Shown here: piece by piece, positions 1 to 64,000 of the stretch
How positions within the stretch are numbered: position 1 is the stretch's first letter
How the letters are laid out: every line of letters starts with the position of its first letter
Source: Methanolobus sp.
GTDB taxonomy: Archaea > Halobacteriota > Methanosarcinia > Methanosarcinales > Methanosarcinaceae
Assembly (NCBI RefSeq): GCF_016278365.1
Contig: NZ_JADQBZ010000005.1
Coordinates: forward strand, 62,001 to 126,000
Direction: 5' to 3'
DNA length: 64,000 nt
Program-made: the position numbers and the translations under genes
Notes under the pieces: generated by a model
Seen by the model: the letters and a program-made list of their open reading frames with translations, nothing else
The model's database searches: none
What the model was told of the DNA's origin: nothing

Positions 1-2
1 TA

Positions 3-179
3 TTGCTGATGTATATACGTGCCAAGTACGATTACAGATTATATCTGGTGGCAGGCCTGTGGGCCATGTTTGGCTGTATTGTCCTTTTCAATGATGCGAT
101 GAAGCTGCGCCAGCAGCTTCGACAGCAGGAAACCAGTAACATCAATGCAGGACCTGACCAGATGACAGGTCACGAATGA
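3..179 (+). CDS. C-terminal end of a small membrane protein (5' end outside window)
   Basis: An open frame runs from the window edge to a TGA at 177-179 and gives 58 residues. It has a hydrophobic helix (LYLVAGLWAMFGCIVLF) followed by a Gln/Arg-rich amphipathic stretch (LRQQLRQQ) and a polar tail ending in MTGHE. The start lies upstream of the window. It converges on the MscS gene with five bases between the stops. I do not recognise the family; it looks like the last transmembrane segment and cytoplasmic tail of an integral membrane protein. Confidence 0.5.
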   Translation: MLMYIRAKYDYRLYLVAGLWAMFGCIVLFNDAMKLRQQLRQQETSNINAGPDQMTGHE

Positions 180-184
180 TTCAC

Positions 185-1279
185 TCACTCCTTCCTGGGA
201 ATTGTCCTGTTATCTTGATGATCGGCGAAATAGACGACAAGATCCGAGGACGGCATAGCGATCCTTTTGTTTATAAGAGCTTTGTAGATGGCAGTATTGA
301 GCCTGTCTTCCGAGATGCGGATTTCCACATAGTCCTCTATCCAGCACCTGACCCTGAACTTAACCCCCGATTCGGTGAATTCAAGCAGTAATGCCTGTAC
401 AGGTTTATCCTGCATGATCCATTTCTCTTTTTTCAGGGCACTCAGGATAAGACCTCTTATGTACTCTATGTCCGGTCCATAGGAAACAACCACATCGCTC
501 TCTACACGAAACATCTTTTCAGGTATTGAGTAGTTTGTAATCATGTCTGTGCCGATAATCGAGTTGGGGATTACTACAAGCCGGTTATCCCTGGTCAGAA
601 TGCGTGTTGATCTCCAGCCGATCTCTATCACATCTCCCCAGGTGTCAAGTTGTTCGATGCGGATGCGGTCCCCTATCCTAAAAGGACGGTCTATAAGAAG
701 CACTACTCCGGTAATGATGTTGCTGATGGTGTTCTGGGCAGCCAAACCTACAATTATTCCTCCAATTCCCAGTGCAGCAAGCATTGCAGTCAATGTAGTC
801 CCGGTGATCTCGAAATAGTCCAGGAGTACAAGAAGAGCAAAAAAAGATACTGTAACCATAAGGATATTTCTTATGGAGTAAATCAAACGCTTGTCAATGG
901 TTCCACGGCCCCTTAGGGGTACTTTGGAGAGATACCAGTTCGAAACGATCGATATTATCCGGAAGCTGATAAAGATGCCAATGGTCCAGTATATCAGGAA
1001 GAAAATATCATCCGTGAATCCCTCATAGATTCCAATGTATTCTTCCAGCAACCGGATCATCGCCTGAGTACCAAGAAGGATGATAGTTATCAGCAGGAAA
1101 CTCTCAAAAAGGTGAAGGAGCCTGTCATCAAGCTCTGTTCCGGTCTTTCGGACCCTGGGCCATAATAAGCGCTTCATTATTAGCCTGCTTACAAGTATAG
1201 CACTCACTGAGAGTGCGATAATACCGACAATCCTTATGAGGACATTGCCGTTTGTCATCACGGTATCAGTAGTTATCAC
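185..1279 (-). CDS. mscS: MscS-family mechanosensitive ion channel
   Basis: This 364-residue protein should form a heptameric membrane channel that opens under tension and releases solutes during hypo-osmotic shock. Four hydrophobic segments occupy about residues 10-180. They are followed by the conserved pore-lining and beta-domain region (GIGGIIVGLAAQNTISNIITGVVLLIDRPFRIGD, first part about residue 170; then WGDVIEIGWRSTRI) and a mixed alpha/beta C-terminal domain. Length fits small MscS channels. The start is GTG at 1279, chosen because GAGAGGA lies eight bases upstream. It follows a Na+/H+ antiporter on the same strand, consistent with osmotic and ion homeostasis. The family call is secure; conductance and ion preference cannot be read from sequence. 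Confidence 0.93.
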   Translation of the reverse strand: MITTDTVMTNGNVLIRIVGIIALSVSAILVSRLIMKRLLWPRVRKTGTELDDRLLHLFESFLLITIILLGTQAMIRLLEEYIGIYEGFTDDIFFLIYWTIGIFISFRIISIVSNWYLSKVPLRGRGTIDKRLIYSIRNILMVTVSFFALLVLLDYFEITGTTLTAMLAALGIGGIIVGLAAQNTISNIITGVVLLIDRPFRIGDRIRIEQLDTWGDVIEIGWRSTRILTRDNRLVVIPNSIIGTDMITNYSIPEKMFRVESDVVVSYGPDIEYIRGLILSALKKEKWIMQDKPVQALLLEFTESGVKFRVRCWIEDYVEIRISEDRLNTAIYKALINKRIAMPSSDLVVYFADHQDNRTIPRKE

Positions 1280-1321
1280 CAGATCTTTCCTCTCTTCATT
1301 TTAAATATACTTTTGAGCTTT

Positions 1322-2623
1322 TCAATAAGACTTCTCACGAATATTCTCAGTAGTCTCAGTGCCGTGAAATACCGTCAATTCCTCCACACTCTCCTTTTCA
1401 GGAGCATCAGGCGGGAGCGCTGCTACTATCCCGGCATACCAGTTGCTTGCAGGACCCGAAGTGATCCCGTGCGCAAATACGCTTATAATAACGGTTGTTA
1501 TTACAACCAAGCCTATGGTTCCAGAAACATTTATCCATTCCAGTCTTTCGATGGCGATGACCATAAGGACAACAGATGCAAGACCCCTTGGACCAAACCA
1601 GCCCATGAATAGGCTGGTCACAATGTTAAAATGACTGCCAATAAGTGAGACAGCCACAGGAATCATACGGAATACCGTAAGGCTGAGAATTGCATATGCA
1701 AGTATCTTCAAGTCTACAAGGGGAAGATACTCTACAGACATGACACCCAGAGTAAATAAGACCGCAAGATTCAGTGTATTCCCCTCAGCTCTTGGAAGGA
1801 TCATTTCCTCTTCGGTGATTTTCCTTCCTGTCGTCCTGGTGGCAAGGCCTGCAAAGAACGCTGCAACGAATCCGTTTCCTCCCATCTCTTCTGCCACGAT
1901 CCATGATATCAGGGCCAGTGTTACAAATCCAGTCCTATAGTAGACATTTGACATAGACCCGGTCATAAAGGCCCTGCTTAATAACCACCCTCCTGCAAGG
2001 CCGATGACTATGCCGACAAGTATCCCGAACCCTATCTGTTCAAGCATGATGGCAAGGAATGTTCCCAGTGGCTTGTTCAGTTCCTCAACTGCTTCAAACG
2101 CAATGACAAAAATGAATAATGGCATGACAGCTCCATCGTTAAGTCCGCTCTCTATAATCAGGCCCTTCCGAATCAAAGTCGGTACCTTACGTTCTTCCAC
2201 CACTTTCTGAGCAAGTGAGACATCCGTAGGTGCAAGGATGACTCCTAGAAGTGCTGCCTCTATAATGGTAATGTCTGCAAAAAGCAGAGCTGCAAACGCT
2301 GCTCCCAGGCAGATCGTAAGTGGAAGTCCAAGAAAGAGCAGTCTTCCTGAAAGCCGCTCTTTGAGAAACAGTGAGTGTAACCCGATAAGTGATGCATCTG
2401 AAAAAAATGTCAGTATCAATGCAACCTTGATTATACCCAGAACAAGTCCGCTTTTCGGGGAGAGAGAGATCAGATTGAGTCCTGCCGGACTAAAAAGCAT
2501 CCCAGCTGCAAGGAATATCATCTGGTCAGTGAGGAAAGTCCCTGCGATTTTCCTGGAAAACAGACCGATAACAAATAGTAATGTTCCGAATATCAGGACA
2601 AAGGTCGTAAGCTCGCCAGCCAT
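1322..2623 (-). CDS. CPA1-family sodium/proton antiporter
   Basis: A membrane exchanger of 433 residues with about 12 hydrophobic helices, expected to swap cytoplasmic Na+ (or K+) for external H+. The motif GLNDGAVMPLFIFVIAF in the middle carries the paired acidic/Asn region of the CPA ion-binding helix, and FMGWFGPRGLASVVLMVIA is the conserved late-helix Arg region. I start at ATG 2623 rather than GTG 2632 because the GGGAGA site is about 11 bases from the ATG and too close to the GTG. The C-terminal tail is short and acidic. It lies between the MscS gene and a Na+-coupled symporter, so it may help restore the Na+ gradient. Exact ion selectivity is not shown. Confidence 0.92.
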   Translation of the reverse strand: MAGELTTFVLIFGTLLFVIGLFSRKIAGTFLTDQMIFLAAGMLFSPAGLNLISLSPKSGLVLGIIKVALILTFFSDASLIGLHSLFLKERLSGRLLFLGLPLTICLGAAFAALLFADITIIEAALLGVILAPTDVSLAQKVVEERKVPTLIRKGLIIESGLNDGAVMPLFIFVIAFEAVEELNKPLGTFLAIMLEQIGFGILVGIVIGLAGGWLLSRAFMTGSMSNVYYRTGFVTLALISWIVAEEMGGNGFVAAFFAGLATRTTGRKITEEEMILPRAEGNTLNLAVLFTLGVMSVEYLPLVDLKILAYAILSLTVFRMIPVAVSLIGSHFNIVTSLFMGWFGPRGLASVVLMVIAIERLEWINVSGTIGLVVITTVIISVFAHGITSGPASNWYAGIVAALPPDAPEKESVEELTVFHGTETTENIREKSY

Positions 2624-2752
2624 TGATTTCACTGTCTCCCGTTAATGTCTCACAAAATGTATACAAAAGTGTTCGGTGCCTTCCGAATGCAAAATCCTTG
2701 CATTTACCTACTATCCAGAAACTCTAATCCTGAGATTTTTACAATCACCTTC

Positions 2753-3661
2753 TTACGGATGAACTTTTTCACTCCACACACCTTCTGGATTTATTTGTTC
2801 GGTCTTTTCAGCCCGCTTCCCAAGCTCTCCGCCCACAATCATCAAAAGGACAAGACACACCAGCCCCACCACCAGGATCATGACCATGACTTCAGGGTCG
2901 CTGAAGTTGAGTGCGGAGATCGCCAGTGCCGCTGAAAGGTTCCTCTGTGCAGTTCCTACAGCAAGCACTCTTTTTGTTCCTCCACGGGAGCCCCCGAGTA
3001 TATAGCCTATAACAAGCGAGATAACCAGGAAGATCACTGCAACAAGGATACCGTTGCTGCCTATGACGCCAACGAGATCGTTAAAGTAAACCACAAAAAA
3101 GGCCACAACAAGGACCAGAAGTAAAAGATTAGTTGCCTGTGCCATAAGAGGCAGCAGACCATTCACAACTTCTTCGTAACGTGCGCGCACCAGAAAGGCG
3201 ATAGCTAACGGAATAAGCATCAAGAAGATGAGGAACCTGGCGATAGCCCAGGGGTCGACAGTGATCCCTGTAAGCAAGAATGGCAGGACTATGGGCATAT
3301 ACACGATTGTTACCACCATCAGGAGCCCCATCATGCCCACAGAAAAAGCCATATCTCCTTTTGCCACCTGGGCAAGTTTCGGAAGGAATGGTGCCCCTGC
3401 GGCAGTTCCAATAAGGATAAGTCCTATTGAAAGTCCTTCCGAGAGTGGTATAACAAATAGAATCAAGAGTGACAGGAGTGGGACTAGCACAAAGTTGGCT
3501 ACCAGTGTCAGGATCAGCAGCCGTGTGTTTTTCAGAGGCTCGATGATCTGCTGCAGTGTGAGGGAGAATCCCATTGCAAGCATGCTGGTGAGTACAAAGA
3601 TCACCGTTGCAAGGATTCCGATGGTCCCGAGGAATTCTGTAAAAGATACTGTCTCTACCAT
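2753..3661 (-). CDS. Bile acid:sodium symporter family (SBF) transporter
   Basis: A membrane protein of 302 residues with nine to ten predicted helices, matching the SBF/ACR3-like fold used for Na+-coupled uptake of organic anions. Visible family marks are the Gly/Ala-rich GLILIGTAAGAPFLPKLAQ about residue 85 and KRVLAVGTAQRNLSAALAISAL about residue 230, the crossover region that binds Na+. Its ATG lies 36 bases after the sulfatase stop on the same strand, so the two may be cotranscribed. That neighbourhood suggests import of a sulfated organic anion, which is inference; pantoate, bile-salt-like or other carboxylates are equally allowed by the fold. Confidence 0.87.
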   Translation of the reverse strand: MVETVSFTEFLGTIGILATVIFVLTSMLAMGFSLTLQQIIEPLKNTRLLILTLVANFVLVPLLSLLILFVIPLSEGLSIGLILIGTAAGAPFLPKLAQVAKGDMAFSVGMMGLLMVVTIVYMPIVLPFLLTGITVDPWAIARFLIFLMLIPLAIAFLVRARYEEVVNGLLPLMAQATNLLLLVLVVAFFVVYFNDLVGVIGSNGILVAVIFLVISLVIGYILGGSRGGTKRVLAVGTAQRNLSAALAISALNFSDPEVMVMILVVGLVCLVLLMIVGGELGKRAEKTEQINPEGVWSEKVHP

Positions 3662-3697
3662 GTCGCCACTTCTGTCCTCTCTAAGTTACTGAATGTA

Positions 3698-5236
3698 TCA
3701 GGTGCTGCCGATACCCTCCAGTAGCTTTTCCATAACCCTGTCTATTGTAAAGCTGGCCGCCTTCTGACGTGGCGGGAATCCTACAAAGGTTGATAAAAAA
3801 TCACCAACTATGCTTTGGGCCGGCACCAGGAGGAAAGCGTGATCAAGCATCCAGTCGTAGTATGTATTGGATGTCGTGTCTGCACGTTCATACGGATCGG
3901 TGCGCAGATTGAATATCTTCGGGACACGCAGTGATATGAAAGGCTCAATCCATACCTGCAGGGTCCCGACAGTACGCTGCTCCATGAACACCAGTTTCCA
4001 GTTGTCATACCGTACCGCAACCAGATCCCCGTCGTCGGAGAAGTAGAAGAAATCAATGCGTGGGGAATTTTCCTCCTCGCCTGTCAGATAGGGTAACAGA
4101 TTGTGGCCATCCAGATGAACCCTGAAGTTCTTCTCCCCGGCCTTGTATCCTTTCTTTAGCTTCTCTCCTATATCCGGCACCCCTGCCGCGGCAAGGAAAG
4201 TGGGCAGCCAGTCCGTGTGACTGACAATCCCGTTGGATACCACGCCTGCAGGGATCCTGCCTGACCAGCGCAAGACCTCAGGAACGCGGAAAGCCCCCTC
4301 CCAATTGGAATTCTTCTCGCAGCGGAATGGAGTCATAGCCCCGTCAGGCCATGAATTCATGTGGGGTCCGTTGTCTGTGCTGTACATGACAATAGTATCC
4401 TCTGCAATACCCAGTTCGTCAAGCAGATCCAGCATCATGCCCACCTGCCTGTCATGTTCTATCATCGCGTCGTGATACTCCGACTGCCAGCGTCCTGCCT
4501 GACCACGTATCTCTTCAGGGATATGCACCCTGAAATGCATCCAGGTGGTATTGAGCCATACAAAGAAAGGCTTACCGGCTTCCTTCTGGCGTTTGATGAA
4601 ATCAATGGCGGTATCTATGAATTCCAGGTCGACCTTTTCCATACGTTTCCGGTTCAGCGGCCCGGTGTCCTCTATTCTTTGCCTGCCTACACGCCCCCAT
4701 CGCGGATTCTCTGTGGGATCATCCTCGTCTGTTGCCCAGGAGTGTATCACTCCTCTCGGGCCGAATCGTTCCCTGAAACGTGGGAAATCCTCTTCAGGCG
4801 GATAGTCGGGCAGTTCCGGCTCCTCCTCGGCATTCAGGTGGTACAGGTTCCCGAAGAACTCATCAAAACCATGGGCTGTGGGCAGGTATTCGTTCCTGTC
4901 GCCGAAATGGTTCTTTCCGAATTGTCCCGTAGCATAACCCTCTGCCTTCAGCAGTTCGGCAATGGTGGGGTCTTCATGCTGAAGGCCTGTCTTTGCTCCC
5001 GGCAGGCCAACCTTGCTCAGTCCTGTCCTGAAAGGGCTCTGGCCGGTAATGAACGACGCACGTCCGGCTGTACAGCTCTGTTCCCCATAGGAGTCTGTGA
5101 ACCTCATGCCTTCATTGGCTATGCGGTCTATGTTCGGTGTTCTGTACCCCATCAATCCGTCGCTGTAGCAACTCAGATTGCTGATTCCTATGTCATCTCC
5201 CCAGATGACCAGAATGTTCGGTTTCTTTTCTCCCAT
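3698..5236 (-). CDS. Cys-type arylsulfatase (alkaline phosphatase superfamily)
   Basis: A hydrolase of 512 residues that should cleave sulfate esters. The N-terminus PNILVIWGDDIG carries the metal-binding Asp pair (14-15). The sulfatase signature is CTAGRASFITG, with Cys55 the residue converted to formylglycine and Arg59 its partner; TDNGPH about residue 300 is the second metal-binding motif. No signal peptide or membrane segment is present, so it should be cytoplasmic. The start is firm: GGGAGGAT sits about seven bases before the ATG. It lies 45 bases after the gene for its presumed activating enzyme. Arylsulfatases of this GDDIG/CTAGR type are common in bacteria and unusual in methanogens, so acquisition by transfer is likely. 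The substrate is unknown. Confidence 0.93.
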   Translation of the reverse strand: MGEKKPNILVIWGDDIGISNLSCYSDGLMGYRTPNIDRIANEGMRFTDSYGEQSCTAGRASFITGQSPFRTGLSKVGLPGAKTGLQHEDPTIAELLKAEGYATGQFGKNHFGDRNEYLPTAHGFDEFFGNLYHLNAEEEPELPDYPPEEDFPRFRERFGPRGVIHSWATDEDDPTENPRWGRVGRQRIEDTGPLNRKRMEKVDLEFIDTAIDFIKRQKEAGKPFFVWLNTTWMHFRVHIPEEIRGQAGRWQSEYHDAMIEHDRQVGMMLDLLDELGIAEDTIVMYSTDNGPHMNSWPDGAMTPFRCEKNSNWEGAFRVPEVLRWSGRIPAGVVSNGIVSHTDWLPTFLAAAGVPDIGEKLKKGYKAGEKNFRVHLDGHNLLPYLTGEEENSPRIDFFYFSDDGDLVAVRYDNWKLVFMEQRTVGTLQVWIEPFISLRVPKIFNLRTDPYERADTTSNTYYDWMLDHAFLLVPAQSIVGDFLSTFVGFPPRQKAASFTIDRVMEKLLEGIGST

Positions 5237-5281
5237 TGTTCAATCCTCCCGGATTATTGATCATTTAACTATCAAAATCGT

Positions 5282-6661
5282 TTACTGTCGATATGTTCCA
5301 GGCCCAGCCTCTCTGAAAGTCATTGCTTCTTTCGGTATTTTCTCTTGTGACCTGTATTCCTTGTTTCCGTGACAGCGTTTGAACTTGAGCCCGCTGCCAC
5401 AGGGACAGGGCTCGTTGCGCCCGACCTTCGGGAATGCCTTCTCCCGAACAACCTTCTCCCTGGACAGGATATGCATGACCTCCGAAGCCGGATATCCGCG
5501 CTGCATCAATGCAACCATCACCTGCATGGGATAATCGATGTGACGGAAAAAGGCCTTCCAGCCATCACAGAGGTAGTTCAGTTTTCGCTCACCATCAGAG
5601 GTCTTCAGGAAACGATTCTTCGGACATCCGCCGTGGCAGGCAAAGTATACGTCACATTCCAGGCATTTCCGGGGCAGGGAATCCTTCTTGTCCCTGCCGA
5701 AGCTGTACTGCCTCTCAGACGCTGCCAGGCTGGCAAGTTCGTTCTCCATTATGTTGCCTAGCAGGTATTTTGGCTCTACAAAATGGTCGCATGAGTAGAT
5801 GTCACCATTGTGTTCCATAGCAAGGCCCGTTCCACAGGTCTCATCGAAGACGCACATGCCCGATGAAGGCAGTCTCATCCAGCTGCGTGCTGCGGCCTCG
5901 AATGTCTGGACGAATATCTTTCCTACGTCATTGTGCACCCACTCATCAAATATAGTTATGAGGAACTTGCCCAGTTGTTCCGGTCTTACGGAACGATCCG
6001 TCACCCTGTCCCCTTCCTGGCAGAGTGTGCTTCCGTCCCTGTTGACACGCTCCACTATCGGGATGAACTGTATCCAACTTGTCTTTGCCTCATCCCTCAG
6101 GAAACGATAGACTTCCAGCGGATGGTCGGCATTGACACGATTGACAGTTGTCAGGATATTGTATTCTACACCGTGCTTCTGCAGGAGGCGCAGCCCGTGC
6201 ATGACCATGTCAAAGGTTCCCTTTCCTTTCCTGTTCACCCTATAGGCATCGTGCAGTTCGCGCGGACCATCTATACTGATGCCGATAAGGAAGTTATTCT
6301 CCCTGAAGAAGCGGCACCATTCGTCATTCAGCAAGGTACCGTTGGTCTGCATGGTATTCTCGAATGTCATCCCAGGTTTGCGGTACTTTTCCTGCAGTTC
6401 GATGGCATACCGGTAAAAGTCGATGCCCATAAGTGTAGGCTCTCCACCCTGCCATGCAATGGTCACCTGCGGAGTACTATGGGCTTCGATGAGCTGCCGG
6501 ACATATCTGTCCAGAATCTCATCCGACATACGGAAATCGCTGCCCGGGTAAAGTGTTTCTTTACTCAGGAAGAAACAGTATTTACAGGCCAGGTTGCAGA
6601 CTGCTCCGGTTGGCTTGGCCAGCACATGGATACGGGAAGGCAGGTGTTCGTGCTGTTTCAT
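5282..6661 (-). CDS. Anaerobic sulfatase-maturating enzyme (radical SAM/SPASM) with SEC-C tail
   Basis: This 459-residue enzyme should oxidise the active-site Cys of the neighbouring sulfatase to formylglycine without oxygen. The radical SAM cluster motif CNLACKYC is at residues 22-29. QGGEPTLMG (about 70-78) matches the SAM-binding GGEP motif. A SPASM-type set of cysteines follows (CGTG..., [20 protein letters not shown], about 285-365) for two auxiliary Fe-S clusters. An extra C-terminal SEC-C zinc motif ([20 protein letters not shown], about 423-442) is appended. The start has GGGAGGAAG about seven bases upstream. It is the first gene of the sulfatase pair. The function is well supported by motifs and by context. 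Confidence 0.94.
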
Positions 6662-6878
6662 TCAGTGCTTCCTCCCAGAATCAGGAGCCTATCTCATCTT
6701 ATTATGTTCGAACTTGAAATGTTCCAGCCCTGGGAAACAAAATAGAAGGGTAAGTACTATATCTATCAGGGTCTTACCTGAAAAATCCGTTTTACCCCCG
6801 TCAGTTTCCTGAGATATAAAAGCATGCTGTGTAGCATCAATCCAGTGTTTGTGTCCTTCAATGCTGTTGATTCCGGCC
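6662..6878. other. Intergenic stretch between anSME and DUF1269 genes
   Basis: No supported gene is visible. An open frame of about 70 codons on the minus strand overlaps the DUF1269 gene end and has no convincing ribosome site or family resemblance. The stretch probably holds the promoter and leader of the sulfatase-maturase operon, but I cannot assign a TATA box with confidence. Confidence 0.4.
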
Positions 6879-7373
6879 TTATTCCTCCGCAAAGGCTTCA
6901 CGTAGTTTCTCCTCTTGTTCCTTGGAAAGATTGGAAGCGATCAGTTCGAACTTGAAGTCTTTCATCGCCTCGACAACTTTGTCCATCACAGCATTGCTAC
7001 TCATCAGGAAGAGGGCAGAGGTTCCTTCGGTCACTTTGCTCCTGACCGATTTGATGAAATCACTGCTGATACCCACGTCTGCCAGAGAGCCCGCCATAGC
7101 ACCCATCGCTGCCCCAAATGCCATGCCCAGGAAAGGGACCAGGAATATCAGGCCAAAGAGCATGCCCCAGAAAGCACCGCTTAAAGCGCCTGCACCTGTC
7201 ATATTAGCCAGATGCTTTGTTTTTGGCTTCTTTTTGCCTTCGGGCCATGTAACAATAGCTGCATCATGCAAAGTGATCAATTGTCTCTTGTTCAGGTCTT
7301 CGATTACCTCAAGAGCCTTTTCTGCGCCATCTGCGCTTTCAAACTTCAGAACTGTTAAAGACGTCATAGTCAT
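6879..7373 (-). CDS. DUF1269 family membrane-associated protein
   Basis: A 164-residue protein of the DUF1269 family. The N-terminal half is a ferredoxin-like fold (TSLTVLKFESADGAEKALEVIEDL). A Gly/Ala-rich hydrophobic hairpin follows (GALSGAFWGMLFGLIFLVPFLGMAFGAAMGA, first part about residue 60), then an alpha/beta segment with SALFLMSSNAVMDKVVEAM. A longer frame reaches 7445, but GAGGAG eight bases before the ATG at 7373 decides the start. The function of the family is unknown; it is often linked to stress response and may sit at the membrane. It precedes no obvious partner; the upstream LURP-one gene is 43 bases away on the same strand and may share the transcript. Confidence 0.85.
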   Translation of the reverse strand: MTMTSLTVLKFESADGAEKALEVIEDLNKRQLITLHDAAIVTWPEGKKKPKTKHLANMTGAGALSGAFWGMLFGLIFLVPFLGMAFGAAMGAMAGSLADVGISSDFIKSVRSKVTEGTSALFLMSSNAVMDKVVEAMKDFKFELIASNLSKEQEEKLREAFAEE

Positions 7374-7416
7374 ATTCGATTCTCCTCTTTTATATCCAAT
7401 TCTCCTGTGTCCCCTT

Positions 7417-7992
7417 TTACCTTCCTTCATGTGCCATGCTGTCAATAACCACGGTAATGGCTAGGATTAGTAAGGCATCCTCATTGTTGCTCACATCTAC
7501 GCCATAAGTATCTCGTATGCGGAACCATTTTTTGGAGACGGCTCCTATCACCTTGTCCCCCCTGAGTATCTTGTATTCATGATTGAGGATATTGCCCTTT
7601 GCTGTTAGGTCCTCACCGCCGGAAACCGAGATCTTCCAGCGGTCACGTAGTGGTGTTATCAAAGCATTGTGTACTTTAGCTACTACATGGCCATCCTTCT
7701 CGATATCCATTGTATCACGTATGCGCGCTACTTTCTCCTGGATCTTGTAGATATCATTCCCCTGGATATCCTGAAAATTCAGCGTTTTTCGCAAACGTAG
7801 TACCTTGTTCTCAACCTGGAAAATCCTGTCTTCATGCTCATTCTCTATGAAAAAACGGTCCCCAATTGTAAAAAAACGCTGGCGCATTTTGAATCGTGTA
7901 CCTAGCTGTTCTTCTTCTATAGTGGCTGGAGGCGTATCCCTATTTTGACTTATATCCTTGCCTCCGGCTAATTTGTCCCTCATCCTCAACAT
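7417..7992 (-). CDS. LURP-one-related (scramblase-like fold) protein
   Basis: A 191-residue protein with the beta-barrel LURP-one/Tubby-like repeat pattern: FKMRQRFFTIGDRFFIEN, then FQVENKVLRLRKTLNFQD, YKIQEKVARIRDTMDIE, and a second half ending in WFRIRDTYGVDVSNNEDALLILAITVVIDSM, which is the hydrophobic central helix typical of the fold. Related proteins bind membranes or lipids, but no biochemical role is established in archaea. The reading frame extends to 8064, yet AGGGAG seven bases before ATG 7992 supports the shorter protein. A 13-base tandem repeat lies upstream, near the likely promoter. Confidence 0.84.
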   Translation of the reverse strand: MLRMRDKLAGGKDISQNRDTPPATIEEEQLGTRFKMRQRFFTIGDRFFIENEHEDRIFQVENKVLRLRKTLNFQDIQGNDIYKIQEKVARIRDTMDIEKDGHVVAKVHNALITPLRDRWKISVSGGEDLTAKGNILNHEYKILRGDKVIGAVSKKWFRIRDTYGVDVSNNEDALLILAITVVIDSMAHEGR

Positions 7993-8071
7993 TAGAATTC
8001 TCCCTATAGTTGTATCAAGGGCAGGCTTATGCAATCCCCATACCCATCTGACTTCTTTTTGCAAGATCCAG

Positions 8072-8122
8072 TTTCACTTAATACTTTCACTTAATACTTT
8101 CACTTAATACTTTCACTTAATA
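8072..8122. repeat. Tandem repeat, 13-base unit, about 3.8 copies
   Basis: The unit tttcacttaatac is repeated at 8072, 8085 and 8098, and a fourth copy from 8111 diverges after ten bases. The repeats are exact apart from that end. They lie between the divergent LURP-one and HD-phosphohydrolase genes, close to where the minus-strand promoter should be. Slippage-prone copy number or a multi-site operator are both possible. Confidence 0.9.
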
Positions 8123-8262
8123 GCTTACCTTATGAAGATATTTGTTCGGAATGGATAAAAATCCTATGAACTAATATGCAGAAACAAAGTTTCTATCAGT
8201 GCTTTATTCTGGATTTTCTCTTTGGAATAGCCACTTTCAGGAAATTCAATAAACTTCCTATG

Positions 8263-8294
8263 TTTATATATCCTTACATCTGTTATTATCTGAT
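8263..8294 (+). promoter_or_regulatory. TATA box for a leaderless transcript of the HD gene
   Basis: A TATA-like element (tttatata, 8263-8270) is centred about 28 bases before the ATG at 8295. That spacing puts transcription start within a few bases of the start codon. No Shine-Dalgarno site is present. Together these point to a leaderless or near-leaderless mRNA. Confidence 0.6.
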
Positions 8295-10121
8295 ATGCAG
8301 AAACCCATGCTCATCCATGATCCTGTACATAAGACTATCCTTCTGGACGAGTTCGAGCAGATGCTTGTTAATACTAAGCATGTCCAGCGGCTCAGGAACA
8401 TCCAGCAGCTCGGTCTTGTGGACATTGTATATCCCGGTGCTAACCATACTCGTTTTGAGCACAGCATCGGGACAATGCACATGGCATCTGTTATCGGGAA
8501 TTCCCTGAACCTGAGGCCTGATGATATTCGCAAAGTCAGGGTGGCGGGGCTTTTACATGATGTGGGACACTCTGCTTTCTCCCACGTGGTGGAGGGTGTG
8601 TTGAAGAGAAACCCGTCTTTGCAACCAAATAGTAATGGCAGCCGAATTACCAAACATGAGGCTTTTACGCGGGATATCATTTCCTATGGCCTTCCGGAAG
8701 ACAATTTCATTGCGCGGTATGTGGAAACAAATTTCGGGACTGATCCTTATGAGTTCTTCGGAGAGATAGCAAAGATTGCTACAGGTGACACTTCAATTAA
8801 AAAGCCATACCTTGCACAGATCATCGCAGACGACGTGGATGCAGATCGCATCGACTTCCTGCTCAGGGATTCCTATCATACAGGTGTATCTTTCGGGATG
8901 ATAGACGTAGACCAGATAGTGCGCAGCCTGGTCATCAGGAATGGGAACATTGTCCTGGGCAGCCCGGACGGTTCTGGCTATGGCGAGGATATGGCTCTTA
9001 CGGCAGCTGAGTCCTTGCTCATATCCAGGGCCCATCACTACACTGCTATCATCCATAACCCTAAGACACAAGCATCACGTGTCATGCTCTTGCATGCGCT
9101 TGAGGACGCCCTTGGAAGTTATGAGAAAAAGGCAGGAATGGAAAAGGCAAAGGAAGAAGTCGTACTCTTTTTCAAGACCTATAATGACAGCGACCTTCTT
9201 GAATTCATCAGATCTCATGCATCAGGAAAATCCCTGCAACTGATTGCTGAGCTCCGTGAAGGCAGTATCTATGCTCCGGTCGCAAGGCTCAGCCAGAAGA
9301 CTATTCCGCCATCTGTCAGGATGGCACTGGCCACCATAGCCCGTCATGGTATGGCTACAAAGAAACTGGAGAGTCTGCTGGCAAGGGAGCTTGGGGATGT
9401 ACTTGTGGATCTGAGTGTTGCCTCGGGGGTTCCTAAGAGCATGCGCATTTCCCTGGGCGAAGAGGATGCCTTCTTCTATGACGAATCAGCTCTTGCTAAT
9501 GGTCTTGTACGGGCGATATCAAGGCAGCTGTCCCTCACAGCTTTTGCTCATCCTTCTGTTGTCACGAATATGGACAACAGCACAGTATCATTGAAGCTAA
9601 GGGAGGCTGTCGATACGCTGTCTCCGAAACTCCTTCATTTTATACGCACGGAACAGTACCTGCCCATAGAAGGTGTGCTACTGCTCTTTTACGGGGTTCA
9701 CAGTCTTTTCGAAAATGAGGAGGATGGCTTTGTATCCATTCCCCGCCTGAGGCATATCACCTGGCTGTACCGCACTATCAGGATTCTGCGTGATTCTGCA
9801 AGGCTTAGGAATCTCTTTGACTACTCCTTTCATGAGAAGTATGGGTTCCCTTACAGCGACCGGCTCTTTGAGGACATACAGATACTTGTTGCCATGGGCA
9901 TAGTCGATGAGGATCTCAGGTACTATGAGAAAGGAGGCAGGTTCCGGCAGAGTTATGAATATGTGCTGACATGGGATGGTGTCGAATATGCAAGGATGCT
10001 TGCGGACGCTTACCAGCCGGAGTTCGGGGAGATAAGGGAATATCTTGCAATGAACAAGCACTCCATCCCCAGGGACATTGTTACTATCCCGGCTAACAGA
10101 TACGCTTCTAAAAAACGCTAG
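8295..10121 (+). CDS. HD-superfamily phosphohydrolase (SAMHD1/dGTPase-like)
   Basis: A large cytoplasmic metal-dependent phosphohydrolase of 608 residues. The HD-domain signature is complete: LRNIQQLG, then HTRFEHSIGTMHMA (about 50-62), LLHDVGHSAFSHVVEG (about 85-100) and the late acidic motif DDVDADRIDFLLRDSYHTG (about 175-195). Proteins of this architecture are related to dNTP triphosphohydrolases and SAMHD1, but many act on other nucleotides. The C-terminal 200 residues contain a helical domain with a winged-helix-like end and no motif I recognise. The gene overlaps nothing and is followed six bases later by trmI, so the two probably form an operon. Substrate is unknown. Confidence 0.9.
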   Translation: MQKPMLIHDPVHKTILLDEFEQMLVNTKHVQRLRNIQQLGLVDIVYPGANHTRFEHSIGTMHMASVIGNSLNLRPDDIRKVRVAGLLHDVGHSAFSHVVEGVLKRNPSLQPNSNGSRITKHEAFTRDIISYGLPEDNFIARYVETNFGTDPYEFFGEIAKIATGDTSIKKPYLAQIIADDVDADRIDFLLRDSYHTGVSFGMIDVDQIVRSLVIRNGNIVLGSPDGSGYGEDMALTAAESLLISRAHHYTAIIHNPKTQASRVMLLHALEDALGSYEKKAGMEKAKEEVVLFFKTYNDSDLLEFIRSHASGKSLQLIAELREGSIYAPVARLSQKTIPPSVRMALATIARHGMATKKLESLLARELGDVLVDLSVASGVPKSMRISLGEEDAFFYDESALANGLVRAISRQLSLTAFAHPSVVTNMDNSTVSLKLREAVDTLSPKLLHFIRTEQYLPIEGVLLLFYGVHSLFENEEDGFVSIPRLRHITWLYRTIRILRDSARLRNLFDYSFHEKYGFPYSDRLFEDIQILVAMGIVDEDLRYYEKGGRFRQSYEYVLTWDGVEYARMLADAYQPEFGEIREYLAMNKHSIPRDIVTIPANRYASKKR

Positions 10122-10127
10122 AAAGGT

Positions 10128-10886
10128 GTGAAAATGTTATCAGGCGAATTGGTCATGCTAAAAACCTCCCATCGCGGAAAGGTTCGGGAGTTCATCGTGA
10201 ATGTATCTGAAGATGACTTTCATACGGATTTCGGGAAAATAGACCTGTCCGTACTCATTGACAAAGAACCCGGCGATGCTGTAATCTCACATATGGGACA
10301 GGAGTTCACTATACAGCGTCCACGTATGCCTGATTTCTTCAACCATGCGAAACGTTCGGGCGCTCCGATGATGCCAAAGGACATCGGCCCCATAATTGCC
10401 TACACCGGTCTCAATAAGCAGGATAATGTACTCGATGCGGGTACAGGCTCAGGTGTGCTTGCTATGTATCTGGGTTCGATCGCAAAACGTGTGCTCAGTT
10501 ATGAGATACGTGAGGACTTTGCACAGATTGCCAGGCAGAATGTTCTCAGCGCAGGGCTCGATAATGTGGAGATACGTTGCGGGAACATTATCCAAGAGAT
10601 AGCTTCCCTCGATGAGAGCTTCGATGTGGTTACTCTGGATACCCAGGATTCAAGACATGTCATCCCTCACGTCAGAAAAGTTCTCAACCCAGGGGGGTTC
10701 CTGGTCACTTATTCTCCATTCTTCGAGCAGACAAAAGATATCCGTGAGGCAATAGAAGCTGCCCATTTCTATGATGTAAGGACCATGGAGTTCTCAGAAC
10801 GTGAGATTTCCTTTTCGGACAGGGGTACACGCCCGGCAACTGCAAGGGTGGGGCACACCGGTTTCATAACAATAGCACGAAAGTAG
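10128..10886 (+). CDS. trmI: tRNA (adenine-N1)-methyltransferase TrmI
   Basis: A 252-residue Rossmann-fold SAM methyltransferase. It has the TrmI N-terminal beta domain (GELVMLKTSHRGKVREFIV), the substrate segment RPRMPDFFNHAKRSGAPMM, the SAM motif VLDAGTGSGVLAMYLG (about 101-116), the acidic motif SYEIREDF and the catalytic-region LDTQD. Archaeal TrmI methylates A57 and A58 in the T-loop of tRNA, stabilising the elbow. GAAAGGTGTGAAA precedes the ATG. It lies six bases downstream of the HD phosphohydrolase gene and converges with radB. The family call is firm; position specificity comes from known family members. Confidence 0.94.
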   Translation: MKMLSGELVMLKTSHRGKVREFIVNVSEDDFHTDFGKIDLSVLIDKEPGDAVISHMGQEFTIQRPRMPDFFNHAKRSGAPMMPKDIGPIIAYTGLNKQDNVLDAGTGSGVLAMYLGSIAKRVLSYEIREDFAQIARQNVLSAGLDNVEIRCGNIIQEIASLDESFDVVTLDTQDSRHVIPHVRKVLNPGGFLVTYSPFFEQTKDIREAIEAAHFYDVRTMEFSEREISFSDRGTRPATARVGHTGFITIARK

Positions 10887-10895
10887 AGTTAAAAC

Positions 10896-11564
10896 TTACC
10901 TGAGGCCTTCATTGGTTATTCTGAAGTCACGTGCCCTGCCTTCGGGAAGTGAGCGATGCTTCCACAGTTTCGCCCGCCTTGTGCCTTCTCCTGTCTTTTC
11001 CAGCTGGATGATGGTCTTGGATATGTGTTCTATCCCGCTGCCCCCGATAGGTTTCAGGTTGCCTGATGCCATATCGCTGTAGACCTGGTTGCTTATGACG
11101 ACTGCAAGCCTGTACTTACGGGCAATTCCGTGCAGGAAACCTATCTGGTTTGAGAGCTCCCTTCTGGATCGTATGCTGGACTCATCCTGGTCAAGCTCGA
11201 AGCGATAGAAAGAGGTTGCGGAATCAACTACTATCAGTCCTATCCTGTCAGAGATAAGCTTCTCGATCTCCTTAACTGCCGAATACTGCTCTTCAAAACT
11301 AGTTGGTTCGAAGATAATTATTTCCCGGGCTATTTCTTTTGCGTTCTCTCCGGCTATCTGCCTGAACCTCTGGGGTGAGATGGCTTCAGTATCTATATAT
11401 ATGACCTTCTTGCCATTCTTCACGCATTCCACAGCCAGCTGCATACAGAGGTTGGTCTTGCCGCTTCCGGCTTCTCCAAATACCTGTGTCACAATGCCTG
11501 TTTCAAATCCTCCTTCCAGGAGTTCATCGATAGGCTGACAGCCTGATAATATCTGCTTGGTTAT
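10896..11564 (-). CDS. radB: RadB recombinase paralogue, apparent non-ATG start
   Basis: RadB is an archaeal RecA/Rad51 paralogue that assists homologous recombination. The ATPase core is clear: FGEAGSGKTNLCMQLAVEC (Walker A), VIYIDTEAISPQRF, and DRIGLIVVDSATSFYR (Walker B), ending with ISKTIIQLEKTGEGTRRAKLWKHRSLPEGRARDF. The first in-frame standard start is GTG at 11492, but the conserved RadB N-terminus (SGCQPIDELLEGGFETG) lies upstream of it in the same frame, bounded by a TAA at 11570-11568. The only placement that keeps this segment is an ATA codon at 11564 with AAGGGGTG just before it, giving 222 residues, the usual RadB length. A sequencing error is the alternative explanation. Confidence 0.85.
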   Translation of the reverse strand: MTKQILSGCQPIDELLEGGFETGIVTQVFGEAGSGKTNLCMQLAVECVKNGKKVIYIDTEAISPQRFRQIAGENAKEIAREIIIFEPTSFEEQYSAVKEIEKLISDRIGLIVVDSATSFYRFELDQDESSIRSRRELSNQIGFLHGIARKYRLAVVISNQVYSDMASGNLKPIGGSGIEHISKTIIQLEKTGEGTRRAKLWKHRSLPEGRARDFRITNEGLR

Positions 11565-11841
11565 TGTTTACACCCCTTACCTGAGATAATTGCTTATAAT
11601 GGAGTTCTTAATATACATCTTTTGGCAAAAACATCTGTATTCAGATACATTATCAACTCGGATTAACAATATTTACCATTATTGATACATATTGTATGGG
11701 ATATATTATCCGTTAGGCCATACTACAATCCTTTTTGTTATCATGGTAAATTTTTCTGTTACCAGATGGAGTCTGAAAAAGCATTATTAAGCTGGAAGTC
11801 ATTTTATAATTTACCTCACGGTGAAAAGAACAAGTCAAAAT
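11565..11841. other. Divergent promoter region between radB and nrdH
   Basis: AT-rich spacer without a supported gene. On the minus strand, TATA-like elements near 11596 and 11615 would start radB transcripts at about 11570-11590, next to the proposed ATA start. No further structure is evident until the inverted repeat at 11842. Confidence 0.45.
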
Positions 11842-11880
11842 GCAATGCCAACTGACTCTTATTTTTTCAGATGGCATTGC
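11842..11880. promoter_or_regulatory. Long inverted repeat upstream of the nrd operon
   Basis: The arm GCAATGCCAACTGA (11842-11855) and the arm TCAGATGGCATTGC (11867-11880) pair at 13 of 14 positions around an 11-base T-rich loop. The repeat ends about 20 bases before a TATA-like element (taatataata, near 11900-11910) whose predicted start fits the nrdH leader. That position suits an operator for the ribonucleotide reductase genes. It could instead be a terminator for a short divergent or upstream transcript. It does not resemble the bacterial NrdR box. Confidence 0.6.
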
Positions 11881-11942
11881 AGTTCCTCTCCGGAGTACAC
11901 TAATATAATAATAGATTTATGTCATTGAAGGGACGCGAGATT

Positions 11943-12194
11943 ATGGCTGAAGTAATTATATACACAACAAAAACATGCCCGAAATGTGAGCAGTTGAAGA
12001 AGGTATTAGAATCGAAAGGTATTCCTTTCAAAACATCAGATATGTCAACACCTGAAGCACTCACAGAACTGAAGTTTAACGGGGTGTTCACCATGACCGC
12101 ACCAGTCCTCCAGATCAACGATGAATTTTTAACCCATAAGGACCTCTTCAAGGGTCCTGATGTTAATCTGGAAGCGCTGAGCAGCCTGCTCTGA
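11943..12194 (+). CDS. nrdH: Glutaredoxin-like NrdH redoxin
   Basis: An 83-residue thioredoxin-fold protein beginning MAEVIIYTTKTCPKCEQLKKVLESKG (first part); the redox-active pair is CPKC at residues 12-15. The conserved cis-Pro region is APVLQIND. It lies 22 bases upstream of nrdD, so it is the likely electron donor for the anaerobic reductase, as known for methanosarcinal enzymes of this type. I prefer ATG 11943 over an upstream in-frame ATG at 11919, because the protein aligns from MAEV, a GAAGGGA site lies about 10 bases before it, and the TATA box near 11905 predicts transcription start near 11930. Confidence 0.9.
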   Translation: MAEVIIYTTKTCPKCEQLKKVLESKGIPFKTSDMSTPEALTELKFNGVFTMTAPVLQINDEFLTHKDLFKGPDVNLEALSSLL

Positions 12195-12216
12195 TATCAT
12201 GGTGTGAGGTGGGAAA

Positions 12217-14625
12217 ATGGAAGGATGCACTACTGTAACTAAAACTACTGCCGGGGAAACAGAATACGAAAACGTCGATCAGGCCTGCGACACACAGATT
12301 CAATCCGGGGAAAAAAGAGGGATGCCGATAAGTATGACACAGACCAGTAAGCCACTTGCGATTCAGAAAACGCTTGATGGTCACACTATATCCATATTGC
12401 CCAAGGTACGCACCACTGCCGGGCATATGGTCGAGTGGGACCGTAATATCATTATCAATCAATTGTTAAAAGAGACAAAACTCTCAGAAAGGTTCCACGG
12501 AAAACCCGGCATAGAAAAAGAAGAAGCCCATAATATTGCAAAAGAGGTTGAGCACCGTATCAGGAGTCTTGAACTTAAGTTCCTTTCCGGGCCCCTTATA
12601 AGAGAAATTGTCAACATAGTGCTTCTTGAGAAAGGCCACCTAGAATGGAGAAATATCTGTACAAGAGTAGGTACTCCTGTATATGACGCGTGCGAGATAG
12701 ATCTTGGAAGCGGTTTCGAGGCAAAGGACAATGCTAACCTCCAGGAGAACGCCGAGACCTCTCACAAGAAAAAGGCGGACAAGATATCCAAAGAGCAGTA
12801 CCTGCTCTTGCTTCCTCCGAAGATAGCAGACTTGCACCTGGACGGTGACATCCATATCCATGATCTTGAATACCTTGGTACCCGTGCATTCTGCCAGGAC
12901 TGGGATCTCAGGTATTTCTTCTACTATGGGCTCATGCCCGACGGTTCCGGCGCAAAGGCAAGTGTTGCAGGCCCCGCTATGAAGGCGGAAGTAGCCATAT
13001 TGCACGCAGTGAAAGCTCTGGGAAGCGCCCAGACCAACTTTGCGGGTGGACAGGGCTTTTACAATTTCCTGACATTCCTTGCTCCTTATCTTGAAGGCAA
13101 GAGTTACATCGACATAAAGCAGCTCATGCAGATGTTCGTGTATGAGATGACCCAGATGATGGTTGCCCGTGGAGGGCAGGTCGTATTCTCCTCTGTCCAG
13201 CTTTCCCCGGGAGTGCCAAAGCTCTGGAAGGATAAGCCTGCAGTCTTTAAGGGCAGGGTACATGACGGGACCAATGGCACCGAGAAGCGTACCTACAGCG
13301 AGTTCGAACGTGAAGTGCGTCTGTCATTCAAGGCTCTTATGGATGTAATGATAGAAGGTGACAACTGGGGCAAACCTTTCAATTTCCCCAAGCCCGAAAT
13401 ATCCATTGAGCCTGATTTCATTGAAGAGGATGACTTCTTTAACAGGGCCCACCCGGAGCTCCCTACTTACGAAGAGCTCTATGACCTGACCTTCGAACTG
13501 GCCGCTAAGTTCGGAACGCCTTACTTTGACAACCAGCTTCCAGAGTACAGGGGCGCAGGCGAGGGCATATCATGTTATCAGTGCTGTGCATACCAGTTCT
13601 CGGCAAATGCTGACGCTGACGACAGTTTTGATGATAAACTCCTGTTCAAGGACGGAAAGCATTTCTCAATGGGTTCCTGGCAGGTTGTGTCCCTTAACTG
13701 TCCAAGGGCGGCATACAGGGCTAAAGGAAATGACGAAGCGCTGTTTGCAGACCTGAGGAATCTCATGGACCAGAGCATCAAGCTCTTCAAAACAAAGCGC
13801 AGCTGGATGGAGAGTATTATCGAGAACAGCAGGATGCCTTTTGCTACTCAGAGGCCAAAGGACCCTGTTACAGGCGAGAAAGGTGCAATAGCTGTTGATA
13901 TAGGTGCACTTGTCAACACAATAGGCGTGATTGGAATCAATGAGATGGTGCAGTACCATGTAGGTTCCCAGATACATGAGTCAAAAGAAGCGTTCAAGTT
14001 CGCTATCCGGGCAATGACCGAGATGGAGATGTACGGCAAAGAGCTCAGTCGTAAGCACGGCATGGAAATAGCTCTTGCACGAACCCCTGCTGAAACCACG
14101 TGTCAGAGATTTGCAGTGTCCGATATGCTGCACGACGAATATAAGGATGCTGTCCTGCAGGTTGTCAAGGGTGACAAGGAAACCGCTCTTGCAAATATTA
14201 AAAGGACCCACGACCTGCCTGTCTATTACACTAATGGTACCCATGTTCCTCCGGGTGCCCGTATATCCCTGGTAGACAGGATGAACATAGAGCATGTGTT
14301 CTTCCCCATTGTTGACGGCGGTAACATCTGCCATATATGGATGGGTGAAGGAGCACCGGACGCAAAGGGGCTGAAGGAGTTTGCGATGAACATTGCAAAG
14401 AACACCCAGATCGGCTATTTTGCCTTCACTAAGGATATGACTGTTTGCCTCAACGATTTTCACATCATGTCCGGCCTGAAGGAATGCTGTGAGAACTGTG
14501 GTTCCGAAGATGTAGAGCAGGTTTCAAGGGTAACCGGTTATGTGCAGGCTGTCAACGGCTGGAACTCTGCCAAGAAACAGGAGCTTGCAGACAGGATGCG
14601 CTACAGTTCAAGCGATATGATCTGA
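12217..14625 (+). CDS. nrdD: Anaerobic (class III) ribonucleoside-triphosphate reductase
   Basis: The glycyl-radical enzyme that makes deoxyribonucleotides without oxygen, 802 residues. An ATP-cone allosteric domain lies at about 60-160 (KVRTTAGHMVEWDRNIIINQ and following). The body carries conserved segments such as HIHDLEYLGTRAFCQDWDLR and YQCCAYQF. Near the end are a zinc-site cysteine cluster (KECCENCGSED) and the glycyl-radical loop RVTGYVQAVNGW, with the radical Gly about residue 776. The start has GAGGTGGG just upstream; about 50 residues before the ATP cone are unusual and low in complexity, and a shorter protein from ATG 12322 is possible. It sits between nrdH and nrdG in one operon. 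Confidence 0.96.
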   Translation: MEGCTTVTKTTAGETEYENVDQACDTQIQSGEKRGMPISMTQTSKPLAIQKTLDGHTISILPKVRTTAGHMVEWDRNIIINQLLKETKLSERFHGKPGIEKEEAHNIAKEVEHRIRSLELKFLSGPLIREIVNIVLLEKGHLEWRNICTRVGTPVYDACEIDLGSGFEAKDNANLQENAETSHKKKADKISKEQYLLLLPPKIADLHLDGDIHIHDLEYLGTRAFCQDWDLRYFFYYGLMPDGSGAKASVAGPAMKAEVAILHAVKALGSAQTNFAGGQGFYNFLTFLAPYLEGKSYIDIKQLMQMFVYEMTQMMVARGGQVVFSSVQLSPGVPKLWKDKPAVFKGRVHDGTNGTEKRTYSEFEREVRLSFKALMDVMIEGDNWGKPFNFPKPEISIEPDFIEEDDFFNRAHPELPTYEELYDLTFELAAKFGTPYFDNQLPEYRGAGEGISCYQCCAYQFSANADADDSFDDKLLFKDGKHFSMGSWQVVSLNCPRAAYRAKGNDEALFADLRNLMDQSIKLFKTKRSWMESIIENSRMPFATQRPKDPVTGEKGAIAVDIGALVNTIGVIGINEMVQYHVGSQIHESKEAFKFAIRAMTEMEMYGKELSRKHGMEIALARTPAETTCQRFAVSDMLHDEYKDAVLQVVKGDKETALANIKRTHDLPVYYTNGTHVPPGARISLVDRMNIEHVFFPIVDGGNICHIWMGEGAPDAKGLKEFAMNIAKNTQIGYFAFTKDMTVCLNDFHIMSGLKECCENCGSEDVEQVSRVTGYVQAVNGWNSAKKQELADRMRYSSSDMI

Positions 14626-15419
14626 TGTCAATGAAAGTTAATTACGGTAGTTGTGTTCCCATTTCTACTGTGGACTGGCACGGTCATGTGTCAGTCGTCC
14701 TTTTTTTAAGAGGATGTCCTTTCAGGTGTCCCTATTGTCAGAACCATGAGATCCTGGATAGTTCAGACATAACACATATCCAGGTACTTGAGGGTGCCAT
14801 TAAGAAATCAAAGCCTTTTGTGAGCAGTGTCATCTTTCTTGGGGGAGAGCCTCTTATGCAGAAGCAGGCGGTGATACATCTGGCAGGGTTCGCAAAAAAG
14901 AATGGTCTGCTTGTGGGAGTACATACCAATGGTTTTTATCCGCTGGCTCTTGATGAACTGATAAAGGAAAAGCTCCTTGACAAGGCCTTTATAGATATCA
15001 AGGCTCCTCTGGATGACAGTGATGCATACGGCAGGGTAATTGGCTGCGGCACTTTTTTGCAGGTACGGGCAGACCCTGCAGATGCGGTCAGGAGAATAAG
15101 GGAATCAGTACTGCTTACTCTTGAAAGTGGTGTGGAACTGGAGTTAAGGACCACTGTTTTCAGGGGATTTATGGGTGATACGGATGATGTCCGGAAAATA
15201 GCCACTTCCATTCTTTATCTCACAGGCGACAGGAATGTACCTTACGTACTCCAGCAGGGACTTGCGGAAAACGCGGCACTTGCAAGCATGCGGGGTATCA
15301 GGCCATTCAGCAGGGAGGAAATGCTTGGGCTAGCCTCGTCCGCTCACGAGTCTCTGGATAATGTATGGATTCGGACAAAGGAACGTGGTAACGAGAAAGT
15401 TAACTTCGAACCGGTTTGA
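14625..15419 (+). CDS. nrdG: Anaerobic ribonucleotide reductase activase (radical SAM)
   Basis: The activase that abstracts hydrogen from the NrdD glycine to make the glycyl radical, 264 residues. The Fe-S motif CPFRCPYC lies at about 31-38 inside FLRGCPFRCPYCQNHEI, and FLGGEPLMQ is the SAM-binding GGEP motif. The ATG overlaps the last base of the nrdD stop codon (TGATG), so translation is coupled. The length is longer than the short bacterial NrdG and matches the archaeal group resembling pyruvate formate-lyase activases. Partner and role are firm from the operon. Confidence 0.94.
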   Translation: MSMKVNYGSCVPISTVDWHGHVSVVLFLRGCPFRCPYCQNHEILDSSDITHIQVLEGAIKKSKPFVSSVIFLGGEPLMQKQAVIHLAGFAKKNGLLVGVHTNGFYPLALDELIKEKLLDKAFIDIKAPLDDSDAYGRVIGCGTFLQVRADPADAVRRIRESVLLTLESGVELELRTTVFRGFMGDTDDVRKIATSILYLTGDRNVPYVLQQGLAENAALASMRGIRPFSREEMLGLASSAHESLDNVWIRTKERGNEKVNFEPV

Positions 15420-15482
15420 AGCTTAAACAATTTTCTTATAGGTGTGGTGCATCATTCAACATACTAAAAGGAGTATCTCCGA

Positions 15483-16334
15483 ATGAAAAAAACACACCTT
15501 CTATGCGCACTAATGCTCTTGATATCTGCTGTTGTTGTCAGTGGATGCATGAGTCTGGATAAAGATGCTGATTCTTTATCTTATACTTCCAACGAAAAGG
15601 CTGTATCTGGCTATGACTCTGCCACAGAGGATTCCGTAAGACAGGTTTCCTCAGGCGGGGCGGGTACAGTTTCAGTGGACCGGAAGACTATTACTACTGT
15701 CGATATGACCTTAGAAGTGGACGAAGTCCCTGCAGCCATCGAACAGATATCTGCCTCCGCAAGAGCTTTCGGTGGTTATGTCTCCGGTTCTTCGGTATAT
15801 TCCCATACCTATGATTCAGGCACCTGGAAGGATGGCTATATCACTGTAAGGGTGCCTGAAGCAGAACACCCCCTGTTCCTGGAAGAAGTTGGAAAACTCG
15901 GGGAAGTCACTTCAAGGAGTGTAAGTGGCCAGGATGTTACTGAGGAATATATTGACGTCACTGCCCGTCTGGAAAACCTGAAAAAGCAGGAGCAGCGCCT
16001 CCATGAGGTTCTGAACATGAGCAGGACAGTCGAAGAAGTACTGAGCGTGGAGAAGGAGATCGAGCGTGTCAGGGGCGAGATTGACAGCCTGACGGGTCGC
16101 CTGAACTATCTCAATGACAGGGTCGAGTATTCGACCATCAGCATCCGTCTCACAGAATCGGACCGTGTGGTTTATTCATGGGGGCTTGGGGATGCATTGT
16201 CCGAGTCAGTCAGAGGTTTCATATCGATGATTAATGCACTGATCATACTTGCAGGTTATATGCTTCCTATAATCATTCTTCTGGCCTTGTTCGGAGGCCT
16301 CTTCGTAGCGCTGAGGAGAATGGCACGCCGGTGA
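15483..16334 (+). CDS. DUF4349 lipoprotein with coiled coil
   Basis: An exported lipoprotein of 283 residues. The signal peptide ends in the lipobox SGCMS (Cys about residue 22). DUF4349 covers about 65-255: RKTITTVDMTLEVDEV, the GYVSGSSV region and a charged coiled coil (VTARLENLKKQEQRLHEVL, then VEKEIERVRGEIDSLTGRLNYL). One C-terminal transmembrane helix (LIILAGYMLPIIILLALFGG) follows and a short basic tail. AAAGGAG lies nine bases before the ATG, and a TATA-like ttcttata lies about 50 bases upstream. The family is of unknown function, probably in the cell envelope. Confidence 0.87.
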   Translation: MKKTHLLCALMLLISAVVVSGCMSLDKDADSLSYTSNEKAVSGYDSATEDSVRQVSSGGAGTVSVDRKTITTVDMTLEVDEVPAAIEQISASARAFGGYVSGSSVYSHTYDSGTWKDGYITVRVPEAEHPLFLEEVGKLGEVTSRSVSGQDVTEEYIDVTARLENLKKQEQRLHEVLNMSRTVEEVLSVEKEIERVRGEIDSLTGRLNYLNDRVEYSTISIRLTESDRVVYSWGLGDALSESVRGFISMINALIILAGYMLPIIILLALFGGLFVALRRMARR

Positions 16335-16468
16335 TACATACGCCTGAAGTCTGGATGAAGGTGAAATGCCTTCATTCATATAGTTCTATAAACCGGTCAT
16401 TTTAAATAAAAAAATATTGTTAGTACATAAGTGCATAATGTTATAAACTGACCTTGCAATGTGAAAGT

Positions 16469-17458
16469 ATGATATCCAGACCTGTATCAGAAATTGGGGA
16501 GCGCCCTCTTATTGGCATTTTGACTGGTATATTTAACAAAACCAGAGATTCTCGTCTTATAGTCGGCCCTGGTCATGACGACTGTGCCGTGCTTGAAATG
16601 TCTGAGGACGAATATCTTGTGGTGACAACTGACATGCTCCACAGGAAAACGGATTTCCCTTCGCAGATGACCGGGTGGCAGATAGGCTGGATGTCTGCTG
16701 CTGTCAACTTAAGTGATATCGCATCCATGGGTGCAAGTCCTGTAGGATTCCTCTCGGCTATCGGTCTTCCAAAGGATACGGATGTTACTTTCGTTGAAGA
16801 TATTGCTCACGGAATGGCAGACTGTGCAAAGGCCTGCGGTACTTCTGTGATAGGCGGTGATATCGACACGCATGATGAGCTAACTATCACCGGCACTGCT
16901 CTTGGAATAGTCCCGAAGCACGAATTGCTCACCAGAAAGGGTGCTAAGATAGGAGATAAAGTCTGCGTCACTGGCTTTACCGGCTCCGCCGGCGCTGCGC
17001 TGCACGCCATCGAGAACAACATCTCCGTACCTGACAGATTGCTAAAGGCACTTCTTGAGCCATATCCCAGAGTCGCTGAAGCAAGGAAACTCGCACGTTC
17101 CGGCCTCGTGACCTCCATGATGGACACAAGCGATGGCCTGGCCCTGTCACTCCATGACCTTGCTGACCTCAACCAGGTCGGTTTCCTTATATACGAATCC
17201 AGGCTCCCGATACATGATGACGTCAGGAAGCATGTGACCACAGATCCCAATGAGCTCACAGACCTCGCACTCTACACGGGCGGTGATTTCGAATTGCTAT
17301 TTACAGCCTCTCCTGATATACTGAACCAAGTATTTCCAACATTTAATTTAAGTATAATCGGCGAAGTAGTTGAACAATCAGCTGGTATGCGCATTGAACG
17401 AAATGACGGGACAAACTCGTCGATAAATCGAAAAGGTTATCTACAATTAGGGAATTAG
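16469..17458 (+). CDS. thiL: Thiamine-monophosphate kinase
   Basis: Phosphorylates thiamine monophosphate to the pyrophosphate cofactor. The ThiL fold is evident from GPGHDDCAVLEMSEDEYLVVTTDML (first part about 40; nucleotide/Mg site), WMSAAVNLSDIASMGASPVG, CGTSVIGGDIDTHDELTI, VTGFTGSAGAALHAI, and TSMMDTSDGLALSLHDLA plus YTGGDFELLFT. About 330 residues is typical. The frame also allows a TTG start at 16454. I choose ATG 16469 because a TATA-like ttataaac at 16441 predicts a transcript starting near this ATG, that is a leaderless mRNA. The gene stands alone, 49 bases ahead of the S-layer family gene. Confidence 0.93.
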   Translation: MISRPVSEIGERPLIGILTGIFNKTRDSRLIVGPGHDDCAVLEMSEDEYLVVTTDMLHRKTDFPSQMTGWQIGWMSAAVNLSDIASMGASPVGFLSAIGLPKDTDVTFVEDIAHGMADCAKACGTSVIGGDIDTHDELTITGTALGIVPKHELLTRKGAKIGDKVCVTGFTGSAGAALHAIENNISVPDRLLKALLEPYPRVAEARKLARSGLVTSMMDTSDGLALSLHDLADLNQVGFLIYESRLPIHDDVRKHVTTDPNELTDLALYTGGDFELLFTASPDILNQVFPTFNLSIIGEVVEQSAGMRIERNDGTNSSINRKGYLQLGN

Positions 17459-17507
17459 ATTTACACAAGATTAGATTACACTATTAAGGAAAAAAGGATG
17501 ATCAAAA

Positions 17508-20500
17508 ATGAATAAAAACATTCGGCTGCTTTTATTTGGACTGATATTGCTCATGTTCACAGGTGGTGCAATGGCTGCACCTTCTCTTTCTGATGAAGGT
17601 CTTTCTCCGGGAAGCGGTACTGTAGAAACAAACTTTATTTTTACAGTTACATACACTGACCCTGATAATCTCAGTGCAAGTTTTGTTAACGTTACTATAG
17701 ATACTATTCCTTACCCAATGACAGAAGTTGACCCCTCAGATGTCAATACTGTTGATGGGAAAGCTTACAGATTCGAAAGATCGGGCTTCTCTGTAAATCC
17801 AGCTCACAGTTATGCTTTCTCTACAAGTAATTCAAACGGCGCAGTTGATCCTTATGGGGCAGGCACCTTTGCTGTCGCAAACACTGCACCGGTGCTGTCT
17901 TCTCCATTGGTCACTCCAAGCAGTGGTTCACCTGCAACTGAGTTCGTGTTCACGGTGACCTACACGGATGCCGATAATAACAGCGCGAGTTATGTAAATG
18001 CCGTAATTGACGGTATTAACTATCCAATGACAGCCACCGATCCTGCAGACACAAATACGGCTGACGGAAAAGGTTACACGCTCTCCAATTCAAGCATTGC
18101 TGCAGGTTCTCACACATACAGTTTCACAGCATCAGATGGTACAACCACAGCTACTCCTACCTCTGAGGGCACTTTTCCTGTAAACTCTGACTCCTCACTG
18201 TCAGGAACTATTTCTTCTGTTAGCGGCACTCCTTCTACAACATTCGTCTTCAACGCAATTTTCACGGATGCCGATAACGACGCTGCCAGTTCTGTGACAG
18301 TCACTATCGATGGCACTGATTATGGTATGAGTGAGGTTGATGCAACTGATGTAACTACAACTGACGGGAAAGAATATACTTACAGTGATACTTTCTCTGT
18401 TGGAAGCCACTCATACAGTTTTAAGGCAACAGTGGGTTCAGATAACATAGGCCCGGTGGGGGCAGGTACTTTTGATGTAGATGTTTCAAATCATGCTCCT
18501 ACTCTTACAGATGCTTCTGTTACCGGGGCTAACAATTTCATTATCGGTGGACTCATTTATTTCAATGTTACTTACACAGACTCCGACAACCAATTGCCGA
18601 CATACAGTTATGTCCAGATAGATGGTGTCAACAAGACAATGTCTAAGGTCAATAGTGCAGATAATGATGCAACCAATGGTATAGAATATACGTATAATAC
18701 TACACTTGCACAGGGGAACCATACATATGCCTTTTATATGTCTGATGGGACCAATCCTGTAAGCACTGCTTCTGCAACTATCATCATACATCCAAAGACC
18801 TACTTCACAGGTGACCGTATATGGGATGAGGATGCAGGTCAGTCAACAACCTACAAATGGGATGCAAGGAGCTTCTCCGGTTTCTTCTACGACCTGGAAA
18901 CCGGTTTCAGCTCGGAGACAATGAATATCACTGATATTTCACGGACCATAGATGATGGAAATCTTGTGTACGAAACAAGGCCTGTTGATAGTAACTTCGA
19001 GCATTCTGCATGGGGCAAGTATCAGGTTATCGGTTTCATGGCCGAGAAGTATTTTGCAGGGTATAAGTCCTCAATAACTAATATCAATGGTGTCAGCACT
19101 GTAAGTTTGATATCTTCCGGACAGCTTTCCAAGGTCCTGATTGACAATGATGACAAGAAATCCGTATATTCAGGTTCCTCACTAACCCTTGAGGACGGCT
19201 ATAAGCTCAACATTGTCCAGGTTGACAAGAATGGTGATAAGGTCTTTGTGACTCTCACAAAAGATGGTGACGAACTTGACAGTGAAATTATCAGCGGAAG
19301 CGGCGATTATGTCTATGAGGCAGACTTGGGAGACAGCGATGATGTTCCTATAATAATTGTCCATTTTGACTCCATATTCAGCGGCACAGAATCAAATGCT
19401 GTATTCATTCAGGGTATTTTCCAGATATCAGAGGATTACGTAGAGCTGGAAGATGGTGGAAGTTACGGCAAAATGGAAATCACAGGCTTCAGCGACGATT
19501 ATATCCAGATGAAGAACGATGGCTCTATTTCTCTTTCTAAAGGAAAGACCATTGATATCATGGGTAAAATCAAGTTCATAGTAGCCGATTCGAACACCCT
19601 GCGTTTTGCACCATTTGTGGACATGTCCTCTCCCGGTACATATGAGCTTCGTGGTACTGTGGCAGAAGGTGCCGAATTGCTCACGTGGACACCCCTGAAC
19701 TTCGAAGGCTTCTATTATGATATCGATGAAGGTATACAGACAGAGAAGCTTGAGCTCAAGGCCATCAACGGCAGGACCATAGATGATGGGGATCTGGTAT
19801 ATACCACCACTCCGGAAGAAGTTTCATTTGAGCACTCTGCCTGGGGCAAGTACAATGTCATCGGTTTCATGGCCGAGAAATACTTCGCAGGATACCCCTC
19901 AGGTGCTTTCGGTAGCAGCAGCAGCGTGGATATCATTTCTGATGGTTTGCTCTCCAAGGTTCTTATTGATGAGGATGACAAGAAATCCGTGTATTCCGGT
20001 TCCTCACTCATTCTTGAGGAAGGATATACTCTTAACATCGTCCAGGTTGACAAGAACGGCGACAAGGTGATGGTGACACTTACAAAGGACAGTGATGAAG
20101 TAGACACTTCAATTATCAGTGGAAGTGGCACTTACATCTATGAGACAGATCTTGGCGATTCCGATGATGTTCCTCTAATTGCGATTCATTTCGATTCAAT
20201 ATTCAGTGGAACAGAATCAAATGCCGTATTCGTAAAAGGTATCTTCCAGATATCGGAAGATTATCTTGAGGTTGAAGATGGCGATACCTTCGGCAAAATG
20301 GAAGTCACAGGTATAGGTGGCAGCATAACAATGTCCAACAAGGATTCCATTTCCCTGTCAAAAGGTAATTCCATAGCATTAATGGGTGATGTCAGTATCA
20401 ATGTCGCTGATGACTCCAATACTGTGAGGTATTACCCTTATGTGGAAGTCACTACTACACCTTCCCAGTCACTGAGTGTGAGCCTTGACAAGTCCATTGC

Positions 20501-21401
20501 AATAAAAGGTGACAAGGTCACAGTCACTGTCACTTCTCGCGGTGCAGCAGTAAGTGATGCCACTGTGAAGGCTGGCAGTTCCACAATCGGAACAACTAAC
20601 GATGAAGGTAAGATCACATATACAGCTTCAACTATAGGGAAGCTTCAGATCACAGCATCCAAGGACAACTATGCTTCAGGAAGCAGTGAACTTGAAGTAA
20701 TATCTCCGGACGATGATTCAAGAAAGATTATTATCGAAGTCTCTCCTGAAGAGGTATATGAAGGATCTTCAGTGACCTTCTTTGTACTCAAGGCAATAGG
20801 AGGAGATCCTGTTGAAGGTGCTACGGTATCTTATGATGGTAAGTCAATTGGCTCTACATCATCCGATGGAACGATTGCTTATACTGTAACTGACCCTGGT
20901 ATGCACAAGCTGACAGCAGTGAAGAGTGGATTCATTGATGCTTCAATGAATCTGGATGTCAAGGAGATTGCAGCAAAATTCGAGTTCACGAGCCTTTCTA
21001 TAACTCCGCTTGATATTAAGCAGGGTAAGGAGGCAACCATTAGTGTTAATGTCAAGAATATCGGTAATGCTGCAGGAAACTATACTGTTGACCTCAAGGT
21101 GAATGACACTGTTGTAGGTACCAGAACTATTAGCCTTGGAACCGATGAATCCGAGGTTCTTGAGTTCAAGCATGCGGAGAAAGAACCCGGCACTTATGTT
21201 GTGAAGGTCGCTGACCTGACCACGACCTATGAGGTATTCGAGAAGTCGGGAGTTATCTGGTATGTGCTTGGAGCCATCGCAGTGGTTGTTGTAGGTGGTC
21301 TTGGATACCTCTTCACCGCTGGAGGCTGGACTGCAGAAATTGCCCAGGCAAAGGTGGACGAAGCAATACAGACATTGCAGGAGCTTATCAGCAAACGCTG
21401 A
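17508..21401 (+). CDS. S-layer family protein with two S-layer domains and four N-terminal repeats
   Basis: A cell-surface protein of 1297 residues. It has a signal peptide (IRLLLFGLILLMFTGGAMAA). About residues 24-430 hold four repeats of roughly 95-105 residues, each with the pattern FTVTYTDxDN...ID...Y.M...D..DG..Y. Two Methanosarcina-type S-layer domains follow (about 437-700 and 715-985). They share near-identical blocks such as HSAWGKY, VIGFMAEKYFAGY, LIDxDDKKSVYSGSSL and SGTESNAVF. Next come two Ig-like carboxypeptidase-regulatory-type domains (about 990-1155), a CARDB-like domain and a C-terminal transmembrane anchor (WYVLGAIAVVVVGGLGYLF). It is either the main S-layer subunit or an S-layer-associated protein; the large N-terminal repeat block argues for the latter. 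Confidence 0.92.
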   Translation: MNKNIRLLLFGLILLMFTGGAMAAPSLSDEGLSPGSGTVETNFIFTVTYTDPDNLSASFVNVTIDTIPYPMTEVDPSDVNTVDGKAYRFERSGFSVNPAHSYAFSTSNSNGAVDPYGAGTFAVANTAPVLSSPLVTPSSGSPATEFVFTVTYTDADNNSASYVNAVIDGINYPMTATDPADTNTADGKGYTLSNSSIAAGSHTYSFTASDGTTTATPTSEGTFPVNSDSSLSGTISSVSGTPSTTFVFNAIFTDADNDAASSVTVTIDGTDYGMSEVDATDVTTTDGKEYTYSDTFSVGSHSYSFKATVGSDNIGPVGAGTFDVDVSNHAPTLTDASVTGANNFIIGGLIYFNVTYTDSDNQLPTYSYVQIDGVNKTMSKVNSADNDATNGIEYTYNTTLAQGNHTYAFYMSDGTNPVSTASATIIIHPKTYFTGDRIWDEDAGQSTTYKWDARSFSGFFYDLETGFSSETMNITDISRTIDDGNLVYETRPVDSNFEHSAWGKYQVIGFMAEKYFAGYKSSITNINGVSTVSLISSGQLSKVLIDNDDKKSVYSGSSLTLEDGYKLNIVQVDKNGDKVFVTLTKDGDELDSEIISGSGDYVYEADLGDSDDVPIIIVHFDSIFSGTESNAVFIQGIFQISEDYVELEDGGSYGKMEITGFSDDYIQMKNDGSISLSKGKTIDIMGKIKFIVADSNTLRFAPFVDMSSPGTYELRGTVAEGAELLTWTPLNFEGFYYDIDEGIQTEKLELKAINGRTIDDGDLVYTTTPEEVSFEHSAWGKYNVIGFMAEKYFAGYPSGAFGSSSSVDIISDGLLSKVLIDEDDKKSVYSGSSLILEEGYTLNIVQVDKNGDKVMVTLTKDSDEVDTSIISGSGTYIYETDLGDSDDVPLIAIHFDSIFSGTESNAVFVKGIFQISEDYLEVEDGDTFGKMEVTGIGGSITMSNKDSISLSKGNSIALMGDVSINVADDSNTVRYYPYVEVTTTPSQSLSVSLDKSIAIKGDKVTVTVTSRGAAVSDATVKAGSSTIGTTNDEGKITYTASTIGKLQITASKDNYASGSSELEVISPDDDSRKIIIEVSPEEVYEGSSVTFFVLKAIGGDPVEGATVSYDGKSIGSTSSDGTIAYTVTDPGMHKLTAVKSGFIDASMNLDVKEIAAKFEFTSLSITPLDIKQGKEATISVNVKNIGNAAGNYTVDLKVNDTVVGTRTISLGTDESEVLEFKHAEKEPGTYVVKVADLTTTYEVFEKSGVIWYVLGAIAVVVVGGLGYLFTAGGWTAEIAQAKVDEAIQTLQELISKR

Positions 21402-21411
21402 TAACTCCAAA

Positions 21412-21428
21412 TCTCTTTTTATTTTTAT
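21412..21428 (+). terminator. T-rich terminator after the S-layer gene
   Basis: Ten bases past the stop, the plus strand carries a run of T tracts (tctctttttatttttatt). Oligo-T tracts of this kind terminate archaeal transcription. It slightly overlaps the stop end of the convergent regulator gene. Confidence 0.5.
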
Positions 21429-21952
21429 TCTAAACTGATCTTCTTGGCCACCAGTTCTATCGCTTCTATAAGACTGTCTTTTGGCATTATCGTGGCAACA
21501 GGAATTCTTAATATCTTCTCGACAGTCGGGCTTACGATAGGTGCGCAGACAAGAGCCTTGGCACCATCCCTTTCAGCCCGCACTGCTGCAATGATGGCTT
21601 CTTCCATGGAGGTTGCCGAATATTCCCTGATGGTGCAGAGATTCCCGCATATTTTTCTTTTCGTCTCATTTATATTGTCAAGCACAGGCCGCGCAGCTAT
21701 TACGGCGATGAAATTCCCCTTCTCCGACCCTTCTATCCTTTTTATAGTTTTAACTATCTGGCGAAGGGTTTTCATATTTGGCTCTCTTTTTCCGGACATT
21801 ATCTTGTAAAGGGTGCTTTGGGGTATCTCGGCCTTTTCTGCAAATTCCAGAGCAGTAAGGCCAAGTTCATCCTTTATGACCTTTGAAAGCACTTCCCTTA
21901 GCCTTTCGTCAGATTCAAAGACAGCATCAGTTACTTTATCAGCGGCATTCAT
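21425..21952 (-). CDS. HTH (XRE-type) regulator with PrpR_N-like sensor domain
   Basis: A predicted DNA-binding regulator of about 175 residues. The helix-turn-helix lies at about 25-70 (LTALEFAEKAEIPQSTLYKIMSGKREP and following). The C-terminal part (FIAVIAARPVLDNI through LVCAPIVSPTVEKILRIPVATIMPKDSLIEAIELVAKKI) resembles the PrpR_N ligand-sensing fold. The frame starts at GTG 21961; I use the ATG three codons later because neither start has a clear ribosome site. It is divergent from a NitT/TauT-type ABC transporter with about 150 bases between them, the usual layout for a local regulator. The ligand is unknown. Confidence 0.78.
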   Translation of the reverse strand: MNAADKVTDAVFESDERLREVLSKVIKDELGLTALEFAEKAEIPQSTLYKIMSGKREPNMKTLRQIVKTIKRIEGSEKGNFIAVIAARPVLDNINETKRKICGNLCTIREYSATSMEEAIIAAVRAERDGAKALVCAPIVSPTVEKILRIPVATIMPKDSLIEAIELVAKKISLE

Positions 21953-21974
21953 TTGTCCCACACTACTGTTATGA

Positions 21975-21993
21975 TTAAAGATATATCCTTTAA
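21975..21993. promoter_or_regulatory. Inverted repeat, candidate operator
   Basis: TTAAAG and CTTTAA are separated by seven bases (atatatc), giving a 19-base near-palindrome just upstream of the HTH gene. It lies in the divergent spacer shared with the ABC transporter, whose own TATA-like element (aatatatataat) is near 22052-22063. AT-rich sequence makes such repeats easy to find by chance. Confidence 0.35.
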
Positions 21994-22103
21994 AGGCAAT
22001 GTAATGTGATATATTAATACCTTTGGGTCATCTACATGGACTTAACGGTAATATATATAATCTATATTGTCATGCTTTCCAAAAACGGAACAAAGGTGAT
22101 AAC

Positions 22104-23117
22104 ATGAATTCCAAAAGGTATACAAAGCCATTTGCTTTTTTGCTTCTTATTATTTTTATTACGTCAGCCGTAATTATATCCGGCTGTACCGAAAGAGAGG
22201 CACAGACAGGAGAGGAATTGACGCAACTTACCTTCGGGTACCAACCCAGCACTCATCAGATCGCCTATCTTACTGCAGAGGATCAGGGATGGTGGGAAGA
22301 AGACCTTTCTCCGCTAGGTGTGCAGACAATTAACGACCGGCTCTTCCCAACAGGAGCTCCTGAGATGTCCGCGATGCTTGCTGGAGAGATTGATGTGGCT
22401 TATGTCGGTGCTGCACCTGTAGTAGCAGCCATTGCCAGTGGGCTCGATGCCAAGATTGTTGCTGCTGCTCAGATACAGGGCTCTGATATTGTGTTGCGCA
22501 ATGAACTACCCTATGAAGGTCCCCAAGACCTAATAGGTCTCAGGATAGCCACATTCCCGCCGGGAACCATACAGGACACACTTTTGAGGGAATGGCTTGC
22601 AGACAATGGTATCAACCCTGATACAGATGTCACGATCCTCCCCATGGGTCCCGCAGACGCAGTAACGGCACTTTCTGTTGGTCAGGTCGATGCAGTGTTT
22701 CTGCCGCACCCCTCACCAACTGAGATAGAAGTGCAGGGTATCGGCAGGTCAGTAGTTCAGTCGGGGGAGATGAAGGAAGACCATGCATGCTGTGTAGTTG
22801 CAGTCAGTGGCAGGCTTATTCGCGACCATCCTGATGTAGTACAACAGATAGTTGCAACTCATGTACGTGCAATCGAATACGACAATGAGAATGTTGCTGA
22901 AGCAGCCGCTGTTTTTGCTGCTGATCAGGACTGGGATGTTCAGGTTGTGGAAAAATCCTTGGCAGACTGGGATGGCACATGGGTGGCAGACCCCGGTGTC
23001 ATCGTGAACTCCACAGTTGAGTATACGCAGGTTCAGTACGAACAGGGAACCATCAACAGACAACTCACACAGGACGACCTTTTTGATCTGAGCTTCTATG
23101 AAGCTCTTGATCAATAA
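22104..23117 (+). CDS. ABC transporter substrate-binding lipoprotein, NitT/TauT (SsuA-like) family
   Basis: An exported solute-binding lipoprotein of 337 residues for an anion importer of the nitrate/sulfonate/taurine class. The signal peptide ends in the lipobox ISGCTE. The body has the two-lobe periplasmic-binding pattern: LTFGYQPSTHQIAYLTAEDQGWW (first part), DVAYVGAAPVVAAIASGLDAKIVAAAQ, LRIATFPPGTIQDTLLREWL and QVDAVFLPHPSPTEIE. AAAGGTGAT is correctly spaced before ATG 22104, so the longer frame from 22023 is rejected. It leads a three-gene operon with permease and ATPase. The actual ligand (sulfonate, pyrimidine precursor, oxyanion) cannot be decided from sequence. Confidence 0.88.
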   Translation: MNSKRYTKPFAFLLLIIFITSAVIISGCTEREAQTGEELTQLTFGYQPSTHQIAYLTAEDQGWWEEDLSPLGVQTINDRLFPTGAPEMSAMLAGEIDVAYVGAAPVVAAIASGLDAKIVAAAQIQGSDIVLRNELPYEGPQDLIGLRIATFPPGTIQDTLLREWLADNGINPDTDVTILPMGPADAVTALSVGQVDAVFLPHPSPTEIEVQGIGRSVVQSGEMKEDHACCVVAVSGRLIRDHPDVVQQIVATHVRAIEYDNENVAEAAAVFAADQDWDVQVVEKSLADWDGTWVADPGVIVNSTVEYTQVQYEQGTINRQLTQDDLFDLSFYEALDQ

Positions 23118-23199
23118 TTTTTATGGATAATGAGTTTAATACTGTTAAATACGATAAGATAACGTTCACTTGAATACTTTTCAATTATGCAGAGGAATC

Positions 23200-24027
23200 A
23201 TGGTCAGAGGAAACTTTCAAAGATTAAAGAATAACAGTGTGGAATTATTATCTGTGGTTTCTGCGCTGATCATCTGGCAGGTGACGGCTGTCTATATTGT
23301 ACAGAACAAATTTTTCCTTCCCAGTTTTACTGATGTTGCTGCAGCGTTCATTATTACTGTTTCAAGACAGGGTGTATTCCCTTTCCTCTCTATGAATCTC
23401 GAGCTCCCGGTGCTGCTGGTTGACACTCTCTATAGCCTTATGCACTTCTTTATCGGTCTTATAGCCGCTCTGGCCATAGGTATCCCGGTAGGTATGCTCA
23501 TGGGCTGGTTCAAATCTGTTGAAAGAGTTTTTGATCCATTGATTGAGATAATACGTCCCATACCTCCTCTTGCATGGATACCCTTTGCTATAATCTGGAT
23601 AGGATTAAACCCATTTGGCGCAGGATTTGTGATATTCATTGGCGCTCTGTTCCCTATAATAATCAACACATTCACAGGCTTCAAAAGTGTTCCAAGGATA
23701 TATGTTGAAGCTGCAAAGGTCCTTGGATGCAACACTGACCGTGAACTTATGAGACGTGTTGCCATACCCTCCGCTCTACCTTCAATAGCAGCTGGTGTCA
23801 GGATAGCTATGGGGGTAGGCTGGATGTGTCTGGTTGCGGCCGAGATGTTTGGGGTGAGCAGGAACGGTCTTGGATTCAAGATATGGCACAACTATTATTT
23901 ACATCACATGGATTTTGTGCTGGTTTATATGCTTTTCCTGGGATTCCTGGGGCTTTTGATAGACCGGCTCTTAAGGTCATATCTTGAGGACAAGTTCTTT
24001 AAATGGCGAACAGGAGTGGTGATGTAA
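23200..24027 (+). CDS. ABC transporter permease, NitT/TauT family
   Basis: An inner membrane permease of 275 residues with about six helices. The EAA loop is EAAKVLGCNTDRELMRRVAIPSALPSIAAGVRIAMG (first part about residue 165), where the permease contacts the ATPase. AGAGGA sits close before ATG 23200, so I do not use the TTG at 23170. The stop is immediately followed by the ATPase start codon. It forms the channel for the upstream lipoprotein's ligand. Confidence 0.92.
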   Translation: MVRGNFQRLKNNSVELLSVVSALIIWQVTAVYIVQNKFFLPSFTDVAAAFIITVSRQGVFPFLSMNLELPVLLVDTLYSLMHFFIGLIAALAIGIPVGMLMGWFKSVERVFDPLIEIIRPIPPLAWIPFAIIWIGLNPFGAGFVIFIGALFPIIINTFTGFKSVPRIYVEAAKVLGCNTDRELMRRVAIPSALPSIAAGVRIAMGVGWMCLVAAEMFGVSRNGLGFKIWHNYYLHHMDFVLVYMLFLGFLGLLIDRLLRSYLEDKFFKWRTGVVM

Positions 24028-24786
24028 ATGGGCAGGGTAAGTATAAGGGGTGTGTCCCGGAAGTTCGTGAAAGATGACATAGTACGGACCCTGGCCCTTG
24101 ATAACGTAAGTCTGGATATTGGGGATAAGGAGTTCGTATGCTTCATAGGTCCTTCCGGGTGCGGGAAGACTACTCTGCTCCGGATAGTTTCCGGGCTTGA
24201 CTATCCCGATGACGGTGAAGTTTTCGTTGACAATGAACGTATAAAAGGTCCGGGACCTACAAGAGGCATGGTATTCCAGGAGTATTCCCTTTTCCCCTGG
24301 AAGACCGTTATAGATAATGTGATATTCGGTCCCCAGATGAGGGGGGTGCAAAAGAAGGACGCAATTGAAGAGGCACAGAAGTACCTGGAACTGGTTGGCC
24401 TTGAACAGTTCAGGGACAGCTATCCCCATGAGCTCTCAGGCGGTATGAAGCAAAGGGTTGCAATAGCTCGTGCCCTTGCAAATGAGCCCGAAGTGCTTCT
24501 TATGGATGAACCTTTCGGGGCCCTTGATGCTCAGACTAGGAATTCATTGCAGCATGAACTGCTGGATATCTGGCAAAAAAAGAACATAACTATCCTTTTT
24601 GTCACACACAGTGTGGATGAGGCCGTTTTCCTTGCGGACAAAATCGTAATAATGACCGCACGGCCCGGAAAGATTAAGGAAATACTAAAAGTCGACATCC
24701 CTCGGCTACGTGACAGGACAAGCATGGAAGTCAATCAATTGCGTAACCGTGTTCTGAAACTGCTGGCAGAAGAGCAGAAGAAATAA
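24028..24786 (+). CDS. ABC transporter ATP-binding protein, NitT/TauT family
   Basis: The 252-residue ATPase of the importer. Walker A is GPSGCGKTT (about 46), the Q-loop is in VFQEYSLFPWKT, the signature is LSGGMKQRVAIARAL, Walker B is VLLMDEPFGALD and the H-loop is FVTHSVDEAV. The ATG abuts the permease stop with no gap, and the ribosome site GGTGATG lies within the permease end. It closes the operon and converges on the bactofilin-like gene with 13 bases between. Confidence 0.95.
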   Translation: MGRVSIRGVSRKFVKDDIVRTLALDNVSLDIGDKEFVCFIGPSGCGKTTLLRIVSGLDYPDDGEVFVDNERIKGPGPTRGMVFQEYSLFPWKTVIDNVIFGPQMRGVQKKDAIEEAQKYLELVGLEQFRDSYPHELSGGMKQRVAIARALANEPEVLLMDEPFGALDAQTRNSLQHELLDIWQKKNITILFVTHSVDEAVFLADKIVIMTARPGKIKEILKVDIPRLRDRTSMEVNQLRNRVLKLLAEEQKK

Positions 24787-24799
24787 TGGTTTTTCGGTC

Positions 24800-25228
24800 T
24801 CACTCCGAGCGTACTATTATCTTCGTGCCAGATTCTATTTCTTTTATATTCACTTTCCCTATCAGTTCAAGCGTTGCATTGGCTCTGGCAAATCCCAGGG
24901 AACATCCTGGACGTATCGAAATGGTCCCGCCTGCGATTGCTAACCCGTTTACAGTTACAGAATCAAAGAGTTTCAGATCGCTATATGCTTCAACATTACC
25001 ATTGATCTCACATCCGGGTCCGATAACGATGTCATCAGCTTTGACATTTCCCCTCACGGAAGATTCTTTTCCAAGTTTGAGAGTTCCCTTTACACTGAGG
25101 CCTTTCCAGAAAGAGGATGCTGCTCCGGCAATAAAGTTCCCGTCAATAATGACATCATTCTCAAAGTAGGACCTCCTCCTGGCAATATAAGTGTTTGATG
25201 CCTTATGATATCTAAGATCTGAACTCAT
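24800..25228 (-). CDS. Bactofilin-like polymer-forming protein
   Basis: A 142-residue, Gly/Val-rich protein with the short beta-helix repeats of bactofilins and related polymer-forming proteins: FENDVIIDGNFIAGA, LSVKGTLKLGKESSVRGNVKADDIVIGPGCEINGNVEAYSDLKL (first part), then AIAGGTISIRPGCSLGFA. Bactofilins polymerise without nucleotides and scaffold membrane-linked processes in bacteria. CAGGTGA precedes the ATG. The archaeal role is unknown. It could also be an isolated left-handed-helix domain related to acyltransferases, but no catalytic His is seen. Confidence 0.7.
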   Translation of the reverse strand: MSSDLRYHKASNTYIARRRSYFENDVIIDGNFIAGAASSFWKGLSVKGTLKLGKESSVRGNVKADDIVIGPGCEINGNVEAYSDLKLFDSVTVNGLAIAGGTISIRPGCSLGFARANATLELIGKVNIKEIESGTKIIVRSE

Positions 25229-25391
25229 CTAATTCACCTGAACTTACTCTATAGTTTCGTTGATTATAAATTGATTGTATCTGGTCATCCTTCACGGGTA
25301 CTTATGAAGTGGTTTAGAATCAATATCTGCTCTTTTCAAAAATAAGTGCGTATGGCTTACTCTTAATGACAAGTATTATATATAATAGCAT

Positions 25392-25425
25392 ATATACAAT
25401 TGTATATTTCTGGGCCTTTATATAA
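25392..25425 (+). promoter_or_regulatory. 16-base perfect palindrome next to the TATA box of the PAS kinase
   Basis: ATATACAATTGTATAT at 25392-25407 is a perfect palindrome. It lies about ten bases upstream of a TATA box (tttatata, 25418-25425). Transcription from that box would begin near 25445 and give a short leader with GGGGTG before ATG 25469. The position suits an operator overlapping the transcription-factor-B site. Confidence 0.45.
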
Positions 25426-25468
25426 TAATTTGGACATCTGGTTGGTTTTTAAGGACCGGGGTGCATGT

Positions 25469-27472
25469 ATGGTCAACAGTAGTAATGAATACCAGTCTAC
25501 AGGCAATGCTTATTGCTCCACAGAACACGGTCCTCTTTATGTACTGGAAAGCAGGCTCCTTCCCGGAAAATTGGAACAGGCCAGGACTTTTTTCAATTCG
25601 TTGAACTTTCTCATACTTACAACAGATTGTGAACACAGGGTACTTTCTATGAACAGCATGGCTGAGAACCTGCTGGGCTATACGGTTGACGAACTTAATG
25701 GTAAGCACTGGATCAATGTGCTGGTTCACGAGAAATCCGTGGATCTGTTAAAAGATACATTTCTTGAAATTATCTCCGGGCACACTGTTATTACAGAATC
25801 TTTGCATTCCAGGGTAATCAGAAAGGATGCTTCGGAACTTTTGATATCCTGGAATGTCACATTAATGAAAGATGATGATGGTTCACCCACGGGTTTTATA
25901 CTTGCAGGCAGCGACATCTCCAGACAAAAAGCAATCGAACTGAATTACATACAAGAAAATGAAAGACTGCTATCCTATCTTCGCTCTGCCACATATGCGG
26001 TAATCTTCTCTGATCACTCTGGAAAAATATCTTTCTGGAATAAAGCGGCAACTGCTCTTTTTGGCTACGGGGAAGCCGAGATACTTGGTGAGCCTCTTAC
26101 GGTCATTATGCCAAAGTGTTACAAAAAAGCACATGAGGGATGGGATCAGATAATTTCCATCGGTAAATCACCCGTGATGGGCAGGATCTTTGAAGCTTCA
26201 GGCCTCAGGAAGGATGGAAGTGAGTTCCCTCTTGAGATTGCCGCCAGTACTACTAGGATGAATGGCAAGGTCTTCCACGGCGCTTTCCTGAATGATATTT
26301 CCAAACGTAAGATGAAAGAACGCCTGACTACCATTTCCAAGAACAAATATCGCATGATCTTCCAGAAATCCCCTCTGGGTATCTTCCATTTTGACGAGAA
26401 AGGGGTTATTACGCAATGCAATGAGAAATTCGTAAAGATAGTCGGTGCTGCTCATGAAAATGTTATAAGCACAATTATAAACTTCAACATGCTGGAATCC
26501 TTTAAAGATGAAGCTATGGTGAGGTGTATAAAACAGGTGCTTTCAGGAATACCGGCCAGGTATGAAGATGATTTCATATCTCCTTTCTCTGACAAGGTTG
26601 TGCCTATAAAGGCGGAGTTCAGTCCTGTTATATCTGAAGAAGGCAAGCGCATGGGTGGTGTGTGCGTTGTTGAGGATTTCACAGAGCGTAAAAATGCAGA
26701 AAAAGCCCTGAGCAAGTATGCAGAAGATCTTGCAAAGGCAAATACCGAGTTAAAGTCCCTCGACCGTATGAAGGATGAGTTCCTTTCCAATCTTCGGCAC
26801 GAACTGAAAACCCCTCTCATTCCAATACGCGGATACAGTGAGTTAATGGCCGAAGGTGATCTTGGTGAGCTTAACGAGCGTCAGAAAGATGCTATGGAAA
26901 AGGTGCTTCTAAGCTCTGAGAGATTAAAAAGGCTTATAGACTCTCTTCTGTATGTCAGCATTACTGAAGGTGGCAATGCTGAGTATACATTTGTTCTTCT
27001 TCGGGTGGCAGAGATCCTTGAATCTGCAATATGTGACCGTTCACCGGAGATGATAAGTAAGGGTCATACGATTAAGAAGGATCTTCCTCGTGACCTTCCT
27101 CTGATAGAAGGTGACCTCGAATGCTTAACTGATGTATTTGTGAATATAATCGATAATGCTATCAAGTTCACACCTTCGGGAGGGAATATTAGTATTTCTG
27201 CAATTGTGGAAGATGGCAACATACATGTTCAGATAGCTGATGACGGGATTGGTATCGAAGAGGCAAATATGCCAAAGATATTCACTCGCTTCTACCAGGT
27301 GGATGGCTCATCAACACGTAAATATGGAGGCAACGGGCTTGGCCTCTATATATGCAAAAAGATAGTTGAAGCCCATAAAGGCAGTATCCGGTTGGAGAGC
27401 ATCCGGAATAAAGGCACTACAATTCATGTATACCTTCCAGTGACTCCTATTCCTTCAGGTTCTCCTCTCTGA
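25469..27472 (+). CDS. PAS-domain sensor histidine kinase
   Basis: A cytoplasmic sensor kinase of 667 residues without clear transmembrane helices. Three PAS domains lie at about 45-160, 170-290 and 300-415 (seen in TTDCEHRVLSMNSMAENLLGY, FSDHSGKISFWNKAATALFGY, FHFDEKGVITQCNEKFVKIVG). The dimerisation/phosphoacceptor helix contains FLSNLRHELKTPLIPIRGY, with His the phosphorylated residue. The ATPase carries the N box (NIIDNAIKFTPSGG), G1 (ADDGIGIE) and G2 (GGNGLGLYI). GGGGTG upstream of ATG 25469 sets the start. No response regulator is adjacent, as is common for methanogen kinases. Its 3' end overlaps the convergent toroid-protein gene by 26 bases. Confidence 0.94.
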   Translation: MVNSSNEYQSTGNAYCSTEHGPLYVLESRLLPGKLEQARTFFNSLNFLILTTDCEHRVLSMNSMAENLLGYTVDELNGKHWINVLVHEKSVDLLKDTFLEIISGHTVITESLHSRVIRKDASELLISWNVTLMKDDDGSPTGFILAGSDISRQKAIELNYIQENERLLSYLRSATYAVIFSDHSGKISFWNKAATALFGYGEAEILGEPLTVIMPKCYKKAHEGWDQIISIGKSPVMGRIFEASGLRKDGSEFPLEIAASTTRMNGKVFHGAFLNDISKRKMKERLTTISKNKYRMIFQKSPLGIFHFDEKGVITQCNEKFVKIVGAAHENVISTIINFNMLESFKDEAMVRCIKQVLSGIPARYEDDFISPFSDKVVPIKAEFSPVISEEGKRMGGVCVVEDFTERKNAEKALSKYAEDLAKANTELKSLDRMKDEFLSNLRHELKTPLIPIRGYSELMAEGDLGELNERQKDAMEKVLLSSERLKRLIDSLLYVSITEGGNAEYTFVLLRVAEILESAICDRSPEMISKGHTIKKDLPRDLPLIEGDLECLTDVFVNIIDNAIKFTPSGGNISISAIVEDGNIHVQIADDGIGIEEANMPKIFTRFYQVDGSSTRKYGGNGLGLYICKKIVEAHKGSIRLESIRNKGTTIHVYLPVTPIPSGSPL

Positions 27473-28166
27473 AGTAAGCAAGAGTTATCAAAGACAGGGA
27501 CGTCGCAGTAATGTCTCCTGTGCCTTTCCCCCATGACCCATTTGCATTCCTGCCGGAAATGAGCCACAGTTTCGCTTCTTCCAGCTGTCGGGAGTATCCT
27601 GCAAGCAGCAAAGCCTGCATGACCAGGTTACTTGTGGCGATAGGTCCCCATGCTTCTCCTATGGTATGCCGGGAAAGCAGCCATCCTGCACGCTCCTTTA
27701 TGAATTCCTTCCAGTCGGGAGTATCATTGTCTTCCAATCTCCCCTGCGATATCAGAGCTTGCAGTATAAGGGCTGTTGTTCCGGGATGTTCCCAGGCTGG
27801 TCCATAGGTGTCAACCAACCATGAGCATCCTCTCTCGTTCGCTATTCCCATATCTGCAAGGGTGATAAGTGCATAGGCTGTGTCGTACACTTCTTCATTC
27901 CATGAGTTGCCTTTCTGCTTCGACAGTATCCATGCGCTCACATCGGGGTAAACAATGCCAATAGCTGCAAGAGCTGAAGCTGCCCTGGCTGTATCTCTCA
28001 GGGAATGATTCCATGAATCTCCGGTTTTCAACCTTATCAGCCTTGGTACCAGGTCGCTCTTCATATCCCAGAGGTGGCATGCAAGCATGGCGCGTGAAAG
28101 TTCCTTCACCTCATGGATGTTCCTGGAAAGGAGCCAGTTAAAGGATATCTCACTTTTGAAGTACAT
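27447..28166 (-). CDS. Terpenoid-cyclase/prenyltransferase-like alpha-alpha toroid protein
   Basis: A 239-residue protein built from repeated helical pairs typical of the alpha6/alpha6 toroid of squalene-hopene cyclases and protein prenyltransferase beta subunits. Repeats of the type GDSWNHSLRDTARAASALAAIG, GNSWNEEVYDTAYALITLADMG, GPAWEHPGTTALILQALIS, GEAWGPIATSNLVMQALLLAG and GSWGKGTGDITATSLSLITLAYF are plain (each about 45-50 residues). There is no DXDD cyclase acid motif and only half the length of a true cyclase. No signal peptide is seen. A TATA-like aataaata about 27 bases before the ATG suggests a leaderless mRNA. The function is unknown; a binding scaffold is as likely as an enzyme. 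Confidence 0.78.
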   Translation of the reverse strand: MYFKSEISFNWLLSRNIHEVKELSRAMLACHLWDMKSDLVPRLIRLKTGDSWNHSLRDTARAASALAAIGIVYPDVSAWILSKQKGNSWNEEVYDTAYALITLADMGIANERGCSWLVDTYGPAWEHPGTTALILQALISQGRLEDNDTPDWKEFIKERAGWLLSRHTIGEAWGPIATSNLVMQALLLAGYSRQLEEAKLWLISGRNANGSWGKGTGDITATSLSLITLAYFREENLKE

Positions 28167-28257
28167 ATCGGCATAGATGCCAGCCAGTTATTTATTGTTT
28201 TGCAGGAGACCATATGTATAAAACAGGAAATAAGGGGGAGATATTCTCTCCCTCATA

Positions 28258-29091
28258 TTATTGTTTGAAATTTTCCACACTGTCAACAATGCGGTTAAAT
28301 TCCCTGAACCATTCTAAGTCTGAATCACCTTCAAGATGTACTCTGCCGTTATCTTCCATTGTCGCTACTGCTGGGTCAATTGGCAGTTCTCCCAATACTG
28401 GTACATTGAAATCTGCTGCGGCCTTTTCGACGCCTCCGGTTCCATAGATGTCGATCTTCTCATTGCAGTGGGGACATTTCATACCGCTCATATTCTCCAC
28501 GATGCCAATGACCGGGACCTTGAGCATGCTGGCAAAGGTGAGTGATTTCCTTACGCTGAGCAAGGCCACATCCTGTGGGGTTGTCACAACCACCGCACCG
28601 TCAAGTTTCTCTATCAGCTGGGCAATGCTCAGGGGCTCGTCTCCAGTTCCGGGGGGCAGGTCAATGAAAAGGTAATCCAGTTTGCCCCATGAGACTTCCT
28701 GCAGGAACTGCTTAATGGCTCCCATCTTTGCAGGTCCTCTCCATATAATGGGGGAGTCCCTGTCTTCTACAAGGAGCGCTATTGACATAACACTCAGATT
28801 TTCAGTAACCTGTATCGGGACTATGCCATTTTCATCAACGCTGGGTTTTTGGTCTTCGATACCAAACATCTTGGGGATACTGGGTCCATGTATATCCGCA
28901 TCAAGAAGGCCTACCTTATATCCACGATCTGCAAGGCGCGCAGCAAGGTTGGCGGCAACAGTGCTTTTGCCTACGCCTCCTTTTCCACTCATGACCATTA
29001 TCTTCTTTTTGATCGACCTCATCTGTTTTATAAGCCTGGATTCCTGTGGTTTCTGTAACAGGTCCTGGGGGCTCTGTATTGTTTGTGCCAT
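28258..29091 (-). CDS. Mrp/NBP35-type Fe-S cluster carrier ATPase
   Basis: A 277-residue deviant-Walker P-loop ATPase that binds and delivers Fe-S clusters. The P-loop is MSGKGGVGKSTVAANLA (about 35-51). The switch region DADIHGPSIPKMFGIE and the CxxC cluster site GMKCPHCNEKI (about 205) are in place. AGAGGT lies before the ATG. In methanogens it is assumed to serve the many Fe-S enzymes. The next genes upstream are a DUF134 protein and UppP on the same strand, with no obvious link. Confidence 0.94.
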   Translation of the reverse strand: MAQTIQSPQDLLQKPQESRLIKQMRSIKKKIMVMSGKGGVGKSTVAANLAARLADRGYKVGLLDADIHGPSIPKMFGIEDQKPSVDENGIVPIQVTENLSVMSIALLVEDRDSPIIWRGPAKMGAIKQFLQEVSWGKLDYLFIDLPPGTGDEPLSIAQLIEKLDGAVVVTTPQDVALLSVRKSLTFASMLKVPVIGIVENMSGMKCPHCNEKIDIYGTGGVEKAAADFNVPVLGELPIDPAVATMEDNGRVHLEGDSDLEWFREFNRIVDSVENFKQ

Positions 29092-29181
29092 TTGGTAACC
29101 TCTTTGATGATTATATGATTGGTATTAGATGCTAAGTATAAATTCTTCTGGAATGCAATATATGAACCGGAAGCAGTGCTA

Positions 29182-29490
29182 CTATTCACCTGTATGGATG
29201 TAGCTGCCACCTGATATCTCGATCGCCTTTCCCGTTGTCAGCGCTAAAGCCACTTTTTTCCTTGCGCTCTGCAGATCTTCCCAAAATGCCCGCCTTGAAA
29301 TGCCCATCCTGAAAGCTGCTTCTTCCTGCAATGCTCCTTCCAGATCCACAAGTCTTAACGCTTCCAGTTCTTCAACTGCAAGAGCTACAGTTTCAAGTTC
29401 ACTTAACGGTACTCCCCTCGGTTTGAAATAAAGTACTTCCGGAGAGCACTCTACTCTTCTTGGGGATTTTGGTCTCCCTCTGCATTTCAT
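29182..29490 (-). CDS. DUF134 (UPF0251) helix-turn-helix protein
   Basis: A small basic protein of 102 residues of the UPF0251 family. It has the [22 protein letters not shown] (first part) segment and a sigma-70-region-4-like helix-turn-helix ([27 protein letters not shown]). It is probably a DNA-binding regulator. I use ATG 29490, one codon inside a possible GTG start. No strong ribosome site is visible for either. It lies upstream of mrp on the same strand, about 90 bases away, and could regulate it. Confidence 0.88.
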
Positions 29491-29576
29491 CACTTATATT
29501 CATGGATATTCCAATATTTATTATTTGCCGGTAAGGTTCATATATTTCTTCCCAAATGGGTATATTTTAGGAAAAT

Positions 29577-30377
29577 TCAGATGAAGTATGCAAATAAAGT
29601 TATTATTCCAAGCGCTATGCAGAATTTACCAAAATCAAATTTCTGTGCTATCTTTATGAATAGATCGATCGTAATGAGTCCAAAAAAGAAGGCAAAGAGC
29701 ATTGCAACTACTGCGTTCAGGTCAATTGTCAACATTCCCATGGCTGCTATGCCTATGTCTGCCACGAGGACTGCGGGTATACTCATGAGGAAGCTCAGCT
29801 TAACAGCATCCACGGCATGGAAATTTCTCAAAAGCAATGATGAGACTGTAATGCCGGACCTGCTGATGCCTGGCAGTGCGGCGAAGCCTTGTGCTATCCC
29901 GGTTACCAGTGAATCACTGAATGTAGGTGCTTCTTTTTTGAGCCCCTTTCCAAGGGCTGTTTTTTGCAGAATGCCCGTGAATATTAGCAGCAATCCTATA
30001 AATGCGGTTGCTATCTTACCTGAGAACTCTGTAAGGCCCGTGGCAAATATCACAAGCGGGAGGCCTACAATTCCGGTTAACAGCGTTGAGATCGTCAGGA
30101 AACTTATGACTGCATGACCTTCTTCCTTGCGGGAGCCCATACTCCGGATATAATGGGGTATATTTTCCAGAATGCCTTTAATATCTTTTCGGAAATATAT
30201 CGATGCTGAAAGAAGGGTTCCTGTATGCAGCCATAAAGAGATAGGAAGGGCTTCACCAAGTGTCTTATCAAAAATATTTATCATCACAAGGGTAGTCATG
30301 CCCTCGCTGCTTATCGGAAGCCATTCGGCTATCCCCTGGACTGCTCCGACCACTACTGCCTCATAGAGTGTTAACAT
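29577..30377 (-). CDS. uppP: Undecaprenyl-diphosphatase-like UppP/BacA membrane phosphatase
   Basis: An integral membrane phosphatase of 266 residues. The two signature loops are intact: QGIAEWLPISSEGM (about 14-27, the Glu-rich active-site motif) and FAALPGISRSGITVSS (about 170, with the essential Ser/Arg). In bacteria it recycles undecaprenyl diphosphate. Archaea use polyprenyl (dolichyl-type) carriers, so here it likely dephosphorylates an archaeal lipid carrier for glycosylation of surface proteins, which is inference. The 3' end follows a spacer of about 85 bases after DUF134. Confidence 0.93.
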   Translation of the reverse strand: MLTLYEAVVVGAVQGIAEWLPISSEGMTTLVMINIFDKTLGEALPISLWLHTGTLLSASIYFRKDIKGILENIPHYIRSMGSRKEEGHAVISFLTISTLLTGIVGLPLVIFATGLTEFSGKIATAFIGLLLIFTGILQKTALGKGLKKEAPTFSDSLVTGIAQGFAALPGISRSGITVSSLLLRNFHAVDAVKLSFLMSIPAVLVADIGIAAMGMLTIDLNAVVAMLFAFFFGLITIDLFIKIAQKFDFGKFCIALGIITLFAYFI

Positions 30378-30531
30378 TCTGCTCTTATCTGATTTTTTTG
30401 TATATATATATTGGGTGGTCTTTATTGATTTATCTCATATGGGTGAAACTATATACTAATATTCACAAAATTATTCATAATACCTATCGTCAATTTCTAA
30501 ATCCTTTTAAATTAATCAGCAGTTAACATAA
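30378..30531. other. AT-rich spacer upstream of uppP
   Basis: No gene is seen. A TATA-like run (tatatata, near 30402-30410) on the uppP side would give a leader of a few bases for uppP. A plus-strand TATA-like ccttttaaatt at 30503-30512 points toward the candidate RNA that follows. Confidence 0.4.
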
Positions 30532-30680
30532 GGATCCTCTCAAGTAGGCGTATCATCAAGTAGAGTGACGGGCTGGGGAAAAATGCACCCCTATTTAAGG
30601 AATGCTCCGGTTTACAGGATTTGTGTGAGACATCCTATTCTGACTGGGCAGCAATATCTCGGGAGGTAATTTTTTGATTT
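30532..30680 (+). ncRNA. Candidate structured non-coding RNA
   Basis: A GC-richer island in an AT-rich 650-base spacer, with no credible ORF. A TATA-like element at 30503-30512 predicts a start near 30532. Visible foldings are CTGGGG...CACCCCT around 30573-30592, a nested pair AGGAT/ATCCT (near 30616-30635) inside CCGGT/ACTGG (near 30607-30646), and a direct repeat caagtag at 30541 and 30557. A T-rich stretch (ttttttgatttt) at 30669-30681 could end the transcript. I cannot assign it to a known RNA family. Confidence 0.35.
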
Positions 30681-30779
30681 TGGTTCTATTCTGTCAGTTT
30701 TTGGCAAATATAATTATAAATAGTTATAGAACTCGCAACTCTTTTATTGTAGTAGAACAGAACTTTATCTGGGATAGTT

Positions 30780-30959
30780 ATGTCACAATCGGCTAACAAG
30801 AGCTCAGGCGTCTTTGTGCATGCTTTGCAATCGATCCCTGATTATTCCGAAGTACTTGTGATGCTTTTGATATTAGCTTTGATGTCGATGTCTTCTGATG
30901 AGATTGCGGATTTCCTTTCATTGGTGCGCGAAGCATTCATTTATCCCGGATTTCCCTGA
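30780..30959 (+). CDS. Candidate small hydrophobic protein, 59 residues
   Basis: ATG 30780 opens a 59-codon frame ending at TGA 30957-30959. The product is polar at first (MSQSANKSSG), with a hydrophobic stretch EVLVMLLILALMSM and an amphipathic end. A TATA-like ttataaata near 30713 and GGGAT about six bases upstream of the ATG give modest support. It matches no family I know. It could be a single-pass membrane miniprotein or a chance ORF. Confidence 0.35.
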   Translation: MSQSANKSSGVFVHALQSIPDYSEVLVMLLILALMSMSSDEIADFLSLVREAFIYPGFP

Positions 30960-31027
30960 GTGTCCTCCTTTGTTATGTAGGAATGTCTCTATAAATATGT
31001 ATTAATATAAAAGAACATTTAATCTTA

Positions 31028-31393
31028 ATGGGACACTGTATGATAGTTGGGACAGAATCTTTAATGGAATGGGGGTCTCTGGGCCTTGGCCTTTTTGAAC
31101 TGTTCTTTGTTATGGTAGGCTTGGCGATGATCATTTATGGTGGCATTGTCTCTACTATTGAAATTCTTCTCCATGAGGTGCAGAGGGCCAACTATACTTA
31201 TGCGCACATCAGACACCATTTCACAGATAAGATATTGTTCGGCCTGGAGTTCCTGATTGCCGCAGATGTTATCCGGACTGTGCTGGATCCCTCTGTCGAG
31301 GAGATTCTGACTCTTGGTGCAGTCGTTCTGATACGGACTATAATGGCTTATTTTCTCAGTAAAGAGGTTGAAGAATACTCTTTCCAAGAGTAA
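31028..31393 (+). CDS. DUF1622 family membrane protein
   Basis: A 121-residue membrane protein of the DUF1622 family: GLFELFFVMVGLAMIIYGGI, then the conserved ...LHEVQRANYTYAHIRHHFTDKILFGLEFLIAADVIRTVL (two parts) and a last helix LGAVVLIRTIMAYFLSKEVEE. Three helices are predicted. The start could be ATG 31028 or ATG 31040; a TATA-like aatataaaag at 31003-31012 allows either as a near-leaderless transcript. The family function is unknown. Confidence 0.85.
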   Translation: MGHCMIVGTESLMEWGSLGLGLFELFFVMVGLAMIIYGGIVSTIEILLHEVQRANYTYAHIRHHFTDKILFGLEFLIAADVIRTVLDPSVEEILTLGAVVLIRTIMAYFLSKEVEEYSFQE

Positions 31394-31505
31394 CCTTTCA
31401 TCTATTCCCTGGCTTGTACAATACTTGGAGTGTATGCAAACTTAATCCTTCTTTTTGGCTGCAAATCCAAACAAATATATATGTCCTGTTTGTAATTCCA
31501 AATGC

Positions 31506-31928
31506 ATGCCGGATATCACAGGGCTTGAGCTTTCTCCAAAGAAAGTAGAGTATTTAAAATTCCTCTTTAAGAAAGGAGGACTTGTACGAACTACAGATAT
31601 CTCTACCCAGTTGCAGGTGGATCCTTCAACATCTACCAAGACTATCGTGGATCTTGCTGAGACCGGGCTTGTGGAGCATATACCCTACAGAGGTGTAAGA
31701 CTGACTGAAAAGGGCCTGAAGTATGCTGAATTCCTTGTCAATCGGCACAATATACTGAGCCTGATGCTTAGTCATTATGGTCTGTCCGCAGAGGAAGCAT
31801 GTCAGGAAACTTCTAGGTTCGAGTCCCTGGTTTCAAAAGCCGCAATAGATAAGATATGCACTTCTATGGGTCATCCTATGGCAAGCGTATGTGGAAAGAT
31901 ACGCCATGTGTCCTGTGGGGTTCCCTGA
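31506..31928 (+). CDS. DtxR/MntR-family metal-dependent transcriptional regulator
   Basis: A winged-helix regulator of about 140 residues (LELSPKKVEYLKFLFKKGG, then VRTTDISTQLQVDPSTSTKTIVDLAETGLVEHIPYRGVRLTEKG) followed by the metal-binding dimerisation domain (RHNILSLMLSHYGLSAEEAC...). It lies directly upstream of a Zn/Mn-type ABC operon and very probably controls it. A longer frame from TTG 31455 would add a Cys-rich segment. I choose ATG 31506 because a TATA box (aaatatat, 31473-31481) predicts transcription starting at about 31503, a leaderless start. It lacks the C-terminal SH3 domain of full DtxR. Confidence 0.85.
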   Translation: MPDITGLELSPKKVEYLKFLFKKGGLVRTTDISTQLQVDPSTSTKTIVDLAETGLVEHIPYRGVRLTEKGLKYAEFLVNRHNILSLMLSHYGLSAEEACQETSRFESLVSKAAIDKICTSMGHPMASVCGKIRHVSCGVP

Positions 31929-31937
31929 TTTATGCTC

Positions 31938-31963
31938 ATATGTTTGGTATGTGACCAACATAT
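31938..31963. promoter_or_regulatory. Inverted repeat, candidate metal-regulator operator
   Basis: ATATGTTTGGT and ACCAACATAT form a 26-base imperfect palindrome around a five-base centre; one arm has one extra T. It fills the spacer between the DtxR-family gene and the metal-transporter lipoprotein start at 31993. Repressors of this family bind such elements when loaded with metal. Confidence 0.5.
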
Positions 31964-31992
31964 TTGGTAGTATTGCTAAATGGAGGTATGAA

Positions 31993-32955
31993 ATGAATAA
32001 ATTAATTATGTTATTAGTAGTGTTCCTATCTTTAGGACTTGTAATCACGAGTGGTTGCGTTGACAATCAGGAAGTATCTGCCTCATCGGACAAACCGATA
32101 GTTGCTGTGAGCATCCTTCCGCAGGCCGAATTCGTGGAAAAGGTTGCCGGGGATCAGGTCCAGGTACTCGTTATGGTTCCCCCGGGTGCAGACCCTCATA
32201 CCTATGAGATCACCTCGGGACAGCTCAGGGACCTGAGTAAGGCTCAGATGTATGTGAAAGTAGGCTCAGGACTGGACTTTGAGAACGTATGGATGGACAG
32301 GCTGATTGCCCAGAATCCAGATATGTTGATAGTTGATTCGTCAAGCGGTATCAAGCTCAAGGCAATGGAGGCTCATTCCCATAATGATGAGGAACATGAC
32401 GAAGAAGGGCGTGATGAAGAAAATCACGATGAAGAAGATGAAGGTGGAGACCATGCAAATGAAACTGGCGGGAAAGATCCTCATATCTGGACATCTCCTA
32501 TGGAAGCAAAGATAATGGTCAACAATACCTATTCAGGTCTTGTGGAGATAGACCCGGATAACAGGGAGCTCTATGCTCAGAACCGGGATGCCTATCTTGC
32601 AGAACTGGATGCTGCAGACGCCATTATCAGAGAAACCCTCGCCGGGAAAGAGGGTAGCAGTTTCATGGTATATCACCCTTCCTGGGGCTATTTCGCAGAC
32701 GAGTATGGTCTTGTGGAGGTTTCCGTAGAGATGGAAGGTAAGGAGCCCAGTGCAAAGGATATGCAGCACCTGATAGATACGGCGAAGGAGAAAAATATTA
32801 CTGTAATATTCGTACAGCCTGGTTTCAGTGCCACAAGTGCTAAGTCTATAGCCTCTGAAATAAATGCAGAAGTAGTGGCTGTCGATCCCCTTGCAAAAGA
32901 TTATATAGATAACCTTGCAAAGGTATCCGAAGCGTTTGAAAAAGGATTGGCTTAA
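31993..32955 (+). CDS. Metal ABC transporter substrate-binding lipoprotein (ZnuA-like)
   Basis: An exported lipoprotein of 320 residues for Zn2+ or Mn2+ uptake. The lipobox is ITSGCVDN. The cluster A-I fold shows in VAVSILPQAEFVEKVAGDQVQVLVMVPPGADPHTYEI (first part), the metal His in PHTYE, KDPHIWTSP, and SFMVYHPSWGYFADEYGLVEV. A His/Asp/Glu-rich loop (about residues 125-160, NDEEHDEEGRDEENHDEED and so on) is typical of zinc-type proteins. GGAGGT lies five bases before ATG 31993, which decides the start against a longer frame from 31891. Its stop abuts the ATPase start. Confidence 0.9.
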   Translation: MNKLIMLLVVFLSLGLVITSGCVDNQEVSASSDKPIVAVSILPQAEFVEKVAGDQVQVLVMVPPGADPHTYEITSGQLRDLSKAQMYVKVGSGLDFENVWMDRLIAQNPDMLIVDSSSGIKLKAMEAHSHNDEEHDEEGRDEENHDEEDEGGDHANETGGKDPHIWTSPMEAKIMVNNTYSGLVEIDPDNRELYAQNRDAYLAELDAADAIIRETLAGKEGSSFMVYHPSWGYFADEYGLVEVSVEMEGKEPSAKDMQHLIDTAKEKNITVIFVQPGFSATSAKSIASEINAEVVAVDPLAKDYIDNLAKVSEAFEKGLA

Positions 32956-33705
32956 ATGGTTGAAGTGATCGATCTCAAGGATGTATGGGTAAGTTATGGC
33001 AACGTTCCTGTGCTTGAAGCAGTGGACCTTGTAGTTGAGGACCGGGATTTCCTTGCCATAATCGGCCCCAACGGAGGTGGCAAAAGCACCCTCCTCAAAG
33101 TTATCCTGGGATTGATCAAACCTGATCGTGGCTCGGTCAAACTTCTGGGGGACGATCCTAAAAGGACTCGCAAGTATGCGGGTTATGTGCCCCAGTATAT
33201 CTCTTCTAATCTCGATTTCCCCATCAGTGTATGGGAAGTTGTTCTCATGGGTTGCTTAGGGCATAAAGGTCCCTTCAGGGGATATAATGAAAGTGACAAG
33301 AGAGCTGCCTATGAATCCCTTGAAATAGTCGATATGCTTGATTACAGGGACCGCCAGATCGGTGAACTGTCGGGCGGACAGAAACAGAGGGTCTTTATCG
33401 CCCGGTCGCTTGTGACACATCCCAAATTGTTGATCCTGGACGAACCTTCAACCGGGATAGATTCAAAACGCCAGAAGGAGTTCTATGAGCTTCTTAACCG
33501 GCTTAAATCGGAAATTGCTATTCTTCTTGTCACTCACGACATGAGCGCTCTGTCGGTTTATGTTGACAAGGTCGCCTGTCTGAATCGAAGGCTGCACTAT
33601 CACAACTCAAAGGAATTGAGCCCTGCTGATCTTGAGGCGGCATACCAATGCCCGGTAGAGCTGATAGCGCATGGTGTTCCTCACAGGGTCTTGAAACTAC
33701 ATTGA
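32956..33705 (+). CDS. Metal ABC transporter ATP-binding protein (ZnuC-like)
   Basis: The 249-residue ATPase of the metal importer: Walker A GPNGGGKST, signature LSGGQKQRVFIARSL, Walker B LLILDEPSTGID and H-loop LVTHDMSAL. The ATG follows the lipoprotein stop with no gap, so the genes are translated together. The C-terminal extension resembles ZnuC/MntB ATPases (LNRRLHYHNSKELSPADLEAAY). Confidence 0.93.
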   Translation: MVEVIDLKDVWVSYGNVPVLEAVDLVVEDRDFLAIIGPNGGGKSTLLKVILGLIKPDRGSVKLLGDDPKRTRKYAGYVPQYISSNLDFPISVWEVVLMGCLGHKGPFRGYNESDKRAAYESLEIVDMLDYRDRQIGELSGGQKQRVFIARSLVTHPKLLILDEPSTGIDSKRQKEFYELLNRLKSEIAILLVTHDMSALSVYVDKVACLNRRLHYHNSKELSPADLEAAYQCPVELIAHGVPHRVLKLH

Positions 33706-33718
33706 GGGGAAACGTTCC

Positions 33719-34537
33719 ATGCTCGAAATACTGCAATATGGTTTTATGAGGAATGCTATTATGGCAGCAGTCCTTGCAAGTATCGCCTGTGGAATCATCG
33801 GCGTGTATGTTGTTGTCAAAAAAGTTTCCTCTCTGAGTGGTGGTATTTCCCATGCTTCGTTTGGAGGGGTTGGCCTGGGGTACTATCTTGGTGTCAACCC
33901 TATGTACGGACTGATACCTTTCAGCTTGCTGGCAGCTATTGCCATGGGACTCGCAAGTAAAAGAACAAAGGTTGCCGAAGATACTGCAGTTGGCATACTG
34001 TGGTCACTGGGAATGGCTATAGGTATCATTCTCATTTATCTTACTCCCGGATATGCTCCCGACCTTATGACCTATCTTTTCGGTAATATACTTACAGTAC
34101 CGCTCTCGGACATCTACCTGATGCTTGCGCTTGATGCGGTGATTATCCTTGTAGTATATGCCTATTACAAGGAATTCATGTCCCTGTGTTTTGACGAGGA
34201 ATTTGCAACGGTCGCAGGTATCAATGTGGAGCGCCTTTATTTATTATTACTTTGTCTGATAGCGTTAACAATTGTCCTTCTCATCAAGGTTGTGGGGATC
34301 ATACTCATTATAGCACTGCTTACTATGCCTGCATCCCTGAGCAGCCATTACACGAAGAACCTGAGAAAGATGATGTACATGTCCATCCTCCTTGGCGCGT
34401 CCTTCAGTATAATGGGGTTGGCACTATCCTATAGTTATGATGTACCTTCAGGTGCGACAATTATCCTTGTAATGTCAGCAGCATACCTGCTTCATTTCGT
34501 GTACAAAGCAGTCAGACCAAAAAGTGTAACCAGATGA
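33719..34537 (+). CDS. Metal ABC transporter permease (ZnuB-like)
   Basis: A 272-residue membrane permease of the ABC-3 family with about eight helices. The ATPase-contact region includes LSGGISHASFGGVGLGYYLGV (first part, about 40) and VGIILIIALLTMPASLSSHYTKNLRKM. GAGGGG lies nine bases before the ATG, 13 bases after the ATPase stop. It is the last gene of the metal operon and converges with tfuA. Zn2+ or Mn2+ is not distinguishable here. Confidence 0.92.
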   Translation: MLEILQYGFMRNAIMAAVLASIACGIIGVYVVVKKVSSLSGGISHASFGGVGLGYYLGVNPMYGLIPFSLLAAIAMGLASKRTKVAEDTAVGILWSLGMAIGIILIYLTPGYAPDLMTYLFGNILTVPLSDIYLMLALDAVIILVVYAYYKEFMSLCFDEEFATVAGINVERLYLLLLCLIALTIVLLIKVVGIILIIALLTMPASLSSHYTKNLRKMMYMSILLGASFSIMGLALSYSYDVPSGATIILVMSAAYLLHFVYKAVRPKSVTR

Positions 34538-34562
34538 GCCGATAACTCATCTGCACGTTTAC

Positions 34563-35240
34563 TTATGAAATACTGTTTTCGAGCAGCAGCTCCTTGATCT
34601 TATCAAGGACGAGCACCGCATCCTGCCTCTTTATGTCTGCCTCATGCTCTCTGCAGTAGTTGAGAAGCTCTGCAGCCTTTTCTGCCGGTATTATCTCCTT
34701 CCGGATGGCTTCTTTTGTCAATCCAAAATAGCTCCTTTCAGTGTAATGTGTCTTTTTGGCAAGTGATATCAGGGCGATGCAGCTTTCTTCATCAATTATA
34801 TTATTACTGGATGCAGCAAGGAGGGTTTCTCTCATATTCACCATTGGGCTTGAAACAGGTTCGAATGTGTCCGGATTGGTTGCCACCGCAACCTCGTCAT
34901 CATCTTCAATGATTCCATCCCTGTACCACTCATAAATTCTCCCAACGCCAATCATGCCGTGGACATCAAGTTCACAAGCACGCAGGGCGCCCATGCTGCC
35001 TCCGCCCACAACAGTAACTCCTGCATCTATCGCCCGGACTATCTCCTTGTGAGCAACGGCCGCCCTGCTGAAAAACACTCCGTCAATAATGCCAATTAAA
35101 GTATAACCTGCCATGACTGCGTTCTCTATATTTCCCCGGAATACGGGAGGCTGGTACTCGACATCGAGTCTCTTCCTTGCATCTTCATGGCTGATGCTCG
35201 TACCTGTGAATACTAACGCCTTGCTTGCTTTTGCATTCAT
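34563..35240 (-). CDS. tfuA: TfuA-related McrA-glycine thioamidation protein
   Basis: A 225-residue TfuA-domain protein (VFTGTSISHEDARKRLDVEYQPPVFRGNIENAV, first part, then GYTLIGIIDGVFFSRAAVAHKEIVRAIDAGVTVVGGGSMGALRACEL, first part). With the YcaO partner it makes the thioglycine of methyl-coenzyme M reductase alpha subunit; it is thought to help deliver sulfur. The ATG overlaps the ycaO stop by four bases (ATGA), so translation is coupled. Presence of this pair is a hallmark of methanogens and methanotrophic archaea. Confidence 0.95.
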   Translation of the reverse strand: MNAKASKALVFTGTSISHEDARKRLDVEYQPPVFRGNIENAVMAGYTLIGIIDGVFFSRAAVAHKEIVRAIDAGVTVVGGGSMGALRACELDVHGMIGVGRIYEWYRDGIIEDDDEVAVATNPDTFEPVSSPMVNMRETLLAASSNNIIDEESCIALISLAKKTHYTERSYFGLTKEAIRKEIIPAEKAAELLNYCREHEADIKRQDAVLVLDKIKELLLENSIS

Positions 35241-36514
35241 TTTCTGACCTGTCGTCTCCAGGGACGCTCATCAGGAGCCATTTTCTGTTTCTTTCCGGCT
35301 CTAAGCCTGTTTCCCATGCGCTCTCTGTCGAGGGAGTACATCTCAAAGGCTGGTATGATAACCCTGATAACAGAAACTGGTATATTCTCCCTGGAGAGAT
35401 CCACGATTATGGCGCTGTCCACGACATGACTGAGTTGCTTGAGGGTAGTTCCGATATTTTCTGCAGGACTGCTTCCCGAAAGGTCTTTTATTTCATCCAT
35501 CGTGACCTTTTCCCCCTCCTCGTACCAGTACTTGTTCATGCGCCTCACTCTGTCGTAGCCTATCTGTCTCACAAAGCTCTCACGGTCAGTGTCTTCCCTA
35601 GCACCGTGTATCTGAACGACCCTTGACTGGGCCGCCTCGGTGAGAGCCCTTTTTACTGCTATCTCGGGTTTCAGGTGGCTCCCTGCCCCCATAACAAGCA
35701 ATGCCGGGTCCTTCAATCTCAAGTCATCCGTAGCCGCAACAACAGTTGTTATCTCTGTATCATGCGGCAGAATCCATAGTTTAACATCAACATCGTTATC
35801 GAGGAACCTTCTCAGCAGTTCATAGTTCTCTCCATCTCCTGCTGTCAGGACTATCTCTTTGCCAGGGAATCTATTAAATTCAGCAGTACTTAAAGCATCT
35901 CTCTCAATAACTTCAAGCAATCCATGAAGTATTGCTTCTTCAGGTATGTTGCCGGCAGCAAGTCCATTTGTATTGGACCTGAAAAGTTTCGCTGCCCTGC
36001 CAGGTGCGTTATACGGATGGAATATTGCATTTGCCAGAACAGCTACTTCTTGTTTTTTCAACATGTCCCATCCGGTAGTCCACTCTATCAGGTGCTCCGG
36101 GGAATATGTTTCGGATAACAGCAGGGTTGCAGGGTCTACTGCCGGGCCCCGGGCAAATGCATTATCAAAAGTATCTATAAAGTACGATGCGGAAATCTCC
36201 TCTTTTACATCCTTATTCTGGCCGCTTCTCTCTGCGAGGCATCTCTCATAACTTTCCATCATTGCCGAGATGCGTGCCTGCTTTTCTGTGCTACCTTTGC
36301 CTGAATATATGGAAATCGCTCCCTCTGCGGCACTTGGCCTCACCGTTGTGATAACAGGTACCCCTATCCTGTCAAGATCCGTTATGTCGGCAACCCTGGT
36401 GACTCCTATCCTGTTGAGGCTGTTTTTTGCCCGCTCAAGGGTGGCTTCTTCTTCGAAGACTCGCTGTGTCCCCCTGATATATAAAAGCGATTTGTCTATA
36501 ATTATCTCTGGCAT
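35237..36514 (-). CDS. ycaO: YcaO-related McrA-glycine thioamidation enzyme
   Basis: The ATP-dependent YcaO cyclodehydratase-fold enzyme, 425 residues, that activates the McrA backbone amide for sulfur insertion. Family segments include LNRIGVTRVADITDLDRIGVP, ISIYSGKGSTEKQARISAMMESYERCLAE (first part; the ATP-site Glu region) and NTNGLAAGNIPEEAILHGLLEVIERDAL. The frame begins at TTG 36556; I take ATG 36514, which follows AGGAGA at about 12 bases, longer than ideal. A TATA box near 36612-36625 on the minus strand gives a leader of about 75 bases. It is followed at once by tfuA. Confidence 0.94.
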   Translation of the reverse strand: MPEIIIDKSLLYIRGTQRVFEEEATLERAKNSLNRIGVTRVADITDLDRIGVPVITTVRPSAAEGAISIYSGKGSTEKQARISAMMESYERCLAERSGQNKDVKEEISASYFIDTFDNAFARGPAVDPATLLLSETYSPEHLIEWTTGWDMLKKQEVAVLANAIFHPYNAPGRAAKLFRSNTNGLAAGNIPEEAILHGLLEVIERDALSTAEFNRFPGKEIVLTAGDGENYELLRRFLDNDVDVKLWILPHDTEITTVVAATDDLRLKDPALLVMGAGSHLKPEIAVKRALTEAAQSRVVQIHGAREDTDRESFVRQIGYDRVRRMNKYWYEEGEKVTMDEIKDLSGSSPAENIGTTLKQLSHVVDSAIIVDLSRENIPVSVIRVIIPAFEMYSLDRERMGNRLRAGKKQKMAPDERPWRRQVRK

Positions 36515-36611
36515 GTTTAGGCAAAGTCTCCTGCATGTATTAAATTCTTGCGACAATGTTATCTCTTACTTATTTAAAGGTTAATTCCGATGACTCCTTC
36601 TTCTAACAACA

Positions 36612-36682
36612 ACTATATATATATGTTCCACCAATTGTAGTGTTCAATCGGATAGCAACATAAAGTATGCAAAATATATATA
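36612..36682. promoter_or_regulatory. Divergent promoters for ycaO-tfuA and the small-protein/desulfurase genes
   Basis: On the minus strand, tatatatatag (36613-36624) is placed to start ycaO transcription near 36595. On the plus strand, aatatatataa (36673-36682) would start a transcript near 36703, giving a 24-base leader ahead of the 51-residue gene. The two TATA boxes are about 55 bases apart and back to back, so their activity may be linked. Confidence 0.6.
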
Positions 36683-36726
36683 AAGTGCTTATCTGGTTAA
36701 TCTATAAATGAGAGACAGGAGGAATT

Positions 36727-36882
36727 ATGAGAGACCAAAGGAAAAATAAGACCAGATCTGACGATGTCGGCTGTTTTATATCCAATTTCCATACAGTTAT
36801 CGCCGGGATTTCATCAGATGATCTCAACGACGAGGATATGGATCTCTGCCGCTTCATGGTGGGCGGACTGCAGGCAAAATAG
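36727..36882 (+). CDS. Unrecognised 51-residue protein between thioamidation and desulfurase genes
   Basis: ATG 36727 to TAG 36880-36882, with an exceptionally good ribosome site (CAGGAGGAATT directly before the ATG) and a strong TATA box 25-30 bases upstream of the leader. The product starts basic (MRDQRKNKTRSDDVG), then FISNFHTVIAGISSDDL, an acidic segment and CRFMVGGLQAK. It has two cysteines (residues 16 and 42) and no signal or membrane helix. I do not recognise a family. It lies 42 bases ahead of the cysteine desulfurase, probably in the same transcript, and divergent from ycaO-tfuA. It could be a sulfur-relay partner or a regulator. Confidence 0.7.
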   Translation: MRDQRKNKTRSDDVGCFISNFHTVIAGISSDDLNDEDMDLCRFMVGGLQAK

Positions 36883-36923
36883 GCCTGCAAAACTATTTTT
36901 ATTTTCTTGACGTAAGGACTCCT

Positions 36924-38105
36924 ATGTACGATGTCCACTCCATCCGGGAAGACTTTCCAGTGCTTAAAGAAGTTATCTATCTGGATAATGCAGCCACCAC
37001 ACAGACTCCGGTACCTGCGGTCCGGGCTATGGAGGAGTATTTTTTTAAGTATGCAGGTAATCATGGCAGAGGAGCCCACAGGCTTGCCCGTGAGACCACA
37101 AACCATTATGAGGATGCAAGGGAATGTGTCGCAGCTTTCCTGAATGCAGATGTAAAAAAGACTATATTCACAAGGAATGCAACAGAAAGCATAAATGTTG
37201 TTGCACGAGGTTTTCCCTGGGAGGCTGGCGACCATATGATAGTCACCCTTGTGGAACATCACTCCAATCTTCTTCCCTGGATGCGGCTTAAAGATGAGGG
37301 AGTGGACCTCACAATTGTAAAACCAGATATTACCGGTGTTGTTAATCATGGGGACATAAGTTCTGCAATCACCAGCCGTACGCGCTTGATAGCAGTCACT
37401 CAGGTGTCCAATGTATTTGGTTCCATACAGGATGTAAGCAAGGTTATCAAAGCCGCTCACGGGGAAGATGTCCAGGTGCTGGTGGACGGGTCCCAGTCTG
37501 CAGGGCATATGCCCGTAGACTTAGATTCTATGGCTCCTGATTTCTTTGTGACCCCGGGTCACAAAGGCTTACTGGGGCCACAGGGTACTGGTGTGCTGTA
37601 TATCAGAGAGCCGGATATGATCGAGCCGTTGTTCCTTGGAGGGGGAATGGTCCGTGCGGTGACCGATTCAGGATATGAGATCGAGGCGAGCCCTGCAAAG
37701 TTCGAGGCCGGTACTCCCAATATGCCTGGAGTCATTGGTCTTGGTAGGGCAGTCCAATATGTGAGGGATATCGGGGTGAAGGATATCGAAAGACATGAAG
37801 TGCTGCTTGCCCGGGATGCTGCCCGCAGGCTTGCAGGGATAGACGGGGTGGAAGTTTACGGACCAAAAGAGCGGTCATCTGTTGTGCCTTTCAATGTCGC
37901 CGGTATGAATGCGCACGATGTTGCCATGATACTTGACCAGACCAGGAAAATATGTGTGCGTAGTGGTTATCATTGTGCTATTCCCGGGATAGGGTTCCTC
38001 GGAGTGGATGGCACCGTGAGAGCTTCGTTCGCATTGTACAATACACAGGAAGAAGTTGACCAGCTTGTTGATACTGTCCTCAATATCGCCGCATTCGTTG
38101 CGTGA
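36924..38105 (+). CDS. Cysteine desulfurase (SufS-like, class V aminotransferase fold)
   Basis: A PLP enzyme of 393 residues that releases sulfur from cysteine as a persulfide. Family segments are YLDNAATTQTPVPAVRAM (about 19-36), FTRNATESINVVARG, the His near VEHHSNLLPW, DGSQSAGHMPVDLDSM, the PLP-Lys motif TPGHKGLLGPQGTGVLY (about 213) and the active-site Cys loop RSGYHCAIPG (about 350). AAGGA lies five bases before the ATG. Sitting divergently beside the McrA thioamidation genes, it may supply sulfur for thioglycine or for general Fe-S assembly; the first is inference. Confidence 0.92.
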   Translation: MYDVHSIREDFPVLKEVIYLDNAATTQTPVPAVRAMEEYFFKYAGNHGRGAHRLARETTNHYEDARECVAAFLNADVKKTIFTRNATESINVVARGFPWEAGDHMIVTLVEHHSNLLPWMRLKDEGVDLTIVKPDITGVVNHGDISSAITSRTRLIAVTQVSNVFGSIQDVSKVIKAAHGEDVQVLVDGSQSAGHMPVDLDSMAPDFFVTPGHKGLLGPQGTGVLYIREPDMIEPLFLGGGMVRAVTDSGYEIEASPAKFEAGTPNMPGVIGLGRAVQYVRDIGVKDIERHEVLLARDAARRLAGIDGVEVYGPKERSSVVPFNVAGMNAHDVAMILDQTRKICVRSGYHCAIPGIGFLGVDGTVRASFALYNTQEEVDQLVDTVLNIAAFVA

Positions 38106-38230
38106 GGCATTGTTGAAAGCTGGCTGTAATGATGAAAGCAAAAAGTTATTATGGGCAGGCTATATTTATATAATTATAAAGCTGGATTACGGAATAGTAT
38201 TATTTTTATATGCAAAAGAGAGGCTTACAA

Positions 38231-39346
38231 GTGACCAAGGACGTGCTTCTGTGGGATGAGACTATATTCAGGAATGGTGAGGTTCTTGAGCTGGATTACC
38301 TCCCGGAATATTTCGCACACAGGGAATCCCAGTTACAGGCTCTCAAGTTCAGCCTGAAGCCCGCCATGCGTGGAATGAGGCCGGTGAACTGTCTTGTCAA
38401 AGGCCCTCCTGGTACCGGGAAGACCACTGCAGTCCAGAAAGTATTCAATGAGATGAAGGAACATACGGATAATGTGGTCTTTGCAAAGATAAACTGCCAG
38501 ATGGATTCCACACGTTTTGCGGTAGTTTCCCGAATCTACGAAAAACTGGTCAATATCAAACCGCCTACATCAGGTGTCGCTTTCAGAAAACTCTTTGAGA
38601 AGGTATTGAAGCATCTTGTGGATTCCAATAAGATACTGGTGGTTGCCCTTGATGACATAAACTATCTTTTCCATGAAGGGCATGCAGATGAAGTGATGTA
38701 TTCGCTGCTGCGGGCCCATGAACAGTACCCAGGTGCAAGGGTTTCTGTAATTGCTATTATTAGTGATGTGGGCACTTCTTACAATTTCGATCCCCGGGTA
38801 GGCTCTGTATTTTTACCGGAAGAGGTAAATTTCCCTCGATACGGTCCGGGTGAGATAGGGGATATTATCCGTAACAGGGTACAACATGCATTTTATCAGA
38901 ACGTAGTGCCGGATGAAGTGCATGAGCGCATAGTGGAACATGTGAGTGCTACAGGCGATCTGAGGGTAGGTATCGATCTGCTCAAGCGTTCGGGATTGAA
39001 TGCAGAGCGCAGGGCAAGCCGCACTATCTCTGTTGAGGATGTTGAAAAAGCCTATGATGCGTCCCGCCTAACATATCTCTGCCGCAGCATTCGCTCTCTT
39101 ACCGAACATGAGAGGACTTTACTTGGTCTGATAGCAAAGGGAGGGGACCTGCAGGCCGGGGACCTTTACAAGTCCTTCCATGAAATCACAGGACTTGGAT
39201 ATACGCGCTTTTATGAGATCATCGAAAAGATGAACTCCTCTCAGTTCCTGGATGCAGACTTCTCGGGCAAGGGCATGCGTGGCAGAACGCGGGTTATAAA
39301 AGCAAGATACAACTCTCAGGATATCCTGAAGTGTCTTGAACATTAA
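38231..39346 (+). CDS. cdc6: Orc1/Cdc6 replication initiator
   Basis: A AAA+ origin-binding protein of about 371 residues. The N-terminus WDETIFRNGEVLELDYLP is the usual Cdc6 opening. Walker A is GPPGTGKTTAV (about 57), Walker B VVALDDINYL, and the C-terminal winged helix spans the last 90 residues (TEHERTLLGLIAKGG and following). A frame from ATG 38210 exists, but GAGAGG seven bases before GTG 38231 and family N-termini favour GTG. Such genes often lie by a replication origin, but I see no convincing origin-recognition repeat in the short spacers on either side. Confidence 0.92.
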   Translation: MTKDVLLWDETIFRNGEVLELDYLPEYFAHRESQLQALKFSLKPAMRGMRPVNCLVKGPPGTGKTTAVQKVFNEMKEHTDNVVFAKINCQMDSTRFAVVSRIYEKLVNIKPPTSGVAFRKLFEKVLKHLVDSNKILVVALDDINYLFHEGHADEVMYSLLRAHEQYPGARVSVIAIISDVGTSYNFDPRVGSVFLPEEVNFPRYGPGEIGDIIRNRVQHAFYQNVVPDEVHERIVEHVSATGDLRVGIDLLKRSGLNAERRASRTISVEDVEKAYDASRLTYLCRSIRSLTEHERTLLGLIAKGGDLQAGDLYKSFHEITGLGYTRFYEIIEKMNSSQFLDADFSGKGMRGRTRVIKARYNSQDILKCLEH

Positions 39347-39364
39347 TTCATTGGAGTTTTGTTT

Positions 39365-40090
39365 CTAAGCCATGCTGAGCTCGAGTTTATGCTTTATTTT
39401 CTCCCAGCCCGGCATCAATGAATCAAGCATCCTGTAATAATCGGGACTATGATCATGATACTTTAAATGGCATAGCTCATGGATAACAACATAATCAATG
39501 CATTGTTTAGGAACCTTGACAAGTTCCGTGTTCAATGTCATAGTACCTTTTTCAGACAGGCTTCCCCATCTTTTTTTCATGTGTTTTACAGAAATTGAAG
39601 GTTTGCCAAAGCCCAAAAACTTAAATTTTGGCCAACATCTTTCAATACTTTCGGCAAACTGAATATTTGCCTTCTCTGAATACCATTTTTTCATAAGTCG
39701 TTTTACCAATTCCGGCTTAAGTTCATCTCTGCAAGTGATCTGAAAAACTCCCCTGGAAAGTTTGACGCTATTTTTCTGTCCCTTGATAACTTTTAAACGA
39801 TATTGTTTTCCAAGATACAGATGTGTCTCTCCACTGATGTAAAGTCGCTCTGGTGTTTTTGGAGTGAACTGCCGGAAATAATCCACCTGTTTTAAGATCC
39901 ACCGCGCTCTTTTATGTATCTTTTTCTCAATTAGTGAAATTTCAGAGCCAGCCGGCGCTTTAATAATTACAGTACTGTCTGGATGGACTGCGATTTCCAG
40001 TGTTTTCCTTTTTGCGTAAATTAGCCGGTATTCAATTGTTTTCTGACCGTAGATAAATGACCTGTTTTCGCAATTTGTTGCCCCGGTCAT
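39365..40090 (-). CDS. YgjP/SprT-like zinc metallopeptidase of the type I RM locus
   Basis: A 241-residue metallopeptidase of the YgjP (DUF45) family. The zinc motif HELCHLKYHDHSPDYYRML has HExxH and the downstream His. Family marks include KRARWILKQVDYFR, SGETHLYLGKQYRLKV, KKRWGSLSEKGTMTLN and KVPKQCIDYVVIHELCH. It commonly sits after hsdR in type I systems, possibly to degrade restriction subunits and limit self-restriction, but that is not established. The ATG overlaps the hsdR stop by four bases, so it belongs to that operon. There is no signal peptide; it is cytoplasmic. Confidence 0.9.
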   Translation of the reverse strand: MTGATNCENRSFIYGQKTIEYRLIYAKRKTLEIAVHPDSTVIIKAPAGSEISLIEKKIHKRARWILKQVDYFRQFTPKTPERLYISGETHLYLGKQYRLKVIKGQKNSVKLSRGVFQITCRDELKPELVKRLMKKWYSEKANIQFAESIERCWPKFKFLGFGKPSISVKHMKKRWGSLSEKGTMTLNTELVKVPKQCIDYVVIHELCHLKYHDHSPDYYRMLDSLMPGWEKIKHKLELSMA

Positions 40091-43000
40091 CTATAGCTCC
40101 TGTGCTTTGCAACCTGCAGGACTTTTTCGATAATCCTGTCCATTTGTTCGGGTGATAGATCGATACCTTTTCCGTTCTTTAGTTCATCGTAGAAATAGTC
40201 GTCAATTTCATTTTCAGTCTGTTTTTGAGCATCTTCATCATCCCAGAAATTGACCTTGCTGTGTTTTTTAATGATTGCATGAATGGCTACAGCCGTATCG
40301 GCGGTAATAGCTTCAAGCTCCTTCCCGTCGGGTCCATGGTTTTTAATAAGTGGTTTTATCACTCCGTAGTAAGCCATAGCATCTTCATTATCAGTCAGCT
40401 GAGGTGGCACTTCATCATGTACTTTTCCAACGACTTTATTCCGGATATCTGTGACTTTATTCAAATAGTCCATATCTGAGATTCTCTTTGCTCTGAAATC
40501 TTCTATGGCCTGCTGGATGAGCTTTGAGAACTTTTCATAGAATGCGGGGTCTGTGTCCATTTTCTCAATGATTACTTTTTTGGTTGCATGTGCTATGGTG
40601 TCAGCTCGGGAGGAAGCAGTCTTTTTTGTTTCGTATATTCCATGTTCTTCCTTTATCTGATCGAACATTTCATCATCGAAAATATTGACGGGCTTGTTGA
40701 GCTGTATCACTTCATTCGCCTGTATGTGGGTGTCCAGAAGCTTCTTAATTCTTGGCTCGTAATCCCTGTAATCGATTGCTTCGGCATATCGCAGTTTGAC
40801 TGAATTTTTCAGAGACTGGAACTTTCGCAGGTCGGCTTTGTATCTGGATAGTGTCTGTTCGTCAATTTCTGATAGAAAGCGGTCGGAAGACAGGGCAATT
40901 GCGAGGTTTCTGGAATACTCGGAAAGGCGGGCGTAGAATTCTTCCCTGAGCTGTTCGTCTGCCAGCAGAAGTTCGTATTCTTCCTCATCATAGGCATGTT
41001 TTACTGTTTTGAAGAGGTCCCATAGGTCAGAGTATCTGCCTGGCAGTTTTTCGATTTCCCTGTTTATCGAACTGAGTGTGCCTGCAAGGTCCGACTCGTC
41101 GAAGCCTCCAAATGCATTGTACATGGTCAGTGCTTTGTCCAGTTCTCCGAGTATGCTTGCATAATCTACGATGAAGCCAAACTCTTTCCCCTCGTGAATG
41201 CGGTTGACCCTTGCGATTGCCTGAAGCAGGGTGTGCTCTCTTAATACTCTGCACAGATACAACACGGTATTTTTCGGAGCGTCAAATCCTGTCAGGAGTT
41301 TGCTTACCACTATCAGTATTTCCGGATCGCTGCCGTGTTTGAACTGGTTGATAAGCTGTTTTGTGTATTCTTCCTCGCTCCCGTAACGTCTCATCATTTT
41401 TTGCCAGAACTTGACAACCTCGTCGGTTGCTTCGTCATCGGTCTCATCGTAACTTTCACGCATGTCCGGCGGGGAAATGACGACCTCTGATGAAATTATG
41501 CCTATTTCGTTCAGGTAATTGTGGTATCTCAGGGCGGCAGGCTTGCTGGGAGCGACAAGCTGGGCTTTGAACCCGGTCCCCTGCCAGTTTGCACGGTAAT
41601 GCTCGCTGATATCGAACGCCCTCATGTAGATGACCTGATCGGCTTTGTTCAGCATTTCCGCCCTGGCATATTTGCGTTTGAGGTCGGCTTTCTGTTGGTC
41701 AGTGAGTCCCTGAGTATGGCGCTCGAACCAGAGATCGACTGCTGCCTGGTTCTGTGTCATTTCCACATGCCTTCCTTCATAAAGGAGTGGCACTACAGCA
41801 CCGTCCTCAACGGCCTGTGTAATGGAGTAGTGAGGTTCAAGCAGTCCGCCGAACTTGGTGAAGCTGTTCTTTTCCTTTTTCATCAGGGGGGTTCCCGTGA
41901 ATCCCAAATAGCATGCATTGGGGAACATCTGCCTCATGCGTGCGGAAAACGATCCGAATTGGGTGCGGTGACTTTCATCGACCAGCACGAAGATGTCAGG
42001 CGAGTCATCCTGATATTTCCCGGCGGCATAGGCTTTGTCAAATTTGTGGATCAGAGTGGTTATGATGCATGACTGTTTTTCAGTGATAAGCTCCAGAAGG
42101 TTGCGCCCGGAGGTGGCACGTTCGACTTCAAGGCCGCAGGCTGCAAATGTGTTGCCGAGCTGCTTATCCAGATCGTCCCTGTCTGTTACCAGCACTATCC
42201 GGGGATTTACTATTTCGGGGTCAAGGGCAAGAGTTCTTGCCAGCATGACCATTGTCAGGGATTTGCCTGATCCCTGTGTGTGCCAGATGATTCCGCCTTT
42301 GCGCGATCCGTCTTCGTTGAATTGTTTTATGCGCCTGAGGGTTGATCTTGTTACAAAATACTGCTGATACCTGGCGATCTTCTTGATGCCTGCATCAAAT
42401 ACGGTGGATTTCCATGCCAGCTCCAGCAACCTTTCAGGACGACAGAGTGAATATATCGACCTGTCCTGTTCGGTGACGAGGCGTTCTTTTTCCAGTATTT
42501 CGGGTTCTGCGTTGAGGGTGGTTAATATTCTGGAGATGATATCTTTTTTCAGCGGCTTGCTGACCAGCTCCTGCAGTTTTTCAAACTCCTGGGTTCCTGC
42601 CTGCGTCTGTTTTTCTTTCCAGATGCTCCAGAACTTTACAGCACTTCCGACTGTTGCATACATAGCACTGTTCTTGTTTATGGCGAGAAGCAGCTGGGCA
42701 TAAGTGAAGAGTTTTGGAATGTGTTCATCTGTCTGGTTCCTGATGGATTGTGATACGGCCTGCCCGATATCCACCTGCGGGGCCTTGCATTCTATTACGC
42801 AGAAAGGAATTCCGTTGACAAATAGCACGATATCCGGGCGCACGGTCTCGGTGCTTCTGGAGCGCTGGACGCTGTACTCAACGGTTACATGGAAGCTGTT
42901 CTTCTCGGGGTTGCGCCAGTCGATGTAGTTCAGGTTAAAGCTTTTGGAGTTGCCTTCGATGGCCTGCTCCATTGCCGTCCCGAGGGTCAGGAGGTCATAT

Positions 43001-43287
43001 ACCATTTCATTGGTCTTCAGCAGTCCGTCATACCTGATGTTCTTCAGCTTCTCGATGGCAGACTGGATGTTCTCTTCGCTGAACAGGTACTCATTTCCCC
43101 TGTACTGGATGCGGTTTATTCTCTTCAGCTGGCTGCGCAGGATGCTCTCAAGGAGTACATTGGACGTGCGGCCCTGCCTTTCCTTCAGCGCCTCGCCCGG
43201 ACTTAAATACTCATAACCCAGGTTTATGAGAAGCTGTACTGCCGGAATATGGGAAAGGGCCTTTTCGTTTGTCTCGAATGTATCCAT
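40087..43287 (-). CDS. hsdR: Type I restriction enzyme R subunit (HsdR)
   Basis: The 1066-residue motor-nuclease of a type I system. The PD-(D/E)XK nuclease is near 150-170 (RPDIVLFVNGIPFCVIECKAPQ, with D...ExK). The helicase has motif I HTQGSGKSLTMVMLART, motif II VDESHRTQFG, motif III LGFTGTPLM and motif VI LLQAIARVNR. Length is typical. It lies 12 bases after the DUF6155-like gene and overlaps the metallopeptidase gene by four bases. The catalytic residues look intact, so restriction could be active if a working specificity subunit is made. Confidence 0.96.
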   Translation of the reverse strand: MDTFETNEKALSHIPAVQLLINLGYEYLSPGEALKERQGRTSNVLLESILRSQLKRINRIQYRGNEYLFSEENIQSAIEKLKNIRYDGLLKTNEMVYDLLTLGTAMEQAIEGNSKSFNLNYIDWRNPEKNSFHVTVEYSVQRSRSTETVRPDIVLFVNGIPFCVIECKAPQVDIGQAVSQSIRNQTDEHIPKLFTYAQLLLAINKNSAMYATVGSAVKFWSIWKEKQTQAGTQEFEKLQELVSKPLKKDIISRILTTLNAEPEILEKERLVTEQDRSIYSLCRPERLLELAWKSTVFDAGIKKIARYQQYFVTRSTLRRIKQFNEDGSRKGGIIWHTQGSGKSLTMVMLARTLALDPEIVNPRIVLVTDRDDLDKQLGNTFAACGLEVERATSGRNLLELITEKQSCIITTLIHKFDKAYAAGKYQDDSPDIFVLVDESHRTQFGSFSARMRQMFPNACYLGFTGTPLMKKEKNSFTKFGGLLEPHYSITQAVEDGAVVPLLYEGRHVEMTQNQAAVDLWFERHTQGLTDQQKADLKRKYARAEMLNKADQVIYMRAFDISEHYRANWQGTGFKAQLVAPSKPAALRYHNYLNEIGIISSEVVISPPDMRESYDETDDEATDEVVKFWQKMMRRYGSEEEYTKQLINQFKHGSDPEILIVVSKLLTGFDAPKNTVLYLCRVLREHTLLQAIARVNRIHEGKEFGFIVDYASILGELDKALTMYNAFGGFDESDLAGTLSSINREIEKLPGRYSDLWDLFKTVKHAYDEEEYELLLADEQLREEFYARLSEYSRNLAIALSSDRFLSEIDEQTLSRYKADLRKFQSLKNSVKLRYAEAIDYRDYEPRIKKLLDTHIQANEVIQLNKPVNIFDDEMFDQIKEEHGIYETKKTASSRADTIAHATKKVIIEKMDTDPAFYEKFSKLIQQAIEDFRAKRISDMDYLNKVTDIRNKVVGKVHDEVPPQLTDNEDAMAYYGVIKPLIKNHGPDGKELEAITADTAVAIHAIIKKHSKVNFWDDEDAQKQTENEIDDYFYDELKNGKGIDLSPEQMDRIIEKVLQVAKHRSYR

Positions 43288-43299
43288 GTTTTTTCCTCC

Positions 43300-43830
43300 T
43301 TATTCTGCATCCTTGTTTTCAAAGTATTCTGACCAGAGACGTGACAGCTCGTCGCCGTATCCCCAGCCAACATTCTTTGCTTTTAACATGACCTCATGCA
43401 GGCTTTCCCTCAGAAGTGTAATGTCGTGCCCCTGCTTTTGCGCAGCAAGAACCCATTTTGCAGCGTCTTCATAGAAATCTTCCATTGAAATGTAGTAGTC
43501 TTGGTCAATATCTCCCAGTTCATCGGTAATCCTGTGCCCCTGTACCACCGTATGCACATAAACGTCCGCCCTGATAATCGGATCATCGGTGGCCTTCTCA
43601 AGATACCGGATAATGCGCCCCGCCTCTTTAAGGTCCCAGTCTTTCGTTCCCCGCATATTGTAACTCAGGGCACGGGATATTTTCTTCTTATACTTCTCCA
43701 CTTCAATATCTTCGGCATCTGCAAGCGCCGACCTGACAAAGAGCTTATTGTCAGCAGACAGTTCCATCATGTCCTTCACCAGGGCGATAAGTTCTGTTTT
43801 TTCCAGGGAATTCAGCCTTCTTCTTGCCAT
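43300..43830 (-). CDS. DUF6155-like protein in the type I RM operon
   Basis: A 176-residue, largely helical and acidic protein (MARRRLNSLEKTELIALVKD, then SADNKLFVRSALADAEDIEVEKYKKKISRAL, first part, and YYISMEDFYEDAAKWVLAAQKQ). It resembles DUF6155, a family of unknown function; the match is by eye. The frame extends to 43878, but ATG 43830 follows the hsdS stop by two bases, so I take coupled translation as the better start. Its place between hsdS and hsdR suggests a helper or an anti-restriction modulator; that is inference. Confidence 0.7.
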   Translation of the reverse strand: MARRRLNSLEKTELIALVKDMMELSADNKLFVRSALADAEDIEVEKYKKKISRALSYNMRGTKDWDLKEAGRIIRYLEKATDDPIIRADVYVHTVVQGHRITDELGDIDQDYYISMEDFYEDAAKWVLAAQKQGHDITLLRESLHEVMLKAKNVGWGYGDELSRLWSEYFENKDAE

Positions 43831-43832
43831 AG

Positions 43833-45053
43833 TCACGCCCCGGAATACTGTCTGATTATCTCTTTCTTCACCCGCCACTCGCCCGTAAGCATCTTCTGCA
43901 TCAGGCCGCGTTTCTGAGTTTTGTATCTCTCTGCCAGTTGTTTGAGCAGGTCGATTTCTTGTTTTGCCGTGAATACATATTCAGAGGCGGTTTTTTGAGC
44001 TTCTTTGTCTAAAGGCAGATACAGTTTCTTACTAAGGAATGTTTTATTTGTGATTGCGATAGTGTTTTTTGCTCATTTTTGAATAATCGGAAACAAATAA
44101 TTCCTCGCTCGTGTTGGTGAACTGAAGTAAAAATCGATCATCACCCCTAATGAAAAATCAATAGGAGTAAACACTCCGTAGAGTGGAGAAACGATGACAT
44201 CTTCTCTTGTATGACTTTGTTTAACTATGCCAAATGGAAAATCTCCTGTAGGACTCTTTGTATAAACAATGTCTCCGTAGTGAACTTGATTATAATGTCC
44301 TGTATTCGTTGCAGAAACCGATCTACCTAAGTGTTCAACTTGGTTAACAAGACCTTTATTGATTGAAACAGAATAAACTTCTTCATCCCCATTGCTTTTG
44401 TTCTGATGTTCTGTGAGAATATCTTTCAGTGCAATTTGTTTCCAACCATCGAGTTTTCCTTCATTTTTTAGATCAAAGAGTTCTTTTCCATAAGCATTCA
44501 GTCGTTTTTCCTTCGCCCGAATCAGCCTTTCAGTTTTCTCGATGGCTTCATCCCATGTGAAGAGTAGGTCAGCAATGGCTTTTTGTTCAGGGAGGGGAGG
44601 AATTACATGTTTAATTTTTATAAAGTCATTGAAATATAATCGTAATCTATCTCCTGTTAAACCGTAGGAGTATGCCCAAAAGAAATAGATCATTCTTGGA
44701 GATTTAAACAAGTAAAAGGCAAATTTAGAGTCAACGCGATCTGTAGGGGATAGTACCACATATGCAGGACTTACCAATCCGTCATAATCGGCCAGTCCAA
44801 ATGCTCCCTGCCACATGCGCATCGTATTATATGCTAAATCACCTTTGCGAATTAGCAAATGCTCCTGCGGAGAAAGGTTTGTATCTGTTTTCTTTTCAGT
44901 TGAAGAACGATCTACTAAACCATTGTTTATGGTGACGGATAAAGTGGGTAATCCTTCAATTCCTTTCTCTTTTCGGGATGAGAATAGCTCTCCCAAATGG
45001 TGCATTTCCCATCCATCAGGCAATATAATTTTTCCGGTAATCATCTGAATCAT
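43833..45053 (-). pseudogene. hsdS: Type I specificity subunit (HsdS) interrupted by one in-frame TGA
   Basis: A full-length HsdS frame of about 406 codons with two target-recognition domains. The first half (LPDGWEMHHLGELFSSRKEKG and following) ends in the conserved repeat PPLPEQKAIADLLFTWDEAIEKTERLI (first part). The second half begins LDGWKQIALKDILTEHQN. The frame stops at TGA 44073-44075 after FPIIQK, then continues unchanged in the same frame with AKNTIAITNKTFLSKKLYLP and ends in the usual helix KQLAERYKTQKRGLMQKMLTGEW (stop 43833-43835). A single base change (for example GGA to TGA) explains the break. The 326-residue product lacks the last conserved helix, so it is probably inactive unless read through. 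Confidence 0.88.
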
Positions 45054-45061
45054 CCTTAAAA

Positions 45062-45109
45062 CTTCGGGGGTAACTTCAGGGGTAACATAGGGGGTGACTT
45101 CGGGGGTAT
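45062..45109. repeat. Four 12-base imperfect repeats coding TPEV-type units
   Basis: On the plus strand the unit cttcgggggtaa occurs four times with small changes (45062-45109). On the minus strand, in the hsdS frame and just upstream of its ATG, they read TPEV-TPYV-TPEV-TPEV. Such Thr-Pro-Glu-Val linkers occur near the C-terminus of other mobile-island proteins (AlbA_2/RecG-like). Here they look like the tail of a lost gene fused against hsdS. Confidence 0.8.
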
Positions 45110-45122
45110 GCAGTTTCGCTTT

Positions 45123-45500
45123 TCAATACCGTAGACAGCATTGATAGCCCTGTTCTGTAAAGGCGTAAGGTAAATAGTGCCATCCTTCGCGTTCCGAACT
45201 TGAGGTAACAATCTGTGACCTCAAAACCTTATATTCTTCCGCAGTTAACTGGAATCTAAAATCAGAGTTATTGTTTCCTGAACCGGTAGCAAACTGCGAC
45301 CAGCTTAATTGTCGTGCCAGTGGAACGATAATCTTATTATCAGGGGACGATTCAGCAAACAGCATCATGCACCTCAGGTTTCTGGTTTCAGCATAATTCG
45401 TTAACGTGTTAATCTGATTCTGACTCATGATTCCAATTCCGGATTTTGTGATTTTGTTTGAGGTAATTTCATCAAATCTTCCGTACCTGTTATTCCTCAT
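45123..45500 (-). pseudogene. Decayed DUF1016/ORF6N composite fragment
   Basis: A 125-residue open frame made of two unrelated pieces. Residues about 40-75 (MMLFAESSPDNKIIVPLARQ then LSWSQF) match the DUF1016 nuclease N-terminal region. Residues about 80-118 (FRFQLTAEEYKVLRSQIVTS, then YLPYAFTEQG) match ORF6N. After TEQG the family sequence continues only in the next frame (LSMLSTVLKSETA), so a frameshift has occurred. Both domains are far too short to work. It overlaps the rhuM stop by 11 bases. It is best read as deletion debris that fused two genes. Confidence 0.75.
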
Positions 45501-46530
45501 ACTTTGGATTGTTTGGCAAATCCTTGATCATTCTGTCAAAATCTGATTCAAACATCTGATCCTGCACAATGCGGTATTTTTGGAACTCACTTTCAGCATA
45601 TTCTTTAGCAGCATTGGAAGTTATTTTTCCACTGTCATGAAGAATATCCCGATCATCAAACTCAAGGAACTTATCCAGACGTTTAGCCCAATCTTCCATT
45701 GTCATTGGTATTCTTCTTCGTGCCCTTTCCTCTGCCAGATCCAGATAGGCGTTAACGATACGTCCTAATGATTCCAGTTCACCTTTTGCAAGATAATTTT
45801 TCGCAACTGAAACATCGCTTTTCAAAATCTTACCATCTGGTGCATTTTCCCAGGTACTAAGCCCCATGTTAGTTTTAGTACTGTCTGCTCTCTCCACAAT
45901 AAGTTCGGCTGCTGTGTGTCCATGTATGGCAAAATGCAACTTGTTCTGTACTCTTGCAAAAAATGCCTTAGTTGTAGGTGCATTCTTATTGTAGTCCACA
46001 CTGGTGGCGTAAATATCTGTAATTTTCTGGTAAAACCTGCGCTCACTGAGTCTGATCTCTCGAATTTCCTCAAGAAGATGCTCAAAATAATCTTCGTTAA
46101 GGAAGGAACCATTTTCCATACGCTTCTTATCCAGCACATAGCCCTTGATGGCAAAGTCGTGCAAAACTCTCGTAGCCCATTGACGAAACTGTGTTGCACG
46201 TATCGAATTAACCCTGTATCCTACAGAAATTATAGCGTCAAGATTGTAAAAATCGACCGATCTTTTGACTTCTCTTGAACCTTCAGTTTGAACTATCTGG
46301 AATTTCCGGATGGTTTCATTTTTATTAATCTCAGACTGTTTGTAGCAATTTATCAAATGCTCACTTATTGTTTTGATACTCACTTCAAACAAAGTTGCAA
46401 TCATTTTCTGGGATAGCCAGATAGTCTCATCTTCGTATCTCACTTCAATGCTCTGTTCGCCAGCCTGCCCTGTAAAGATGAGAAATTCCGCAGTGCTGTT
46501 GCGGATTAATTTTTTACTACTCTCGCTCAT
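45490..46530 (-). CDS. rhuM: RhuM family protein within the type I RM operon
   Basis: A 346-residue RhuM (virulence-protein family) member: EVRYEDETIWLSQKMIATLFEVSIKTISEHL (first part), then REVKRSVDFYNLDAIISVGYRVNS, ATQFRQWATRVLHDFAIKGYVLD and the C-terminal DKFLEFDDRDIL. The N-terminal half looks like a DNA-binding BRO/ORF6N-type fold. RhuM genes recur in type I RM islands of bacteria and archaea, with unknown function. The ATG overlaps the hsdM stop by four bases, so it is co-translated with the methylase. Composition by eye is more AT-rich than in hsdM and hsdR, suggesting a separate origin. Confidence 0.88.
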   Translation of the reverse strand: MSESSKKLIRNSTAEFLIFTGQAGEQSIEVRYEDETIWLSQKMIATLFEVSIKTISEHLINCYKQSEINKNETIRKFQIVQTEGSREVKRSVDFYNLDAIISVGYRVNSIRATQFRQWATRVLHDFAIKGYVLDKKRMENGSFLNEDYFEHLLEEIREIRLSERRFYQKITDIYATSVDYNKNAPTTKAFFARVQNKLHFAIHGHTAAELIVERADSTKTNMGLSTWENAPDGKILKSDVSVAKNYLAKGELESLGRIVNAYLDLAEERARRRIPMTMEDWAKRLDKFLEFDDRDILHDSGKITSNAAKEYAESEFQKYRIVQDQMFESDFDRMIKDLPNNPKYEE

Positions 46531-48095
46531 CGCTGAATCTCCTTCAGCTTCTCAGCCATCTTTATCCGAACCTCTGCCAGCTCCCTTTCCAGCTCGTCGA
46601 TCTCTCTCTGGACAACATCGATATCGATCTCCTCTTCTTCCTCGAAGGTGTCCACATAGCGGGGGATATTCAGGTTGAAGTCGTTCTCCTTGATCTCTCC
46701 AAAATCTGCCGTATGGGCATACTTATCCACATCCTTCCTGGAATCGTACACTTCCATGATCCTTGCCAGATGCTCGTCCGAAAGCGTGTTCTGGTTCTTC
46801 CCGGACCTAAATTCCCGGCTGGCATCGATGAAGAGCACACCCTTGCAGTCCTCCCTGGCTCCTCCATTTTCCCGTGAGCGGTCAAATACCAGGATGGCTA
46901 CGGGAATATTGGTGGTGGGGAACAGGTTTCCCGGAAGGCCGATAACTGCGTCAAGCAAATTTTCCTCGATCATCTTCCGGCGGATCTGGCCCTCCTGAGC
47001 TCCCCTGAATAAAACTCCGTGGGGCACAACCACAGCCACACGTCCCTCCTTTTCCAGTGCGATTTCAACCATGTGGCTGATGAATGCCCAGTCTCCCTTG
47101 CTTTTTGGGGGGACGCCACGCCAGAAACGGTTGTACTGGTCGCTTTCCGCATTCTCGGCACCCCACTTGTCCAGTGAGAAGGGCGGATTGGCAACAACAC
47201 AATTGAACTTCATCAGGCGGTCATTCTCCACCAGAAGCGGGCTGTTCAGCGTATCACACCACTCAATGCGGGCACTGTCAAAACTGTGCAGGAACATATT
47301 CATCCGGCATAGTGCCCAGGTACTGCCATTCGACTCCTGCCCGAAAAGAGCAAAATCCCGGCTACTTATCTGTCTGGCAGCTTGGACCAGAAGGCCGCCG
47401 GAGCCACATGCAGGGTCACATATACGATCTCCCGGTTTTGGCCTGGCAAGCCTGGCAACAAGTTCCGTAACCTTTGGCGGGGTAAAGAACTCCCCTGCCT
47501 TCTTACCGGAATCCGAAGCAAAGCGCTCTATCAGGTATATGTAGGTGTTCCCGATCACATCCTCCGAAACAAGGCTTGGCTTCATATTCAGCTGTGGTTT
47601 GTGGAAGTCTTCCAGAAGCTGCTTCAGGCGCCTGTTCCTGTCCTTTGTTTTTCCCAGGTTTGCCTCGCTGTTAAAGTCAATGTTGCGGAAAACTCCCTCA
47701 AGCTTACTCTTGTTTGACTCTTCAATATGGTCGAGCACAATATTGATCAACTCGCCGATGTTTGCGGCAGCCCTGCGGTCATAGAGGCTGTAATAGGTGG
47801 CAGGAAACTCATCCAGCAATGTTTCTTCGCCTGTCTTCTCATCGGTTTCGATCAACCTTACAACCGGAAGAACAAACCGCTCACGTTCCAGCTTGCGTCT
47901 TATACGCTCATCATCGTCTCCATATTGCTCCCGGTATGATTCGTAATGGTCCTGCCACACATCGGATATGTATTTCAGGAACAGCATAACAAGAATGTAA
48001 TCCTTGTATTGTGCCGGGTCAACAACTCCCCTGAACGTGTCGCACGCCGCCCAGGCTGCATTGTTGATATCTTTCTGGTCAACTTGTTTCATCAT
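46527..48095 (-). CDS. hsdM: Type I DNA methyltransferase M subunit (HsdM)
   Basis: An N6-adenine methylase of 522 residues. HsdM N-terminal helices open the protein (DQKDINNAAWAACDTFRGVV). The SAM motif is GDRICDPACGSGGLLVQAARQ (about 225) and the catalytic motif is VVANPPFSLDKWG (NPPF). AGAGGA lies five bases before ATG 48095, so I prefer it to the upstream frame start at 48113. It overlaps the upstream half-HsdS gene by 17 bases and rhuM by four. All catalytic motifs are present. Confidence 0.95.
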   Translation of the reverse strand: MMKQVDQKDINNAAWAACDTFRGVVDPAQYKDYILVMLFLKYISDVWQDHYESYREQYGDDDERIRRKLERERFVLPVVRLIETDEKTGEETLLDEFPATYYSLYDRRAAANIGELINIVLDHIEESNKSKLEGVFRNIDFNSEANLGKTKDRNRRLKQLLEDFHKPQLNMKPSLVSEDVIGNTYIYLIERFASDSGKKAGEFFTPPKVTELVARLARPKPGDRICDPACGSGGLLVQAARQISSRDFALFGQESNGSTWALCRMNMFLHSFDSARIEWCDTLNSPLLVENDRLMKFNCVVANPPFSLDKWGAENAESDQYNRFWRGVPPKSKGDWAFISHMVEIALEKEGRVAVVVPHGVLFRGAQEGQIRRKMIEENLLDAVIGLPGNLFPTTNIPVAILVFDRSRENGGAREDCKGVLFIDASREFRSGKNQNTLSDEHLARIMEVYDSRKDVDKYAHTADFGEIKENDFNLNIPRYVDTFEEEEEIDIDVVQREIDELERELAEVRIKMAEKLKEIQR

Positions 48096-48696
48096 TTTGA
48101 TCCTCTTTTGCAAGCTGCATTAACAGTACGGAAATGTATCTCCCTCGTTTTTCAGCCAGTGCGCTCAATATCATCCGCTCCCCGGCGGATAATGCTGCCA
48201 GCTCGACAATATTATTCTGCATTTTCAAAGAAGGCAGGTGAACAGGCATCTCTTCCAGCTCTTTGCTCCTTATCATGTTAACAGATGTTCCTGCCTGCAC
48301 GGAAGTCAGATAGCGCTGTGCATCCGCTTGGCTGATGTACCAGTTCAGGTACTCCGGAAGAACATTTTTAAAATTTGTAATTCTGATTCTTAGCAGGGGT
48401 GCAGCAATAACAGATTTTCCAGGATTATCACGGATAACTGCAGAAGTATTTACTTGGCCCCTGGACCTGAAAACCAAGTCCCCTCTCCGGACAAAATGCT
48501 GCTCTTTCAGATTATGCATATCGATTCTCATCAACCCACTGAAGTCCACACTGTTGTCATCAAGCAGGTCCTTCATCTGGATGACTGCAATATTTCCGTT
48601 TTCAGAGGCTTCAAGCCGGGACCTGAATGAGTACCCCATTTGCACTGTTGCTATATCACTAATTATTGCCGTGCTCACATATTGCAGTAATGCCAT
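48079..48696 (-). CDS. Half-length type I specificity subunit (single target-recognition domain)
   Basis: A 205-residue HsdS-type protein with one target-recognition domain (ISDIATVQMGYSFRSRLEASENGNIAVIQMKDL, first part; VRRGDLVFRSRGQVNTSAVI; LPEYLNWYISQADAQRYLTSVQAGTSVNMI) and one C-terminal helix (LPSLKMQNNIVELAALSAGERMILSAL). Full subunits have two such domains. Half-size subunits can dimerise and specify a symmetric site. It is the first gene of the operon, upstream of hsdM. A TATA-like element (ttgtatag on the minus strand, near 48737-48744) and a short leader without a clear ribosome site precede it. Confidence 0.87.
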   Translation of the reverse strand: MALLQYVSTAIISDIATVQMGYSFRSRLEASENGNIAVIQMKDLLDDNSVDFSGLMRIDMHNLKEQHFVRRGDLVFRSRGQVNTSAVIRDNPGKSVIAAPLLRIRITNFKNVLPEYLNWYISQADAQRYLTSVQAGTSVNMIRSKELEEMPVHLPSLKMQNNIVELAALSAGERMILSALAEKRGRYISVLLMQLAKEDQNDETS

Positions 48697-49081
48697 TTCT
48701 GTATATTAAACTGTTGTTAAGTAATTTCTAAAATTGCAGCTATACAATTATCTCGATTTACGGTTCATTCACTCTGCATCAGGACTTCCTACGGATTATG
48801 GTTCTGTAGAAACTATTAAAATCAATAACTATAATCCAAATTTGGCAAAAACAATCCCCATCATGTATCATATTTAAGAGTTCTGTGTGTACTCTTAATT
48901 ATTTGATTATAAGGGGGTTTCATTTAGGGCCTTGGGACGCGTAGGATGCCAGTTAGATTCACTAACGTTAGATTGAAAAAGGCAAACATGTTTAACTGGT
49001 GATGAGACAAAATCATCATTTAACCTAAATGTAATTAAAAATGCTATAATGGCGTAAACATATTTAGTATAAATTTAGTAT
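48697..49081. other. Spacer between the RM operon and the thermosome gene
   Basis: About 385 AT-rich bases with no supported gene. The left side holds the probable promoter of the RM operon. Weak inverted repeats occur (for example gatga/tcatc near 49001-49017 and a repeated gttagatt near 48951-48974). I see no attachment-site duplication. Confidence 0.5.
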
Positions 49082-49114
49082 AAAAAAAGGATGCAGCGCA
49101 GAACTATTCTGCGC
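49082..49114 (-). terminator. Hairpin and T-run terminator of the thermosome gene
   Basis: GCGCAGAA-CTA-TTCTGCGC (49096-49114) is a perfect eight-base-pair hairpin. On the minus strand it is followed by gctgcatcc and seven Ts. It lies 26 bases past the thermosome stop codon, in the right orientation, and looks like an intrinsic-type terminator. Confidence 0.8.
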
Positions 49115-49140
49115 CCTGTATATTTTCAGTTTCCTGATAT

Positions 49141-50790
49141 TTACATATCTTCCATGCCGGGCATTCCGCCTGGTGGCATGTTTGGTACCATGTCAGCACC
49201 GGATGGTCCGCCAGGTCCCTGTCTGGATGCGATGATGTCGTCGATCCTCAGGATCATGACTGCGGATTCTGCAGCAGCGTTGATAGCCTGGGTCTTTACC
49301 CTGAGTGGCTCAACTACTCCGGCTTCCCACATGTCGATGACTTTACCTTCATATACATTGAGTCCGGCTGTTTTCTGGCCCTTTTCGTGGTGTGAGCGCA
49401 GTTCCATAAGCATGTCTATGGGGTCAAGACCTGCATTTTCTGCAAGGGTCCTCGGGATGATCTCAAGAGCATCTGCGAAGGCCTTTACAGCAAGCTGTTC
49501 TCTACCGCTGAGGGTTGATGCGTATTCCTGGAGCCTGAGTGAAACCTCAACTTCAGGTGAACCGCCGCCAGCTACAAGCTGCTCGTCCTCTATGACTACA
49601 CCGACCACTCTCAAAGCGTCGTGAAGCGCCCTTTCAATGTTGTCGATAACATGCTCTGTGCCGCCGCGCAGAAGGATAGATACTGCTTTTGGATTCTTGC
49701 AGCCTGTGACAAAGGTCATTTCGTCGCCACCGATTTTCTTTTCCTCTACGAGTGCAGCGTAACCGAGGTCTGCCTGAGTGATTTCATCAAGGTTTGTGAC
49801 AAGTTTGCCGCCGGTTGCCTTTGAAAGTTTCTCCATATCGCTCTTCTTGACACGTCTTACCGCAAATATGCCTGCTTTTGCAAGGTAGTGCTGTGCCATG
49901 TCATCGATACCTTTCTGGCAGAAAGCTACAGTTGCACCACTCTTAACTACTTTCTCGACGATGTCCTTGATCATCTTCTCTTCCTGATCAAGGAATGACT
50001 GGAGCTGCTCTGGTGATGTGATTGATATCTCTGCATCAACCTCTGTGTCCTTGAGCTCAATAGCAGTGTTAATGAGTGCTATTTTTGCATCTGCGACCTT
50101 CTTTGGCATGTTGGTGTGTACACGTTCCTTATCGATGATCATACCCTCTATGAGCTTTGATTCTTCGATGCGTGCGCCTACCTTCTTCTCAACCTTGATG
50201 TTGTCCATGTCGACCTTGTTGTCTTCATCAACAATGCTTATCATGGCTGAAACAGCGATTTCAGAAAGTATGTCTTTGTTTGCCTCTGCTCCCTTGCCTG
50301 TCATGGCAGTGCCGGCAATGTTCAACAGTACGCTTCTGTCATTCTTTGTAACTGACTTTGCCAATGTCTTGATAATCTCTGCGGCCTTCTCGGAAGCAAG
50401 CCTGTAACCGGATGCAATAATGGTGGGGTGGATGTCCTGGTCGATAAGTTCTTCCGCCTTCTTGAGCAGTTCCCCTGCAATGACTGCCGCCGTAGTGGTT
50501 CCGTCTCCAACCTCATTATCCTGGGTCTTTGCAACCTCTACGATCATCTTTGCTGCGGGGTGCTCGATGTCCATCTCTTTGAGAATGGTTGCACCATCGT
50601 TTGTGATAACAACATCTCCAAGGCTGTCAACAAGCATCTTGTCCATTCCTTTGGGACCCAATGTTGTCCTAACAGCTTCAGCGACTGCCTTTGCAGCCAT
50701 GATGTTATTGCTCTGTGCTTCTCTGCCTCTAGTTCTCTGGCTTCCTTCTCTTAATATGAAAATCGGCTGTCCAGCCATCTGTCCTGCCAT
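49141..50790 (-). CDS. thsA: Thermosome (group II chaperonin) subunit
   Basis: A 549-residue subunit of the archaeal double-ring chaperonin that folds proteins using ATP. Marks are [29 protein letters not shown] (first part about 42-55), the ATPase [15 protein letters not shown] (about 95), the apical-domain region and the flexible Gly/Met-rich tail (GGMPGMEDM). AGGAGG lies about 10 bases before the ATG. A TATA box (cttatatag on the minus strand, near 50863-50872) predicts a leader of about 50 bases. A hairpin terminator follows. Methanosarcinal genomes carry several subunits, so the number of this one is uncertain. Confidence 0.97.
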
Positions 50791-50986
50791 TTATTTCTAT
50801 CCTCCTGTTATTGGAAATTATGGAATAATTCTAAATTCCTGACGTTTTCTAATGAATGTTGTTCTATATAAGCGTATCGATGAACGTGTGCTATTCTTCA
50901 AAAAAGCAGACTTAACAGTAAATAGCGAAACAACTCGGGAAAACACGGGAATTTATAAAAAACGAAGAAAAAAGGGTGAGACTAAC

Positions 50987-51160
50987 TCACCTTACAATTG
51001 CTTTTGGAGATCTCTGCATGAATCTCCTTTTGGTGCCGTTTGAGGAATACCTCTGTGCCGGACCCGGATGAGCCTTGATCCCTTTGGACTTCTGTACTTT
51101 TATTGTTCTACCCTTGCGGCCTTTTACCTTGACCCATTCAATACTGCCAGTTTTACCCAT
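50987..51160 (-). CDS. DUF5350 small basic protein
   Basis: A 57-residue, very basic protein ([20 protein letters not shown], then [24 protein letters not shown]) of the DUF5350 archaeal family. It probably binds nucleic acid, perhaps on the ribosome, which is inference. A longer frame runs to 51247; the AGAGGA seven bases before ATG 51160 and the family N-terminus decide the start. It lies upstream of the thermosome gene on the same strand but about 200 bases away, with its own unit likely. Confidence 0.85.
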
Positions 51161-51356
51161 TATAAATCCTCTGTGAAATCTGATTATAAGATAAACAAGA
51201 TAAGCAAATGATGCCCAATAACGCCAGCATTCAATACGGCTGGTCATTCTCGTTCTAAGTTTACCTTTAGATGTGATGCTTGTTATTAAACCTTACGGGA
51301 AATATAGAGGTTGACTGAGACCAAAATTGCTTTTAATCCGAACCATCTATGCAGGT

Positions 51357-52085
51357 ATGCATACACAGGAGTTGATAACCTTAAGCAAAGCAATAGACAT
51401 ACAGATGGAATCGGCCGCCGAGGAGCTAAAAGCATTGCAGGCTTATCCCGATGAAGAACTCATCGCTATTATAAAAGAGGTTGGTTTCAAATGTGATCTT
51501 TGTGCGCGCTGCTGCACACAGGAATTCAATGACCATGTGTTCCTGCTGGATGAAGACCTGAAGTCCGTAAGAGAGGCAGACCCAAACGCAGTTGAACCTG
51601 CACCATACTATGAGTTATGCGATCAACATGGGAACTTCTATGTATCGGGCTATGCGCTGAAAACACAAAAAGATGGTTCATGCATCTTCCTCCGTGAGAA
51701 GCGTTGCACTATCTATGACAGACGCCCGTTCATATGCAGATTGTATCCTTATATGCTTCATATGGAAGCTGATGAAAAAGGCAATATCGGCTGGAGGCAG
51801 ATCAGCGGGCTGGACCTGCACGGCTGCTATCATGACGATATAAGCGATGAAGAGTGTAAAACGCTAGCAAGGGAAATAAAAACTTATGAACAGGCCTTCT
51901 TGGTCCAGAAAATAGCCTTTTTAGAAAAATCAAAGCAGCATTTTGAGAAGAACAAACTGAAATATGTCCAGAGTGTGTATGACCGGGAAATGAGGAAATT
52001 CAACAAAGGTGGTCAAATAAAGGTATTTGTCTTTTTCAACGGCGTATTTGAAGATAACAACGTCGGAAATAATATCTCATTATAA
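51357..52085 (+). CDS. YkgJ-type cysteine-cluster protein
   Basis: A 242-residue protein of the YkgJ family with a likely Fe-S or zinc site. The cluster is FKCDLCARCCTQEFNDHVFL (about 40-60), KDGSCIFLREKRCTIYDRRPFICRLYPYML (first part about 110-130) with the typical C...C.IY..RP..CR.YP pattern. Function is unknown; some relatives act on nucleotides or flagellin. The frame's first start is TTG 51327; I choose ATG 51357 because it follows a short TATA-to-start distance poorly but has GCAGGT nearby. The start is uncertain by 10 residues. Confidence 0.85.
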   Translation: MHTQELITLSKAIDIQMESAAEELKALQAYPDEELIAIIKEVGFKCDLCARCCTQEFNDHVFLLDEDLKSVREADPNAVEPAPYYELCDQHGNFYVSGYALKTQKDGSCIFLREKRCTIYDRRPFICRLYPYMLHMEADEKGNIGWRQISGLDLHGCYHDDISDEECKTLAREIKTYEQAFLVQKIAFLEKSKQHFEKNKLKYVQSVYDREMRKFNKGGQIKVFVFFNGVFEDNNVGNNISL

Positions 52086-52123
52086 CTCCTGTATTCCGTT
52101 GGGGAAGCCAGCCTGTTTTTCTA

Positions 52124-53230
52124 TCATCCCCACGACCCTGTGGCTTTCCCTTCCATTGCCAGTTTCCCAAGCACACGTTTGAAACTGTCATTGACAGGAG
52201 AAGGTACAGCATTTTCATAGGGCGTCCCGGGCAGGGGAGTAAGGTAATGCGCATGTACCGTGCCACCTTTCCTGCATATCCATTCTATCATTTCCAGGCT
52301 CTTGTTCTGGTCGTCTTCTGTCTCATCCGGGAAACCTACGATAAAGTCTACTACAGGGATGATGCCACTATCAAAACACAGTTCGATTCCCCTGTACGTA
52401 TCTTCTACAGTGTGACCTCTCAGGATATCCCTCAAAACGTCTTCACTGCCGGACTGTGCACCAAGGTTCAGCCGTGTATTGTCACAATATTTGGTGATAA
52501 GTCCGATAGACTCTTTGGTAATGAACTCCGGTCTGACCTCTGAGGGAAATGTGCCGAAGTAAATGTTCTTGCCTTGGATACTGCGCAGCTTTGAGAGTAA
52601 TTTCTCCACCCGGTCAAACCGTGGATGGATTCCGTCACTTCCATATGCAAGCGCGTTGGATGATGTGAATCGCATGTCCTTGAAGTATTTTGCCCACTCC
52701 GCAATCGAGTCGATACTTCTGTGCCTGAGCTTCCCTCCGAATATACGCGGGGTCTGGCAGTATTTGCATCTGAAAGGGCACCCTCTGCTTATCTCCATGG
52801 GGGCCATGGCGATACCGGGATCAAAACAGGGATATTTATCCAGGTCAACAGGCTCCCTGCATGCTGTGAAAACAGCACTCCCTTTGTTATCCCTGTATGC
52901 GATACCCTTCACCTCAGATATGTCTTCACCGGTGATGATCGCTTTTATAAGCTCGGGCAGGGTCTCTTCTCCTTCTCCTACTACCACGTAGTCAAAATGG
53001 CGAAGAGTTTCTTCAGGTGCGCCTGAAGGGTGAGGTCCTCCTGCTATGAAAACCGAATCAGTATCTGCTCCGGTGACTTCCTTAAAAACAAATTCCTTCT
53101 GCCTGCTTGCAAAACTGTAGATCATTATCCCGTCTCTGGGACCTTTAGATTTCTGTGCCCCGGGAAGAAGGGGTGCCAGTGCAGCAAAACTATAGGAGTT
53201 CTTATTATCCCAGCGAAGATTGATGTCCAT
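52124..53230 (-). CDS. B12-binding/radical SAM protein (TIGR04013-like)
   Basis: A 368-residue protein with a cobalamin-binding-like N-terminal domain (FIAGGPHPSGAPEETLRHFDYVVVGEGEETLPELI, first part) and a radical SAM domain (CPFRCKYCQTPRIFGGKLRHRS; cluster motif CxxxCxxC about 180). It matches the TIGR04013 family found in methanogens, whose substrate is unknown. ATG 53230 follows the DUF126 subunit stop with one base between, so it is tightly linked to the mevalonate genes. That link may be chance or may mean a lipid-related methylation; this is inference. Confidence 0.85.
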   Translation of the reverse strand: MDINLRWDNKNSYSFAALAPLLPGAQKSKGPRDGIMIYSFASRQKEFVFKEVTGADTDSVFIAGGPHPSGAPEETLRHFDYVVVGEGEETLPELIKAIITGEDISEVKGIAYRDNKGSAVFTACREPVDLDKYPCFDPGIAMAPMEISRGCPFRCKYCQTPRIFGGKLRHRSIDSIAEWAKYFKDMRFTSSNALAYGSDGIHPRFDRVEKLLSKLRSIQGKNIYFGTFPSEVRPEFITKESIGLITKYCDNTRLNLGAQSGSEDVLRDILRGHTVEDTYRGIELCFDSGIIPVVDFIVGFPDETEDDQNKSLEMIEWICRKGGTVHAHYLTPLPGTPYENAVPSPVNDSFKRVLGKLAMEGKATGSWG

Positions 53231-53231
53231 G

Positions 53232-53645
53232 TTACAATTCTGATCCTTCAGGAATTTCCACCAATCCGGAAGTGCCGTCAACCCTGGCAATATCTCCGTT
53301 CTTCAGGACCTTGAAAGGATCTTGCTCCATCCTGTCAACAAGAGGTATGCACGATATTATCGCCCCTACTGCGACTATAGGTTCGGACTCTACATTTATC
53401 ATAGCAGCGGGTGAGACATTGTTCTTTATTAGCTGGTAAAGTACGTATGAACCTACTGTAGACCCTTTCCCGTGAGGGAACACAAGTACTCTATCCTTGA
53501 TACACTGCCCGAAAAGTTCGTGCTTTTGCTCGACTATGATTCCTGTCTTAGGATCAACATTGCCAAGGAATGATATCGCTTCTTGTGTAAGTAGCACCTG
53601 CCCCTCTGCAACACCCCTGGAAATCTTCCTGCATTTAATTATCAT
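53232..53645 (-). CDS. Phosphomevalonate dehydratase small subunit (aconitase X swivel, DUF126)
   Basis: A 137-residue swivelling-domain protein ([32 protein letters not shown], first part; then [20 protein letters not shown]). With the large subunit it dehydrates 5-phosphomevalonate to trans-anhydromevalonate phosphate in the archaeal mevalonate pathway. The frame extends to 53720, but ATG 53645 overlaps the large-subunit stop by 11 bases and matches family N-termini ([11 protein letters not shown]). Upstream gene: the large subunit; downstream: the radical SAM gene. Confidence 0.9.
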
Positions 53646-54822
53646 GCACCGCCTCCCTGATGCACTCCTCAATACTTCCGTACCTTGAGGCAACACCGCA
53701 CATGCTGGGGACGTATGCAAGAGCCTTCCCGGAGTTGACCATCATACACTGGTAATTGTTGGTAGCAGGGGACACCACCATGCAGGTATCACACACTACT
53801 TTTGCTCCGCTTTTCTCGATATCTTTCACAAGGTCAGGATATCTTCCCGCGACCTCCCTTGAAGTGCATACCCACATCTCCTTGCTGACCTGCTTACCGG
53901 CAAGCAATCCTGCAATGTTCTCCAGTTCAGCGGGTGAGCAGTGCGGGCATCCCAGAGTGATTATGTCAGTATCCAGCGAGCTTCCTCCGCTTTTTCCGGT
54001 TTCGTAAACTTCCAATATCTGTTCTTTCTCAATCGTGAGATTTTCATCAGGCCTTTCATACTTATACCTGATCGCGTCGGGTGTAATGCCTTCCACATGG
54101 TAAAGCGCAACTGCTCCTGAAGCTGCAAGCGCGGCGCCAAGCGACTTCATCTCATCTTCTGATGGTTGCCCTTTCAGATAGAATATTGGCACCCTGTTCC
54201 CGATGACCTTTCCGGCCACGTATCCAAGTGCACCATAATCAGCCCCCGAAAGTTCAAAGCCAACTGTGACAGATATGACCGGCTCCCGCAGCTCCTCAAG
54301 ATGATATCCATAATTAGCAGTCTTGCCCACAAGAGCTGCTGACAGTGCAGAGGGTCCACCTTCCCTGTTTGTTCTTGCTCCTATCACTGAATTTGCGTAG
54401 CAAACTGCTGAAGATTCGCTCCACGCCAAGTGGTCACCGTAGCCAACATCAAATCCTTCCAGGTAGTATGGTGTGCAGGTGCATTTTGTACGGATGCCAA
54501 GACTCTCATAGGCAGCAATGATGTCCTGCTGCTTTTTCGCAAAGTCCGCTTCAATGCCCATTTCCTGCCAGCGCATCATGTCCATGCCTGCAGGGTTGAG
54601 TATCGCAGGTATCCTGGCTTTCCCCTTAAGATCGGATATCCATTCCAGTCCGGCATCGCCTATTGTCTTATAGGATACTCCGGCTATCTGGGCGCTCCTG
54701 ACTGGTATCAGGCTGTCGGCACCGTATATCTCGCCTAATGCCACAAGGATCTCCATGGCCTTGCGCAGCGTCTCGCCATACTCGCCCTCCAGGGTCTTTT
54801 CTTCTTCTTTTGTAAGATACAT
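53635..54822 (-). CDS. Phosphomevalonate dehydratase large subunit (aconitase X catalytic, DUF521)
   Basis: The 395-residue catalytic subunit, an aconitase-X protein with a [4Fe-4S] cluster. Family marks are [62 protein letters not shown] (first part, about 125), HYGYHL-type segment [21 protein letters not shown] and CDTCMVVSP. Cysteines in those blocks would hold the cluster. The overlap with the small subunit and the adjacent UbiD-type gene define the route as the archaeal (Aeropyrum-type) mevalonate pathway for isoprenoid lipids. Confidence 0.93.
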
Positions 54823-54850
54823 GGTAATCTTTCACGCAGTTATTATATGA

Positions 54851-56113
54851 TTATTGCGGAGGCATTTCCGCTCTTTCGAAGTTTGCCGCCTCTGCCAGTA
54901 CTTTTGTCGCATCGATGCCGACTTTTGTTGTTGTGCCGTCCGGCGCTCCCCTTGGATCAAGAGAACTGCCGCGAACATGGGGTATTATCATAATATCCAT
55001 GTCTCCCTTTACCCTGGTGGCTATGGCGAACTCTACATCCTTAATGTCAAATATATCTATATCCTCATCCACCACGACCACGTGCTTGAGGCTGGTGTGG
55101 CTGGCAAATGCCGCCATGATGGCGTTCTTACCATCGCCTTCTGTCTGTTTCTCTATCTGGACAACTGCGTGCAAGTAACAGCACCCGCCTTCTGTGAGGA
55201 CTACGTTCTTCACAGTTGTGACCTCGCTCACTGCCTTGTATATCCTGGGCTCGTAAGGTACTCCCATCATTAGCAGGTGCTCAGGTCCTGCAGGAAGGAT
55301 GCCGTGGTATATAGGGTCCTTACGGTGCAATATCCTGGTTATGTGGATGACAGGCTCTTTTCGCACAAGGTCGTAGGTGCCGGTTATGTCGACGAATGGA
55401 CCCTCATCAACACGTTCTTCCGGATCGATGTACCCTTCAAGCACTATCTCGGCGTGAGGAACCTTTATACCATTACTGCATTCAAAGACCTCGAGTGGCT
55501 TGCCCATAAGCGCCGCAGCATAATTGAACTCTTTTCCCGAAGGCACCCGTGTGGTGGAAGCATAGGTAACCGCCGGATTGGCGCCGATGACTATTGCCAC
55601 AGGCAGTTTCTCTCCCTTCTCGGCAGCTTTCCTGTGCATTACATAGGTGTGCCTGGGGGCCACCAATCTTGCAGCGATCCTGTTCTTATCCACCACAAGA
55701 AGCCTGTGAATTGCTGCGTTCATGACACCTCCGTACTCAGCAACAACCACGCCTGCAGTAATATAGGGCCCTGCATCCTTCTCAAAATGCGTCATAATGG
55801 GGAGCTTCGTGAGATCCACTTCGGTTTCCACCACTTCCTTTGTGGGCGAGTCCTTTACCAATACGACTTCTCCGTCAGGGCTTATCTCAGAAAGTTTCTG
55901 TATAATCCTGTCCTTATCCACGCCGAACATCGCCGCAAGTTCTTCCCTGGAACCAAGGACATTCATTATGGCCCGACTTCCGCTGATGTCATGGAAAAGC
56001 ACAGGGGCAGGTGTCTGCTTTGCTATCCTTGGAGCCTCGAACACCTTTGAAACTGGACGTGTGATCTCGACAAGCTTCCCTGTCTCTTTGAGTTTTTCGA
56101 TGAATTCCCGCAT
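54851..56113 (-). CDS. UbiD-family decarboxylase, probable trans-anhydromevalonate-5-phosphate decarboxylase
   Basis: A 420-residue prFMN-dependent decarboxylase of the UbiD fold: VDLTKLPIMTHFEKDAGPYITAGVVVAEY (first part), HRLLVVDKNRIAARLVAPRHTYVMHRKA, then FEVGVLEGY-like VLEGYIDPEERVDEGPFVDITGTYD (first part) with the Glu acid region. The neighbouring phosphomevalonate dehydratase subunits make this the decarboxylase that yields isopentenyl phosphate in the archaeal pathway. It is 28 bases upstream of the large subunit. prFMN must come from a UbiX elsewhere; none is in the window. A general UbiD role is the alternative. Confidence 0.9.
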   Translation of the reverse strand: MREFIEKLKETGKLVEITRPVSKVFEAPRIAKQTPAPVLFHDISGSRAIMNVLGSREELAAMFGVDKDRIIQKLSEISPDGEVVLVKDSPTKEVVETEVDLTKLPIMTHFEKDAGPYITAGVVVAEYGGVMNAAIHRLLVVDKNRIAARLVAPRHTYVMHRKAAEKGEKLPVAIVIGANPAVTYASTTRVPSGKEFNYAAALMGKPLEVFECSNGIKVPHAEIVLEGYIDPEERVDEGPFVDITGTYDLVRKEPVIHITRILHRKDPIYHGILPAGPEHLLMMGVPYEPRIYKAVSEVTTVKNVVLTEGGCCYLHAVVQIEKQTEGDGKNAIMAAFASHTSLKHVVVVDEDIDIFDIKDVEFAIATRVKGDMDIMIIPHVRGSSLDPRGAPDGTTTKVGIDATKVLAEAANFERAEMPPQ

Positions 56114-56246
56114 AGTATCATCCGTATTACGATTATGGATAGATAATGGGAATTGTGCCTTAAATCATTATCTTAAAAATGGAAGAATAGTAAGACCGCG
56201 CTTTTCCAGGAAAAACCTTCTTTTGGGTGACGGTACAGCTCAAAGG

Positions 56247-57059
56247 TCAATATATCGCATGATAGTAGCCGTTGTTCCTTGCAACCTTCACAGGAAGCCC
56301 GAAAAGGAGCGACAGATTCTCTTCGCTAAGAATTTCATCCTTCCCTCCGTCTGCAAAGACCTTTCCATCCTTCAGGAGTACCACCCGTTTTATTTCGGGA
56401 ATTATATCTCCAAGATCATGGGTCACAAGAACAATGCTCTTACCATAGGAGGCTACCCGGCGGGTCAGTTCCCTGAACTGGTGATGGCTTTTCATATCCA
56501 GGCTATTTGCAGGCTCATCCAGCACAAGGATATGCGGGTCATGGACGAGTGCCCGGCCTATAAGTATTCTCCGTGCTTCCCCGGTGGACATCTCCGATAT
56601 GAGCTTGTCTGAAAGGTGGGATATTTCCAGGAACTTCATTACCTCGTAAACCGTATGTATCATTTCCGGCTTCACTTTATGGTTGGAGTAGATTCCGATA
56701 CTGCTGAAGAAACCCGAGAGTACGACTTCAAAGCCACTGATGTCCCTGTTGTAATCGAGCTGAAGATCTCCTGACACAATTCCCAGAAGGCTTCTGAGGT
56801 CGAACAGGTTCCAGGTTTCTTTCCCCCTTATCCTGAAAACCATGTTCCTGTTGTCTGCACGCGGACGGTAATCCCCGGTGATCACCTTGACGAGGGATGA
56901 TTTCCCCGAACCGTTAGGTCCTATTATAGCAATGTTCTCTCCCTTGCATATCTTCAGGCTGATGGAATCCAGTATCTTCCGATCATTTCTGGATACTGTC
57001 ACATTCCTCATTTCAATAAGTGGTATTTTCAGGTCTGCTGCTATTTTTGTTGAAGGCAT
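56247..57059 (-). CDS. ABC-type ATPase (ModF/PhrA-like)
   Basis: A stand-alone ABC ATPase of 270 residues with no permease or binding protein beside it. Walker A is GPNGSGKSSLVK (about 50), signature STGEARRILIGRAL, Walker B ILVLDEPANSLD and H-loop LVTHDLGDII. The closest type by eye is the ModF/PhrA-like group, whose role in archaea is unclear. The frame begins at TTG 57065; I use ATG 57059. It could serve a transporter encoded elsewhere. Confidence 0.85.
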   Translation of the reverse strand: MPSTKIAADLKIPLIEMRNVTVSRNDRKILDSISLKICKGENIAIIGPNGSGKSSLVKVITGDYRPRADNRNMVFRIRGKETWNLFDLRSLLGIVSGDLQLDYNRDISGFEVVLSGFFSSIGIYSNHKVKPEMIHTVYEVMKFLEISHLSDKLISEMSTGEARRILIGRALVHDPHILVLDEPANSLDMKSHHQFRELTRRVASYGKSIVLVTHDLGDIIPEIKRVVLLKDGKVFADGGKDEILSEENLSLLFGLPVKVARNNGYYHAIY

Positions 57060-57152
57060 CTTCAATCACACGGTTCTTTGAGGATAGGATTCTTTTTCCT
57101 GTTAACCTGATTCACACTAATAAAGTTTTGCAGGAAAGCATACCTTGTTATT

Positions 57153-58445
57153 TCAGGCTGTCTGCTGTGATTCTACAAATCCTACCCTGACCCGGACATC
57201 CCTGCCGGTGGCACTGGTCAGGTGTTCATCTACACGGCTGGCTATGTCAGGAGGGATGACCTGTCCGGCCTGATAACCCATGATAACAGTTACTATGGGT
57301 GGATTGTCAAGCAGGAGGTCGGCAGGCCTGTATTCAACATTGATATTTGAGAGAATAACTCCCTGTCCAGCATAGCCGGATTCCTCATACATGAGCTTTA
57401 TTTCCTGCTTTGCCTGTTGTTCAAAAAGATTGGACTGGTAGGTGGAATAGGTGACCAGTCCAAGGACAATAGAGAGGATAGCAATGGCGACAACAAGGGT
57501 AACTGAGCGGACTATCACGGCTGAACGTGCACTTCCGACAGCAGTCACTTCCATCGGTCTGTAGCCTGAGATCCAGAAAAGGATCAGTGCAGATACATTA
57601 ATGGCAAGAAGGTTCACAAGCACCAGCACGGAAGCAGTGACAGCAACTCCCGGAAGACCCCATGCAATGCCAAGTCCTGCAGTTGCAGCAGGTGGTATGA
57701 GAGCCACGGCAATGGCAACTCCTACAAGAGCAGATCCTGCATTACGCATGATACTGAGGGCACCGGCGAGTCCTGAGCCCAGGGCAAGGAAGAGGGACAG
57801 GAAATTCGGGCTTGTGCGCTCGGCTATCTGGGGCACTTCACGGATGTCGAGTCCGGGAGCTACAAGGATCGTATTCTGGATGATAATCCCGATAACTGCG
57901 GCAACTGCGATCGCTGCAAGAAGGCCGGTAACCTGCAACATTATCCCTCGTGATGCAAGCTCTCGGTTATCCAGGACAGTTCCTACACTGGCAGAGACAG
58001 CCGGTCCCATAAGAGGAGCAACGACCATAGCTCCGATAATGGTTGCAGCTGAGTCGAGCAGCAGTCCTCCGGTGGCAATAATAGTGCTAAGAATCAGGAA
58101 TGCAAAAAATGTAGAGGTTGCAGGTGCCAGCTCTTCTGCGCGTGCTGTAAGTTCCTCCCTGGCTATGCGTTTACCTGAATAACGCTTTTCCAGTGCTTCG
58201 ATGCGTGTGGAAACAACCATCTCGGGAGAATACACAATAGTATATGTGTCCCTGCTGACACCGGCCTTGCGAAGCTTATCAAGTACAGGTTCAACGCCTA
58301 TAGGTGGCACCGGGAACTGCACAAGGGCCTCAAAGTCTCTCCTCCCGGTCTCTTCCCACACTGCATAATCGATATTCTCCTCATCCAGTAAAGCCAGTAC
58401 AGGCTCCCGTTTTCCATTAGGGATAAGTACCTGGACTATTCGCAT
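57153..58445 (-). CDS. DUF389 (TIGR00341) membrane protein
   Basis: A membrane protein of 430 residues. An N-terminal ferredoxin-like domain (MRIVQVLIPNGKREPVLALLD) precedes five or six helices with the DUF389 core GGLLLDSAATIIGAMVVAPLMGPAVSASVGTVL (first part about 130) and LALIPPAATAGLGIA-type segment ALIPPAATAGLGIAWGLPGVA. Function is unknown; a transport role is likely. It is followed by the kinase gene in the same direction about 70 bases further, which may be a separate unit. Confidence 0.88.
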   Translation of the reverse strand: MRIVQVLIPNGKREPVLALLDEENIDYAVWEETGRRDFEALVQFPVPPIGVEPVLDKLRKAGVSRDTYTIVYSPEMVVSTRIEALEKRYSGKRIAREELTARAEELAPATSTFFAFLILSTIIATGGLLLDSAATIIGAMVVAPLMGPAVSASVGTVLDNRELASRGIMLQVTGLLAAIAVAAVIGIIIQNTILVAPGLDIREVPQIAERTSPNFLSLFLALGSGLAGALSIMRNAGSALVGVAIAVALIPPAATAGLGIAWGLPGVAVTASVLVLVNLLAINVSALILFWISGYRPMEVTAVGSARSAVIVRSVTLVVAIAILSIVLGLVTYSTYQSNLFEQQAKQEIKLMYEESGYAGQGVILSNINVEYRPADLLLDNPPIVTVIMGYQAGQVIPPDIASRVDEHLTSATGRDVRVRVGFVESQQTA

Positions 58446-58513
58446 ATTTATACTGTGTCTGAGAAAGATATATTCTTACATGAAACATTGTTAAGCAAGA
58501 AAGATACTTTACT

Positions 58514-60961
58514 TTATGCTTTTTTTGCTGATGAAATCAGAGGTATAGTAAAAGCAAAGGTACTCCCTTCCCCTACTTCGCTCTCAACACTGATATCTCC
58601 TCCATGCAGTTCCACGAGTTTCTTTACAATGGATAGTCCAAGTCCGCTACCATTATACTGGCGTGAGAGTTGGCTGTCGATTTGTTTGAATGGCACAAAA
58701 AGCTGATCCAGATCCTCTTCAGATATGCCGATGCCAGTGTCTCTTACGCATATCTTAATTCTATTGTGGTTTACTGCTGCCAGGAGGTTTACTTCTCCAT
58801 TGTCCGGAGTGAATTTTATGGCATTGCTGAGAAGATTGTATATTATCTGTTTAATCTTGATCTTATCTGCAAAGAGTTCAATGTTTTCTAATTTCTGGAT
58901 TTGTAACTTGATATTCTTCTTCCTGGCCAGATGACCTGCCAGTTTTTCAGCATCCTCAAACACTTCATCCATGGTGAAATGTTCAAGCTCCAGTTCCATT
59001 TTACCGTTCTCTATCTTGGCAATATCAAGTATGTTATTAATGAGTGTGAGCAGATACTTTCCGCTTGTTGAGATATATTGGGAATATTTTCTTTGAATTT
59101 CACTAAGAGATCCTGCGTAGCCTTCTGAAAGCATGTCTGAAAAGCCGATTATGGAGTTAAGGGGGGTGCGCAACTCATGGCTCATACTCGCAAGGAATTC
59201 GCTCTTGCTACGGTTTGCAGATTCAGCCTCTATCTTTGCCAGGAGCATGATCTCTTCTGCCTTTTTGCGTTCGGTGATATCTCTTACAACTGCCTGGGCA
59301 GTGTCCTCGTATCCTTCCAGCACTGATGCACTGATCTCTACATCTAGGACATCACCTTTTGAGGTAAGATACCTTGTTTCACCCTGCACGTACCTTCGTT
59401 TTTTAAAAGTCTCCAATACCTGTGATCCATTTTCCCTTTCATCCGGAACCATCAGGTCAATGACTGACATCTTCTTCAGTTGTTCCTGGGTATACCCCAT
59501 CATCCTGCAGGCTCTGCTATTGACTTCGATGATCTGTCCATCCAGCTTGTTTATGAAGATTGCGTCATTTGATTGTTCTATAAGGGACCTGTATTTTCTT
59601 TCACTTTTGCTGAGTTCTTCTTCTGCGACCTTCTGCTTTGTTATGTTGCGGGTAGTGCCAAACAACTGTATGTTCCCATCTTCCAGAATACAGGCAGTTG
59701 CTGTGGAGTTCATCCAGAAGATATTGCCATCACTTCCGATGAGCCGGTAATCCAGATTCTCTGTGGTTCCTGTGTTGATGGAATCAGACCCAAGAAGGCT
59801 TAAAAGTATATTTCTATCCTCCGGGTGTATTGATGAGAAATATTTGTACCAGTTCGTTCCGATAGAGTCTCCGGGAAGCCCGAGTATCTTATCTGCAGGC
59901 GCGGAAACATAAGGATTAATGAAATTTCCTTCCCTGTCAACATCTGTCTTCCAAATGATGGTATCAATGGAGTTGATTACCTTTCTGTAATCTTCCTCTT
60001 TACTTAACAGTCGGCTTTCCGTAGATTTGCGTTCAAGAAGGCTTGTGATCATCTCCCCGATAAGTTTCAATAAATAAAACTCGGATTCATCCCATTCCTT
60101 TTTCTTGTTTACCGAATCTATTCCTATAAATCCTTTAAATATACTTTTATAGAATAGGGGTACCATTACAATTGATACTATCCCCATCTTTTCAAATTCT
60201 TCTTTTATCAACTTGCCTTCATCAGGAAATTGCTTGACATCGGGAACACTGACAATCAACTGTTTATGAAATTGCTCTGATACCCATGTATTCTTTTTTA
60301 TCGTTTCTTTTATTCCCACATATGAATGGAGACATTCAGCATGCCATTCGTGGGACTTTGTCATATAGTCTTGGTCCTTGTTATCTGAGTACAGGACAGC
60401 ACGTTGCGCATCAAGGAACTTAGCCATCAATTCAAGAGAATTACTGATCTCGAGATCAATATCATTCAACGTGCTGTTTATGAACCTGCCGGATATATAT
60501 GAGATAAGTTTTTCTTTCCGGAACTTTTTTTCAAGAGCTCCTTCTGTTTCTATTGCTTTGGTTGCGTCTTCCACTATGCTATAGCAGCCGATGATATTTC
60601 CGGTGGAATCAAAACGGGGGACTACCTTAAACCGAAGGAACAGGCATTTCCCCCATCTTGAACAATATGATGTTTCAATAGGGGTAACCATCCCTTTTTC
60701 GAAACATTCTTTAATAGTTGCTGATATGCCTGATGCGACAAGTGATGGGAATGTCAGCATATTGATTTGTTTTGTGGCTTCTGCGGAAGGGGAACCTAAT
60801 AAGGTCAGAAGGGCTTTGTTCACATCGATGATATTCCCTTCTATATTGCATGAAACTATGCCGACAGGTAATTCGTCCAGAAAGCTTCGATATTTATCCT
60901 CTTCTGCAGAATGAGGCAACAGCAGTCTCTCGATTTCGTAAGATGTCATGATCCGGTTCAT
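58514..60961 (-). CDS. PAS/GAF sensor histidine kinase
   Basis: A cytoplasmic multi-domain kinase of about 815 residues. Order: PAS about 20-140 (LPVGIVSCNIEGNIIDVNKA), GAF about 155-310 (SLELMAKFLDAQRAVLYSDN; FKGFIGIDSVNKKKEWDESE), two further PAS domains about 330-560 (NAIFI-type SNDAIFINKLDGQIIEVNSR), phosphoacceptor helix with SMSHELRTPLNSIIGF, and ATPase with LLSNAIKFTPDNGE, VRDTGIGISEEDL and NGSGLGLSIVKKL. The GAF domain has no obvious haem or bilin Cys. The start is uncertain: the frame opens at TTG 60994; ATG 60961 or 60949 also fit. No response regulator is next to it. Confidence 0.93.
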   Translation of the reverse strand: MNRIMTSYEIERLLLPHSAEEDKYRSFLDELPVGIVSCNIEGNIIDVNKALLTLLGSPSAEATKQINMLTFPSLVASGISATIKECFEKGMVTPIETSYCSRWGKCLFLRFKVVPRFDSTGNIIGCYSIVEDATKAIETEGALEKKFRKEKLISYISGRFINSTLNDIDLEISNSLELMAKFLDAQRAVLYSDNKDQDYMTKSHEWHAECLHSYVGIKETIKKNTWVSEQFHKQLIVSVPDVKQFPDEGKLIKEEFEKMGIVSIVMVPLFYKSIFKGFIGIDSVNKKKEWDESEFYLLKLIGEMITSLLERKSTESRLLSKEEDYRKVINSIDTIIWKTDVDREGNFINPYVSAPADKILGLPGDSIGTNWYKYFSSIHPEDRNILLSLLGSDSINTGTTENLDYRLIGSDGNIFWMNSTATACILEDGNIQLFGTTRNITKQKVAEEELSKSERKYRSLIEQSNDAIFINKLDGQIIEVNSRACRMMGYTQEQLKKMSVIDLMVPDERENGSQVLETFKKRRYVQGETRYLTSKGDVLDVEISASVLEGYEDTAQAVVRDITERKKAEEIMLLAKIEAESANRSKSEFLASMSHELRTPLNSIIGFSDMLSEGYAGSLSEIQRKYSQYISTSGKYLLTLINNILDIAKIENGKMELELEHFTMDEVFEDAEKLAGHLARKKNIKLQIQKLENIELFADKIKIKQIIYNLLSNAIKFTPDNGEVNLLAAVNHNRIKICVRDTGIGISEEDLDQLFVPFKQIDSQLSRQYNGSGLGLSIVKKLVELHGGDISVESEVGEGSTFAFTIPLISSAKKA

Positions 60962-61126
60962 AGAATCAGCATTTTTATGACGGGATACCCGCAAGAACTG
61001 TATCTTTTATAGACTCTAATATGCACTATGTTTGTATTTGTATATATTTATAATTTAACATTAAATACTCTTTTGTTATAATACTCTTTTATTACTTTTG
61101 AACCCTACAATTGAGAATTGGGAGAC

Positions 61127-61648
61127 TTATAGATGCTTGCGCATTACAATTCCCTCACTTCCGTTATCAAAGAATCCGGGAATCCTGCACATTTCTTCAA
61201 AACCATTCTTCTCATAAATTCTCCTCGCAGCACTCCAGTTTGCAGAGACAAGCAAAATGATGCTTGAGATTGCATATTTTTCAATCATACGGCGTGACAA
61301 TTCTGATAATAACAGATTTCCATAACCTTTTCCACGGTACTCCTCCAGGATGCCGATGGAGGAGATGTAAAGTTCTGAGCCTGTAGTGGTATGAATCTCA
61401 CTCAGCTTGTGGTTCAAAATGAAACTCGTAGCAGTGATGTCCTCTGAGTAGTCCCATATTTCCGAAGAAATATATCCACAAGCATGGTCATCTATTTCCA
61501 GGACCAGGAATCCTTCCCGGAAGAATGCTATCCTCTCCAGGAAAACTGATCTGTTTTCACGGATGGTCTCATGGAACGAGCTGCTTTCTATGAGCATTAT
61601 CTGCTCGATGTCTCCGGGTCCTGCGTTTCGGATAGTTCTTTTTTCCAT
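61127..61648 (-). CDS. GNAT-family N-acetyltransferase
   Basis: A 173-residue acetyltransferase of the GNAT fold: IRNAGPGDIEQIMLIESSSF, FLVLEIDDHACGYISSEIW and the acetyl-CoA motif SSIGILEEYRGKGYGNLLLSELSRRM (first part), ending in LLVSANWSAARRIYEKNGFEEM. It resembles RimI-type protein acetylases. AGGT lies before the ATG. The substrate is unknown. It is upstream of the PAS/GAF kinase, separated by an AT-rich spacer of about 160 bases. Confidence 0.9.
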   Translation of the reverse strand: MEKRTIRNAGPGDIEQIMLIESSSFHETIRENRSVFLERIAFFREGFLVLEIDDHACGYISSEIWDYSEDITATSFILNHKLSEIHTTTGSELYISSIGILEEYRGKGYGNLLLSELSRRMIEKYAISSIILLVSANWSAARRIYEKNGFEEMCRIPGFFDNGSEGIVMRKHL

Positions 61649-61836
61649 CGGATTACCTGAGGAACTTAAATTGTAGCTCCCTGGAAAGTTAATACTCTTT
61701 GTAAGTAAATGATTTTTATGTCTGGACGTCCAATCTTTATGAATTCCAATTACCGGCCCTGGCCGATTATAATATTTCTGTGAATTTCAGTTGGTTAGTT
61801 TAAGTGCATGACACATTTTGATTGGGGGCAATTACT
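61649..61836. other. Spacer between GNAT gene and the CxxC-protein promoter
   Basis: No gene is evident. It contains the upstream side of the promoter for the CxxC protein and the promoter side of the GNAT gene on the other strand. Confidence 0.45.
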
Positions 61837-62058
61837 TTATATATTATGGTGTTGTTTATTACCTATCAGTTCGATTGCTCAACGATTTAGTAAAGAATTA
61901 TCATTATTATGTGCTTCTTTTAGTGAATTGCTTGGACAGTGAAGAGTAAACCGTATCGAAAGGTAGATTTGGTTAAAGTCAAATCGAATTCGTCATGCGA
62001 AATTTCTCGATCCCGATAACTTTCGGGGCGAACTAGAACAAAATAAAGGAAATCAAAT
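61837..62058 (+). promoter_or_regulatory. Promoter and long structured 5' leader of the CxxC miniprotein
   Basis: A TATA box (tttatatatt, 61837-61845) predicts a start near 61867 and a leader of about 190 bases, long for an archaeon. The 3' half folds into three consecutive hairpins: GATTTG/CAAATC (61966-61971 and 61980-61985), TTCG/CGAA (61989-61992 and 61998-62001), and CCCGA/TCGGG (62012-62016 and 62023-62027) with an outer TCG/CGA extension. AAAGGA lies before the ATG, after the last stem. The arrangement resembles a cold-responsive or other riboregulated leader. A ligand-binding class is not identified. Confidence 0.55.
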
Positions 62059-62250
62059 ATGAGATTCGATAACAGAAGCGGAGACAGCAGAGGCGGCAGC
62101 GGTGGATTCAGATCAACCGGTCCAAGAGAGATGCACAAGGCAACTTGCTCAGACTGCAAACAGGAAACAGAAGTACCTTTTGCCCCAGCTGCAGACAGAC
62201 CTGTATATTGCAGGGACTGCTACCAGAAGCACAGACCAGCAAGATATTAG
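62059..62250 (+). CDS. CxxC-x17-CxxC zinc-ribbon miniprotein
   Basis: A 63-residue protein beginning MRFDNRSGDSRGGSGGFRST, Gly/Arg-rich like RNA-binding tails, followed by a zinc ribbon CSDC-x17-CRDC (residues about 30-33 and 51-54, CSDCKQETEVPF, YCRDCYQKHRPARY). Family members are frequent in methanosarcinal genomes and bind zinc; nucleic-acid binding is inferred. A good ribosome site (AAAGGA) is about ten bases from the ATG. The long leader suggests tight regulation and perhaps high expression. Confidence 0.85.
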   Translation: MRFDNRSGDSRGGSGGFRSTGPREMHKATCSDCKQETEVPFAPAADRPVYCRDCYQKHRPARY

Positions 62251-62333
62251 AGTTCATCCTCTAATTTATTTTAAATATTGGGCAGATATCGAGGCAGAAT
62301 CTCTGATTCCTGATCTTCAATTTGCCTGAATGC

Positions 62334-62341
62334 CTTTTTTA
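62334..62341 (+). terminator. T-run after the CxxC gene
   Basis: About 85 bases past the stop, cttttttaag ends a stretch that includes a short hairpin (GAATC-TCT-GATTC, near 62300). It may end the CxxC transcript; the hairpin is weak and not adjacent to the Ts. Confidence 0.3.
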
Positions 62342-62403
62342 AGTATCTTCCTTTTATGATACTACATTAACTTACATGGTTTAATAAATCAAGGAAATGC
62401 GGA

Positions 62404-62592
62404 ATGAAAATTGAAAATGTATTATGCCCGGGATGCGGGACCCAGATCCTTGCGACAATACCTTCGGGACAGCGTATCGTCTGTGTTTCAATGGATTCCC
62501 AGATTCCGGCTGATTTTGGAGCAACCTATAAGTCTGCATCCAGATGCACCAGCTGCAAAAAGAGTTTTGCCTGCTATACTACAAATGGATAG
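62404..62592 (+). CDS. Two-CxxC zinc-ribbon small protein
   Basis: A 62-residue protein with CPGC (8-11) and CTSC (about 48-51), enough for one zinc site: MKIENVLCPGCGTQILATIP then ATYKSASRCTSCKKSFACY. It has no membrane segment. AAGGAAATGCGGA precedes the ATG. It lies 150 bases after the other CxxC gene and is probably independent. Function is unknown; a small nucleic-acid or protein-binding role is likely. Confidence 0.75.
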   Translation: MKIENVLCPGCGTQILATIPSGQRIVCVSMDSQIPADFGATYKSASRCTSCKKSFACYTTNG

Positions 62593-62678
62593 GCCCTTAT
62601 AAGGCTACTAGTGTAAACTGTGCACAATATCGTTTGATTAGCGATGCTGCTATTTCAAAATAGAGTGCTTCCACATTC

Positions 62679-62873
62679 TCAATATATCTCTTTCACTCTT
62701 CCTATACTTCCATTTTCCAGTTCGACTTTTATCCCATGTGGATGGGTCGGTGAATTTGTTAAAATTCTCTTTACAATACCCCGGGTTATCTTCCCGCTTC
62801 TCTGGTCCTGCTTGAGAACTATTCCCACATTGGATCCTATCTTGATATTGTTCCTGGCAGTACCGCTGTTCAT
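62679..62873 (-). CDS. YwbE (DUF2196) family protein
   Basis: A 64-residue protein matching YwbE: IKIGSNVGIVLKQDQRSGKI then TRGIVKRILTNSPTHPHGIK and VELENGSIGRVKEIY. The KxDQRxGKxTxG...LTNSPxHPHGIKV pattern is diagnostic. It is a small SH3-like beta barrel with unknown role. No clear ribosome site is visible. The TrmB regulator starts 36 bases upstream in the same direction with its stop at 62909. Confidence 0.88.
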   Translation of the reverse strand: MNSGTARNNIKIGSNVGIVLKQDQRSGKITRGIVKRILTNSPTHPHGIKVELENGSIGRVKEIY

Positions 62874-62908
62874 AGTACAATGTAATCACATGACTATTAT
62901 AAAAGCAT

Positions 62909-63697
62909 TCATCCATGCTCTATCGGGCTGGATGTTTCCCATTCGACTTCGATGAAATGCTTGAAAATATGGACCTGTTCTTTCCCGTTGTACCAGGTGG
63001 CCGCGATGTTCAGGGGAATACTCTCATCTTTTATGGTGATTATAAGAATCTCCGTGTCATCGACAACAAGTATCCCTCCTTTCAAAGGGTGTGATTTCTC
63101 TGCCTCATATACTCTTACCTCCGCACCCGGGAACTCTTTTTCAATATCACCTATCCAACTTCTATTTCGTGCGGTTAGCTTTACCTTTACTCCCTCTTTG
63201 ATTTTATTCTGAATTGTTTGTTTTATACTGTCCATTATAGGATATACTTCAATAACTCTATTCAGAGGGGTATATGAAGATGCAAATATGATTTCTTTCT
63301 GGGCTGACTCCAGCATCCGGATTATTTTGTCATTGACATTCTTCACGCCGTTGATATTCCATACTGCATCCTCTTCTGCCTGTCCGTCCTCTGCATGATA
63401 TATTTCTTCAAGTTGTTCCAGGGAATAACGGACTGCCTTTTCATAATCTTCTTTCAGCATGTCAATAACCTTGTCAGGGGCTATTGACTTGTAGCGCATC
63501 GGCTTGGTATTCTGGGTCTCGATTATTCCTTTATCTTTGAGCTTGGTGATAACGCCATATACAGCAGAGCGCGGGATACCTGAAAGTGCATGGATATCTG
63601 CTGCAGTTCCGCTTCCATACTGTGTAAGCGCAATAAGCACTTTTGCTTCATAGGAAGTCAGGCCAAGTTGCTGAAGTGACTCTATCAATGCGTTCAT
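62909..63697 (-). CDS. TrmB-family transcriptional regulator
   Basis: A 262-residue regulator. The winged helix is at about 10-70 (LQQLGLTSYEAKVLIALTQYGSGTAADIHALSGIPRSAVYGVITKLKDKGIIE, first part). A coiled linker (EDYEKAVRYSLEQLEEIYHA) and the phospholipase-D-like sensing domain follow (AQKEIIFASSYTPLNRVIEVYP; KVKLTARNRSWIGDIEKEF; GGILVVDDTEILIITIK). TrmB proteins often respond to sugars or cell state. Its target is not evident here; the surface-protein gene downstream on the other side is on the same strand and could be a neighbour. Confidence 0.93.
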   Translation of the reverse strand: MNALIESLQQLGLTSYEAKVLIALTQYGSGTAADIHALSGIPRSAVYGVITKLKDKGIIETQNTKPMRYKSIAPDKVIDMLKEDYEKAVRYSLEQLEEIYHAEDGQAEEDAVWNINGVKNVNDKIIRMLESAQKEIIFASSYTPLNRVIEVYPIMDSIKQTIQNKIKEGVKVKLTARNRSWIGDIEKEFPGAEVRVYEAEKSHPLKGGILVVDDTEILIITIKDESIPLNIAATWYNGKEQVHIFKHFIEVEWETSSPIEHG

Positions 63698-63722
63698 TAT
63701 TCTACTATAACGTATTACTCAC

Positions 63723-64000
63723 TTATTTATCATTTCTCTTTTTTTTCTTGGAGATCATATATGCCGGTGTGCCGATAATGCCCACCATGAACAGGAGTCC
63801 GATTATAACGGAAGCATTATCTTTCACTTTTTCTCCTGGGGGAGTGGCAGGCCCGATATCCACAGCCACTTTGAGCCCCTCCGAATACTGGCTTTTGTCG
63901 TGCACATCCTTGTATTTTATTTCACTGCTGATGGAATACGTTTTTGCAGTTGCATCATCTGCGACTTTCATATCAAATGTTGCATTCTTTGATTCGCCGG
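63723..64000 (-). CDS. C-terminal part of a COG1361-like surface protein (continues beyond window)
   Basis: At least 91 residues are open to the window edge. The visible part has a CARDB/DUF11-like beta pattern (NATFDMKVADDATAKTYSIS, then SEIKYKDVHDKSQYSEGLKV), a Pro/Gly linker and a C-terminal transmembrane anchor (ASVIIGLLFMVGIIGTPAYM) ending in a basic tail KKKKRNDK. This is typical for COG1361-type archaeal cell-surface proteins. The start lies outside the window. It is upstream of the TrmB gene by about 25 bases between its stop (63723) and that gene's start (63697) in the same direction. Confidence 0.75.
   Translation of the reverse strand, partial: GESKNATFDMKVADDATAKTYSISSEIKYKDVHDKSQYSEGLKVAVDIGPATPPGEKVKDNASVIIGLLFMVGIIGTPAYMISKKKKRNDK

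Follow-up and report, generated by a model that had tools for sequence, protein, structure and literature searches.

What is the short reading frame of 51 codons that lies upstream of a cysteine desulfurase gene (csd) in this Methanolobus contig, with McrA thioamidation genes on its other side, and if it encodes a protein, with which of these neighbours does the protein work? The window, by which we mean the whole 64,000-nucleotide stretch of DNA that was analyzed, contains the features listed in Table 1.

Table 1. Features of the small-gene locus, numbered from the first nucleotide of the window.
Feature	Position	Strand	Basis
TfuA-related McrA-glycine thioamidation protein	34563..35240	-	NF033432, 1e-87
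YcaO-related McrA-glycine thioamidation protein, divergent neighbour	35237..36514	-	TIGR03266, 7e-152
Small-gene TATA box TATATATAAA	36675..36684	+	Sequence; TATA-like elements at a similar distance in many Methanolobus relatives
Conserved leader GAGAGACAGGAGG, including the Shine-Dalgarno site	36710..36722	+	Comparison of loci
Small-protein gene (family A), 51 aa	36727..36882	+	ORF list, homologues, dN/dS, codon freedom
C-terminal segment: predicted helix (residues 35-46) and GG-x-Q-A-K tail	36829..36879	+	Alignments; fold of the protein alone
Hairpin TGCAGGC-AAAATAG-GCCTGCA across the stop codon, terminator-like	36869..36889	+	Sequence, RNA fold
T-rich element: hairpin tail and probable core promoter of leaderless csd	36890..36905	+	Position; missing csd Shine-Dalgarno site
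csd, SufS-type (class V) cysteine desulfurase, RSGYHCA active-site Cys motif	36924..38105	+	PF00266, 2e-119

The small gene and its start signals

The frame runs from the ATG at 36727 to the TAG at 36880–36882, and its 51 codons give the product MRDQRKNKTRSDDVGCFISNFHTVIAGISSDDLNDEDMDLCRFMVGGLQAK. A Shine–Dalgarno sequence, GGAGG, stands at 36718–36722. The spacing of the TATA box TATATATAAA is, as far as the sequence indicates, the normal archaeal distance for a transcription start at approximately 36705. The initial annotation had described the reading frame, the Shine–Dalgarno site, the TATA box and two cysteines in the product (C16 and C41), correctly in every case. A scan of the locus for sigma-70 promoters was set aside as inapplicable to archaea. 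On the minus strand, an antisense ORF of 268 aa (window positions 36702–37508) crosses the small gene into csd, and probably only shadows the conserved genes of the plus strand.

The leader GAGAGACAGGAGG followed by ATG occurs as one exact copy per genome in eight of the nine Methanolobus genomes, always at the small gene. The GAGAC immediately 5′ of the GGAGG is kept in many genera and at most family A loci, in the form GAGAGACAGGAGG or GAAGAGACAGGAGG, and this conservation of GAGAC is, judging from the loci compared, more than ribosome binding would explain. At one locus (L121) the family A leader is present as a tandem duplication.

Distribution and selection

Of 60 nearby genomes, 40 gave tblastn matches to the small protein, with E values down to 1e-26, and the best of these relatives have an identical start, Shine–Dalgarno site and stop. 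In a profile search the family matched 104 of 112 Methanosarcinaceae genomes, and 85 of the 86 that are of good quality; outside the Methanosarcinaceae, a class-level genome sample gave only two weak profile matches. The searches thus describe a family of approximately 46–55 residues that is, on this sampling, specific to the Methanosarcinaceae. Profile searches at the thresholds used gave no Pfam, NCBIfam or PDB family match to the small protein; a comparison of the locus with Rfam gave nothing above chance, and a plasmid collection contained no relatives of the gene. A family that has no Pfam or NCBIfam model is readily lost in annotation.

Comparison with four moderately diverged Methanolobus relatives gave dN/dS values of 0.16–0.30. 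The nearest relative gave 0.76, from too few changes to be informative. Synonymous codons vary freely among the 51 loci compared: the codon for the invariant F43 is TTC at 25 loci and TTT at 26, the invariant G47 is written with all four Gly codons, and the Leu, Arg and Tyr codons also vary. By these sequence measures the small ORF is a protein-coding gene under purifying selection at the protein level. The earlier proposal of a real gene is therefore upheld by homologues in the same reading frame, by dN/dS and by free synonymous codons; the search of relatives that it suggested found them, and neither of the outcomes that it named as refuting, a lack of homologues or a lack of frame conservation at synonymous sites, was observed. 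The short length of the ORF and the lack of a database family might be taken to indicate a chance ORF without a product. This idea is already refuted by the occurrence of the gene across the Methanosarcinaceae, by dN/dS well below 1, and by the conservation of both the Shine–Dalgarno site and the start.

Sequence and predicted structure of the small protein

In an alignment of 45 csd-linked relatives, the invariant residues are M1, G27, L33, F43, M44, G46, G47, Q49 and the final K51. The C-terminal end of the family reads F-M-x-G-G-x-Q-[AG]-K-stop, within an extended consensus L-x-x-E-D-x-[DE]-L-[YC]-R-F-M-[VI]-G-G-x-Q-[AG]-K. The N-terminal 20 residues vary in both length and sequence, and the N-terminus is probably disordered. 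AlphaFold2 predicted a low-confidence model for the small protein alone, in which the best-scoring part is a single helix comprising residues 35–46, followed by the tail GGLQAK.

None of the cysteines is invariant among the 45 aligned proteins: C16 is variable, and C41 is replaced by Tyr at 45 of the 51 loci. The two cysteines, which had been read as a clue to sulfur handling and whose conservation was to be checked, thus give no such indication. Because no Cys is conserved, the small protein is not a persulfide relay or carrier of the SufE kind. SufE has an invariant acceptor Cys, and SufU has a zinc site made up of Cys and Asp residues. The small protein resembles accessories of the SufE, SufU, IscX and ISD11 type in being encoded beside a SufS-type desulfurase, which it may modulate. 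It differs from SufE and SufU in being much shorter and in having no conserved Cys or set of metal ligands; it has no sequence or profile similarity to them (Pfam, NCBIfam, PDB), and its family is limited to one archaeal family.

Association with csd

The assignment of csd to the SufS type is consistent with a match to the sufS model TIGR01979 at 5e-120, with a score under the curated cutoff, and with the presence of SufS relatives among its PDB matches. A csd match was found in all 112 Methanosarcinaceae genomes. The pairing of the two genes was computed from the coordinates of search matches for 110 csd genes. In 103 of the 110 genomes the gene immediately upstream of csd, with the same orientation, is the small gene, and the gap between its stop and csd is 40–46 nt in 97 of them. 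The small gene and csd are not a decayed fusion, because the frame of the csd start relative to the small-gene stop is random (17/17/16). The link to the desulfurase suggested in the initial annotation is therefore strongly confirmed, by both the frequency of the pairing and the almost fixed gap.

The seven exceptions all come from genera g9 and g10, in whose eight genomes csd is retained and no small gene was detectable by profile search. It follows that csd can work without the small gene. Eleven csd positions that are near-invariant elsewhere differ in g9 and g10, including R56, V243, V246, E254, R275 and I336; since only two genera lack the small gene, shared ancestry explains these differences equally well. 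At the g9 and g10 loci L152–L158, which have no small gene upstream of csd, the T-rich upstream element is still there in most cases.

The genes on the other side are less constant. In Methanolobus and most other genera ycaO/tfuA are adjacent to the small gene, but the flanks read at Methanosarcina-type loci contain none of znuABC, tfuA, ycaO and orc, and the small gene–csd pair stays. The Methanosarcina-type flanks carry DUF531-like and GNAT genes and, in about half of the loci, LarE (TIGR00268, 6e-87). LarE is a sacrificial sulfur transferase. Both kinds of neighbourhood include sulfur-insertion enzymes, either YcaO/TfuA or LarE, a point in favour of the role in sulfur transfer proposed below. 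At L114, L117, L120, L124, L125, L127, L128, L130 and L140, LarE is located approximately 2.3–2.5 kb upstream of the pair, and its placement in the Methanosarcina-type genomes mirrors that of ycaO/tfuA in the other genera.

Since csd survives this complete exchange of neighbourhood together with the small gene, the partner is csd; ycaO/tfuA are no more than genes that happen to stand nearby in some of the genera. The association with a desulfurase is thus stable and independent of the surrounding synteny. Of the two neighbour links that had been suggested for checking, synteny with csd held, and synteny with tfuA/ycaO proved not to be general.

The adjacency to ycaO/tfuA in so many genera could be taken to mean that the small protein serves the divergent YcaO/TfuA enzymes, as a substrate (a RiPP-like precursor with a GG cleavage site) or as a partner (a helper in McrA thioamidation). 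It does contain a Gly-Gly, and the recruitment or delivery of sulfide equivalents has been proposed as the task of TfuA (PMC5589413). We nevertheless consider this very improbable: just four residues follow the GG, with no conserved core of Cys, Ser or Thr, and the idea is close to being refuted by synteny, as the Methanosarcina pair has csd but no nearby ycaO/tfuA. On the same grounds of the four-residue tail and the Methanosarcina flanks, we agree with the earlier view that this is not a typical RiPP precursor.

A second copy, B

More than one copy of the small gene is present in 44 genomes, and the second copy, B, is found in many genomes outside Methanosarcina. Methanolobus B keeps R-F-[MI]-I-G-G-x-x-K-stop, and lacks H-x-V-V, Q49 and the stop-codon hairpin. 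It is the first of three tiny genes in a row, with no csd there. In a tree, 12 of 14 B sequences group apart from the csd-linked copies with a support of 0.79, a weak signal at such a length. The retention of the C-terminal motif in B, in the absence of both hairpin and csd, implies that the motif works as protein.

The run consists of B (50 aa), a CxxC...CxxC zinc-ribbon protein (~55 aa) and a Cys-rich protein (59 aa), and is located at L088 4979–5131 (minus strand) and downstream (G000:C11:457181–457330). The 59-aa Cys-rich protein has no Pfam match. It was not found in Methanosarcina, is interrupted by stops in Methanohalophilus, and is present in 40 of the 112 Methanosarcinaceae genomes.

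The stop-codon hairpin and expression of the two genes

Between the small ORF and csd there is an element that is terminator-like by sequence, composed of the hairpin across the stop codon and a T-rich tract. The RNA fold of the hairpin has an energy of −12.3 kcal/mol (z −1.9), and its stem has at least six perfect pairs at 44 of the 51 loci. The Gln codon in the tail is CAG at all 51. Since this codon does not vary, and Methanolobus B lacks both the Gln and the hairpin, Q49 is probably held by constraints on the nucleic acid. A TAG stop contributes its G to the stem; after a TAA stop there is often an additional G in Methanolobus. The palindrome TGCAGG-N-CCTGCA was also considered as a genome-wide operator and rejected; the other Methanolobus copies inspected are mostly intragenic, with no shared regulon.

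The T-rich element, approximately 30 nt before the csd ATG, is also there in genomes that lack the small gene, and in most relatives no clear Shine–Dalgarno site precedes csd. For these reasons csd probably has its own leaderless promoter, which counts against co-transcription with the small gene. In two g6 genomes csd is 142–146 nt away, and the hairpin and T-run remain with the small gene. The simplest reading of these sequences would be two transcripts, of which the small-gene mRNA has a leader and a terminator and the csd mRNA is leaderless; a csd promoter that starts at the end of the terminator would explain the fixed gap.

A different arrangement, in which the ORF acts in cis as a leader, would make read-through into csd depend on whether ribosomes that have reached the stop codon mask the hairpin, as in translational attenuation. 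This would account for the widespread hairpin with a T-rich tract behind it, for the almost constant gap, for a Gln codon that is always CAG when codon use elsewhere is free, and for the way in which either TAG+CCTGCA or TAA+G+CCTGCA preserves the extra stem pair. In known leader-peptide attenuators, too, a short ORF with a terminator-like hairpin at its end precedes the gene for an enzyme. The small gene differs from them in having no run of regulatory codons, Cys or other, and in encoding a protein of conserved sequence, which is retained in a paralogue that has neither the hairpin nor the enzyme gene beside it. Taken with the probable leaderless promoter of csd and with the two g6 genomes, in which the hairpin has stayed with the small gene and not with csd, these differences make a leader unlikely.

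A possible role in sulfur transfer

The strongest argument for a role with the desulfurase is the genomic linkage, and it suggests that the small protein, in line with the sulfur-handling or regulatory role raised in the initial annotation, probably helps or controls sulfur release. Somewhat tentatively, we favour a protein that acts in trans on the desulfurase or on its sulfur transfer, as a non-catalytic modulator working via the C-terminal helix and tail. In this reading the ORF is a free-standing gene that has a TATA box, a strong Shine–Dalgarno site and a terminator-like 3′ end of its own; the helix and Lys-ended tail of its product would dock on the desulfurase; and desulfurase activity, or the onward transfer of sulfur, would thereby be modulated. 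There is room for such a lineage-specific accessory factor because most Methanosarcinales lack SufE, which is present in 10 of 132 genomes (PMC8351635).

The small protein may be real and yet have another target, for example a large complex, by analogy with MtrI and MtrR of M. mazei, in which case its adjacency to csd would reflect a shared sulfur or redox signal. In support of this, and counting against the desulfurase, the same C-terminal motif occurs in B, whose operon has no csd but unrelated genes for zinc-ribbon and Cys-rich proteins. Binding to large complexes is known for small proteins of Methanosarcina, and MtrI binds via helices and its C-terminus (PMC12774963, PMC13370731). AlphaFold2 predictions of fusions between the small protein and csd, which drew on the in-frame read-through available at 15 loci, showed no interface and gave a mean pLDDT of 26–43 for the small part, on a monomeric csd and a shallow alignment. 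On the other hand, across a dozen genera the small gene is almost always paired with csd, also after the complete exchange of neighbourhood, and this exceeds what co-regulation needs; B, moreover, differs in its middle part, with no H-x-V-V, and in the missing tail Gln. We regard another target as the main rival reading, though a less probable one than the desulfurase.

The modulator of the desulfurase can be described more specifically, at the cost of becoming unlikely as a whole: a mostly disordered regulator without conserved Cys might dock its helix and tail on the archaeal SufS, gate sulfur release and replace SufE/SufU in the Methanosarcinaceae, with the stop-codon hairpin doubling as the boundary of the csd promoter.

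Methanogens have to pass sulfur from cysteine to Fe–S clusters, tRNA and the McrA thioamide with SufE usually missing (PMC8351635), and M. acetivorans can dispense with SufBC (PMC10500019). In a genetically tractable family, a small protein that is almost inseparable from a SufS-type desulfurase provides a concrete handle on this route.

Relation to known small proteins

Small proteins tied to enzyme genes are of a known kind. Within the literature searched, where the motif RFMIGG also gave nothing, neither the present family nor its connection with an archaeal SufS-type desulfurase appears to have been described. MtrI (MM_2401, 68 aa) and MtrR (sORF16, 49 aa) of Methanosarcina mazei are likewise tiny, lineage-restricted proteins of the Methanosarcinaceae that had been overlooked (PMC12774963, PMC13370731). 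By their descriptions, both are set apart from the present family: MtrI, which binds Mtr, carries a four-Cys zinc ribbon at its N-terminus, reports of MtrR come from the genus Methanosarcina only, and neither is described as linked to csd. A catalogue of the small proteome of M. mazei lists 314 unannotated translated sORFs, and its main text does not mention a desulfurase (PMC11456600). The Methanosarcina orthologue of the small protein (~50–53 aa, MSEL...RFMIGG[MV]QGK) may well be among the small proteins detected in M. mazei.
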